Part shown: positions 1 to 38,396 of the stretch, in pieces
Layout: every line of letters begins with the position of its first letter
Numbering within the stretch: position 1 is the stretch's first letter
Virus record (IMG/VR): IMGVR_UViG_3300011116_001020
Location: 1-38,396 of that record
Strand: one strand, 5' to 3'
Origin: a virus
Length of the DNA: 38,396 nt
Program-made: the position numbers and the translations under genes
The notes under the pieces: generated by a model
What the model was told of the DNA's origin: nothing
The model's database searches: none
Seen by the model: only the letters and a program-made list of their open reading frames with translations

Positions 1-174
1 CAGGCAATCGGTGTGGGCATCGGTGGTCCGAATGCTCAGGTGCTTATCAACAACAACGACGATTTCAGCCGTTTCATCATCCTGATTTGGCAACTTTACG
101 CTGGTTTTGAAATCCTGAACAAGGATTTCGTTACCACCGCTTTCAGCTTCGTGCAAGATGACGGCACCGTCTGA
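1..174 (+). CDS. C-terminal end of a structural protein (partial)
   Basis: An open frame enters from the left edge and ends at TGA 172-174, giving the last 57 residues of a protein. The residues read as a folded C-terminus (NNNDDF, LIWQLYAGFEILN, TTAFSFVQDDGTV). Codon choice is C-ending and uniform, like the gene that follows 36 bases later, as expected for abundant virion proteins. Position ahead of a run of structural genes suggests a capsid or other major virion protein, but I do not recognise the family and the N-terminus is missing. Confidence 0.7.
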   Translation, partial: QAIGVGIGGPNAQVLINNNDDFSRFIILIWQLYAGFEILNKDFVTTAFSFVQDDGTV

Positions 175-210
175 TAATTAATAACAAACATCCAACAAAA
201 GGAAAAATAA

Positions 211-1020
211 ATGACTTATTTGTCTGCTAAGAAAATCTACCCAGGCAACTGGGCTGAACCCCTGAACGGCTGGTACAAGAACATTGATGCCACTACGGAA
301 GGCGGTTCTTCTCTCGATAGCGCTCTGGGCGGCCCCACTTCCGTCCTTGCTGTTCCTGGTTATCGCTACTTCCAACAGCGTGGTTATGTCCCCGTGACAA
401 CCACTTCTGGTGCTGGTGCGGTCGCCTCTGCTGCTGTGATTGTTCCCTCGCCTTATCGCCAGGATGACACTCGTCCTGACATCACTGGCATGGTGATCTC
501 TGGTAGCAGCGCCCTGCCTGCTTACGTGTATCGCACTGCAGTTTCGGTTGCTTCTGGCTGGGGTGATGGCCGCGTTGCCTCTGGTATCTACGCTGCTACC
601 GGTAACGTTCTGTCCTTTGGTCGTAGCAACGGCGGTAGCCCCACTGCTGCCTCTGGTGTTGGTGAGAGCGTCATCCAGGCCAACCTGACTTCCACCACCT
701 CTGGCACTCAGGCCGGTGAAATCTTCTTCGCTGGTGGTTCTGCCGCTTATGGCACCAACCCGTTCCTGACCGCTACCGGTGCCGCTGGTGTGACTAACAC
801 CAATGTGTACTACAGCGCCACTGCTGCTACTACCCTGCGTGTGTTTGCTAAGGGTGCTGCTAACGACACTGCTACCTCTGGTGGTTTCTATATCTCCAGT
901 GGTGATGCATCTGCCGGCCGTACTGGTTACTTCGTTGTTGAAGTGTGCTACATCCAACCCGATGTTGCCCCTGGCTACGAAGATATCGATGGCTACCTGC
1001 TTGGTCGCACAGTCAGCTGA
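211..1020 (+). CDS. Gly/Ser/Ala-rich virion structural protein
   Basis: This 269-residue protein starts at ATG 211, preceded by an AAGGA ribosome-binding site about 8 bases upstream. It is rich in Gly, Ala, Ser and Thr, has no membrane segment or signal peptide, and is probably mostly beta. Its codons are strongly biased toward C-ending forms, more so than downstream genes, which points to high expression. The C-terminus (VEVCYIQPDVAPGYEDIDGYLLG) is less repetitive. Together with the partial gene before it, this is a good candidate for a major virion component such as a capsid, decoration or tail-tube protein. I do not recognise the family, so the role is inferred from composition and position only. 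Confidence 0.75.
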   Translation: MTYLSAKKIYPGNWAEPLNGWYKNIDATTEGGSSLDSALGGPTSVLAVPGYRYFQQRGYVPVTTTSGAGAVASAAVIVPSPYRQDDTRPDITGMVISGSSALPAYVYRTAVSVASGWGDGRVASGIYAATGNVLSFGRSNGGSPTAASGVGESVIQANLTSTTSGTQAGEIFFAGGSAAYGTNPFLTATGAAGVTNTNVYYSATAATTLRVFAKGAANDTATSGGFYISSGDASAGRTGYFVVEVCYIQPDVAPGYEDIDGYLLGRTVS

Positions 1021-1032
1021 ATAGGTTAAACT

Positions 1033-1057
1033 AGGACCAGTTACTGTTTCTGGTCCT
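1033..1057 (+). promoter_or_regulatory. Hairpin abutting the start codon of the HhH gene
   Basis: AGGACCAG (1033-1040) and CTGGTCCT (1050-1057) form a perfect 8-bp stem with a 9-base loop. The 3' arm ends one base before ATG 1059. There is no T-run after it, so it is not a normal terminator. Folding would bury the ribosome-binding region of the next gene. Similar hairpins sit directly before three other genes in the window. Confidence 0.6.
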
Positions 1058-1058
1058 T

Positions 1059-1469
1059 ATGCTTTACCAGCACACAAAAACCAAGGCTCGCGTTAAGGTG
1101 ATCAGTGAGTTTGATAATGGCGATTGGTTCATGGTCGAAGATCAAGACGGTCGCCTTTTCACTGCATACAAAAGCGAACTTGCGCCAGATGAAGAAGCGA
1201 CCAAGAAAGTCAAAACTCTTCAGGTAAAAGATAAGGCTGCCAAAGAAGAACCACGTGATTTTCCACCTGATCACCGTTTGAATCTCAATACTGCAACCGC
1301 ACAAATGATTGCGGATCACATTAGGGGTATTGGATTAAAGACTGCTCGTGAAATCAAAGATCTTCAAATGTCTTTATCGGGTGAAAGGTTTAACAACCTG
1401 GAGCAGCTCAAACAAATCAAACGTGTTGATTGGGAGGCCGTCATTGCGGCAGACCTGATTCGGGTCTAA
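1059..1469 (+). CDS. Helix-hairpin-helix protein (ComEA-like C-terminal half)
   Basis: This is a 136-residue protein. The N-terminal half (residues 1-55) is a small beta-like region (ISEFDNGDWFMVEDQDGRLF) followed by a charged linker. Residues about 73-136 match the helix-hairpin-helix pattern of ComEA and related DNA-binding proteins: LNLNTATAQMI, then GIGLKTAREI, then LEQLKQIKRV. Such domains bind DNA backbone without sequence specificity. It lies between structural genes, so it could be a virion-associated DNA-binding protein or a DNA-processing factor; the sequence does not decide. The start ATG 1059 lies just after a strong hairpin, and an intrinsic terminator follows the gene. Confidence 0.75.
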   Translation: MLYQHTKTKARVKVISEFDNGDWFMVEDQDGRLFTAYKSELAPDEEATKKVKTLQVKDKAAKEEPRDFPPDHRLNLNTATAQMIADHIRGIGLKTAREIKDLQMSLSGERFNNLEQLKQIKRVDWEAVIAADLIRV

Positions 1470-1485
1470 CTCATCTCCTCAAATG

Positions 1486-1508
1486 CCCCTGGGAAACCAG
1501 GGGTTTTT
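1486..1508 (+). terminator. Intrinsic terminator after the HhH gene
   Basis: CCCCTGG (1486-1492) pairs with CCAGGGG (1497-1503) around a GAAA tetraloop and is followed by TTTTT. This is a textbook rho-independent terminator on the plus strand, 17 bases after the stop codon. Confidence 0.9.
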
Positions 1509-1537
1509 AAGTTTTAGAATGAGAAATAAAACATAAT

Positions 1538-2275
1538 ATGGCTGGCATTACTTACTTTGGGCAGGTAGGTTCCACTGGAACATCTACAGGTCCACACAAG
1601 CATTTATACATTAAAGATCTGCAGACAGGCAGCTATATCGATCCAGCAACTCTGCGTTCAGTTCAAGCAGGTTTCCGTATCGGACAAAATCGTATTCCAG
1701 CTTTAATCAAAGATTCAAAAGGTGGCTATGCCATCAATCCAGAATCAGGAATTACAATTACTTCTAAATTTGGTAGGCGCGGCGCACCAACGCAAGGTGC
1801 TAGTACTTTCCACCAGGGAGAAGATTGGTCCTTGCCAGAGGGAACGCCTATCTATTACGAGGGCGCGGGTACATATAAACCATTAGCCAATCAAGGGGGT
1901 TTTGGTAATCTTGCCACATTTACAACACCTGACAGTAGATATGAAATCGGTGTTGGCCACATGAAGACCTTAGGCAAAGAAGGCAGTGTTGGCGGTTTAC
2001 CAACTGCAGCTCAACTTGGTGCGCAACCCCAAGCATCTGACCTACAAAGAGAGAACGATATTCTTAAGGCATACATGTATGGTGCAGGTATTGGCGTACC
2101 ACAGCAAGAGAAAAAGAAAGATTTTAAAACAACCTTTAGGGATCAGCTGATTGGTCAAATGCTTGATCAAGCATTAAACCCAACAGCTTTTCTGCCCAAT
2201 TACGTATCTCAAAATCCTTTTCTTCAAGGGCAGTCTTCTGCCACAAATGACTTTCTTGGCGGACTCTTTGGTTGA
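1538..2275 (+). CDS. M23/LytM-type peptidase with circularly permuted motif order
   Basis: This 245-residue protein carries all the zinc-site motifs of M23 (LytM) endopeptidases, which cut peptidoglycan peptide bridges, but in permuted order. The motif normally at the end of the domain, GxTSTGPHKHL with H20 and H22, is at the N-terminus. The normally first motif, FHQGEDW with H92 and D96, and the third, VGHM with H141, follow. The start at ATG 1538 is firm because a terminator lies just upstream, so the N-terminus is not simply mis-set. The last 80 residues are a Gln/Lys-rich tail that could anchor it in the virion. Its place among structural genes suggests a virion lysin used at entry. Activity is inferred. 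Confidence 0.75.
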   Translation: MAGITYFGQVGSTGTSTGPHKHLYIKDLQTGSYIDPATLRSVQAGFRIGQNRIPALIKDSKGGYAINPESGITITSKFGRRGAPTQGASTFHQGEDWSLPEGTPIYYEGAGTYKPLANQGGFGNLATFTTPDSRYEIGVGHMKTLGKEGSVGGLPTAAQLGAQPQASDLQRENDILKAYMYGAGIGVPQQEKKKDFKTTFRDQLIGQMLDQALNPTAFLPNYVSQNPFLQGQSSATNDFLGGLFG

Positions 2276-2314
2276 TTACTTGCTTTTATAATTAAGAGAC
2301 AACGATACCTAGAA

Positions 2315-2776
2315 GTGCAATTAAGCGACTACGATAAAAGTAGAGTTCGTTACCATCTGGGTTACTTCACTGTTTCTGTTCCAGCGGGCGATTATGCCAG
2401 ACTGGAAGAAGCAATGAACACAATCCCAGATTCGTACTTCTATGACAAGTTAGCAATCCAGCTTGGTCGTTGTGATACTGCAGAGAAGAAGACGGAGGTC
2501 GCAACTTCGCCTTCTACTCGCCTGGAAAGTATTGCTGGTGACGTTGATCGTACAATTAGATCAAGTAATGCTAAAGAAGCATTAAAGGTTTGGGATGAGA
2601 TCTATCTCTACGAAACCAATCGTCTTGCCGGCATCTTGTACGTTCCTAACTACAAAGATCCATTCCAGGCAAGGTATCGCTACGAGCGGTCTGGCGCTGA
2701 ATTCATCCAGGCACTCCCTGGCCCTGCTGATGTAAGTGTTGGCACACGTCTTTATTTACATGAGGTTTGGCGGTAA
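2315..2776 (+). CDS. Unknown structural-region protein, 153 aa
   Basis: This gene starts at GTG 2315; no ATG lies near it in frame and the reading frame has normal phage codon use. The protein is soluble and charged, with an N-terminal segment (SRVRYHLGYFTVSVPAGDYARLEEAM) and a Tyr-rich C-terminal half (NYKDPFQARYRYERSGAEFIQALPGPADVSVGTRLYLHEVWR). Size and location between virion genes would fit a head completion or neck protein, but I see no diagnostic motif. It ends 2 bases before the next ATG, suggesting the two genes share a message. Confidence 0.7.
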   Translation: MQLSDYDKSRVRYHLGYFTVSVPAGDYARLEEAMNTIPDSYFYDKLAIQLGRCDTAEKKTEVATSPSTRLESIAGDVDRTIRSSNAKEALKVWDEIYLYETNRLAGILYVPNYKDPFQARYRYERSGAEFIQALPGPADVSVGTRLYLHEVWR

Positions 2777-2778
2777 AC

Positions 2779-3981
2779 ATGGCAACTCCCCGTCCCTTTG
2801 GAGCCCCTACGACATTTACTCCGCGCTTTACGCCGCAAGGTTTACTGCAAAGAAGTATTTCCCAAACAAATGCTGATGCTGCTGCTGCTGCTGCACGCAT
2901 TCGTTCATCTGGTGGAGCAGCAAGGACCACTGGGTTTAATCTTGGTTCTGTAGGAAACATGCTAAGGTCACTTGGCGGTGCGTCTGCAGGTAATGTACTT
3001 GGTAAAGCCAACCTACTATTACAAATACCTGCTGTTTATGCGCAAGCACGACAAGTTTTGAATCCAAAAGATAACATTGTTACTTCATTCCAGAATTTAG
3101 GTACTAGCATTCAAAATTTAAATGTGCCGTTAGCAAAACAACGTCATTATGTAGGCTCTGATCCTTTTGCAGTACGTATGAATAGGGCTATTGAAGCAGC
3201 GGCTGCTTCTCAACCTCCTCGCAGCGGAGGTAGTAGCTTCATTGGCCCTACCCAACAAACTTACGAAGTTCCTGGTGTAGGCATTTTTGAGCAACGCACT
3301 GGTAGGTTCCTTGGCCGTGGTTCAAGTCAGCAAGCAACAGGCACTCCCTCTGGTACTCCAGCTGCAGAACGTGCTTATCGTCAAGAAGTCTCTAGTATTG
3401 CTCAGCAAGCTGCACAGAATCCTGAACTGCAACGCTATGAGAAAGAAAGTGCGGCAGCTGCTGCATCTAAAGATCAGGGCAGGATGGATGCTGTGCGTGA
3501 TTTAGGTATGCAGATCTGGGCTCAAAAATACGGTAAACCGGGTGACTTGGCATCTAGAGTGAAGCCCGGTCAATCTGGATATGATGTCATCCAACGCACT
3601 CTTGGTGCGGGTCAGATGGGTTCTCCGATGAACTTCGGCTTTGATTCCTCAAGCCCACTGGCAACTACACCACCTGTTGCTGCTCCGTCTTATGCAGGCG
3701 TAACACCAGCTAGCCTTCCTGGCGCAACCCCGCTCCCTTCTAATGCTTTCTCTGGCATGGTAACGACTCCCTATGATCGTTTCAATGCCGGTCAAACTCT
3801 TACGAGTGCTCCTCTTGGCATGCCAGGCGCACAGATCCCTGGTACTTATGAAGGTGCAACAGGTGTTCAAGGCATGGGTGCAAGCCTTGGAGCAACGCCT
3901 TCTATGTTCAATCCTTCTGATGAGAAAGCTAAAGCACTACTGGAAGCTTTTAAAAACAAACAGTTTGGTGTGCAAAAATAG
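2779..3981 (+). CDS. Ala/Gln/Pro-rich structural protein, 400 aa
   Basis: I start this at ATG 2779 rather than an in-frame TTG at 2767, which would overlap the previous gene. The protein is low in charge, rich in Ala, Gly, Gln, Pro and Ser, and has long disordered-looking stretches. Helical patches include QTNADAAAAAARIR near the N-terminus and DEKAKALLEAFKNKQFG at the C-terminus. There is no membrane segment and no recognisable enzyme domain. It lies between the M23 gene and the tail lysozyme, and composition resembles internal virion or tail-tip proteins. I do not recognise the family. Confidence 0.7.
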   Translation: MATPRPFGAPTTFTPRFTPQGLLQRSISQTNADAAAAAARIRSSGGAARTTGFNLGSVGNMLRSLGGASAGNVLGKANLLLQIPAVYAQARQVLNPKDNIVTSFQNLGTSIQNLNVPLAKQRHYVGSDPFAVRMNRAIEAAAASQPPRSGGSSFIGPTQQTYEVPGVGIFEQRTGRFLGRGSSQQATGTPSGTPAAERAYRQEVSSIAQQAAQNPELQRYEKESAAAAASKDQGRMDAVRDLGMQIWAQKYGKPGDLASRVKPGQSGYDVIQRTLGAGQMGSPMNFGFDSSSPLATTPPVAAPSYAGVTPASLPGATPLPSNAFSGMVTTPYDRFNAGQTLTSAPLGMPGAQIPGTYEGATGVQGMGASLGATPSMFNPSDEKAKALLEAFKNKQFGVQK

Positions 3982-3984
3982 TTA

Positions 3985-4050
3985 ACTGGCATTGCATTGC
4001 ATGTAAGCCCAGCCGACTGGACACAGATCCTTAGATCTACGGGGGCCAGT
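3985..4050 (+). ncRNA. Possible structured RNA in a 216-base gene-free stretch
   Basis: The gap 3982-4197 has no open frame of note. Within it, ACTGGC (3985-3990) pairs with GCCAGT (4045-4050) and encloses two perfect hairpins: CCAG-CCGA-CTGG (4009-4020) and AGATC-CTTA-GATCT (4025-4038). That is a three-way-junction layout. There is no T-run, so it is not a plain terminator. It could be a cis-acting leader for the downstream lysozyme gene or a small RNA. The evidence is pairing alone. Confidence 0.3.
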
Positions 4051-4197
4051 GTTGTTGCTTTAAACCCATGATTCTCTGCCCGAAATTTGTTAAACGAACC
4101 TTGACCTATCTGGCTTCAACCCTGGTACTACAAACAGTGTTTATCCCTGGTCTTAAGGCAAGTTCAAATTGGGTAGGAAGTTGAGAGCTCTATAGCC

Positions 4198-4857
4198 ATG
4201 TCACTTGATCCTAATGCCGCATTACTTGCTAGACGCCTCAAGCAGGCTGGCTATAGCAATGCAAACATTGCTGGAATCCTTGGCAACTTTCAACTGGAGT
4301 CAGGTTTCAATCCACGCGTAAATGAAGGTGGTGCAGTAGGCGCTCCAGCCGGAAAAGGCGGATATGGCTTTGGTCAGTGGACTGGAGGACGCCAAACTAA
4401 TCTGATTGATTTTGCTAGACAACGCAAGAAAGATCCTGGTGATCCCAACTTGCAAGCAGATTTTCTTCTGCATGAATTAGGTGGTCCAGAGAAATCGGCA
4501 GCTGATTATCTGAGGCAAGCCCAGTCTCCTGAAGAATCCGCTCGTCGGTTTGTTACAGGGTACGAACGTGCAGGTATTCCTAAAACTGAGCAGCGCCAGC
4601 AAGCGGCCAGAGCTATTTTTGGTAAGCTTGGCTTCCTTGATCAAACAGGAACTCCAACAAGTACGGGTCAGCGTTCAGTAGAGGATATCCTTAGCTCAAG
4701 CCTTGGTGGACAAGCCAGGCCCGAACTAGATAAAAAACAAAACATTGCAGATGCAATTCGCGATGCCGCACTGAAATCTGTGCTAGGTGCCATGACGCAG
4801 CCTCCAGTGGGACTTCCTGCCCTGCCTTCAATCATTAACATGTTCACTGGCCAGTAG
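4198..4857 (+). CDS. Phage tail lysozyme (lysozyme-like fold)
   Basis: This 219-residue protein begins at ATG 4198, with GGAAG and GAGAG purine tracts upstream. Residues 10-70 match the phage tail lysozyme family: LKQAGYSNANIAGILGNFQLESGFNP, with the catalytic Glu in QLESGFNP, then GYGFGQWTGGRQTNLIDFA. These enzymes cut the glycan strands of peptidoglycan and usually sit on the tail tip or inside the virion to open the wall at infection. The C-terminal 70 residues look like a linker plus a helix ending in LPSIINMFTGQ, perhaps for virion attachment. It is followed 4 bases later by the next gene. Confidence 0.85.
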   Translation: MSLDPNAALLARRLKQAGYSNANIAGILGNFQLESGFNPRVNEGGAVGAPAGKGGYGFGQWTGGRQTNLIDFARQRKKDPGDPNLQADFLLHELGGPEKSAADYLRQAQSPEESARRFVTGYERAGIPKTEQRQQAARAIFGKLGFLDQTGTPTSTGQRSVEDILSSSLGGQARPELDKKQNIADAIRDAALKSVLGAMTQPPVGLPALPSIINMFTGQ

Positions 4858-4861
4858 ATCA

Positions 4862-5128
4862 ATGGCAAGATTCGCTGAATACATGGATTATGACTACCTG
4901 CCCCGTAAGGCACTGACTGCGGGGTTTGGTGAGTCATTCTTACAGAATCCTCAAGGTGAATTAGATTATCTTGCAGCTAAGCGCTTCAAGTTTGATCCAG
5001 ACGATCGTGGTAGTGCATTCGGCACATTCCTTGCATTACAGCAAAATCCAAATGCGTTAATTGATGCCAAAATGAAGTTGCCTCCAAACTTTGAGGCATT
5101 TACAGCTATGTCGCGCATGGGCGGTTGA
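4862..5128 (+). CDS. Small unknown structural-region protein, 88 aa
   Basis: This gene starts 4 bases after the tail lysozyme stop, so it is very likely co-translated. The protein is soluble, aromatic and charged at the start (FAEYMDYDYLPRKAL) and contains FDPDDRGSAFGTFLALQQNP and IDAKMKLPPNFEAFTAMSRMGG. No motif is recognised. It may be an adaptor or chaperone for the preceding lysozyme or part of the virion. Confidence 0.65.
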   Translation: MARFAEYMDYDYLPRKALTAGFGESFLQNPQGELDYLAAKRFKFDPDDRGSAFGTFLALQQNPNALIDAKMKLPPNFEAFTAMSRMGG

Positions 5129-5188
5129 TCTGATAGAATAGCTTCATCAGGTAATTGATTCAAGCAAGGGATTAATTGGAGTAAGTAA

Positions 5189-5974
5189 ATGTCGTCAAGC
5201 TCTAGTAACAAACAGCCCCTGTTAGTTGACAGGCCTTTGCTTGATTCCGTGCGGGTCACAACTCAAACGGTTGGCAGTGCTGCTACTAATACATTGTTTG
5301 TGCAGGGGGGCCAAGCGCCATCAATCCTGGTGGATATGGATGCTTCGCTCAGCGAAGATAACAATAGCGGTGGCGTGGTTGATTCTATTACCATCAGCCG
5401 TAATGACTTCTACCGTGGCGCTGATTACACCGTTAATTCCACAACCTCTGGAACTCCAATCTCTTTGGTGAGCGGTCAGATTGTTTTTGTGTCCGCCACG
5501 GGTTCGTTGACTGGCGCAGGCGCTCCTTTTAGCGGTTACGGTTACTACACCTACACAGGCTCTGGCACTCTCACAGGTGTCAACTCAGCTCTTAATTACT
5601 CTGGTGGTATTGCCTCCGGTTTCCTTTACAACGGTATTGCTTACGGTAATCAACCTGCAGTGACCTTTGTCTTCTACCAGACTCGTGGTACGACGACACC
5701 CATTCCCGCCTCTGGTGACTACAGGTTGTTGTTTGCCAAGACAGTCCCAGCCAACAGTGGGGTGGTCGACTGTTCTGACGTGATGCCTCAACTGGCTACT
5801 CCTGTTGTCAGTGCAGGCAACACCAATGGTCTTGGTACCACGGCACCGTTGCGCAACAAAGGCATCTACCTGGAGCGTGGAGACCGCATCTACGTTGGTG
5901 TGTTCCCTGATGGCCCAAACAGCTCTGGCTACATCCCAGGGGTTCACGTGACGGCTCAGGGTGGCTTCTTCTGA
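5189..5974 (+). CDS. Virion structural protein, 261 aa
   Basis: This gene starts at ATG 5189 with a TTGGAG ribosome-binding site about 10 bases upstream. The protein begins with a Ser-rich tip, then runs as an all-beta Gly/Ser/Thr-rich body without membrane segments. The C-terminal part (NKGIYLERGDRIYVGVF, then GYIPGVHVTAQGGFF) looks like a closed beta domain typical of cyanophage capsid-decoration or tail proteins. Codons are C-rich like the gene at 211, which suggests strong expression. Its stop lies 2 bases before the next start, so it forms an operon with the 516-residue gene. Exact role unknown. Confidence 0.75.
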   Translation: MSSSSSNKQPLLVDRPLLDSVRVTTQTVGSAATNTLFVQGGQAPSILVDMDASLSEDNNSGGVVDSITISRNDFYRGADYTVNSTTSGTPISLVSGQIVFVSATGSLTGAGAPFSGYGYYTYTGSGTLTGVNSALNYSGGIASGFLYNGIAYGNQPAVTFVFYQTRGTTTPIPASGDYRLLFAKTVPANSGVVDCSDVMPQLATPVVSAGNTNGLGTTAPLRNKGIYLERGDRIYVGVFPDGPNSSGYIPGVHVTAQGGFF

Positions 5975-5976
5975 TC

Positions 5977-7527
5977 ATGGCGTCAAAGAGTGGAAACTCT
6001 TTTGGTAATTTCAAAGAAGGTAAATCATTTAATCCAAATTTAATCAAACCAATAACCACGGAGTTCTCTAAAGGTTCGGTACCTGATTCTCTTTACACAA
6101 TTGACAGAGAGGCATCTTGGACCAGGTGGAGACGTGGCTATGAGTTAGCTACAGCCAGCGTAACTGATACATCATACGAATATCCATTTACATATAGGAT
6201 ACCCTTGCCCCCAGGCGTATCTCAAACCGGTACTAATCCCCCAACAATTCCAGGTATTTTCAAAGGCTTCCCAACTTCTAACAAGGAGTTTGGCATGCAC
6301 TGGGCTGGTATCCGCGTAGCGGGTAGCCTACGTTTTGATAATGTTGTTAGTAGCGTAGGTAATTATGCTTACGTTGAATCTGTTACGGAGGACGATGAAT
6401 ATTGGTACGTGCAGCTCAAGGGTCCTTGGAGTACTTCCAACCCACTTCCTCCGCCATTGTATGTACCTGTTCCAGGAGTCCCTGGTGGAATTAAAGCAAT
6501 CAATGGTGAAATACTAGAGGATCGAATCATTACAAGAGGTGGTGTCCCTATAACACGCAATACCATTGATCCTGCTACCCAGAAACGTTATGGCTACGTT
6601 CAAGCTGTCCTGGTAGATACCAATCCGTTCACTGGCGTACTTACGTTAAGAAAGCGTGGATCTGTTGAGGCCACGCCTGATCGTGCGTTGATAACACCTG
6701 CGACAAGGCCTCCAGCTGTTGGCAGATTCTTTATGACAGGTACAAGATATTGTTGTTCCTGTCAGGATTTCACTCGACGTGAATTTGCTTTTATGATGAA
6801 TTTAAAGGAGAGCAACAAACGCTGCTTCCCTCGTGTAAGTATTGCGAATGTTAAGCCAGGTCGCAGAGATATCATTACTCTCAGTGGACTTGTCAATAAC
6901 AATGCAATGACGCCAGGCAATGTCAATAGGACAATGTCGATAATCTCACCAAGCACAGAGTACAATGTACCGCCGTCTATTGCCCCTACAGCTGCAACAA
7001 TCGCTGGTACAACAAGAGACAATCCTGGCGTATATGCAGATTTTGGCTCTGTTTACTTACGTGATATGAACCCAGCTCTTCCAGGAGCAGTAGCAGATGG
7101 TCCTGTCACATATGCTGATTATGCTACATCAAATAATGATCTGACATCTCTTACAGATACCTGGACACCCTTGTTGGATGAGTTTAGGTATTGCAAACAC
7201 ATCTATGCAATGCGTTTCAAGGAAGGCGTATTCCCACCCGAACCCTCTGATATCCCCATTGATGGAGAAGCAATTGTAGAATGGGAGCAGCGACTGGTAC
7301 GTGAAAATGAAAAGAACCAAGAGCGTATTAGGGTTGAGTTATCTACACATGCATTGTCATACATGGATGTGCCGCCCTATAACTGTCAATCACCAATGAT
7401 GATGCCAATGATGCAGAAATTGTTTAATGTTCCGTCTACTTTTGTTCTTATGCAGGGATTCTACATGTTTGATCGAGAAGGAAACATGTACCATCCTGCC
7501 TCTGGCGAAAAACCTTTAGCGAGGTAA
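5977..7527 (+). CDS. Structural-region protein with split SWIM-like Cys/His motif, 516 aa
   Basis: This soluble 516-residue protein lies inside the structural operon. Two segments stand out: YCCSCQDFTRREF, with C260 and C262, and YCKHIYAMRF, with C406 and H408. Together they give the C-x-C ... C-x-H ligand set and the flanking pattern of SWIM zinc fingers, except that about 143 residues separate the halves instead of the usual few tens. The insertion is Thr/Pro/Asn-rich. The C-terminus has a Met-rich stretch (SPMMMPMMQKLF). Zinc binding is inferred. The context says virion protein, but I know no structural family with this layout, so the function stays open. Confidence 0.7.
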   Translation: MASKSGNSFGNFKEGKSFNPNLIKPITTEFSKGSVPDSLYTIDREASWTRWRRGYELATASVTDTSYEYPFTYRIPLPPGVSQTGTNPPTIPGIFKGFPTSNKEFGMHWAGIRVAGSLRFDNVVSSVGNYAYVESVTEDDEYWYVQLKGPWSTSNPLPPPLYVPVPGVPGGIKAINGEILEDRIITRGGVPITRNTIDPATQKRYGYVQAVLVDTNPFTGVLTLRKRGSVEATPDRALITPATRPPAVGRFFMTGTRYCCSCQDFTRREFAFMMNLKESNKRCFPRVSIANVKPGRRDIITLSGLVNNNAMTPGNVNRTMSIISPSTEYNVPPSIAPTAATIAGTTRDNPGVYADFGSVYLRDMNPALPGAVADGPVTYADYATSNNDLTSLTDTWTPLLDEFRYCKHIYAMRFKEGVFPPEPSDIPIDGEAIVEWEQRLVRENEKNQERIRVELSTHALSYMDVPPYNCQSPMMMPMMQKLFNVPSTFVLMQGFYMFDREGNMYHPASGEKPLAR

Positions 7528-7530
7528 AAA

Positions 7531-7761
7531 ATGACTTACACCCCCAAATTTGGTGATGTTGTTGATGCAACAAACCCAGCAAGTCCTGAACAGACTGAGC
7601 GTAGACTCCATGGCTTCAGTACAATCTCATACGAAGGCTCACCAACGCTGTATACCGCCGGTGATGTCGTTCACATTCCGTATGACAATACAGAAGTATC
7701 CACGATGGAAGCAGTGGGTTTAGCATGGGCAGCCTATGCAAGTGGAGTCACACCTGCATAA
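7531..7761 (+). CDS. Small unknown structural-region protein, 76 aa
   Basis: This gene starts 3 bases after the 516-residue gene and ends just before a stem-loop terminator, so it closes this transcription block. The protein is acidic and soluble, with TPKFGDVVDATNPASPEQ at the start and an Ala-rich end (VGLAWAAYASGVTPA). No family is recognised. It is kept because of tight spacing, codon use and position. Confidence 0.65.
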   Translation: MTYTPKFGDVVDATNPASPEQTERRLHGFSTISYEGSPTLYTAGDVVHIPYDNTEVSTMEAVGLAWAAYASGVTPA

Positions 7762-7769
7762 GACATTAA

Positions 7770-7800
7770 AAAGCAGCCCCACAGGTTGAGGAGCTGCTTT
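7770..7800. terminator. Bidirectional stem-loop between convergent genes
   Basis: AAAGCAGC (7770-7777) and GCTGCTTT (7793-7800) form a perfect 8-bp stem whose ends give an A-run on one side and a T-run on the other. It sits between the plus-strand gene ending at 7761 and the minus-strand gene ending at 7807. The position fits termination of both. The 15-base loop is long and the T-run short, so strength is uncertain. Confidence 0.6.
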
Positions 7801-7806
7801 CAATGA

Positions 7807-8022
7807 TCAGGCGGCAACGGGCTCGGCTTGTTTGCTAAGGTGCTTCCTGATCGCAGCTACATTCCAGCGGTAGCTGTCCCTGGAGCGCGTCTCAGGGAAT
7901 GCCGCAAAATGAGGCCCAAGCTTCAAGGTGCCATCATCCCGATACTGGTATAGTGTTTTCTTGTCAATGCCCAGAAGTTCTTCCACTTGTTGGGCGGTGA
8001 CCCAACCTGGATGCTTGGCCAT
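7807..8022 (-). CDS. Excisionase/MerR-like helix-turn-helix protein, 71 aa
   Basis: This 71-residue protein fits the winged-HTH pattern of excisionase-type DNA-binding proteins: WVTAQQVEELLGIDKKTLYQYRDDGTLKLGPHF, then a basic wing (RSRDSYRWNVAAIRKHL). It is likely a small transcription regulator. It is antisense to the surrounding virion genes and divergent from the HNH gene at 8148, with 125 bases between that contain promoter-like hexamers on both strands. It may regulate itself and the HNH gene. No integrase is seen in the window, so a recombination role is unsupported. Confidence 0.75.
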   Translation of the reverse strand: MAKHPGWVTAQQVEELLGIDKKTLYQYRDDGTLKLGPHFAAFPETRSRDSYRWNVAAIRKHLSKQAEPVAA

Positions 8023-8067
8023 AAAGAAACAGATGTGTGCTCCTATACCCTATGGAGAAAGCGCGTC

Positions 8068-8096
8068 TTGTCAATAGACTTAATCAAGATTTTATG
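8068..8096 (+). promoter_or_regulatory. Possible divergent promoter region (HTH gene / HNH gene)
   Basis: On the plus strand TTGTCA (8068-8073) lies 17 bases before TTTATG (8091-8096). The same bases read on the minus strand as TTGACA, a perfect -35 hexamer pointing at the HTH gene, with a weak TAGGGT about 16 bases on. The overlapping divergent -35 boxes would be a natural target for the HTH protein. The -10 elements are poor, so this is tentative. Confidence 0.3.
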
Positions 8097-8147
8097 TCTT
8101 TAGCCAGCTGTCTTGAAATTAGAATAAGGTAACGGCAACCGAAGAGT

Positions 8148-8519
8148 ATGTTCAATTGTGAGCAGGAACCCCTTTCTCTCCTCATTGAATTAACTCCTAA
8201 ATTGGCAAAGAAGCGTTACCGTCAATCTATATATGATGCCTGGGATCACAAGTGTGGATATTGCGAAGAACAGGCCACATCCCTGGATCACATTGTCCCA
8301 AGGTTTCGTTCTGGTTCCAGTAATAGAAATAATCTCCTGCCTTGCTGCAAGCGATGCAATGCAAACAAAGCCAGCAGCAAGATGGAAGACTGGTACCAAC
8401 AACAGGATTATTTCACTACTGTACGCATGAATAAAATTCAAGCCTGGATGCAGCTTGGTACCATTGAACAGATTGATTATAATACTGAAACGGCCCTCGG
8501 TTTATTTGCAGCTGGATAA
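8148..8519 (+). CDS. HNH endonuclease
   Basis: This 123-residue protein shows a compact HNH nuclease core. A zinc pair at C36 and C39 (CGYC) is followed by SLDHIVPRF with D47 and H48, then RNNLLPCCKRCNANKAS with the second Cys pair and the Asn/His-type helix. This is the free-standing McrA-like HNH type often found as a homing endonuclease in phages. It overlaps the next gene by one base (TAATG), so it is now part of that message. It and the antisense HTH gene interrupt the structural block, consistent with a later insertion. Confidence 0.85.
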   Translation: MFNCEQEPLSLLIELTPKLAKKRYRQSIYDAWDHKCGYCEEQATSLDHIVPRFRSGSSNRNNLLPCCKRCNANKASSKMEDWYQQQDYFTTVRMNKIQAWMQLGTIEQIDYNTETALGLFAAG

Positions 8520-11251
8520 TGGCACTTACGTATGACCCTGCCGCAAGAAAGTGGAACGCAACCCAAGAAAAGACAGATTATCCTACAAATTTGCAAACTG
8601 ATCTTCCTTATTCGGAACAGCTTCCGGTGTGGGTAAAGACTGGAACCCGCACCTATACAATAAAAGATCGAACCGAGACAGCACCAGACATTAAAGACGT
8701 TGCAGTATCACCAACAATTCCAGGGCCAGAATGGACCAGGGCAAATGGAACTCTTCCAATTAACTACACGGAAAAAGACCTAGACAATTTAACTGTTAGT
8801 TTTAATTACAATTACTACGGGAATCAAGTACCAGTAACTTTAGCCCTGCCCAAAGATGAAGTAGCAACCAAGGCATATAGCCTTGGCCGAACCTATCTAA
8901 ATAATAAACAAAGAAATGAATTAAACCAAAAAACAAATCAAGAAAATGAAGAACAAAACATTAAAAACACTAACAAGAATAATGCCTACAACACCGTACT
9001 TGCTACTGCTAACTCAACGTCGGGAGGTGATTATACAACGCAAAGGGAACAGATCAGAAAGCTTCAAGGCATTGATGACACTACGAAGCAACGGCTAGAA
9101 GATTATTACAAGATCTTTTATCGGACGGAAAAGTTACAGCCATGGGATGAGAGGCTTGGAGCTAAACCTCCATATGGCGACTTTGATCCTAAGTATTACA
9201 AGTCAATTAATCCAGATATAGCCGAGAAGTGGAAATTAGCAGTAGCTAATGATGATATTGACATAACTGAACGCTACTCAGAGAATAGTTATTATCTTCA
9301 GCATTACACAAATCAGGGCAAACCCGCTGGGATGCGTGGTAATGCAGCAGAAGAAACAACAGCTGCAAATCAATACTTAGAACGTAAGCCAACTGATGCA
9401 GATATTCAGGCAGCTCGTAGTATCCAACTTGGTTTAGATGCCAGCACGCAAACCAAAAGGATTATGTCAGTGCCACGGGTTGCTGCTGAGTGGGAGAAAG
9501 CAAAAGCAGGAGATGAATACTGGAAATCCCTTGCGAAAGAAAAGAACTTAGACCTAAGTAAGACTGATGATTTTGCTGCACTTTTTAGACTGTCGCAAAG
9601 ACCAGAAGATCAGCAGACCAGTTTTAATTACAATTTGAACGCTGGGTATGGTATTACTGAACTTGAAGATGCAGTCAACCAAGCAGTTGGTGCACGAGCA
9701 ACAGTAGAGGTCAAGAAATTTGGCGCACTGACTCAAAACGTACTAAAAGATACCATCGAGGAGATGAAGAAAGCCAAGCAGAAAGAACAAATGCTTAGTC
9801 TAATTAATGGCTTTGGTAGCTTTGGTGAGATAGCTAATATAAATAAAGACATTTCCAATATGATCCTTGGTGATTCAGGGGTTGGCGGCATCCTTTCTTT
9901 TGCAGGAGGAAACAAAGCTCAAGAAAGCCTGGAGAAAAGCCTGCAAGGAATTACTGGTATAAATAATAACGTCACATACAATTGGCAACAGTGGTTTGAT
10001 AACACACTCAAAGAAAAATACAACAAAGAAATTGAGCTTGGCTACAGTACAGACGAAGCAAAAGAAACAGTTAAAGTTGATGCAGAGTTTGCAAGAAACT
10101 TTATTGATAAGTATTTGAACCCAAGGTTTAATACATCACGCTCAATTAGTGAGTTCACTGAGTATCTAGATGTTCGGCAGAAAGAACAAAACCCGTTCCA
10201 GACGCAAGACATGTTGAATGCTGTTGCACTAGTAGCCAACTTGCGTGCAGACAAATACCTGTCTGATGTACAAAATACTCCTGATCGATTCTTTAACACT
10301 GACTTCTATTTCAACCCCACTGGAGACAAGGCAAGAGTTGATTCCTACTCTGAGCAAGCTAAAACAGTGTCAGAGGACTGGGAGAAAGCAAAATCAGGTG
10401 ATGAATACTGGGCATCTCAAGCCTATCGCTTTGGTGTTGATCTCAACGATAAAGAACAATTTGCAAAGATGCACTACCAGATCAAAGGCAGGGGCATGGG
10501 TTATGACCCGGCAGAAGACGTTCTAAATGCAGGAAAAGTTCAAGATGAAATTTATAACAAAATTCTGCCATCGTTAAAAGATGAGGCATTGAAGCAGGGT
10601 ACTGTCTTTGGTCAATTTATTACGCCAGAAGAATTTACAGATAAGATGCTCAAGGGTCTTGATCCAACAGATAAGACCACTTGGCAGGAAGCATTAAAGT
10701 CAGTTGGTCTTACAGATTTCAAAGGTACTATTGATGAGTTTAAAGATTATGTATCAGAGGCATTACGCACTGGTACCGCTCAAACGATACGTGAACAAAT
10801 CAAATACTTAAATGAGAAAGGTGAAAAGCCTACACAAGAGAAACTTGGCGTTGAGTACATTGAACGACCAGAAGATTACAAGCAAGATCAAATTAAAGGT
10901 GAAACTCAACTTTATAAAACGTTCCAGCAGGCTGGATATAAAGGCACAGAAGATGAGTTCTACACCAAATTTTTCCCTGACACAGACCGAACTGAACAGC
11001 AGTTACTTACTAAGGCGGGCACAAGTACCAACCTTGAACTGAAAGGACTTGATTTTAGTGATCCGTTTGCGTCACTCAGTACAGTTCAAGGGTTCTTTGA
11101 AGATGAAGACCAAGACTCGACTGATAGCTCTTCTGAGAAAGAGTCAGATATTTTTGGCTTAGGATTAGATGATGATGATTCGACTCAATACAAATCAAAG
11201 ACAGGTAGTCAAATCCTTGGTGAGTTTACGTCGATGTTTAAGGGGTTCTGA
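8519..11251 (+). CDS. Large virion-associated protein with internal repeats, 910 aa
   Basis: This is a 910-residue, highly charged, mainly helical soluble protein rich in Lys, Glu, Asn and Gln. Residues 222-233 (FDPKYYKSINPD) start a short module of the FDPxYYxxxNPD type seen in many phage and bacterial proteins. A second module occurs twice: WEKAKAGDEYW at residue 325 and WEKAKSGDEYW at 621, each followed by a similar helical stretch. The C-terminus is acidic (DEDQDSTDSSSEKESD). Length and helicity would fit a tail-tape-measure or internal ejection protein. Start ATG 8519 overlaps the HNH stop, and its stop overlaps the next start (ATGA). Confidence 0.75.
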   Translation: MALTYDPAARKWNATQEKTDYPTNLQTDLPYSEQLPVWVKTGTRTYTIKDRTETAPDIKDVAVSPTIPGPEWTRANGTLPINYTEKDLDNLTVSFNYNYYGNQVPVTLALPKDEVATKAYSLGRTYLNNKQRNELNQKTNQENEEQNIKNTNKNNAYNTVLATANSTSGGDYTTQREQIRKLQGIDDTTKQRLEDYYKIFYRTEKLQPWDERLGAKPPYGDFDPKYYKSINPDIAEKWKLAVANDDIDITERYSENSYYLQHYTNQGKPAGMRGNAAEETTAANQYLERKPTDADIQAARSIQLGLDASTQTKRIMSVPRVAAEWEKAKAGDEYWKSLAKEKNLDLSKTDDFAALFRLSQRPEDQQTSFNYNLNAGYGITELEDAVNQAVGARATVEVKKFGALTQNVLKDTIEEMKKAKQKEQMLSLINGFGSFGEIANINKDISNMILGDSGVGGILSFAGGNKAQESLEKSLQGITGINNNVTYNWQQWFDNTLKEKYNKEIELGYSTDEAKETVKVDAEFARNFIDKYLNPRFNTSRSISEFTEYLDVRQKEQNPFQTQDMLNAVALVANLRADKYLSDVQNTPDRFFNTDFYFNPTGDKARVDSYSEQAKTVSEDWEKAKSGDEYWASQAYRFGVDLNDKEQFAKMHYQIKGRGMGYDPAEDVLNAGKVQDEIYNKILPSLKDEALKQGTVFGQFITPEEFTDKMLKGLDPTDKTTWQEALKSVGLTDFKGTIDEFKDYVSEALRTGTAQTIREQIKYLNEKGEKPTQEKLGVEYIERPEDYKQDQIKGETQLYKTFQQAGYKGTEDEFYTKFFPDTDRTEQQLLTKAGTSTNLELKGLDFSDPFASLSTVQGFFEDEDQDSTDSSSEKESDIFGLGLDDDDSTQYKSKTGSQILGEFTSMFKGF

Positions 11252-11619
11252 TGTCAGACAAACGAAGAAAAGCTGCTAGTGCTGCCAAGTTACACAAGGA
11301 TTCCATGCCTTGTAACAAGCCTCAGAAGACACCTAATCATCCCACCAAGTCACATGTGGTTAAAGCATGCGAGGGTGGTCAAGAGAAGATCATTCATTTT
11401 GGACAGCAAGGAGTTTCTGGCAGCCCAAAGAAGGAGGGCGAATCTGAGTCATACCGCAAGCGGAGAGAAAGCTTTAAAGCAAGACATGCCAAAAATATTG
11501 CAAAAGGTAAAATGTCTGCTGCCTATTGGGCCGACCGCGTAAAATGGATGATTTTAAGTGGTATGATTGTTCCAGAGTTAATACACATATGCCTGCACGT
11601 TGGAACTACGTTGACGTAA
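11251..11619 (+). CDS. Conserved basic cyanophage protein, 122 aa
   Basis: The start overlaps the preceding stop (ATGA), so it is translationally coupled. The sequence is strongly basic and reads MPCNKPQKTPNHPTKSHVVK, ACEGGQEKIIHFGQQG, then FKARHAKNIAKGKMSAAYWADRVKW. From memory this matches a family that recurs in T4-like cyanophages and is usually annotated as hypothetical or virion-associated. In homologues I recall, the protein ends about at the VKW motif. Here 23 hydrophobic residues follow (MILSGMIVPELIHICLHVGTTLT), which may be a readthrough extension after loss of the usual stop. Function unknown. Confidence 0.7.
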   Translation: MSDKRRKAASAAKLHKDSMPCNKPQKTPNHPTKSHVVKACEGGQEKIIHFGQQGVSGSPKKEGESESYRKRRESFKARHAKNIAKGKMSAAYWADRVKWMILSGMIVPELIHICLHVGTTLT

Positions 11620-11634
11620 ATTGCTGTACTTGAC

Positions 11635-11760
11635 ATGGCAAAACCCAAAGCATCAGCAGTCATTAAGCTTGAATCCAAGCCCAAGCGCACACGTCAAGGT
11701 GACGGAAAAAATTCAAAAGCTAATCATGGCCGCAAATTAAGTCGCGGTCAAGGTAAATAA
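11635..11760 (+). CDS. Very small basic protein, 41 aa
   Basis: A 41-residue frame from ATG 11635 to TAA 11758-11760 reads MAKPKASAVIKLESKPK, TRQGDGKNSKANHGRKL, SRGQGK. The TRQG...K...RGQGK layout is one I recall from tiny conserved proteins in cyanophage tail regions. It is very basic and likely binds nucleic acid or acts in assembly. It falls between the basic 122-aa gene and the lysozyme, with no other gene possible there. Function unknown. Confidence 0.6.
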   Translation: MAKPKASAVIKLESKPKRTRQGDGKNSKANHGRKLSRGQGK

Positions 11761-11773
11761 AACGTGTATGATT

Positions 11774-11795
11774 GGGGATAGCAATTGTTATCCCC
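11774..11795 (+). promoter_or_regulatory. Hairpin abutting the lysozyme start codon
   Basis: GGGGATA (11774-11780) pairs with TATCCCC (11789-11795), and the inner CAATTG can extend the fold. The 3' arm ends on the base before ATG 11796. The fold would occlude the initiation region of the endolysin gene, and no T-run follows. Confidence 0.6.
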
Positions 11796-12455
11796 ATGGC
11801 TGATTTTACACATGCCATTAACTTAATCCGAAAGTATGAGGGATTTAGTGAAAAAGCATGTCCAGATTTAACCACTGGTGCAGAGCCATACACAATCGGC
11901 TATGGAACTCAATACTACCCAGATGGCTCACCTGTAAAACGTGGTCAGTTTTGCAGTAAAGAAAAAGCCTTGGAATATTTGTTCCACGAAGTTCAAATCA
12001 TTGATAATCAGCTATCTAAATTGAATCTTGGCTTAGATGACTGTATGCGTCAGTCGTTGATCTCCTTTGTTCACTCCATTGGTTGGGAACCTTTTCTTTA
12101 CAGTGAGATTATCGATGCCATTGAGAATGAAGACTTTTGTGCAGCGACGGAGAACATGGCTGGTTGGGTTTTTGACTCGTATCACAAAGTCATTGGGGGC
12201 TTGCTTGATAGACGTCGAGAAGAAATCAAATTATTTTTGGCAGATATTGATACAAATCCCTGGGCATCAACTGCCATCTTATTGAGAGCGTTTCGCAATT
12301 ATGTTGCTGCTGATCATCAGGTCAGAGCAATTAGAAAGCTGGAAGAAGCAATAAGCCCTTATCACCTGGCAGAGTTTGCCAATGCTTTTGGTATGGACCA
12401 GCCAGGTTGGTTTGATTTTGACTGCGATGATGCCGGCGTTGTATTCAACAGCTAG
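11796..12455 (+). CDS. Endolysin, GH24 (T4-type) lysozyme
   Basis: I choose ATG 11796 (MADFTHAINLIRKYEGFS) over an upstream TTG at 11772, because GH24 proteins start with this helix and the TTG lies inside a hairpin. The active-site Glu is E15 in RKYEGFS, followed by YTIGYGT, as in phage T4 and lambdoid lysozymes that cut the glycan chain of peptidoglycan. The remaining 130 residues form the helical lobe (DCMRQSLISFVHSIGWEPF) and an extra C-terminal tail. There is no signal peptide, so release would need a holin; none is certain here. A hairpin directly before the start suggests translational control. Confidence 0.9.
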   Translation: MADFTHAINLIRKYEGFSEKACPDLTTGAEPYTIGYGTQYYPDGSPVKRGQFCSKEKALEYLFHEVQIIDNQLSKLNLGLDDCMRQSLISFVHSIGWEPFLYSEIIDAIENEDFCAATENMAGWVFDSYHKVIGGLLDRRREEIKLFLADIDTNPWASTAILLRAFRNYVAADHQVRAIRKLEEAISPYHLAEFANAFGMDQPGWFDFDCDDAGVVFNS

Positions 12456-12479
12456 CATTAGAATAATTGCAACGAATGC

Positions 12480-12794
12480 ATGAAGACCGGGATGGAAAGG
12501 TCAGCTGAAGCCCGTGAGTTTGAGTTGCCTTTAGAGCTGCAGTTCTCCATGCGTAAAGCAGAGCTTGCTGCCCACGAAATGACATGGGAAGAACTGTTGT
12601 GCGCATTATTGAACCTCTACCACCAGCGCATGATGGAATGGTATGCAATCAAAGATATTCTTGCAGCTGAGAACATCGAGCTTGATTGGGATATTCCAAC
12701 CGACATTGAATTAGAACAACTCGCCGCCGCCTGTATGGACGACGACGAGGATGATGATGACGAATACGAAGAGGATCAGCTCCAGCCTTTCTGA
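12480..12794 (+). CDS. NblA-like phycobilisome degradation protein (candidate), 104 aa
   Basis: Residues 15-61 align without gaps to the NblA pattern as I recall it: FELPLELQFSMR matches FEL..E.EF.LR, AAHEMTWEE matches AEEMT.[DE]Q, and a Met-rich helix ending AIKDIL matches VI+DLL. NblA is a small helical adaptor that binds phycobiliproteins and the ClpC protease and triggers phycobilisome breakdown; freshwater phages such as Ma-LMM01 carry it. This protein is longer than the usual ~60 residues, with a C-terminal Asp/Glu tract (residues 87-98). It follows the lysozyme by 24 bases. The start is ATG 12480; ATG 12492 is possible. The assignment rests on a by-eye alignment and needs a profile search. 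Confidence 0.55.
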   Translation: MKTGMERSAEAREFELPLELQFSMRKAELAAHEMTWEELLCALLNLYHQRMMEWYAIKDILAAENIELDWDIPTDIELEQLAAACMDDDEDDDDEYEEDQLQPF

Positions 12795-12798
12795 GCTA

Positions 12799-13317
12799 CT
12801 AAATCTCTGCTTCATCAAATTCAATAAGTCGGTTTAGATACCACTGAGCTTTTTTCAGTGATTCTGTACCGCCTTTGCTGCGTTCGCGCCAGTTGTATTT
12901 TGCAATGTTCCCTTTCAAGTAACCACGGAACTCCTCCCTGGTAAGCTGGGCCTCAATTGCCTCAATACACTCGATAGTGCCTGCAGCAGTGTAATGGGAA
13001 GGATGATTAACTACATCTTCTTCCGCAAGATCTTGAGGGGAAATAACTGAGGTTAAGTCAAGTGGTTTGGTAGTGAGCCAGGGCACTGGACATACACCAT
13101 CCTTGCAGCCTGAGTCATCCGTCAGCGGCGTAAACCACGGCGCTTTTGTGACATCTCGATCATCTCCTGATTGGGTGCCCCCAGGTCCAGCACTAACGCC
13201 TTGGGTTTTGGTGACGCCCCCATCTCCAGGCCCTCCTCCATCGAAGGAATGTACCCCGTCATTCCAGGACGTTGCCCCTCGAGATGCAGTGGATTCCTCT
13301 CCAGACCCTGCTCGCAT
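12799..13317 (-). CDS. DUF3310 protein (phage nucleotide-metabolism associated)
   Basis: The last 70 residues are a clear DUF3310 domain: VVNHPSHYTAAGTIECIEAI, then EEFRGYLKGNIAKYNWRERSKGGTESLKKAQWYLNRLI. This family is common in tailed phages and sits with nucleotide metabolism genes; its activity is not well defined. Residues 1-95 are Gly/Ser/Asp-rich and look disordered. The stretch 13122-13317 also lies in another open frame on the same strand, so the true start is uncertain: ATG 13317 gives 172 aa, while GTG 13086 gives a 95-aa protein close to the usual domain size. It converges on the NblA-like gene with a 4-base gap. Confidence 0.85.
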   Translation of the reverse strand: MRAGSGEESTASRGATSWNDGVHSFDGGGPGDGGVTKTQGVSAGPGGTQSGDDRDVTKAPWFTPLTDDSGCKDGVCPVPWLTTKPLDLTSVISPQDLAEEDVVNHPSHYTAAGTIECIEAIEAQLTREEFRGYLKGNIAKYNWRERSKGGTESLKKAQWYLNRLIEFDEAEI

Positions 13318-13511
13318 GCTGTCAAACCACGGTTGTATTGATCATACAGCGGAACGTCGTTTTTTTCATTATCGAGACCAGCTCCAAAATCTTCTTCTGA
13401 CAAACAACGACACTTCACTTCATCTTGGATGAAGCTATCTAAAAATCCTGCGGCGCCATGCATGGCGAGTACCAGTTGATTTACTGCTTCTACAATGATA
13501 CTATGGCACAA
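13122..13511 (-). CDS. Unknown protein, 129 aa (overlaps DUF3310 gene)
   Basis: This frame begins at ATG 13511 or ATG 13463 and reads as a plausible protein: VNQLVLAMHGAAGFLDSFIQ, then LSEEDFGAGLDNEK and VPLYDQYNRGL. Amino-acid use is natural throughout, unlike the Gly/Ser-rich product of the competing frame. It overlaps the longer version of the DUF3310 gene by 196 bases, so probably only one of the two is used over that stretch. If this gene is real, DUF3310 would start at GTG 13086, 35 bases after this stop. No family is recognised. Confidence 0.45.
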   Translation of the reverse strand: MCHSIIVEAVNQLVLAMHGAAGFLDSFIQDEVKCRCLSEEDFGAGLDNEKNDVPLYDQYNRGLTACEQGLERNPLHLEGQRPGMTGYIPSMEEGLEMGASPKPKALVLDLGAPNQEMIEMSQKRRGLRR

Positions 13512-13877
13512 TTCTTTGATCCTACTTACGATCCGACCCGAGACGCTGGCACGTCAGGAGCTGAAGTATCTGATCTAAGACCTGAGCAGGCGTATGACAC
13601 AGATATGCGTCGTATCCCCCAGGAGGACCGCAGAGCCGCTGAGTCGGTCAACGACAACCAGGGGCGCGTAGCGAAGTTCATGCGGGCTGCCAGGACCGCT
13701 GGAGCCTACAGACAAAGAGCTGGCATTGCTGAGCCGACCATCCGTGGACGCACTCCAAGATCAGAAGCAACCATCGATGGTGTAGCTCTGCCAAGCACTG
13801 GTGACTCAGGTGGGCGCACCGGTAGTGTTGGTTACGCCCGAAAACCCAAACCAAACTTTGGTAAACAGTTTGTCTAG
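13503..13877 (+). CDS. Unknown Arg-rich protein, 124 aa
   Basis: This gene starts at ATG 13503 (MAQFFDPTYDPTRDAG). A longer in-frame start at 13458 would add residues overlapping the divergent gene. The protein is polar and Arg/Gly/Ala-rich, with the basic helix VAKFMRAARTAGAYRQRAG and a disordered end (SVGYARKPKPNFGKQFV). Composition suggests a small DNA-binding or virion protein. It lies alone on the plus strand within a minus-strand cassette and its 3' end overlaps dcd by 4 bases. No family is recognised. Confidence 0.6.
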   Translation: MAQFFDPTYDPTRDAGTSGAEVSDLRPEQAYDTDMRRIPQEDRRAAESVNDNQGRVAKFMRAARTAGAYRQRAGIAEPTIRGRTPRSEATIDGVALPSTGDSGGRTGSVGYARKPKPNFGKQFV

Positions 13878-14461
13878 ACCTGGGACAGCACAACATTCAT
13901 TGGCTGACCTTGGTACTTACCCTTGCGATCTTGGTAGCTTACTTCGCAGGGATTACCACGGTAAAACAGCAGTTGCGTGATGCCCTCATTGGCGTAAATG
14001 CGATTGAAAAGACCGGTGCAATTACTGATTTCTAAGGTGAGATAGCCTTGCCACATGCTTTCGGCTGGTGTAATATTTACCAAGATTCCCGATCGGGCAT
14101 ACGTAGATTTGCCGACTGCAACAACGGTCACATCCCGTGGAAGATTTAAGCATTCCATTGCTACACCAAGGCAATACCCATAGGGCGGAATCAAAAAGTA
14201 CTGCCCTTTCTCGTCTTCTAGTAATTCAGTAGGCCTATGGATATCTGCATCAAAAGCCTTAGGATCACAGTCACCGGCCTGGATCTTACCAACAACTAAG
14301 CACTGTTTAGGGGACAGCCGAATATCATACCCATAAGAACTCAAGCCATAGCTCAGCAGCTTGCGTCCATCTTCCTTGCTGACCAAATGATCAACAAAAG
14401 GTGAAATCATACCCTCTTTAAGGGCAAGCTCACGAATTTCCCAATCAGCAAGAACGCTCAT
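13874..14461 (-). CDS. dcd: dCTP deaminase
   Basis: This 195-residue protein matches dCTP deaminase, which converts dCTP to dUTP and feeds dTTP synthesis. Visible motifs are SSYGYDIRLSP (41-51), PPYGYCLGVAMECLNLP, GKSTYARSG with S119 and R123, and GYLTLEISN with the catalytic Glu at 144. Length equals that of the bacterial trimeric enzyme. A bifunctional dCTP deaminase/dUTPase cannot be excluded by eye. It sits with DUF3310 and a methyltransferase-like gene in a minus-strand nucleotide/DNA cassette. Phages use such genes to supply thymidine nucleotides beyond the host pool. Confidence 0.9.
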   Translation of the reverse strand: MSVLADWEIRELALKEGMISPFVDHLVSKEDGRKLLSYGLSSYGYDIRLSPKQCLVVGKIQAGDCDPKAFDADIHRPTELLEDEKGQYFLIPPYGYCLGVAMECLNLPRDVTVVAVGKSTYARSGILVNITPAESMWQGYLTLEISNCTGLFNRIYANEGITQLLFYRGNPCEVSYQDRKGKYQGQPMNVVLSQV

Positions 14462-14493
14462 AACACCGTTTCATCAGCTTCACTATAGGGAAT

Positions 14494-15084
14494 TTACCTG
14501 ATGATGCGACCACGATCCCTGTAGATTTTCTCAAATCTTTCGGTGCAATTTTCCACGTCATCAACAGGGGGCAGATACACTAGCATCGATGTGCAAGTTT
14601 TGTTTAGCTTCACTTTTCCTTCCGTTCTTAGCCATAGGGTTGGGGCAGTGTGCAATACACACATAGGAAAATCAAAGATCTTTGGTTCGTATCGAATCAT
14701 GTCAGGGCAGTTGGCAAAATACAAACCCTGCTTAATTTCTTGCGCCATCCACTTTTTGTATAGCGTGCGAAACCAAACTGCATAGGAAGAGACCAGTGTT
14801 GGTGATGCGCCACTCCTGGTTTTTTTCCAACGTTGATTAGCTTTTTCCCAGAAGTAAACACCGTTTGGAGGAAAGAGATAAACGTTGCCAAACCACTGCT
14901 GATCATTAAGACCATCCTTGGTTGGTGTATAGTACTCAGTCGCATTGACATACGTATTGGCAAGATCTGAACTTGCTGGATCAAGGTCGATGTTACCCAG
15001 TAATTCATGAGCAGCAATCAACAGGTCACGACTGGTGATGTACTCCCAATCTTCTCTGGCTTGTAGTTGTGGATGCTTTGCCAT
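14494..15084 (-). CDS. Dam-type DNA N6-adenine methyltransferase-like protein, altered motif IV
   Basis: This 196-residue protein resembles the phage Dam family (PF05869): EDWEYITSRDLL, then GNIDLDPASSDLANTYVNA (D33-LDPAS), TPTKDGLNDQQWFGNVYL, and a C-terminal part with YFANCPDMIRYEPKIFDFP. In active N6-adenine enzymes the catalytic motif after NVY/F is N/D-P-P-Y/F/W; here it is F71-P72-P73-N74. Both the polar first residue and the aromatic last residue are replaced. Either the enzyme has changed mechanism, or it is inactive and kept for binding DNA or SAM. Its start overlaps the upstream stop by one base (TAATG). Confidence 0.8.
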   Translation of the reverse strand: MAKHPQLQAREDWEYITSRDLLIAAHELLGNIDLDPASSDLANTYVNATEYYTPTKDGLNDQQWFGNVYLFPPNGVYFWEKANQRWKKTRSGASPTLVSSYAVWFRTLYKKWMAQEIKQGLYFANCPDMIRYEPKIFDFPMCVLHTAPTLWLRTEGKVKLNKTCTSMLVYLPPVDDVENCTERFEKIYRDRGRIIR

Positions 15085-15467
15085 TACTTTTCCGTGACTT
15101 TGTTGTATTCAACTTCCAGGTAGCGGATTCCATCTGCATCGTTGATGATGTATCCAGCTTTTTCTGTTGGATCAATCTTTTGTGCTGCTTCCAAGATCCG
15201 CCGGAATGTCTCAGCTAGATCACCGTTATTTTCGCGTTCAGCAGACTCTTGGGCGGAATGCAGCTCTTCAAGTGTCAAAAAGAACATCGATCGTGTGTTC
15301 TGTGGCTCAAACACCATGACACCCGAGCCTTCTGCATCCCACATTTTGCAGTAATGTTGCCCCATATCACCAAGAATTAGCTTTATGGTGGCATCAAGCA
15401 TCTTGGCTTTTGTTGCGTCAAGCTCTGGTCCAATCACAGAAGCGATCAGTTTCTCACGTCTACTCAT
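15084..15467 (-). CDS. Unknown protein, 127 aa
   Basis: I start this at ATG 15467 (MSRREKLIASVIGPELDATK), which overlaps the upstream stop by a few bases. The more distal start at 15530 would overlap that gene by 70 bases. The protein is soluble, acidic and mixed alpha/beta: MLDATIKLILGDMGQHYC, then GSGVMVFEPQNTRSMFFLTL and a helix around ESAERENNGDLAETFRRIL. No motif is recognised. It is translated just ahead of the Dam-like gene and shares its operon, so a role in DNA or nucleotide handling is likely but unproven. Confidence 0.7.
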   Translation of the reverse strand: MSRREKLIASVIGPELDATKAKMLDATIKLILGDMGQHYCKMWDAEGSGVMVFEPQNTRSMFFLTLEELHSAQESAERENNGDLAETFRRILEAAQKIDPTEKAGYIINDADGIRYLEVEYNKVTEK

Positions 15468-15924
15468 GTTTTTTAAGCCCCAGCTTTTGCATTGTTTCTT
15501 GAAGCTTAGCCGTTGGCTTGTATAGGACAACCATTTTACCTAACATGCCACGTTTTTTGACAAGCCTGCCTTTCTCGTCTTTTAGCTTTTCAAATTCTCC
15601 TGAGCGAATAAGGTATTCAGCTACGCATCTCAACCTACGCTTAAGAGGAAGATCGGCAAGAGGAAATTTGCTACATATGGTATCAGGAGTCATATCACTA
15701 AAGGCAAGACGCAAACGATTGGCAAGAGTCAAGCCAAAATTAGGGTCTTCTTCTTCATATTGCTTTAAGTTTTCCAGATATCGCCTTAGGCACCCTTCAT
15801 CGAATGAACCCTCTGGAGGCATGAACATCTGCAGCTGCTTGGTTACTGATGCAGGCAAAATTTCTGCATAGTTCTCCATCGTAATAAGACTAATGTCAAT
15901 ATTCTTAAAACGATAGGTAATCAT
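15460..15924 (-). CDS. Unknown protein, 154 aa
   Basis: The start ATG 15924 overlaps the stop of the upstream HTH gene (ATGA), so the two are coupled. The protein is helical and basic at its end: CLRRYLENLKQYEEEDPNFG, TLANRLRLAFSDMTPDTICS, KRRLRCVAEYLIRSGEFEKL, finishing in a Lys-rich tail. The last 60 residues might form a small helical DNA-binding fold, but no signature is clear. Partner of the HTH gene by position. Confidence 0.7.
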   Translation of the reverse strand: MITYRFKNIDISLITMENYAEILPASVTKQLQMFMPPEGSFDEGCLRRYLENLKQYEEEDPNFGLTLANRLRLAFSDMTPDTICSKFPLADLPLKRRLRCVAEYLIRSGEFEKLKDEKGRLVKKRGMLGKMVVLYKPTAKLQETMQKLGLKKHE

Positions 15925-16340
15925 TCGTCCTGCCCTATGTTACGACGTGCATACATAGTCTGGCCTGTATGGAGCTGATGATCCCACAGATCAATTTTTT
16001 TGTTCTTACCAAAAGAAGCGATCAGGTTGTTCCATGGAATGCGAATCACCGCCTTGCGTTTGGGATCAGGAGTGACGTTGACATAATGAATGCCTTCCAC
16101 CCATCCTTTCAATGGATCTTTTTTGCCAGCACCAATCCAATTGCGGATGGTTTGGTCAGAGACATCTAAACGCCTTGCACACTCTTCTGTCGAAATGTAC
16201 TCATCAGCGTATGCTTGTGGATTCAGTACATCTGCATCAGTACCGTCGTGTTGCTGTTTCCAGAATGCAGAAAGAATATTCCTGATTCCTTTTAGTTCAA
16301 ACGCAATGTCTTCTAAGCCTTTTCTAATTCCGTATTGCAT
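15921..16340 (-). CDS. Helix-turn-helix DNA-binding protein, 139 aa
   Basis: Residues about 48-100 carry an excisionase/MerR-type HTH: YISTEECARRLDVSDQTIRNW, then GWVEGIHYVNVTPDPKRKAVIRIPWNNLI as the wing and dimer part. The N-terminal 45 residues form a helix (GLEDIAFELKGIRNILSAFW). It is the first gene of a minus-strand operon that runs through two unknowns and the Dam-like gene to dcd, so it probably regulates that operon or acts in replication or packaging. The start is ATG 16340. The 51-base gap to the divergent gene at 16392 must hold the promoter, but I see no strong hexamers. Confidence 0.75.
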   Translation of the reverse strand: MQYGIRKGLEDIAFELKGIRNILSAFWKQQHDGTDADVLNPQAYADEYISTEECARRLDVSDQTIRNWIGAGKKDPLKGWVEGIHYVNVTPDPKRKAVIRIPWNNLIASFGKNKKIDLWDHQLHTGQTMYARRNIGQDE

Positions 16341-16391
16341 AGCTGCAAATCGTTTGTTTCAATGCTAGTGTAGGGGAAAAGTTAATGCATC

Positions 16392-16676
16392 ATGGAAGAC
16401 CAGATTCCCCCGAGCAACATGCCTATCCCTGGGAGCATCAGCCCAGAACAACTGGCGGAGATGAAAGCACGTGCACGGGAAATGGCAGTGCAACAGGCGT
16501 TGGCAAGCCACGCTCAAATGCAGCCAACCCAACAAGTTGTTTACGTAAGGCGTAATTTGACAATTGCCGAATTGTTGTTTGTTTTTCTGATCTCTTGCGG
16601 TATTGTAACAGGAATTCAAGGGGTTTGGTACTGTGCAACTAATATTTTGCCTCGAATTGAAGTAAAGATGCGTTGA
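16392..16676 (+). CDS. Small single-pass membrane protein, 94 aa
   Basis: This 94-residue protein has a cytoplasm-like N-terminal half (ISPEQLAEMKARAREMAVQQ) and one hydrophobic helix at about residues 56-80 (LTIAELLFVFLISCGIVTGI). A short tail with Lys and Arg follows. Proteins of this plan, with VVYVRRNLTIAE before the membrane helix, recur in cyanophages from memory, without known function. Being a lone membrane protein next to fibre genes, it could be a holin or spanin-like partner or act in assembly; none of this is shown by the sequence. Confidence 0.7.
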   Translation: MEDQIPPSNMPIPGSISPEQLAEMKARAREMAVQQALASHAQMQPTQQVVYVRRNLTIAELLFVFLISCGIVTGIQGVWYCATNILPRIEVKMR

Positions 16677-16715
16677 GTAAGTCGAACTATAATTAAGTAT
16701 AATACTGCGCAGTAT
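16673..16715 (+). promoter_or_regulatory. Candidate promoter with palindromic operator before the repeat fibre
   Basis: Two perfect TATAAT hexamers occur at 16688-16693 and 16698-16703. TTGAGT at 16673 lies 19 bases before the second. A perfect 14-base palindrome, ATACTGCGCAGTAT (16702-16715), overlaps the second -10 box and ends 6 bases before the GTG start. This could be a promoter with an overlapping operator. The -35 fit is weak. Confidence 0.4.
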
Positions 16716-16721
16716 AGATAG

Positions 16722-18527
16722 GTGGCAAGTAGGCGGATCAGCGAATTTCCTGCAATTAATGGCGCTGATATCAACGAAGAAGACTTGATGACCTTGGTCC
16801 ACGTCTACGAGGTGGATCCACAGCTGCGCAACAAGAAAATTACTTTCACACAATTTCGTGGATACCTAGATAACTACTACGCCACGGTTACGGGCGAAAC
16901 CTTTAGTGGTAATGTAAGTATCTCGGGTAGCTTGGCTGTTGCAAGCCAGATTACAGCAGCTGGAATTACAGTCAGTGATAACGCCACTTTCAGTGGAATT
17001 CTTGTTCAAACCAATGCAATAGTCAGTGGAACAGTAAGCGGCACTACGTTTACAGGTACAACTGCAAGCTTTGTATCTGGCACATTTACTACCAGGGTTT
17101 CTGGCACAACAATCACTGGATCGACCGTTCAGGCAACCACCGGTAATTTTCAATCAGTAACAGGCGTTACCGGTATTTTCCACACACTCCTGTCGGGGGC
17201 TACAGTCACCGGCACTACGGCTCAATTCACCACGATTACAGGCCAGACAATATCAGGTGGAACTATCACTGGTGTTACTGGTGTATTTACTAGTACGTTA
17301 TCTGGAGCAACCGTTACAGGTACTAACGCTCAATTCACCAATGTCACCGGTGTCAATATCAGCGGCGCTACGGGAACATTCAGTACACTAACAGCTGGAT
17401 CCCAGGTAATTCAAACCAACTTAACGGTAACCGGAACGATAACTTCTAGTGGTTCCATCAATACCAGTGGCAACTTAAGTACCAGTGGCGCACTTACAGT
17501 TGCAGGTTCTGGAACCATTGGTGGTGCATTGAATGTTACGGGAACACTTAGCGGGACAACAGTAACAGGTACTACAGCAGCATTTACATCAGTTACTGGA
17601 GTTTCTGGTGTCTTTACCACTCAGCTTTCAGGTGCAACCATCACTGGCACCAGGGGTGCATTTACATCTGTCACTGGTGTCACAGGTGTTTTTACAACTC
17701 TTTTATCAGGCGCAACCGTTACTGGAACTACGGGCCAGTTCACGACTGTTACCGGTGTCAGCGGGGCATTTACTTCATTAACGGGTGCCACCATAACTGG
17801 CGTCACTGGTCAATTCAACACGATCAGCGGTGTCAGTGGCACTTTCACTTCGTTGACAGGAACGACGGTTACAGGCGCCACAGCCAACTTTGTTTCCGGT
17901 GTCTACACTACGCAGCTCTCCGGTGCAACCATCACCGGTAACACCATCCAGGCAACCTCTGGTATTTTCCAAAATCTTACTGCTGTTAACCAGACTTTCT
18001 CTGGTAATCTAACATTCTCTGGGACAACAACAACCCTTGGTTCTGGATTTTTTGCATCCGGCATCAGTGTCACTGGTACTGTCAGTGGGATTACTGTTAC
18101 AGGTTCGACGGGTCAATTCACCACGCTTACTGCAACTACAGGTAGTTTTACTTCGTTAACAGGTACAACCACCACTGGCACGACAGCTAATTTTGTCAGT
18201 GGTGTCTTTACTACTACATTATCTGGCAACACGATAACGGGAACAACTGCTCAATTTATTACCGTTACCGCAACCACGGGTAGCTTTGTTTTACTTACTG
18301 GTACTACTGCTACAGGTACGACGGCTAACTTTGCAAGTGGCAACTTTAGTTCACAGGTTTCAGGTGTAACAATCACCGGTTCAACAGGTGCATTCACCAA
18401 TATCACGGGTAGTACAATAACAATTACTACACCATCTGGTGCAACACCTGCCATTGTTTGTTCAGGTGTCGTGTCCGGTGGTGCCAGTGGATTTGTTATT
18501 CAAGGCCCTTTAACTATCCTGCCTTGA
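16722..18527 (+). CDS. Repeat-rich tail fibre protein, 601 aa
   Basis: This gene starts at GTG 16722. Residues 1-55 (RRISEFPAINGADINEEDL, then RNKKITFTQFRGYLDNYY) form an attachment head of a type common at the N-terminus of cyanophage fibres. The rest is about 20 imperfect repeats of roughly 28 residues built on VSGVFTTLLSGATVTGTTAQ with T/S/G/V in alternation, which predicts a long beta-helical or beta-prism shaft. The protein ends with GGASGFVIQGPLTILP. It would be a trimeric fibre for host recognition. It precedes the S74-type fibre by 40 bases. The repeats are also visible in DNA and could drive length changes. Confidence 0.85.
   Translation: MASRRISEFPAINGADINEEDLMTLVHVYEVDPQLRNKKITFTQFRGYLDNYYATVTGETFSGNVSISGSLAVASQITAAGITVSDNATFSGILVQTNAIVSGTVSGTTFTGTTASFVSGTFTTRVSGTTITGSTVQATTGNFQSVTGVTGIFHTLLSGATVTGTTAQFTTITGQTISGGTITGVTGVFTSTLSGATVTGTNAQFTNVTGVNISGATGTFSTLTAGSQVIQTNLTVTGTITSSGSINTSGNLSTSGALTVAGSGTIGGALNVTGTLSGTTVTGTTAAFTSVTGVSGVFTTQLSGATITGTRGAFTSVTGVTGVFTTLLSGATVTGTTGQFTTVTGVSGAFTSLTGATITGVTGQFNTISGVSGTFTSLTGTTVTGATANFVSGVYTTQLSGATITGNTIQATSGIFQNLTAVNQTFSGNLTFSGTTTTLGSGFFASGISVTGTVSGITVTGSTGQFTTLTATTGSFTSLTGTTTTGTTANFVSGVFTTTLSGNTITGTTAQFITVTATTGSFVLLTGTTATGTTANFASGNFSSQVSGVTITGSTGAFTNITGSTITITTPSGATPAIVCSGVVSGGASGFVIQGPLTILP
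16900..18470 (+). repeat. Imperfect tandem repeats within the fibre gene
   Basis: Units of about 84-90 bases repeat through this stretch and encode TGTTAQFTTVTGVSGVFTT-like modules, with recurring words such as ACTGGTGTC and GGCGCAACC. Copies are diverged, so they are old or under selection at the protein level. Unit boundaries vary and some units are shortened. Confidence 0.75.
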
Positions 18528-18566
18528 TCTTTTGAATTAAAATAGGAAAAAAACAGGTAAACATCA

Positions 18567-20540
18567 ATGCCGTACGGAACTATTAAAGTTGATACTATTA
18601 CTTTCACTGATGGTGGTGTAGATAAAAGTGTAGCTATTTCTGGGTTAGTTCAGAACCCAACTTTTACTGGCAACGTAACAGTAACTGGTACTGTATCTGG
18701 TGCAACCATTAGAGCTACAACTGTTAGTGGCGTAACGATTAGCGGTACCACTGTTAATGCAGCGTCAGGTGTATTTACAACTCAGATCTCAGGTGCAGTT
18801 GTAGTTGCTCCAGCTGGTACCGTTAGTGCTCCGAGTGTTCAAGTAGGTACTGGCGCTAGTATCGCGCCAGGTTTTTATGGCGCTGGTACAGATCAACTAG
18901 GTGTTAGTACTGGTGGGTCCAGTCGACTTATTATTGACTCTGTTGGTCAAATTCGTGTTGTTACACTAGGATCTGCAGCCGCACCCGCATTAGTTGTAGG
19001 TAATGACATCAACACCGGTATCTACAGTCCAGGTGCTGATCAAATTGGCATTAGCACAAATGGTGCTGGAAGATTGTTTGTTGATGCGAGTGGTGGTATT
19101 GGTATTGGCACTACAAGTCCCAATGCGACATTGCATGTTGCTGGCCCAGCTCGTATCGGCGCGAATGATACTAGTGATGCCGAATTGCAAATCGGCGCAG
19201 GCGCTACTGGCAACCGCAATGCTTACATTGATCTTGTTGGTGATACAACTTATACAGATTACGGCCTTAGGTTATTACGTAATAACAATGGAGCAAACGG
19301 CGATTCGTTTCTTACGCATAGGGGTACAGGCACGCTTTACCTCAAGTGCGAAGATGGCGGCTCGATTGGGTTTGGTACCAACAACACTGAACGCCTCCGC
19401 ATCACCTCGGCAGGGCTTGTAGGTATTGGCACATCGAGCCCTGGCGCAGCCCTTGATGTGCAAGGCAACATCCGCCTTTCTGCCTCAAATCCCAACATTG
19501 AGTTCAATAACGGCGGGGCAATGATCTATGGACCATCCGCTAATACTCTTGCTTTTGCTACAGGTGGCGGAGTTAGTAGCCCAGTAGAGAAGGCCCGCAT
19601 TGACAGCTCCGGCAGGTTGCTGGTGGGGACGTCTACTTACGTTCAAGGAAATACTTACACAACAGGAAATCTTCTCAATGTATCTGGAGGGTCTGGGGTA
19701 GGTCCTCAGCTCTCGACCTATAGCGCTGACGCTTTTGCTCTTGGTATTGATTTTTCCAAGTCTCGCAGTGCCTCAGTTGGTACTGGAACAATTGTTCAAA
19801 GCGGAGATGCGCTTGGGAACATCCTCTTCAACGGTCACGACGGTACTGGTTACAAGCAGGCCGCAGCGATTACCGCAGTTGTAGACGGCACCCCTGGCTC
19901 CAATGATATGCCAGGTCGTTTAGTGTTCAGCACTACCGCCGACGGGTTCAGTTCTCCGGCGGAGCGGATGAGGATTACGGGGGGCGGAACTATTCGCATT
20001 GGTCAATCGACTACAGACACGCCGGGATTTGGCAACACAACAACGGGCATCGGAATGGAGCCCAACAATGGTGCATTATTTTTATCTAGACCGGATGGTG
20101 GTTGCTCTTTATTTATAAACTCAAATCTTTCAACTGGCACGGCGGATGCTATGAATTTTAGGCGTAGCGATGTTTTCGTTGGATCAATTACTACAACTAC
20201 CACTTCTACTGCTTACAACACTTCATCCGACTATCGCCTCAAAGAAAACGTCACCGCAGTTACTGATGGCATTGCCCGCCTACAGCAACTGAAGCCCAGC
20301 CGCTTTAACTTCATTGCGGACCCTACAAAGACGGTTGATGGCTTTCTTGCTCACGAAGTGCAGAGTGTTGTTCCTGAGGCGATTACTGGCGAGAAAGATG
20401 CAGTCAATGACGATGGTAACCCCGTCTACCAAGGCATCGACCAATCCAAACTAGTACCGCTCGTCGTTGCCGCATTGCAGGAAGCACTGGAACGCATTAA
20501 CTTGCTTGAAGCTAAAGTTGCTTCCCTGGAAGCAAAATAA
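18567..20540 (+). CDS. Tail fibre with C-terminal S74 intramolecular chaperone, 657 aa
   Basis: Residues 1-90 continue the Thr/Gly/Val repeat style of the preceding fibre. Residues about 95-540 hold repeated IGIGTTSPNATLHVAG and ERLRITSAGLVGIGTSSPGA elements seen in phage fibres. The last 110 residues are a peptidase S74 domain: SSDYRLKENVTAV with S554 and D555, LQQLKPSRFNFI, DGFLAHEVQSVVPEAI, DQSKLVPLVVAALQEAL. S74 domains help trimerise the fibre, then cut themselves off. The terminal coiled-coil (INLLEAKVASLEAK) fits trimer formation. A receptor-binding role is likely. Confidence 0.9.
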   Translation: MPYGTIKVDTITFTDGGVDKSVAISGLVQNPTFTGNVTVTGTVSGATIRATTVSGVTISGTTVNAASGVFTTQISGAVVVAPAGTVSAPSVQVGTGASIAPGFYGAGTDQLGVSTGGSSRLIIDSVGQIRVVTLGSAAAPALVVGNDINTGIYSPGADQIGISTNGAGRLFVDASGGIGIGTTSPNATLHVAGPARIGANDTSDAELQIGAGATGNRNAYIDLVGDTTYTDYGLRLLRNNNGANGDSFLTHRGTGTLYLKCEDGGSIGFGTNNTERLRITSAGLVGIGTSSPGAALDVQGNIRLSASNPNIEFNNGGAMIYGPSANTLAFATGGGVSSPVEKARIDSSGRLLVGTSTYVQGNTYTTGNLLNVSGGSGVGPQLSTYSADAFALGIDFSKSRSASVGTGTIVQSGDALGNILFNGHDGTGYKQAAAITAVVDGTPGSNDMPGRLVFSTTADGFSSPAERMRITGGGTIRIGQSTTDTPGFGNTTTGIGMEPNNGALFLSRPDGGCSLFINSNLSTGTADAMNFRRSDVFVGSITTTTTSTAYNTSSDYRLKENVTAVTDGIARLQQLKPSRFNFIADPTKTVDGFLAHEVQSVVPEAITGEKDAVNDDGNPVYQGIDQSKLVPLVVAALQEALERINLLEAKVASLEAK

Positions 20541-20594
20541 AGCTTGGCATTTAACAAAACTATTTGGTATACTTGGTAAAGACTGTTGTTTTTT

Positions 20595-20894
20595 ATGGCT
20601 GACATCACTTGGAAAATTTCAAACCTGGAGCGGGAAACTGCTGATGGTTATGTGTATAACGTGCACTACACCGTTGATGCAACCGATGGTGTGTATCGTT
20701 CCAATGCTTACGGCAGCATGGGACTTGAGCGTGGTGATTCTCTCATTCCTTTTGCTGATCTGACAGAAGATCTTGTCATTGGCTGGATCAAAGACAAGCT
20801 TGGCAGTGACAAAGTAGCAGAGATTGCTGATGCGTTGAACACGCAAATTAACGAGCAAGCGCAGCCAACAAAAGCTACTGGCGTTCCTTGGTGA
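20595..20894 (+). CDS. Conserved small tail-region protein, 99 aa
   Basis: I start at ATG 20595 (MADITWKISNLERETADGYV) rather than TTG 20586. The protein has the layout of a small family I recall from many cyanophage and other phage tail regions: ITWKISNLER, DGVYRSNAYGSMGL, LIPFADLTEDLVIGWIKDKL, and an end ending in GVPW. It is soluble, with a beta N-terminal half and a helical C-terminal half. Function is unknown. Neighbours are the S74 fibre and the cell-wall hydrolase, so a tail or baseplate accessory role is plausible. Confidence 0.75.
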   Translation: MADITWKISNLERETADGYVYNVHYTVDATDGVYRSNAYGSMGLERGDSLIPFADLTEDLVIGWIKDKLGSDKVAEIADALNTQINEQAQPTKATGVPW

Positions 20895-20904
20895 TTTGGT
20901 AAAC

Positions 20905-20938
20905 TTGCCCTAGAGTTGATGCAAAAGCTTTAGGGCAA
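20905..20938 (+). promoter_or_regulatory. Hairpin overlapping the start codon of the GH73-M15 gene
   Basis: TTGCCCTAGAG (20905-20915) pairs with CTTTAGGGCAA (20928-20938): 11 pairs including one G-U, around a 12-base loop. The last base of the 3' arm is the A of the ATG. No T-run follows. Initiation would require the stem to open. Confidence 0.65.
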
Positions 20939-21957
20939 TGCCAATAAAATTTGTTGATGCTGCTCAATTTTTTAAAGGTGAGAAGCATCAGATTGACGCC
21001 TGGGAATGGCTTCAGGGTGAAGTAGATACTACAACCCTGGAGCTTTTTGCGTCTAAGTACCGTAAAGAAACAGCGGTAAAAGTTGTCGATAACAATAAGT
21101 GTGACAATAATTGGGAAGGTGTTCTAGCAGGTGCTTCTGCTGCTGGAGCCAGGTTCCCAGAAGTTGTTGCTGCCCAGTGGGCACTTGAATCAGGATGGGG
21201 CAAGGCAACGTCAGGTAAAAACAATTACTTTGGATTGAAAGGAAACGGATCTAATGTCAACACTCAAGAATTTATTAACGGCAAATGGGTAACAATTAAA
21301 GCAGGGTTTATTGATTTTCCAGATCTTCAAACCTGTGTCTGCTACTTAGTTGACAGGTGGTACAAAGACTTTGGCAAGTACAAAGGGGTTAATCGAGCTA
21401 AAGATCGTAACGACTGTGCCAAGCTTTTGGTAACAGAGGGATACGCAACAGATCCTGACTACAGCACCAAGTTGATTCAGATCATGGATCGGCAGACTGG
21501 TAAGCCTGCAGTAGATAAAAAAGAAGAAAGCAAAAAGACCTTTAATCCCTGGAGCCCATTCACAACACGTGTCACAGAACACATAACGTATGGTGAGTTA
21601 ACTCTCAGCCAAGAGGCAAGGCGTTTTACAAAACAACATCAATGTGATACAGCATTAGAACTGTGTGAATTCCTTGAAAAAGTCAGAGAAGAATTCAACA
21701 ACAAACCATTGATCATTACCAGTGCATCTCGACCAGAGCCCATTAACTCAGCCGTTGGGGGCGCACGCAATAGTGAACATACTTATGATGCACCCTCCAA
21801 GGGTGCTATTGATTTCTATATTGAAGGTATAAACATCTGGACGCTACAAGATTGGTGTGATAGGCACTGGCCGTACTCCATTGGCTACGGAGCAAAAAAA
21901 GGTTTTGTGCATTTAGGAATGCGGCCAGGCAAACCAAAAGTACGTTGGGATTACTGA
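20938..21957 (+). CDS. Two-domain cell-wall hydrolase: GH73-type glucosaminidase + M15 peptidase
   Basis: This 339-residue protein has two hydrolase domains. Residues 55-180 match the glucosaminidase (GH73) family: FPEVVAAQWALESGWGKATS with the catalytic Glu, NNYFGLKGNG, then DLQTCVCYLVDRWYKDFGKY. Residues 215-339 match M15 D-Ala-type peptidases: PLIITSASRPEPINSAVGG, SEH with H281, GAIDF with D292, and GFVHLGMR with H325 as likely zinc ligands. Spacing of the first two ligands is longer than usual. It would cut both glycan and peptide parts of the wall. With no signal peptide it is a virion lysin or a second endolysin. Its start lies in a strong hairpin. Confidence 0.85.
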   Translation: MPIKFVDAAQFFKGEKHQIDAWEWLQGEVDTTTLELFASKYRKETAVKVVDNNKCDNNWEGVLAGASAAGARFPEVVAAQWALESGWGKATSGKNNYFGLKGNGSNVNTQEFINGKWVTIKAGFIDFPDLQTCVCYLVDRWYKDFGKYKGVNRAKDRNDCAKLLVTEGYATDPDYSTKLIQIMDRQTGKPAVDKKEESKKTFNPWSPFTTRVTEHITYGELTLSQEARRFTKQHQCDTALELCEFLEKVREEFNNKPLIITSASRPEPINSAVGGARNSEHTYDAPSKGAIDFYIEGINIWTLQDWCDRHWPYSIGYGAKKGFVHLGMRPGKPKVRWDY

Positions 21958-22122
21958 TCAGCGCTCTTTGGCGCGGCCAACCACAAGCGCAAGGATTTCA
22001 ATAATTCGATAGGCTTTACGTACAATAGTATCGTCCTTCGGGGTAGAAGTCAAGGCAGTAATGGCAGATGCGGCTGCATGAATAGCAAGCACAGCTTCAA
22101 AGTAAGCTTGAAATTTGTCCAT
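21958..22122 (-). CDS. Small hydrophobic protein, 54 aa
   Basis: A 54-residue frame from ATG 22122 to TGA 21958-21960 reads MDKFQAYFEAVLAIHAAASA, ITALTSTPKDDTIVRKAYRI, IEILALVVGRAKER. It has two amphipathic or hydrophobic helices joined by a TPKDD turn. I recall similar short proteins with the TPTPKDD turn in other cyanophages, unassigned. Size and shape leave a holin-like role open, but the helices are only moderately hydrophobic. It abuts the hydrolase stop codon on the opposite strand. Confidence 0.6.
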   Translation of the reverse strand: MDKFQAYFEAVLAIHAAASAITALTSTPKDDTIVRKAYRIIEILALVVGRAKER

Positions 22123-22141
22123 GATACTTAAGGATCTTGTT

Positions 22142-22582
22142 TTATTCTACTGGATATGGTTTGTAGATATAGAAAGATTTAAAGTATGAATTGATTACCC
22201 AACCGGGATCTTCGTTGCGTTCAAACCATTTTTGCCAAACTTGAAATTGTTTATCAGGCAAAGCTGATTCACAACGTAGAGCCAATGAATCCCCTGGTGG
22301 CAACTCAGAATACCATTGTCTCAATTGGCGAATTGCAAAAGCTTGTATTTGATTTCCAGATTTCCCAGTAAGTTTTGCATCAAGTCGATAAGTGGAGGAT
22401 TTTTTGCGCCTATTCAACCAATCATTAATTTGCCTTTTAGATTTAGCCACTGCCAGACTTACTAGCCATACCACACCTGGTCCCTGTTTGACATAAGGAA
22501 TTAAACGCATTTTGAAATAACAATCCTGATGATTTAACTTCAACAATACGCTTTTCTTTTTACGCTTGGTACGTAAAGACAT
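22142..22582 (-). CDS. Unknown basic protein, 146 aa
   Basis: I start this at ATG 22582, which overlaps the upstream stop (TGATG). The N-terminus is very basic (MSLRTKRKKKSVLLKLN) and the middle is Arg/Lys-rich (RQINDWLNRRKKSS). The C-terminal half is aromatic: FAIRQLRQWYSELPPGDSL, FQVWQKWFERNEDPGWVINS, YFKSFYIYKPYPVE. No domain is recognised. Coupling to the 314-aa structural gene suggests a virion or assembly role. Confidence 0.65.
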   Translation of the reverse strand: MSLRTKRKKKSVLLKLNHQDCYFKMRLIPYVKQGPGVVWLVSLAVAKSKRQINDWLNRRKKSSTYRLDAKLTGKSGNQIQAFAIRQLRQWYSELPPGDSLALRCESALPDKQFQVWQKWFERNEDPGWVINSYFKSFYIYKPYPVE

Positions 22583-23526
22583 CAAGGTCGATTGGCAAGA
22601 GGAATAAAAATCTGCGGGAATTTATCAGTGTCTTGGTGCTGCGACTCCCAAGCTTCTTGCCATTCTGACAAAGAATGATCATGAATGGTATCAAAAAACT
22701 CATCGCCCTCTTGTGGTTCTGCGTAAATTACATACTCAGGTGTTTGCGCAGAAGGAATTGAATCACCAATGAACCAAGTGGATCCATCAAGTACGGTAAC
22801 TGTAACTCCAGAATTTACAGTAGCGGTAGCTTCTGTAAAACCGTTAGGCTTACCTGTAATTAGAGAAATGGTTGTATTAGAAGTGACGGGAGAGTTGATG
22901 TAGATTGTACGGTCATAATCAATAGCTGTTTCCTGAAGAAACAAAGACACTTCATATTCGTCTTCTAATGCAATAGCCAGTTCCGTTGGAGGGAATTCAA
23001 CAATAATACCAACTTCGTAGTCAAGAGGTTCATTGCGTGTGGTAGAAATACAAATCAAATAACTGCCAGCAGATAAGGTGTAGTATCTGTCATCGCCACG
23101 ATCAACACGATACGCAGAAAATTTGTTGTACAAGTCAGATTGCGCTTGCATTACATGACCAAAATATGGATGATATAACTCATTGTTATCAACAAGAGTC
23201 ACAGAGTCATCGTCAAATATCCCCCTGCCTTGAATAGGAATGTTGTCAAGACTATACGCAGATACTTGGATGTACTTAGGGCGCGGCGGTCCTTTGGTAA
23301 CAATAATCCACCCTGGGTCTATTAAGTTGATTTGAAACCAGTGGTTGTATGTGCCGCCGCCAAAACCACCATTAGAGGTTTGAGAAGTATCTTTATAGCC
23401 AATCAGTTTGTTTTGAGGGCCAAGACTTCCTTTTAAATAGCGTAACGTAGTGGTATCAAACGTACCAAGTACCAATGGATTGTCTTGCGTACGTTGACGT
23501 TGAGCAGTAAGTTGAGCCCTTGACAT
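22582..23526 (-). CDS. Virion structural protein, 314 aa
   Basis: This soluble beta-rich protein contains YNHWFQINLIDPGWIIVTKG, PPRPKYIQVSAYSLDNIPI and a C-terminal Ser/Thr/Val-rich part ending LPQ-like (DTDKFPQIFIPLANRP). The YNHWFQINL...GPPRPKYIQ layout is one I associate with conserved cyanophage structural proteins, though without an assigned role. Start is ATG 23526. Its stop overlaps the next gene. It is on the minus strand, separate from the main structural operon, as are the fibre-like genes near 35 kb. Confidence 0.7.
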   Translation of the reverse strand: MSRAQLTAQRQRTQDNPLVLGTFDTTTLRYLKGSLGPQNKLIGYKDTSQTSNGGFGGGTYNHWFQINLIDPGWIIVTKGPPRPKYIQVSAYSLDNIPIQGRGIFDDDSVTLVDNNELYHPYFGHVMQAQSDLYNKFSAYRVDRGDDRYYTLSAGSYLICISTTRNEPLDYEVGIIVEFPPTELAIALEDEYEVSLFLQETAIDYDRTIYINSPVTSNTTISLITGKPNGFTEATATVNSGVTVTVLDGSTWFIGDSIPSAQTPEYVIYAEPQEGDEFFDTIHDHSLSEWQEAWESQHQDTDKFPQIFIPLANRP

Positions 23527-23548
23527 TATTAGGTACTACCTTGTCACT

Positions 23549-24259
23549 TCATTGTAAGTGCGGCAAGTTTTCATTAGTAAGTTGAGGTTCTTCACCAGGC
23601 ATATCAATGTGGTACGTAGGCTCAGGTAGTGCCTCAAGTGGATGTGTAATTGTTGAGCGCAACAGATTATTTGTGAGACTTTCTGTTTTGTTTTGTTTTT
23701 CTGCATTAGCAAAACGCATGAGTTTTGGTGGGTCAAACTCAAGGATCAAAGGGCTAATGCGTTGAGGAGGATGCTCCCTGTTCCAGGAGGACAGCAGATG
23801 TACTGGATTGACGCATTGTTTATTACCGCAAGCATGAGTAACAAAACAACTACCGACATCACCCCACGTTGAAATGTAAATAGCCTTGTGTACTGATGTA
23901 TTCTCTGATAATTGTTTGGAATAACCTGAACGATACGAAGGAAGACAAATCCTTTTTTGCGGGCCATTGATATGCCAGCATTCATCAATCGAACCAATCT
24001 CAATGCGGTTCCAGAGTTTTATTAGCTTGTGCTTGTAGTTGTAGTTGAGAAAATTGACATCCATTCCACAGTTGTTCTTCCAGATTTTTTGAACGCAGTA
24101 ATAGCACCAGTGGTGTTCTTTATCCCGGATAGTGTGGTTATGGGGACAAGGAAAACCGCGATAGTAGCCAGAATGATCAAGCGTTGCATCATCACAATTA
24201 TTTGCATCATGTAAATAGCGGATATTCATTGGAGCCATACGGGAAACAAGATTTGCCAT
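23549..24259 (-). CDS. HNH homing endonuclease with zinc-binding loops, 236 aa
   Basis: Two zinc-type motifs are visible. The first is CPHNHTIRDKEHHWCYYC near residue 38. The second, THACGNKQCVNPVHLLSSWN at about 140-160, is typical of His-Me finger homing endonucleases (zf-His_Me_endon, HNH_3). The sequence between (ECWHINGPQKR, YRSGYSKQ, VHKAIYISTWG) is the usual core. The C-terminal 70 residues are a polar tail, perhaps for DNA binding. As a free-standing homing enzyme it would cut sites lacking it. It lies beside a second HNH gene and a repeat element, which marks this stretch as a mobile hot spot. Confidence 0.8.
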   Translation of the reverse strand: MANLVSRMAPMNIRYLHDANNCDDATLDHSGYYRGFPCPHNHTIRDKEHHWCYYCVQKIWKNNCGMDVNFLNYNYKHKLIKLWNRIEIGSIDECWHINGPQKRICLPSYRSGYSKQLSENTSVHKAIYISTWGDVGSCFVTHACGNKQCVNPVHLLSSWNREHPPQRISPLILEFDPPKLMRFANAEKQNKTESLTNNLLRSTITHPLEALPEPTYHIDMPGEEPQLTNENLPHLQ

Positions 24260-24302
24260 GAAGTAAGACTTAAATGAGAATGCTGAGACATTCAGAGATG
24301 CC

Positions 24303-24331
24303 TAATGACACTTTACGCCAAAGTGTCATTA
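24303..24331. repeat. Inverted repeat at the 3' end of the HNH gene, same core as the palindromic element
   Basis: TAATGACACTTT (24303-24314) and AAAGTGTCATTA (24320-24331) are perfect 12-base inverted copies around ACGCC. The core AAAGTGTCAT is the unit repeated in the element at 24761-25008, so copies flank the HNH gene on both sides. The HNH stop codon falls inside it. Confidence 0.8.
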
Positions 24332-24684
24332 ACCACACAAGTGTCTTGTTTTGCCACTTGAGACTCACGTTGAGCTATGTATGGGTAATTGCCTGGCACC
24401 AGGGAGAGACCCTTCCGATTGTCGTGGTCCTCTGAAAGGTGGTAGATGCGTGCTGAGCCGGGGTCTGTGCCGCTCACAAGGCCGTAGACGATGCGATGGG
24501 CGAGGTAAGTGGACCCCCAAAGCGTGACAAGGTAGTGCCGGGTGCGTGGGTTCAATTTCCCGGCCATCTCACCTTTCCTGTGCCAGCCATTTGATTTTTT
24601 CCATGCAAGGCCAGATGGGTACTGATCTGTAAGGACCAAATGTTCGCGGAGCATCCCAATAGGGAGAGGCAGTGCAGCAGGCAT
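24313..24684 (-). CDS. HNH_3-type endonuclease, possibly degenerate, 123 aa
   Basis: The protein follows the HNH_3 plan: LVLTDQYPSGLAWKKSNGW, then AGKLNPRTRHYLVTLWGSTYLAHRIVYGLVSG. In intact members this is followed by a DHINGxxxDNRxxNLR block; here it reads YHLSEDHDNRKGLSLVPG, so the first His and the Asn spacing are altered. The last residues (VVNDTLA) are encoded by the inverted repeat at 24303-24331. It may be a worn or repurposed homing enzyme. Codon use is more GC-rich than its neighbours, a sign of transfer. Confidence 0.65.
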   Translation of the reverse strand: MPAALPLPIGMLREHLVLTDQYPSGLAWKKSNGWHRKGEMAGKLNPRTRHYLVTLWGSTYLAHRIVYGLVSGTDPGSARIYHLSEDHDNRKGLSLVPGNYPYIAQRESQVAKQDTCVVNDTLA

Positions 24685-24760
24685 AAAAACGTCTGAACTG
24701 CAAAAATGCTAGCACAAGGCAGGGACTGAATAGTTGGACCACATCTCTGACCTGCATAGA

Positions 24761-25008
24761 ACTTGACCCCCCTTTTATTCTTTATATAAGCCAAATAACA
24801 CTTTGGCCAAAGTGTCATTAAAAGTGTCATTAAAAGTGTCATGTAAAGTGTCATGTAAAGTGTCATGTAAAGTGTCATTTTTTCCAGGACCACCCGTCTT
24901 ACATCAATCTCAACCCAAGCAAACCACGTACACTTTTAATGACACTTTTAATGACACAATTACCAAAGTGTTATTTCGCTTACGTAAGGGTTAAAAGGGG
25001 GGTCAAGT
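24761..25008. repeat. Palindromic element with tandem 12-base iterons, 248 bp
   Basis: Outer arms 24762-24806 and 24963-25007 are inverted copies matching at 39 of 45 bases, and one further base pairs on the outside. Just inside the left arm are six tandem 12-mers, the first sharing two bases with the arm, with core AAAGTGTCAT at 24807-24878: CCAAAGTGTCAT once, TAAAAGTGTCAT twice, GTAAAGTGTCAT three times. Three inverted units lie at 24927-24962 beside the right arm. No gene fits here; frames through it only translate the repeat. It could be a replication origin, a regulator array or a MITE-like insertion. The primase-helicase gene ends 1.8 kb away. Confidence 0.9.
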
Positions 25009-25100
25009 CCAACCTAATTCAGATGTTTCACCCTAAAAGCCTTGCCGCAACAAGGGCCGGTTTTTTTCATATCTTCTGTGTTTCCCCTGGCCACACCCAC

Positions 25101-25124
25101 AAAAAATCCCCTGTTTCCAGGGGA
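25101..25124 (-). terminator. Intrinsic terminator downstream of the glycosyltransferase
   Basis: Read on the minus strand, TCCCCTG and CAGGGGA pair around a GAAA loop and are followed by TTTTTT (A-run at 25101-25106 on the plus strand). It lies 30 bases past the glycosyltransferase stop and matches the style of the terminator at 1486-1508. Confidence 0.9.
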
Positions 25125-25153
25125 AATCTTATCTTTCTCGGTTGAGACCAGTC

Positions 25154-26452
25154 TCACTCCTTCCAGCCAACCTCCCTCTTTGCTTTCTTGCCCTTCTTTT
25201 TCTTACCCTTGGTCTCATCTGCCTTCACCGCTACATCTGGCTGCTCCAGCAAATGCCGGTCATCAAATGACCCATCCATCACCTCCTGGAACACCCCATC
25301 AAACTGCTTGGCGATCACCTCCCAAGAGAAGCAGGGATCTGTCACCCGCTGGTAGCAACGCTCAGCAGTAGCACCAAGCTCCTTACGGTCCTGGTACAGG
25401 TCCTCCAGAATTGCCGCAAGGTGTTCGGTCGAAGGGCACGGCATCTCACGTGAGTAATTGGTGTCCACATCAATGTGGTTGCAGTGGATCAGGCACCCAT
25501 ACCCCTCAAAGATCTCCTTGGTACTGGTGTGGTTCGGTACAACTTGTGCCACGCGGCAAGCTGCTTGCTCAAAGTTGAGCAGCTCCCAACCGCCACCCTT
25601 GCAGGTATTGACACCCACGTCAGCGCAGTTATAGATGGCACGCAGGGTATCCACATCCACGTTCGGAGGGTTAGGCGTATTTGCAGTCAGAATGATGCGT
25701 CCATTGGCATCCAGCCCATTCTTTTGCATCTCCCTGGCAAACAAACTCATCACATCCCAGCCTTGGTCCTTAAGACCCATGTGCAAGTAAAGTTGCGCAT
25801 CTGGCTTACCTACTGCAAACTTGGCAAACGCAGCAATTGTAATGTCAATCCGCTTGCGGAATTGATTCCTATTTCCATTGAAAACAATGAAGGTATCGTC
25901 CGAAAGACTCAGCTTCTTGCGAGCCTCACTCTTATCCATTGGATAGAAAATCTCACTATCCAAACCATGGGGAATCACAGCAATTGGTTTGGTTACCCCA
26001 CCTTTTACAAATTCTTGTGCACCAAATTCCGTAAAGGCAATCAATGCATCCCACTCATTGACATGTGGCTCAATGCCACCAATCCAGTTGTAGCTATCCA
26101 TAGTCAGATAACCACAAAACTTAAACTTCTTCTGCTTATGCAGATCTTCAATCCGCCGATACTGCTCTGACACAATCCACGGATCATTCAAACTAAACAC
26201 AATATCTGGCGCCTCTTTCTCCACAATCTCCCTGATACGTTCTTCGCCAAATGGTGCCTGCTGAAAACGATTAGATGCTGGATACATCTTGAAATCTTTC
26301 TGCTCAGGCGTTGGGTCACCGTGCCAATTACATGCCAACACCACAACCTCATAATCATCTTTCAGCCGTGGCAGTACAGCACCACTTACGCGGCCAAATC
26401 CCGTCATGGCAGCAAAGTCTGCTACCCACAACACCTTAGGTTTTTTAGTCAC
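25154..26452 (-). CDS. GT4-family glycosyltransferase, 432 aa
   Basis: This protein has the two-Rossmann GT-B plan. The N-terminal domain starts VLWVADFAAMTGFGRVSGAV. The hinge and donor domain shows IAVIPHGLDSEIFYP, then FNGNRNQFRKRIDITI, DVGVNTCKGGGWELLNFEQA and TSTKEIFEG, matching the nucleotide-sugar site of family GT4. It would transfer a sugar from a nucleotide donor; the target may be modified phage DNA, virion protein or host surface sugar. The Lys-rich tail (GKKKKGKKAKR) is unusual. It starts at GTG 26452; the ATG overlapping it is closed by an immediate stop. It ends the minus-strand operon that begins with the nuclease gene. Confidence 0.8.
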   Translation of the reverse strand: MTKKPKVLWVADFAAMTGFGRVSGAVLPRLKDDYEVVVLACNWHGDPTPEQKDFKMYPASNRFQQAPFGEERIREIVEKEAPDIVFSLNDPWIVSEQYRRIEDLHKQKKFKFCGYLTMDSYNWIGGIEPHVNEWDALIAFTEFGAQEFVKGGVTKPIAVIPHGLDSEIFYPMDKSEARKKLSLSDDTFIVFNGNRNQFRKRIDITIAAFAKFAVGKPDAQLYLHMGLKDQGWDVMSLFAREMQKNGLDANGRIILTANTPNPPNVDVDTLRAIYNCADVGVNTCKGGGWELLNFEQAACRVAQVVPNHTSTKEIFEGYGCLIHCNHIDVDTNYSREMPCPSTEHLAAILEDLYQDRKELGATAERCYQRVTDPCFSWEVIAKQFDGVFQEVMDGSFDDRHLLEQPDVAVKADETKGKKKKGKKAKREVGWKE

Positions 26453-26481
26453 ATTAGTCGAAACAACTGGCTTAACTATAC

Positions 26482-26835
26482 CTAATTCGTCGGTGTTGTC
26501 GATCTTACTAACTCTTTTTCTTCTACGGTTTCTGCTTTCAACTTCTTTTTTAAAAACTCAGCGGCTCGATGCGTCTTTGTTTTATCGCCACAAGTATACA
26601 GATCAACTGCGCAATAACTTAACTCCGGCCACGTATGCACAGATGCGTGTGATTCTGCCAGCAGCGCCAACAGCGTCACCCCTTGCGGCTGGAACTTTTC
26701 CCCAAAGATTCGCAATATAGTAGCGTTTGCCATTACCAAAGAAGCTTCAAGCAACCGTTGAAGCTCTTGGTAATCGTCAAGAATACCTTGATCGCATCCG
26801 TACAAATCAAGGATTAGATGCCGGCCATTGCTCAC
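26482..26835 (-). CDS. speD: S-adenosylmethionine decarboxylase proenzyme
   Basis: This 117-residue protein has the size and motifs of the short bacterial SpeD: NGRHLILDLYGCD at the start, AESHASVHTWPE with the E61-S62 self-cleavage site, H67, and YCAVDLYTCGD with C82. Self-cleavage makes a pyruvoyl group on S62; the enzyme then makes decarboxylated SAM for spermidine synthesis. Cyanophages commonly carry this gene, and polyamines may help DNA packing or host photosystem stability. It starts at GTG 26835, one base overlapping the primase stop (TAGTG), so it is coupled to replication gene expression. Confidence 0.93.
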   Translation of the reverse strand: MSNGRHLILDLYGCDQGILDDYQELQRLLEASLVMANATILRIFGEKFQPQGVTLLALLAESHASVHTWPELSYCAVDLYTCGDKTKTHRAAEFLKKKLKAETVEEKELVRSTTPTN

Positions 26836-29483
26836 TACATTGATGCATCATCCTCCATTTTCTCACTGGTAGGTACAAAAAGCTCTGGATATTCTTCTTT
26901 ATATTTGTCAGGGTTTGCTGCAAATTCTACAATCGAAGGCAGGGCTTTAAACTTGTCCATGTTTGATTCCCTGATAGCTACGTTAAAGATGTGCATGCCA
27001 GCTACATTCTTCTTGCCAAACACTTTCAGCTTCAGCTGATGGCTACAGATGTCAAGGAACAAAGGCCAGAACCTACCCCTGGACATAATATTGACATTTG
27101 AGTTCCTACAGAATTCTGCATAGCTTGCATACAGCCATGTGTCTTTGTTGTCGTAGTACCCACTAATGCCGCCCTGATTAGTACGACAGAAACCAACCAC
27201 AGTCCTGGCATTAGGAAAGAACACAACTTTGTGATCCATCCAATCAAGGATCGGATTAGAACGCAGGCTTTGAGTCTTCTCGTACTTACCAAAGAAATCA
27301 ATACGCTTTCCTGTTTCCATCAGAAGGGAGCGCATCTCTTCTTCCGACATATCCAACAGCCAATTCACAAGTCCTGGTAGCAAAGGAGCAAATACCCCCT
27401 GCGGCCTACCCTTTGGATCAAACTTGATCAACTCCTTCTGCTCTGCTTGACCCCCTTCAAAGGGCCTATCAAAAGGAATTGTGAGACGACGACGTGCTAA
27501 GCCAGACGTGTAGTCAGTCGACTGGATTGCCTCATTAGCCGTAATCATTACCATCCCGTGATACTGAAAAGGATCCTGCCCTTCACTCTGGTATTTACGC
27601 TCAGAGCGAATCCAGTCATTACCAGTGATTGCTTTTAGCTTTGATACGGAGCCACCCCAACGGTCCGCATCCTGGAACAGCAGCAGCTTCTTACCCATAT
27701 AACTTGCTGCTTCAAATCTGTTTTTCTCCAGATTCTCAAAGTCTGTTGAATAGGTATTCTGTTTACCAACCAATGCCACAGCCAAGTTTGCATAGGTTGA
27801 CTTCCCTGATTTTCCTGGGCCCACAATCTCCACAAACTTTTGGATCTCATACCTACCCAAGAGTGTGGCACGCAACCAAGCCCTAAGTACTTGGGCACGG
27901 CTCCAGCTTCCATGTTGAGTATGCTTCAGCCACTTAACAATTTCTTCACATCCCGCAGCAGGATCATAAGGGTATGGCATCTGCTGGGTAAAGTACATAC
28001 CCTTGCTAAATGGCAATAACTCCTTGTGCTCTACATCCAATACACCATTGGTAAACAACAAGTAATCTGTGCCGTCATACCAATCATCAAACACCAAAAT
28101 TGCTTGCAGCTGCGTAAATACATCCGTCATCAAATTCGATGAGAACCCTTGCGGCAAATCTTCACCTAATGCAACAAGTTTTTGGCGAATGTCCCCAAGC
28201 ATTTCACACTTGGTAAGCGGAGACCAAAGCCCATCGCTTTCTTTACCGTAGATAAAGAATTGACCGTGGGGTTGACTGTAGCGCAGATTACCGTTATACA
28301 TTGTGCGCAAAGCATCCGTCACCTCACCAGATGAAGGGTTCCTTGGCTTACTCTCTTTATCTTGCCTCATTTTTTTCTTTGGTTTTGTTCCTTCCGCAAC
28401 CTGCCCACCCCACAGCTTTTTATCGGGTTCAACCTGAGGTTCATCAGTTTCAACAAATGTTGTTGCCATGGGATCATCCGGGGTTTCAATTTCATCAAGA
28501 AGTTCTAAACTACGCTCTACTGTCTCATCATCTACCGAAAGACCACGATGCTCCTGGGACGGCTGCCAGCCATTCTCACGAGCAACATGAATTAAAGTCC
28601 CAACAGTCCGACCGCCACCTTTATTGAACGACAGCCACCGCTTGTGACATTCACCTTCTTTGTACTTAGGTGATTGTTTAGACCATTCCTCCCAATTTTC
28701 AAGGAGCGAATCATCTAAGTCATGGAGGGTTTGGCCAACCGTAATCCAAATGTCATAATCATCTGCTGCCTCTGGAGGCATGCCCCACATTGCTTCAGTC
28801 GCAAGTTTGATATCACGCTCAAGACCAATCTCAGACTTCACCACAAAGCCTGGACCAACAACACGAGTTACTTCCTTATGCGGAACCCCTTGCTTGACAT
28901 TCTTGTTAATGATTGCATTTAACAAAAAGTCCGGCAGCTCAGGCAGATTACCTGCAAACTCAAACCCCATTCCCTCCGCCGTATAGTACCCATCCGTTTC
29001 TGGATGCAGACCCATCAACACACCCTGGTGCCGCTTCCAAAGAATCTCAAGTTTTTCTTTGTCTACTGATGCTTGCCACGCATATTTGTTGCGGACCATA
29101 TGATCGAATTTCTTTCGATCAAGCTTGTAGAGGCGACGTTCACGACCCGGCTTACCACTCAGAATTGTCAGCGTAGGAGTCAACACCTGTTTCCAGGGCA
29201 CACCCGCCAACCCTTCCAACACCTGGTAGACGGAAGCACCGTCAATATCAACCCAGATCAGACCATAAGGATGGTTATAGGCGGGGCCTCCCATAACCCC
29301 AATGGCTTTACAGTTACCCCCAATGATTTCCTCTTCAATTTCCTTCACACCAAACGGTTTGTTCTGCCAACCTGGTACATATGGGTCTTTATTAGCTCCA
29401 AGAGGAGTAAGTGGCCATTCATGAGAGATGTAGTCGAGCCGAATTTCCCCTGGCCGAAGAGCTTTATTCTGGATATTTGTCAT
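26835..29483 (-). CDS. Primase-helicase (AEP-type primase + D5/P4 helicase), 882 aa
   Basis: The N-terminal 300 residues look like a primase-polymerase domain with IWVDIDG as the acidic metal site, followed by a D5_N-like region. Residues about 480-760 hold the superfamily 3 helicase: GPGKSGKST at 555-563 (Walker A), KLLLFQDADRW (Walker B), MVMITANEAIQSTDYT (motif C type), then an Arg finger region, ARRRLTIPFDRPF. Such proteins prime and unwind phage DNA. The C-terminal part resembles the P4-primase terminal domain. Start is ATG 29483, overlapped by the upstream stop (ATGA). It is the main replication gene in the window. Confidence 0.9.
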   Translation of the reverse strand: MTNIQNKALRPGEIRLDYISHEWPLTPLGANKDPYVPGWQNKPFGVKEIEEEIIGGNCKAIGVMGGPAYNHPYGLIWVDIDGASVYQVLEGLAGVPWKQVLTPTLTILSGKPGRERRLYKLDRKKFDHMVRNKYAWQASVDKEKLEILWKRHQGVLMGLHPETDGYYTAEGMGFEFAGNLPELPDFLLNAIINKNVKQGVPHKEVTRVVGPGFVVKSEIGLERDIKLATEAMWGMPPEAADDYDIWITVGQTLHDLDDSLLENWEEWSKQSPKYKEGECHKRWLSFNKGGGRTVGTLIHVARENGWQPSQEHRGLSVDDETVERSLELLDEIETPDDPMATTFVETDEPQVEPDKKLWGGQVAEGTKPKKKMRQDKESKPRNPSSGEVTDALRTMYNGNLRYSQPHGQFFIYGKESDGLWSPLTKCEMLGDIRQKLVALGEDLPQGFSSNLMTDVFTQLQAILVFDDWYDGTDYLLFTNGVLDVEHKELLPFSKGMYFTQQMPYPYDPAAGCEEIVKWLKHTQHGSWSRAQVLRAWLRATLLGRYEIQKFVEIVGPGKSGKSTYANLAVALVGKQNTYSTDFENLEKNRFEAASYMGKKLLLFQDADRWGGSVSKLKAITGNDWIRSERKYQSEGQDPFQYHGMVMITANEAIQSTDYTSGLARRRLTIPFDRPFEGGQAEQKELIKFDPKGRPQGVFAPLLPGLVNWLLDMSEEEMRSLLMETGKRIDFFGKYEKTQSLRSNPILDWMDHKVVFFPNARTVVGFCRTNQGGISGYYDNKDTWLYASYAEFCRNSNVNIMSRGRFWPLFLDICSHQLKLKVFGKKNVAGMHIFNVAIRESNMDKFKALPSIVEFAANPDKYKEEYPELFVPTSEKMEDDASM

Positions 29484-29665
29484 GCGTTTACAGATTGCTT
29501 GAGTTCCACTTTAAGGTCCTTATTGGGAAAGGACTGCTCTTTTACAAGGAAGAAAGCATGAAGATGCATAGGGGTGGGCAGACAAAAACAATCCCCATCC
29601 ATCGCACTATCCATGCGATTCTGGAGCGTATTCATCCACTCACCAACGGCAATATCAATTACCAT
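29480..29665 (-). CDS. Small unknown protein, 61 aa
   Basis: A 61-residue frame from ATG 29665 whose stop overlaps the primase start (ATGA), the pattern used throughout this operon. It reads VIDIAVGEWMNTLQNRMDSA, then GDCFCLPTPMHLHAFFLVKE. CFC and MHLH could bind a metal. No family is recognised. The coupled stop is the main evidence that it is a real gene. Confidence 0.55.
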   Translation of the reverse strand: MVIDIAVGEWMNTLQNRMDSAMDGDCFCLPTPMHLHAFFLVKEQSFPNKDLKVELKQSVNA

Positions 29666-29721
29666 TGGAGGTCTTTTGTTGTTTGTCTACTTATCCTACC
29701 CCTGGGAATCCGGGCAGAACG

Positions 29722-29913
29722 TTACGTATTTCCAGAGTTTTGAGACTCATTAGTCTTATTAAGCATTTGAAAATCTTTCATAATCCTGTTGTATATCATC
29801 ACAGGATCTTCTTTAGTGGTAACAGCTGTTGATGTAGCAACAGACCAAGCAATCTTCCGCTGCTTTTCAATTTCCTCAGGGACGGTCCACTTGGAAGAAC
29901 TACTCGATTCCAT
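29722..29913 (-). CDS. Small unknown protein, 63 aa
   Basis: I start at ATG 29913 (MESSSSSKWTVPEEIEKQRK), which overlaps the nuclease stop by 14 bases. A GTG at 29931 would add six residues. The product is charged and helical, with a Ser-rich tip, and ends in a polar tail (MLNKTNESQNSGNT). Function unknown; it sits in the replication operon. Confidence 0.6.
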   Translation of the reverse strand: MESSSSSKWTVPEEIEKQRKIAWSVATSTAVTTKEDPVMIYNRIMKDFQMLNKTNESQNSGNT

Positions 29914-30751
29914 CCGTATCTTGCATAGCACTTAACTGATTGTAATACTCAGTCACTACCTTGTACCAGTCATCGTGCAAAGAATCTAAAAATCGCCTGG
30001 AAATTTTGAATACCTGAGTACGTTCTGGCGTTGACACAAGAATTGCCGCCTGCTGCACAGTCATCCCCAATGTCTGCTGGATGCCAATGTCATATGCCGC
30101 TAACTGTTTTAATGTTTTTTTAAACTTCATGTGCCCGCCAAGTAGGTCGCGCCATTCCGGTGATCCTTTCTCAAATTCACTGGGCCATTTACGGCTGTAA
30201 GGTTTAACACTGGTCTTGAGATCCGCCAGGGTTAGCTTGTTGTTAGCTACTCCAATAATGTCGGGACTACCACACCACGCATTGCCATTCTCATCACGCC
30301 CCCATACACGACCGATGCCGTCATCGGATAATGCAAATTGATGCTTCTCAAGCAGTGGCGTTTCTGCCCATAGTACCTCCTCAAACTGATCTAAGATCTT
30401 TGGCATTCCACCCCAGAAGTCTGCAAGTTCTGGAGCAATGTCCGGAGTTTTATTTCCTTTTAGGTAGCACTCCATACCGTAATGGATTGCTGTACCCCTT
30501 TCTGCTGCTTGTTCTTTGACACCAGGATTTGCCTTTGACCACATCTCCAACTTTTTTTTGTTGGCTTCTGATGCGGTCTCAGAAAGAATTGTAGTTACAC
30601 TTGGTGCCGGCCCCGTTTCAAACGGTGTGTGATAATGCCTTTTACCGTTGATTGTTACGCGAGCGGGGCGGCTGTTTAGCTCCCGCATCAACTCTGGCTG
30701 CTCCTGAAAACTAAGCAAAGAACCTTTGCTGTTATTTATTGTAGCAACCAT
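29900..30751 (-). CDS. RecB/Cas4-like PD-(D/E)XK exonuclease, 283 aa
   Basis: This protein matches the RecB-type nuclease fold. PSVTTILSET precedes ERGTAIHYGMECYL with H90 and E94, then GSPDIIG with D164 and LTLADLKTSVKPYSRKW with D177 and K179, the catalytic D...DxK set. The C-terminal helices (KTLKQLAAYDIGIQQTLGM) match the QxxxY-type motif. It would degrade or trim DNA ends in recombination or host DNA breakdown. It is the first gene of the minus-strand replication operon. A hairpin ends directly at the ATG. Confidence 0.87.
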   Translation of the reverse strand: MVATINNSKGSLLSFQEQPELMRELNSRPARVTINGKRHYHTPFETGPAPSVTTILSETASEANKKKLEMWSKANPGVKEQAAERGTAIHYGMECYLKGNKTPDIAPELADFWGGMPKILDQFEEVLWAETPLLEKHQFALSDDGIGRVWGRDENGNAWCGSPDIIGVANNKLTLADLKTSVKPYSRKWPSEFEKGSPEWRDLLGGHMKFKKTLKQLAAYDIGIQQTLGMTVQQAAILVSTPERTQVFKISRRFLDSLHDDWYKVVTEYYNQLSAMQDTDGIE

Positions 30752-30776
30752 CTGAGGTTTTGTATATTATCCTCAG
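30752..30776 (-). promoter_or_regulatory. Hairpin abutting the nuclease start codon
   Basis: CTGAGG (30752-30757) pairs with CCTCAG (30771-30776) around 13 bases. On the minus strand the 3' arm ends on the base before the ATG at 30751. The AT-rich loop holds GATAAT, so an overlapping promoter is also possible. Confidence 0.45.
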
Positions 30777-30803
30777 GCTAACACTTATATCTATTTAGTG
30801 CAC

Positions 30804-30905
30804 ATGAGAGGTTTTGTGTATGCAATTGCCAGTATCCTCCTGGCACTCTTGACAATCACTGCCATTGATGCCTACATTGTTTTTATCGCATACCCCCTCC
30901 GATGA
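30804..30905 (+). CDS. Tiny single-pass membrane protein, 33 aa
   Basis: ATG 30804 to TGA 30903-30905 encodes a 33-residue protein: MRGFVYAIASILLALLTIT, AIDAYIVFIAYPLR. Almost the whole chain is one membrane helix. Its stop overlaps the Hli start (ATGA), so the two are made together and may act in the same membrane. The size is that of small photosystem subunits, but I find no match to those I can recall (PsbI, PsbL, PsbT, PetG, PetL, PsaI, PsaM). Function unknown. Confidence 0.55.
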   Translation: MRGFVYAIASILLALLTITAIDAYIVFIAYPLR

Positions 30906-31144
30906 CGGGCCTACAAAAAATCCGTTACACCATCATTGGCTGGTATCACTGCATCTCATGGCTTCTGGTTGCCATCCTCAAGGAAGCATTACCCGATCTT
31001 TTTGGCATCCCCACCAACCCTTCTGATTTTGCTTGGTATGCAGAACGTATGAATGGCAGAGTTGCAATGCTTGCAGTAACTACTATTCTTTGTGTTGATT
31101 TCCTGACAAAGCAGTCGATCTGGACTACGATCCATGGCATGTAA
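30902..31144 (+). CDS. hli: High-light-inducible protein (Hli), 80 aa
   Basis: The C-terminal half carries the Hli chlorophyll-binding signature: AERMNGRVAMLAVTTILCVDFLTKQSIW, split here as AERMNGRVAML (47-57) and the membrane helix that follows. E48, N51 and R53 are the expected ligand and salt-bridge residues. Hli proteins protect photosystems by binding chlorophyll and carotenoid; cyanophages carry them to keep photosynthesis running during infection. The N-terminal 40 residues add a second hydrophobic stretch (CISWLLVAILKEAL) not present in the short phage Hli type. It overlaps genes on both sides. Confidence 0.85.
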   Translation: MTGLQKIRYTIIGWYHCISWLLVAILKEALPDLFGIPTNPSDFAWYAERMNGRVAMLAVTTILCVDFLTKQSIWTTIHGM

Positions 31145-31271
31145 TCTAACCCGTTTCTACTACGATATTGACGGTTGGCCCGTCACAGAAGATGTTGAAA
31201 CAGCTGAGGCCGACGAATTTGAAAATCATTTAATTGACCAAGACATTCCTTACGAACGCATTGATCTCTGA
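31134..31271 (+). CDS. Small acidic unknown protein, 45 aa
   Basis: ATG 31134 lies inside the end of hli and the frame runs to TGA 31269-31271, whose last base starts the next gene. It reads MACNLTRFYYDIDGWPVTED, VETAEADEFENHLIDQDIPY, ERIDL. It is strongly acidic, with no motif recognised. The overlaps at both ends fit translational coupling in the hli operon. Confidence 0.5.
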   Translation: MACNLTRFYYDIDGWPVTEDVETAEADEFENHLIDQDIPYERIDL

Positions 31272-31864
31272 TGACTAATTCCAAATGGAATTCTTACTTC
31301 TCTGACGTTAAGCCTAAGCTTGCTGCACGGGCTGCAGGCTTTGACACAATCTTTTCTCTACTCCAGAAACGCAACAATCCTGTCATCATTGAGACCGGTA
31401 CCTACCGCGAGCAGGATAATTACTCCGGCGACGGCTGCTCTACACTTTTGTTCGATAACTTCATCGACCTCCAGTGTGGCGGCAAAGGTCAATTGATCTC
31501 TGTTGACATTGACCCCAACGCTTGCGTCCTGGCAAAGAACAATACCAAACATGCGGACGTCATCTGCTCTGACTCCGTTGAATTCCTTGGTACTCTTTAC
31601 GGCAATGTTGATCTGTTGTACCTAGATTCGTACAACATTACAGACTGGGGTAACGATTGGGAAGCAGCATCTCATCATCTCAAGGAACTGTTTGCTGCCA
31701 AGAACATCATTGCCCCTGGGACTTTAATCGCTGTAGATGACAACATCATTTTCAACAATAAACGCATGGGTAAAGGGCGTTTGATCTACGAAGTCATGGA
31801 TGCCCTGGACATCGAACCATTTATCGACGAATACCAAGTTGGCTGGATCTGGCCCGAAGAATAA
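31271..31864 (+). CDS. Class I SAM-dependent methyltransferase-like protein, 197 aa
   Basis: The core reads as a Rossmann methyltransferase: VIIETGTYRE (motif I region), GQLISVDIDPNACVLAKNN (motif II acidic loop), DVICSDSVEFLGTL, VDLLYLDSYN, and APGTLIAVDDN. The closest class is the small Methyltransf_24 type seen in sugar and small-molecule modification. The substrate is unknown. It ends a plus-strand run of four overlapping genes with hli, so regulation is shared. Confidence 0.75.
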   Translation: MTNSKWNSYFSDVKPKLAARAAGFDTIFSLLQKRNNPVIIETGTYREQDNYSGDGCSTLLFDNFIDLQCGGKGQLISVDIDPNACVLAKNNTKHADVICSDSVEFLGTLYGNVDLLYLDSYNITDWGNDWEAASHHLKELFAAKNIIAPGTLIAVDDNIIFNNKRMGKGRLIYEVMDALDIEPFIDEYQVGWIWPEE

Positions 31865-31937
31865 CCCGTACATCCCAGTGGTATATCCCACACTTACCTA
31901 CAAAAATTCATAAGTCATAATAAGTACATCTGATTAT

Positions 31938-31966
31938 TTGTTTATGTTTGGCAGTACTGTTATACT
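31938..31966 (+). promoter_or_regulatory. Candidate sigma-70-type promoter
   Basis: TTGTTT (31938-31943), a 17-base spacer and TATACT (31961-31966) are well placed to start a message near 31973 for the gene at ATG 31989. It is one of the better -35/-10 pairs I found in the window. Confidence 0.5.
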
Positions 31967-31988
31967 TAGGAAACCTACTGCATCTGAG

Positions 31989-32189
31989 ATGTCAATCTCT
32001 AATCAAGTCAAAGAATCTATCAACGAGGCAACCAAACATCTGCGCGATGCACTAGCTTTTGCTGCACGTTCAGAACATCCAATGACCATCTCTACCATTT
32101 CCGAACTGTTAATGCGATTAGAATCTGTTGAGCAGATGGATGAAATCCTAGAGAAGTATGGCAAGATGCAGGGTCCTGTCGGAAAGTGA
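31989..32189 (+). CDS. Small helical protein, 66 aa
   Basis: I start at ATG 31989 (MSISNQVKESINEATKHLRD) because a promoter lies just upstream within the longer frame. The product is amphipathic and helical, with MTISTISELLMRLESVEQMD and ILEKYGKMQ, a good coiled-coil candidate. Function unknown. It is the first of three stacked small genes before the tRNA region. Confidence 0.6.
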   Translation: MSISNQVKESINEATKHLRDALAFAARSEHPMTISTISELLMRLESVEQMDEILEKYGKMQGPVGK

Positions 32190-32331
32190 ACGCCTAACAT
32201 GCTACTTTTGTCAGTTATGTAATGTCATTCCAGAACCTCCAAAAGACTGGATGAAAGCTACAAAAGAATGTAAGTATCTTAAGATCTTAAAAGAAAAACA
32301 AAAGGACAATGCCTCAAAAGAAACCTGGTGA
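32158..32331 (+). CDS. Small Cys-rich (zinc-finger-like) protein, 57 aa
   Basis: ATG 32158 to TGA 32329-32331 overlaps genes on both sides, in other frames. The product reads MARCRVLSERLTCYFCQLC, NVIPEPPKDWMKATKECKYL, then a Lys-rich tail. CYFCQLC plus a downstream Cys could hold zinc. Natural residue use between the two neighbouring frames supports it, but the start inside the previous gene is uncertain. Confidence 0.45.
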   Translation: MARCRVLSESERLTCYFCQLCNVIPEPPKDWMKATKECKYLKILKEKQKDNASKETW

Positions 32332-32482
32332 TTCCGGATTGTATGCTAATATCAATGCCAAACGTGAACGCATTGAGAAAGGATCTGGTGAAAAGATGCG
32401 TAAGCCTGGCGAAAAAGGTGCACCTACTGCCAAAGCATTTAAAGATTCCGCTAAGACTGCTAAGAAACCTAAAAAGAAATAA
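32309..32482 (+). CDS. Small Lys-rich conserved phage protein, 57 aa
   Basis: ATG 32309 to TAA 32480-32482 encodes MPQKKPGDSGLYANINAKRE, RIEKGSGEKMRKPGEKGAPT, AKAFKDSAKTAKKPKKK. The GLYANIxAKRxRIxxGSGEKMRKPGxKGAPT pattern is one I know from short conserved proteins in many phages of marine and freshwater bacteria, with no known role. The strong basic charge suggests nucleic-acid contact. It overlaps the Cys-rich gene by 23 bases. Confidence 0.75.
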   Translation: MPQKKPGDSGLYANINAKRERIEKGSGEKMRKPGEKGAPTAKAFKDSAKTAKKPKKK

Positions 32483-32832
32483 CTTGCTACAATACCATTG
32501 ATAGAGGCCAGGTCCCTGTGCGCGCTAGGCACACAGCCTAGAAGGCGACACACCTGGTCCATCACCACCAACCATACTGCTCTGTCGGTATGGTGCAGCA
32601 CATGGGCTGGAAATTTTTGGCCGCCGTGTCTGCGTAAGGGAGTAGTTCACCTTGGAGCCGGGGACCCATTTGGCAAGCTCAACGAACTCTGTATGTAAAG
32701 CCCTGAAGCGAGTCAGGTTTTGCGACCTGGTGACATACAGCAACACCCCTCAAGCCTAGCTCTCAGGCGGTGACCATTTTGTTGACGTCGACAAAATGGT
32801 TACTAGAGATGATGCTCAAACAGAGGGGTCAC
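32483..32832 (+). ncRNA. Gene-free stretch with several strong hairpins before the tRNA cluster
   Basis: No convincing coding frame covers these 350 bases. Several perfect or near-perfect stems occur: CTAGGC-ACACA-GCCTAG near 32525, ACCATAC/GTATGGT (32571-32577 and 32588-32594), CAGGT/ACCTG near 32715-32730, and the long stem at 32770-32803. The density of stems and lack of frame suggest a structured RNA or processing sites for the tRNA transcript. It does not match tmRNA or RNase P RNA features I can recall. Confidence 0.4.
32770..32803. repeat. Long palindromic stem upstream of the tRNA cluster
   Basis: GTGACCATTTTG (from 32770) is mirrored by CAAAATGGTTAC (to 32803), around TTGACGTCGA. 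Counting two G-U pairs, the stem can reach 17 pairs with almost no loop. There is no T-run on either side, so it is more likely a processing, protein-binding or structural site than a terminator. Confidence 0.65.
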
Positions 32833-32833
32833 T

Positions 32834-32903
32834 CGGTCGGTAGTCCAGTGGCAGGGCATAGGTGCAATGCCGAAGATAGCAGGTTCGATTCCTGCACGAC
32901 CGA
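32834..32903 (+). tRNA. tRNA-like sequence with abnormal anticodon arm
   Basis: The ends fold like a tRNA: acceptor strands CGGTCG and CGACCG, a T arm GCAGG-TTCGATT-CCTGC, and a possible D stem GTCC/GGGC. The anticodon region does not fold normally. A good stem, GGCAT/ATGCC, exists with loop AGGTGCA, but it uses the D-stem bases and places G rather than U at position 33. No anticodon can be assigned. It may be a decayed or unusual tRNA. Confidence 0.5.
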
Positions 32904-32906
32904 TAA

Positions 32907-33006
32907 CGCCCAGTCCGAGACAATTGGATAGTACGGCACCTGTTGATGCGTTGGACGCAACGCTATAAACAGTAATGCGATGCAGGTTCGAGTCCTGCCT
33001 GGGTGC
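32907..33006 (+). tRNA. tRNA-like sequence with a hairpin inserted in the anticodon loop
   Basis: The acceptor strands CGCCCAG and CTGGGTG pair over 7 bp (one G-U), and the T arm GCAGG-TTCGAGT-CCTGC is standard. The likely anticodon stem CTGTT/AACAG encloses 23 bases instead of 7, containing a perfect hairpin GCGTTG-GACG-CAACGC. Removing 16 bases gives a 7-base loop, but no cut places U at position 33. No identity is assigned. Confidence 0.45.
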
Positions 33007-33022
33007 TTATAATGATGTTGTT

Positions 33023-33094
33023 CGGGATGTAGCTCAGCGGTAGAGCGCCGTCTTTGGGAGGCGGATGCCACAGGTTCAAATCCTGTTATCCCGA
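33023..33094 (+). tRNA. tRNA-Pro(UGG)
   Basis: A full cloverleaf is present: acceptor CGGGATG/TATCCCG, D stem GCTC/GAGC, anticodon stem CCGTC/GGCGG with loop TTTGGGA (anticodon TGG), T arm ACAGG-TTCAAAT-CCTGT, discriminator A. CCA is not encoded. The tRNA would read proline CCA and, by wobble, CCG. Confidence 0.93.
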
Positions 33095-33098
33095 TCTT

Positions 33099-33172
33099 GC
33101 TGATGTAGCTCAGTTGGATAGAGCAGGACTTTTGTAAAGTTCAGGCCAGGAGTTCAAGTCTCCTCATCAGCT
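33099..33172 (+). tRNA. tRNA-Thr(UGU)
   Basis: A full cloverleaf is present: acceptor GCTGATG/CATCAGC, D stem GCTC/GAGC, anticodon stem GGACT/AGTTC with loop TTTGTAA (anticodon TGT), T arm AGGAG-TTCAAGT-CTCCT, discriminator T. It starts 4 bases after tRNA-Pro, so the two are surely co-transcribed. The Thr-rich fibre genes would benefit from extra supply. Confidence 0.93.
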
Positions 33173-33234
33173 TTAGTTGTATTCTTGATAAATGTCATTT
33201 ATTTGATATCCTGATAAAAGTTGTATGCTCTTCA

Positions 33235-33777
33235 ATGGAAAAACGCAAGTGCACTTGTTGTGGCGTTGAAAAAGAGTTAGCTACTTGTTTTTATAAACAG
33301 TCAAAAAAAAGACAGCACAGAGCGGGCGGTTATTTAAAACAATGTAAAAGTTGCGTCTTAGAAAAAAATAGGCGTGCACACGCTAAGCCAGAAAACAAAC
33401 AAAAAATATGGGAAAACAAATTACAATACCGTTATGGGATAACAAAATCAGACTATGATTATTTGTTTAAAATCCAAAATGGATGTTGTGCGATCTGTAG
33501 AACCAACAATCCTTCTTCAAAAAGTAAAAAACATAAGTATTTTTCTGTAGATCATTGTCATCAAACCGGAAATATTCGCGGTCTTTTATGTGCTTCTTGC
33601 AATAGTGCAATAGGATTGCTTGGCGACTGCCCAAAGACAATTGCTAAGGCTTTTTTGTATTTAAGCTGCACGCAAAATGCTTTTAATAAACCAAGCTGCC
33701 TTAAAGGCTTGGCCAACAAGATCAGCCAAGAAATTAGCAATATCGATTGCCCCAATTTTTTGAGCAATAGGTTCTAA
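33235..33777 (+). CDS. Recombination endonuclease VII-type protein, 180 aa
   Basis: An N-terminal zinc region (CTCCGVEKELATCFY, then YLKQCKSCVLEKNRR) precedes the core: YRYGITKSDYDYLFKIQNGCCAIC, KYFSVDHCHQTGNIRGLLCASCN, then AIGLLGDC. This is the endonuclease VII family, used by T4 to resolve branched DNA and often found in phages as a free-standing homing-type enzyme. The last 40 residues run antisense through the end of the Dps-like gene. It is AT-rich compared with its neighbours. Its place right after the tRNAs, a frequent insertion site, supports recent arrival. Confidence 0.9.
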   Translation: MEKRKCTCCGVEKELATCFYKQSKKRQHRAGGYLKQCKSCVLEKNRRAHAKPENKQKIWENKLQYRYGITKSDYDYLFKIQNGCCAICRTNNPSSKSKKHKYFSVDHCHQTGNIRGLLCASCNSAIGLLGDCPKTIAKAFLYLSCTQNAFNKPSCLKGLANKISQEISNIDCPNFLSNRF

Positions 33778-34212
33778 CTTTTTAGCTTTCATTCCAAGCT
33801 CTTCAAGGTTTTTATAATAAACTCCAAGCATGGAACGCCATTCGTACGAAGACACCACCTGCATTTCTGGAGCAGCGTCTCTTAATTCACATGCACATTT
33901 TGGAAGATAAAAATCCATTGACCGAATAAACTCTGCAAGTGCATCAAATTGCTCCAAATGAGCTTCATACTGTTTACCCAAAAACTTATGAATACTAATA
34001 AAATCTGGACATTCAATATTAAGGTGAATCAAATGTGATTGCGTCTCAAGTTCTTTTAAGTAAGCAGACAATGCAATAGCCTGCTGGATGAAAGACCCCA
34101 CATCGCCATCTTTAGATTTACTAGGTGCTTTGGGTTTAGGCTGTGCTTGAGGCACAACTTGCGCCTGGGGGGTTTGAGGAATTGTTTGCGGTTGAGGGGC
34201 AGGGGTATACAT
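33661..34212 (-). CDS. Dps-like ferritin (DNA-binding stress protein family), 183 aa
   Basis: Residues 40-180 follow the Dps four-helix plan. HLNIECPDFISIH gives H63 and H75, and EQFDALAEFI gives D90 and E94. Their spacing of 12, 15 and 4 is that of the Dps ferroxidase site as I recall it. The last helix (DIANFLADLVGQAFKAAWFI) also fits. The N-terminal 37 residues are Pro/Gln-rich with KPKAPSKSK, similar in kind to the Lys tails with which some Dps proteins bind DNA. It could protect DNA by oxidising iron or help pack it. The 3' end overlaps the endonuclease VII gene by 117 bases. Confidence 0.75.
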   Translation of the reverse strand: MYTPAPQPQTIPQTPQAQVVPQAQPKPKAPSKSKDGDVGSFIQQAIALSAYLKELETQSHLIHLNIECPDFISIHKFLGKQYEAHLEQFDALAEFIRSMDFYLPKCACELRDAAPEMQVVSSYEWRSMLGVYYKNLEELGMKAKKLEPIAQKIGAIDIANFLADLVGQAFKAAWFIKSILRAA

Positions 34213-34255
34213 AGTTCTTGATTAATGATTTTATTTTATCATCAACGAATCGCGA

Positions 34256-35590
34256 TCATAGGCTGATTTCTTCCCAATCTAAGGATGCATGAACCGTGGA
34301 TGTATTTGCACTAGCTGTAACGGCTAATGTAATTTCATATGGTGTGCTACTTAATCCATCACGTTCCAATTGGAATTTAAACAAGGCTTCTCTCAAGATA
34401 TCTGTAGGAGCAAGGGCTTGGTTACTGGCAGAAAAATATCCCTGTGCAGCCACTCGTCCACCTGCTGTGGCGGTACCAGTTAAATTGTATTCGACGCTAG
34501 AGTTAGAACCTGCACTCACCCATGTACCACCTGTGGTTGTTGCAGATTCTATGATACGCCAACAATAATTGGCAGTACCTCCAGCAGCCATGATAGACAG
34601 TGCACTTAACACCACAATTGCGTCAAGTGCTGTTGATTTTAATCGAATTGAAATTACAGGATAAAAAGTGCCTGCTGTTGCAAGGCTATATGGAGAAGTA
34701 ATTGAAGTACCAATAGCTTGTTGTAAGCCACGTAGTTCATATCCTCCTTCCGAGATGACAGTCGAACAAATTTGTTTTAATGTACTACTACTTGCAGTGG
34801 CCGTTATGTTTTTAATTTCATAACGCAAAGGCAGTGAAGCCGTTGTGATATAAGTTGAATTAATTAAGTTTGCGTGATGAAAAGAATGGCAATGAATGAA
34901 TTTACCGTTAATAATAAACCCGATACGGACTGTGCCAAGACCTAACCATTCAATATCCATCCAAAGAATTTGAGCTTTGGCGAGGTCAATAGTTAATCCG
35001 GATGGTCCGGTGCCATCAAGTTTATCTTGATTCCAGTTAGTTTGTGCAACACTTGTTTCAGTTACGCTGCCAGTTACTGAATTACGCTCAACAAATGCAG
35101 GAGAGTTAACCCCGTTTTTTTCAAGGTAGATCCCATTACTTGCACCATAATAACCAACGCGTTGCCTAAGACCTGCTTTACCAGGTTCCATAACAAACGT
35201 TGACATTACAAGGAGTGATTTACCAGGTTGGTATGGAAATACTTTAGTAGATTCTCTTACAACTTCTGAACCAGATGTAGTGGTTACAGCAAGTTCAACA
35301 AGGCCTGCATTGGCATTAAATGTTGTTGTGCCTCCAGTACCACTGGCTGTAGACCAAAGACCATTATCTTTGTAGCGATGACTGGAATCAAATAATGTAA
35401 ATGCGTTTGCTGTACGCAAACGACCAAAAGCATCGGAACCAGTGCCCCCACCCTGCACATTAACCACACCACTGGAGCTGCTAGTGACTTCAATGGGTCG
35501 CCCACTGGCAGTAGTAACTACTATTCCAGAGCCGTAATCAGCATAACCAGAGGTGCCATCACCGTAGTCATTGATATAACGAATAATCAT
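34256..35590 (-). CDS. Conserved virion/tail protein, 444 aa
   Basis: This beta-rich protein carries a string of motifs known from a widespread phage structural family: FGRLRTANAFTLFDSSHRY, KVFPYQPGKSLLVMSTFVM, RQRVGYYGASNGIYLEKNG, WNQDKLDGTGPSGLTIDLAK, ILWMDIEWLGLGTVRIGF. The C-terminal third is more variable (AAGGTANYCWRIIE, ASLDWEEISL). It is likely a fibre or surface-exposed tail protein with a lectin-like fold. It is transcribed divergently from the next gene, which has related function by context. Confidence 0.8.
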   Translation of the reverse strand: MIIRYINDYGDGTSGYADYGSGIVVTTASGRPIEVTSSSSGVVNVQGGGTGSDAFGRLRTANAFTLFDSSHRYKDNGLWSTASGTGGTTTFNANAGLVELAVTTTSGSEVVRESTKVFPYQPGKSLLVMSTFVMEPGKAGLRQRVGYYGASNGIYLEKNGVNSPAFVERNSVTGSVTETSVAQTNWNQDKLDGTGPSGLTIDLAKAQILWMDIEWLGLGTVRIGFIINGKFIHCHSFHHANLINSTYITTASLPLRYEIKNITATASSSTLKQICSTVISEGGYELRGLQQAIGTSITSPYSLATAGTFYPVISIRLKSTALDAIVVLSALSIMAAGGTANYCWRIIESATTTGGTWVSAGSNSSVEYNLTGTATAGGRVAAQGYFSASNQALAPTDILREALFKFQLERDGLSSTPYEITLAVTASANTSTVHASLDWEEISL

Positions 35591-35665
35591 TACGATGAAG
35601 CATAGGATTTCTTTTATTTTAGTTGCGACAACCTTTGATAGAATTACAAAAAATAGGAACAGGCC

Positions 35666-36382
35666 ATGCCTTTAGTTAGGGAAAATTCACAACTATATGA
35701 GGTCATTAAGGTAGGGACAGTTAGCGGCGTACCTTTGCTTGTAAGTGGCGTAATTGCAACGTCTGGCACTACGTCCGTCACTGGTACGGTTAGCGTTTCT
35801 GGCACTACGTCTGTTACTGGTACGGTTAGCATTTCTGGCGTCACTCCTTCCAGTGGTTCTATTCCTGTAAGTGATAATTCTTCTAGCTTAACAGTAGATG
35901 GCAGAGCTTATCGAATCACAACAACTATTACAAGACCAAGTAATACTACTGCGTATACCGCAAACGATGTTGTAGGTGATACAGGCGGCTCTGCAATTAT
36001 TACTTTATCTGGTTTTGGTCCTTCTGGTGGCTTTGTTTTAATCCAAAGTATGTCTTTGGTGTTTAGTGATAGTGTAGTTCCAGCTGGCATGGGTGCTTTT
36101 AGGGTGCATTTTTATAGTGCAAGTCCTACTGCAATTGCAGATAATGCTCCGTTTGATCTTGTTAGCGGAGATCGAGCAAATTACATGGGTTATGTTGAAT
36201 TACCAACACCTCAGGATTTAGGAAGTACACTTTACACACAAATTGATTATCCTGGACGGCTTGTCAAGTTAGCTGCAGCTAATACAACTTGCTATGCAGA
36301 GATTGAAACCCGTGGGGCATATACACCTGTAAGTGCTAGTACTGTTACGTTACGTGTCAATACGTTGGAGAGTAGTCTTTAA
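35666..36382 (+). CDS. Virion surface protein with N-terminal repeats, 238 aa
   Basis: After a short head (MPLVRENSQLYEVIKVG), residues 32-60 contain two copies of a 12-residue repeat, SGTTSVTGTVSV. The rest (ITRPSNTTAYTANDVVGDTG, then PFDLVSGDRANYMGYVELP and TCYAEIETRGAYTP) matches a beta-sandwich family found in many phage structural modules. The start ATG 35666 has AGGA nearby (AATAGGAAC). It overlaps the next gene start (TAATG), so the two are coupled and probably form one surface complex. Confidence 0.8.
   Translation: MPLVRENSQLYEVIKVGTVSGVPLLVSGVIATSGTTSVTGTVSVSGTTSVTGTVSISGVTPSSGSIPVSDNSSSLTVDGRAYRITTTITRPSNTTAYTANDVVGDTGGSAIITLSGFGPSGGFVLIQSMSLVFSDSVVPAGMGAFRVHFYSASPTAIADNAPFDLVSGDRANYMGYVELPTPQDLGSTLYTQIDYPGRLVKLAAANTTCYAEIETRGAYTPVSASTVTLRVNTLESSL
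35762..35833 (+). repeat. Two tandem 36-base repeats in the surface protein gene
   Basis: Two 36-base units starting TCTGGCACTACGTC differ at only a few third positions and encode SGTTSVTGTVSV and SGTTSVTGTVSI. A recent duplication is likely. Confidence 0.8.
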
Positions 36383-37689
36383 TGCTTGGTTCTAGTGCTT
36401 TTCGCATGAGCGTAACACCAGGAGGAGCTTTAGCCGGACCCTGGGTTAAGAACTCACTGTGGTCTACTGCCCGCGCAGTTCCATCACTTGACCAGCCGTT
36501 TGCTGATACCAAAAGCCTGGCTGATGCGGTAACCGGGCAGTCGCTGGTTACCTTCACCCGCGCCAGCAGCGGCACCTACGTCGACAGTGATGGGCTGATC
36601 AAGACGGCAGCCACCAACGAGCCACGCTTCGACCACAACCCCACGACGGGCGAGAGCCTGGGGCTGCTGGTGGAGGAGCAGAGGACGAACTTGCTGCTGC
36701 AGAGTGAAGTATTTGGCACAACATGGCTTCAGTCCAATACAAACATATCTTCAGATGCCGCTCTTTCCCCTAGCGGTCTGCAGGTTGCCGATAAAATCAT
36801 CGCAAATACCACAGACGGGCAGCATTTCAGGCGTCAAGACGTTGCGATAACAGCTTCAACATCTTACTCTCTTTCGGTTTATGCAAAGGCGGATGGCTAC
36901 AACTTCTTGGCTATTAGCCCCGGCGCTCTTGCAATATCTGATTACCCAACATGGTTCGACTTGTCTGCTGGCACCGTAAGTACTAACACGGCAGGCAACA
37001 CAGCATCCATTCAAAATGTAGGAAACGGCTGGTATCGCTGTTCGGTTACGCGAACCACAAACGTCGGGCAAACAACAATGTCGGCCAGGTATTATGTATG
37101 CAATAATGCCAACGTGTCGTCTTTTGCTGGTGATAACACCTCAGGCGTTTTGCTGTGGGGCGCCCAACTAGAAGCCGGCGCATTCCCCACCAGCTACATC
37201 CCCACCACCACAGCCGCCGCCACCCGCAGTGCCGACGTGGCCTCGATCACGGGCACTGCATTCAGCTCCTGGTATCGGCAGGATGAGGGGACGGTGTTTG
37301 CGGAGTTTTCCGCTGCCGCTTATAGCACTGCTTCACTTGCCATCTCTGATGGCACAAATAACAACCGAATAATGATTGACAGAGGAAGCACTGGCACTCG
37401 CTATGTGATCACAAATGCGGGGGTGGCTCAATCGGTAGGCGCTCAAACTCCCTACGTCTTAAACAGTTTTGCGAGATCAGCCATTGGCTTTGCTTTAGAT
37501 AACTGTAATTTGGCAGTTAGTGGGGCGACACAAACCGTTGATACCAGTGCAAGTATTCCTTCTTCTGTAGATCGCCTTCTTCTTGGAGTCAACGCAGGTG
37601 GGAGCGGTTACGGCAATGGCCCGATTAAGCGGATTGCGTTTTGGCGATCACGGCTATCTGATTCGACCTTGGCATCCATCACCCAATGA
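36382..37689 (+). CDS. Concanavalin/LamG-like fibre or adhesin, 435 aa
   Basis: This protein has a pattern frequent in phage adhesins: VTFTRASSGTYVDSDGLIKT, NEPRFDHNPTTGESLGLLVE, EEQRTNLLLQSEVFG, then GAFPTSYIPTTTAAATRSAD and a second beta domain (WYRQDEGTVFAEF ... RIAFWRSRLSDSTLASITQ). Each half resembles a LamG/concanavalin-type sugar-binding sandwich. Base composition shifts along the gene: the segments near 36480-36710 and 37160-37310 are clearly GC-rich, while 36720-37150 and 37320-37560 are more AT-rich. A receptor-binding role is likely. It overlaps genes on both sides. Confidence 0.8.
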   Translation: MLGSSAFRMSVTPGGALAGPWVKNSLWSTARAVPSLDQPFADTKSLADAVTGQSLVTFTRASSGTYVDSDGLIKTAATNEPRFDHNPTTGESLGLLVEEQRTNLLLQSEVFGTTWLQSNTNISSDAALSPSGLQVADKIIANTTDGQHFRRQDVAITASTSYSLSVYAKADGYNFLAISPGALAISDYPTWFDLSAGTVSTNTAGNTASIQNVGNGWYRCSVTRTTNVGQTTMSARYYVCNNANVSSFAGDNTSGVLLWGAQLEAGAFPTSYIPTTTAAATRSADVASITGTAFSSWYRQDEGTVFAEFSAAAYSTASLAISDGTNNNRIMIDRGSTGTRYVITNAGVAQSVGAQTPYVLNSFARSAIGFALDNCNLAVSGATQTVDTSASIPSSVDRLLLGVNAGGSGYGNGPIKRIAFWRSRLSDSTLASITQ

Positions 37690-37967
37690 CACACTTCATC
37701 CGCTTCCCCGACGCCACCACCGGCCTTGCTGCGCTGGATGCCGCTGGCCTGCTGGATGACGACGGCGCACCGCTTGTTGCCAGCCATACGCACGCGCTGG
37801 ATGTGATCGGTCCGCTAACCGTTGGCGGCGAATGGGCCGACGATGGCACCATCATCAAGCCACCCAAGCTGCTCAGTGGGTGGCACGTCAATTACATTGG
37901 TGAGCTGCCTGATGACTGGGAGCAGTACGTCGTAAAACCAGCGCAACCAGCTAGAAAATGGGCCTAA
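37686..37967 (+). CDS. Small fibre-associated protein, 93 aa
   Basis: The start overlaps the preceding stop (ATGA). The product reads THFIRFPDATTGLAALDAAG, LVASHTHALDVIGPLTVGGE, LLSGWHVNYIGELPDDWEQY, ending in a QPARKWA tail. I recall similar proteins downstream of adhesin genes in phages of Synechococcus-like hosts, which suggests a tail-tip or fibre-assembly partner. It shares the high GC of parts of the adhesin gene, as if both moved together. Confidence 0.7.
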   Translation: MTHFIRFPDATTGLAALDAAGLLDDDGAPLVASHTHALDVIGPLTVGGEWADDGTIIKPPKLLSGWHVNYIGELPDDWEQYVVKPAQPARKWA

Positions 37968-37971
37968 TAAA

Positions 37972-37997
37972 AACCCAGGGATCTGACCCCCTGGGTT
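37972..37997 (-). terminator. Intrinsic terminator for the minus-strand gene at 38035
   Basis: AACCCAGGG (37972-37980) and CCCTGGGTT (37989-37997) form a perfect 9-bp stem. On the minus strand it is followed by TTTTTATTA, giving a good terminator 37 bases past the zinc-ribbon gene. On the plus strand no T-run follows, but it may also stop transcripts ending at 37967. Confidence 0.8.
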
Positions 37998-38034
37998 CTG
38001 AACCCACATGCACGGTGCTTGCCGCAACCAAAGC

Positions 38035-38298
38035 TTAGCAACCTTTCAGGATCATGTCCTCCAGGTTCCTCGTGAGGTGGCCATAGTCCCGTGGCTCCGT
38101 GACCGAGATGTTACTGGTGCCGCACACCCCGCAGGCGCCGTGATGAAAAGTTGCGCAGCCCTTGGGACCAATGTAGGTACCGTCATCCTGGTACCACGCC
38201 CCGTGCTTGATGCCACATGAGTAGCAGATCCAATCAGGATACGGCTGACGTTTCTTTGCCTTTCTGGAGGATGTCGACAAGTTGTTTGGTTTTGTCAT
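38035..38298 (-). CDS. Zinc-ribbon protein, 87 aa
   Basis: I start at ATG 38298 (MTKPNNLSTSSRKAKKRQP); the longer frame from 38364 would run further into the upstream gene. Two Cys pairs (CYSC and CGVC) with HH between them form a zinc ribbon: WICYSCGIKHGAWYQDD, GCATFHHGACGVCGTSN, then VTEPRDYGHL. The GxCxVCG...VTEPRD layout recurs in cyanophage small proteins, from memory. It may bind nucleic acid or RNA polymerase; the role is unknown. Confidence 0.7.
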   Translation of the reverse strand: MTKPNNLSTSSRKAKKRQPYPDWICYSCGIKHGAWYQDDGTYIGPKGCATFHHGACGVCGTSNISVTEPRDYGHLTRNLEDMILKGC

Positions 38299-38396
38299 AG
38301 TCCGCCTTAGCGTTGTTGGAGACTTGAGTGGCGGCAGCCAGGAAGCAGTTGTAGAATTGTTCACCAGTTAATTCGTATTGAAATTCGCAGAGTGTG
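38234..38396 (-). CDS. C-terminal part of an unknown protein (partial)
   Basis: An open frame enters from the right edge and stops at TGA (38236-38234), giving 53 residues: TLCEFQYELTGEQFYNCFLA, AATQVSNNAKADYDKTKQL, VDILQKGKETSAVS. It is helical and soluble. Its end overlaps the zinc-ribbon gene by about 65 bases in another frame. The family is not recognised. Confidence 0.6.
   Translation of the reverse strand, partial: TLCEFQYELTGEQFYNCFLAAATQVSNNAKADYDKTKQLVDILQKGKETSAVS

Follow-up and report, generated by a model that had tools for sequence, protein, structure and literature searches.

The open frame at positions 12480-12794 of the window (the whole stretch of 38,396 nucleotides of the viral record IMGVR_UViG_3300011116_001020) encodes a protein of 104 residues which, as judged by sequence comparison, is a diverged but genuine phage member of the NblA family. 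By gene content and order, the gene can be assigned to the S-EIV1 cyanophage lineage, and the protein carries what the alignments present as a new, conserved C-terminal extension on a phage NblA. This cyanophage NblA quite likely serves as an adaptor for phycobilisome degradation. The main features are given here with their coordinates and strand:

11796-12455, plus strand: phage lysozyme (endolysin) gene, directly upstream (PF00959, E 3.5e-15)
12480-12794, plus strand: nblA-like coding sequence, 104 aa, the frame comprising 104 codons and a stop codon (PF04485)
12522-12662, plus strand: predicted NblA domain, residues 15-61 (PF04485; AlphaFold2 helix 18-33, turn 34-35, helix 36-63)
12702-12740, plus strand: predicted helix of the C-terminal extension, residues 75-87 (DIELEQLAAACMD; AlphaFold2, kept in the alignments of relatives)
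12720-12749, minus strand: hairpin inside the nblA-like coding sequence, with a 12-bp stem and a 6-nt loop, followed by TTGTTCTAATT (terminator scan)
12738-12773, plus strand: acidic tract, residues 87-98 (DDDEDDDDEYEE; from the translation)
12780-12791, plus strand: C-terminal LQPF (xPF in relatives)
12799-13317, minus strand: convergent DUF3310 gene, its stop codon 4 nt from the stop of the nblA-like gene (PF11753, E 7e-18)
30902-31144, plus strand: gene of the high-light-inducible (Hlip) type (PF00504, E 4.2e-6)

Relationship to NblA in sequence and predicted structure

A Pfam hmmscan with the single protein aligns residues 15-61 without gaps to positions 1-47 of the 50 in the NblA profile PF04485 (E 5.4e-5), NblA being the one Pfam family that it reports. 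The ungapped alignment of this region to NblA had been claimed in a preliminary description of the locus, and the NblA-consensus motifs listed there, FELPLELQFSMR, EMTWEE and AIKDIL (residues 56-61), are all present in the frame. The score of the single protein is marginal, at 24 bits for a cut-off of 25 (i.e., 1 bit short), and the S-EIV1 copy reaches just 16-17 bits, both of which count against the NblA reading. When the whole record is searched, the match at 12522-12662 scores 24.9 bits, and 25.2 bits, above the cut-off of 25, if in-frame neighbours are included. One distant relative also passes the cut-off in a genome search, with 26.8 bits, and PF04485 is matched by all of the 29 relatives scanned (best E 2.8e-6). 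A profile of the family retrieves the solved NblA structure 1OJH from the PDB sequences without gaps (E 0.0012) and 3CS5 weakly, while in a profile-profile comparison residues 13-63 match an aligned set of five known NblAs, including those of the phages PaV-LD and Ma-LMM01, with a probability of 89% (E 2.4e-6). Since an HMM of seven known NblAs gives the protein 15.8 bits but at most 11.7 bits to any of 5,000 shuffled versions of it, and since every relative scanned matches the Pfam profile, the resemblance is not due to chance.

No model in PHROGs or NCBIfam matches the protein, and tblastn with a fragment of the Anabaena NblA returned zero phage records. Since tblastn also gave no link between the NblAs of PaV-LD, Ma-LMM01 or MaMV-DC and the present family, the known phage NblAs and the S-EIV1-lineage proteins are tied together by profiles only. 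Matches to the HRD1 ubiquitin ligase, whose alignment passes through the acidic tail, were set aside as an effect of composition; the side matches in Pfam, DUF4030 and PHF12 among them, are weak and absent from some members.

AlphaFold2, supplied with the family alignment and no templates, predicts helices at residues 18-33 and 36-63 with a tight turn between them and, further on in the full-length model, a third helix at 75-87 before an acidic tail that is disordered and of low confidence. Modelled alone, the core is a helix-turn-helix with a pLDDT of 92, and the predicted turn sits on Met-Thr, aligned with the Met-Ser of 1OJH. The lack of a PF04485 match, or a fold other than the helical hairpin, had been named beforehand as grounds for giving up the NblA reading; a match was obtained and the core is predicted to form a hairpin of two helices that turns at the position of the NblA Met-Ser, so the reading stands. 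Searches of the PDB with the full model (Foldseek and VIA-align) and with the core (Foldseek) returned no NblA; because such methods are weak for short two-helix hairpins, and hence uninformative here, this null result is not evidence against NblA.

The coding sequence is under strong purifying selection, as indicated by a dN/dS of about 0.1 in the core with synonymous sites near saturation. Its true start may be the ATG at 12492 (Met5) instead of 12480. Met5 is nearly invariant among relatives, and one of them (L102) possesses no start codon ahead of the equivalent position.

The S-EIV1 lineage and the gene neighbourhood

The sole match in the phage collection is AHV82245 of Synechococcus phage S-EIV1 (KJ410740), an orthologue of 63% identity which likewise follows a lysozyme gene; it differs in its tail sequence, in a hairpin lying further upstream and in being annotated as hypothetical, with no mention of NblA. 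Gene sizes and order in the window correspond to those of KJ410740, including the HNH, large-protein, lysozyme and dCTP deaminase genes. In IMG/VR, at least 450 loci encode relatives of the protein, and an NblA match is found in each of the ten large or reference relatives (nine larger ones and S-EIV1).

The claim that an endolysin gene lies directly upstream proved correct: the PF00959 lysozyme gene ends 24 nt before the nblA-like gene on the same strand, and this arrangement recurs in 128/128 loci with enough flank. A relative of the convergent DUF3310 gene occurs within 400 nt of the nblA-like gene in 117 of 127 loci. Among the 11 lineage records searched, the window included, 9 contain an Hlip-type match and none a reaction-centre gene of the psbA/psbD type (PF00124), some of the records being perhaps incomplete. 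S-EIV1 itself is listed with no photosynthetic gene, and its environmental relatives with hli and ptoX only (PMC5332604, Table 2). An S-EIV1-like prophage occurs in S. elongatus UTEX 3055 (PMC9239245).

Three further features of the window are an S-adenosylmethionine decarboxylase gene for polyamine synthesis (26482-26835, minus strand; PF02675, E 3.4e-35), a cluster of three tRNAs, Leu(caa), Pro(tgg) and Thr(tgt) (32833-33172, plus strand), and, besides the lysozyme, a second cell-wall hydrolase with glucosaminidase and M15 peptidase domains (20938-21957, plus strand). One relative of the nblA-like gene, L138, is located in a Euryarchaeota MAG, on a contig treated as probably misbinned phage. 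Other contigs of this MAG encode a different NblA-like protein of 113-115 aa (L145:1264-1605 and L146:1264-1611, minus strand), in which the NblA match is N-terminal only and the C-terminal end is acidic, and whose gene is overlapped by another long frame. These contigs probably derive from phages and were binned together with archaeal sequences.

The NblAs of PaV-LD (ORF022L, 54 aa), Ma-LMM01 and MaMV-DC (79 aa) are also phage-borne members of PF04485, but they score 47-52 bits and lack the acidic extension, and their genes adjoin nucleotide-metabolism genes instead of a lysozyme gene. The NblAs of marine cyanopodoviruses and cyanomyoviruses (Nadel et al. 2019, cited in PMC9602691) resemble the present protein in being diverged, some of them to the point of being detectable by distant-homology methods only. 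According to PMC9602691, nblA occurs in podoviruses, S-TIM5, S-SCSM1-like myoviruses and freshwater phages; the isolates given there for the marine NblAs are 14 podoviruses and S-TIM5, together with cyanomyovirus homologues of S-SCSM1, S-EIV1 not being among them. Since neither PMC5332604 nor PMC9602691 credits S-EIV1 with the gene, the nblA of this lineage appears to have been unrecognised so far; an earlier mention in the original S-EIV1 paper or in Nadel et al. 2019 is possible.

The C-terminal extension, the altered core and the proposed function

With the cyanobacterial NblAs 1OJH and 3CS5 the protein shares an ungapped helix-turn-helix core of 47-50 residues that starts with L.LE.QF..R. 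It differs from them by a third helix and an acidic tail, by an alanine at the position of 1OJH Lys53 and by a MEW.A.K stretch, peculiar to the family, in the second helix. The greater length (104 aa against about 60) and the Asp/Glu tract at residues 87-98 had both been pointed out before and are borne out by the translation, the tract reading DDDEDDDDEYEE. In the family, 40 residues beyond the NblA core are conserved, comprising the region of the DxPTxxEL helix (residues 75-87, outside the NblA profile) and the acidic tail. The net charge of the last 20 residues lies between -7 and -12 in all 63 distinct relatives, 55 of which end in xPF. Such conservation implies that the extension is probably functional, our best guess being a role in adjusting how the protein docks to ClpC or in offering the protease an unstructured end.

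Within the core, the position of 1OJH Lys53 is occupied by Ala62, lysine being found there in three of the five known NblAs aligned. Leu51 of the Anabaena NblA aligns to Ile60, with hydrophobicity retained, and Lys53 to Ala62, with loss of the lysine; we take both residues to matter for phycobilisome binding. The alanine thus counts against a phycobilisome adaptor. NblA contacts ClpC through a motif at its N terminus and phycobiliproteins through another near its C terminus (PMC4103541). In these terms, the present protein seems to have kept its ClpC side but to differ on its phycobilisome side, so that its substrate could have changed.

As a phycobilisome-degradation adaptor, the small helical hairpin would bind phycobilisome proteins and bring them to the host ClpC-ClpP protease. 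It would be made alongside the late genes, given its position just after the lysozyme gene, and dismantling of the antenna would free amino acids and lower light absorption during phage maturation. The conserved post-lysozyme position fits late expression, and the expression of phage nblA genes in cyanobacteria leads to phycobilin loss (PMC9602691). We infer ClpC and phycobilisome binding, late expression and bleaching for the present gene. The cyanophage setting, the presence of an Hlip gene and the failure to find PF00124 in any of the 11 lineage records count for an antenna-dismantling NblA.

A descendant of NblA might also have been retargeted, keeping the N-terminal part expected to contact ClpC and delivering another host or phage protein, or acting as a decoy that blocks ClpC or the NblA of the host. 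Conservation is indeed among the highest in the N-terminal half of the core (LPL..QF.MRKAE), the lysine on the C-terminal, phycobilisome side is lost and the new 40-residue extension is fixed. However, the second helix keeps its spacing and the core its hydrophobic end, the cultured relative S-EIV1 infects a Synechococcus, and functional phage NblAs are likewise diverged from host NblA, with 35% identity in the case of Ma-LMM01 (PMC4103541). Retargeting is rated as unlikely. It is less likely still, indeed very improbable, that the protein is no adaptor at all but some other small, helical and acidic product of the late module (an assembly chaperone or a lysis regulator) resembling NblA by chance: the invariable place after lysozyme and a trace match of the different NblA-like protein of L145 to a model of tail assembly chaperones (E 0.042) would fit, but the Pfam, PDB-sequence and profile-profile searches support NblA, above shuffles, the 104-aa sequence contains no hydrophobic segment of the length that a membrane span requires, and PHROGs offers no match.

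A minus-strand hairpin inside the gene and implications of the locus

The nblA-like coding sequence contains, on its minus strand, a hairpin that is conserved beyond what the protein demands. Synonymous positions of the stem codons CTC GCC GCC and GAC GAC GAG hardly change within the main subgroup while the neighbouring codons vary freely, and folding of the minus strand there lies on average 4.2 SD below a synonymous-codon null, as compared with only 1.0 for the plus strand. Among 23 sequences, 97.1% of the cells in stem pairs are paired and the covariation score exceeds that of all 500 shuffles, the pair counts being inflated by sequence relatedness and the 23 rows having been picked from those with the stem. 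Double changes occur at two stem pairs, the loop-adjacent one (in 8 sequences) and one in mid-stem, where U-A replaces C-G. When a hairpin is allowed anywhere in the last 135 nt, it is significant (p <= 0.05 against recoded genes) on the minus strand of 29 out of 37 non-redundant genes and on the plus strand of 5/37; the antisense strands of the lysozyme gene and of the convergent gene, used as controls, give 3/37 each. In the S-EIV1 subgroup and some others the hairpin occupies a different site, upstream of the tail. An intrinsic terminator would have a G+C-rich stem and then a T-rich stretch on the transcribed strand; here the stem has 12 pairs and the T stretch that follows it is interrupted (TTGTTCTAATT). 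No Rfam family covers the hairpin. With 4 nt between its stop codon and that of nblA, the convergent DUF3310 gene most likely has a transcript that ends inside nblA, and the hairpin is probably its terminator.

This raises the question of whether the acidity with which the tail begins is a mere by-product of the hairpin, whose stem is made of the almost frozen codons mentioned above, and not a feature of the protein; that idea, the least probable of those considered, is largely refuted by the comparison of subgroups, as the S-EIV1 subgroup and distant relatives keep an acidic tail with the hairpin elsewhere or absent, and the acidity extends well past the stem. The acidity thus appears to be selected at the protein level, because subgroups with the hairpin at another site are still acidic. 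Only tentatively do we propose the more specific combination in which the third helix and the acidic, PF-ended tail stand for a different ClpC docking or antenna substrate and the nblA coding sequence doubles as an antisense terminator for its convergent neighbour.

A single sequence would thus play two roles, encoding a protein on one strand and probably terminating transcription on the other. The conserved acidic extension represents a natural variant for probing how NblA adaptors engage ClpC. S-EIV1-like phages form a widespread lineage, to judge by the number of IMG/VR loci with a relative, and the combination of NblA and Hlip without psbA suggests that they take a route like that of Ma-LMM01, in which the antenna is dismantled instead of photosystem II being propped up.
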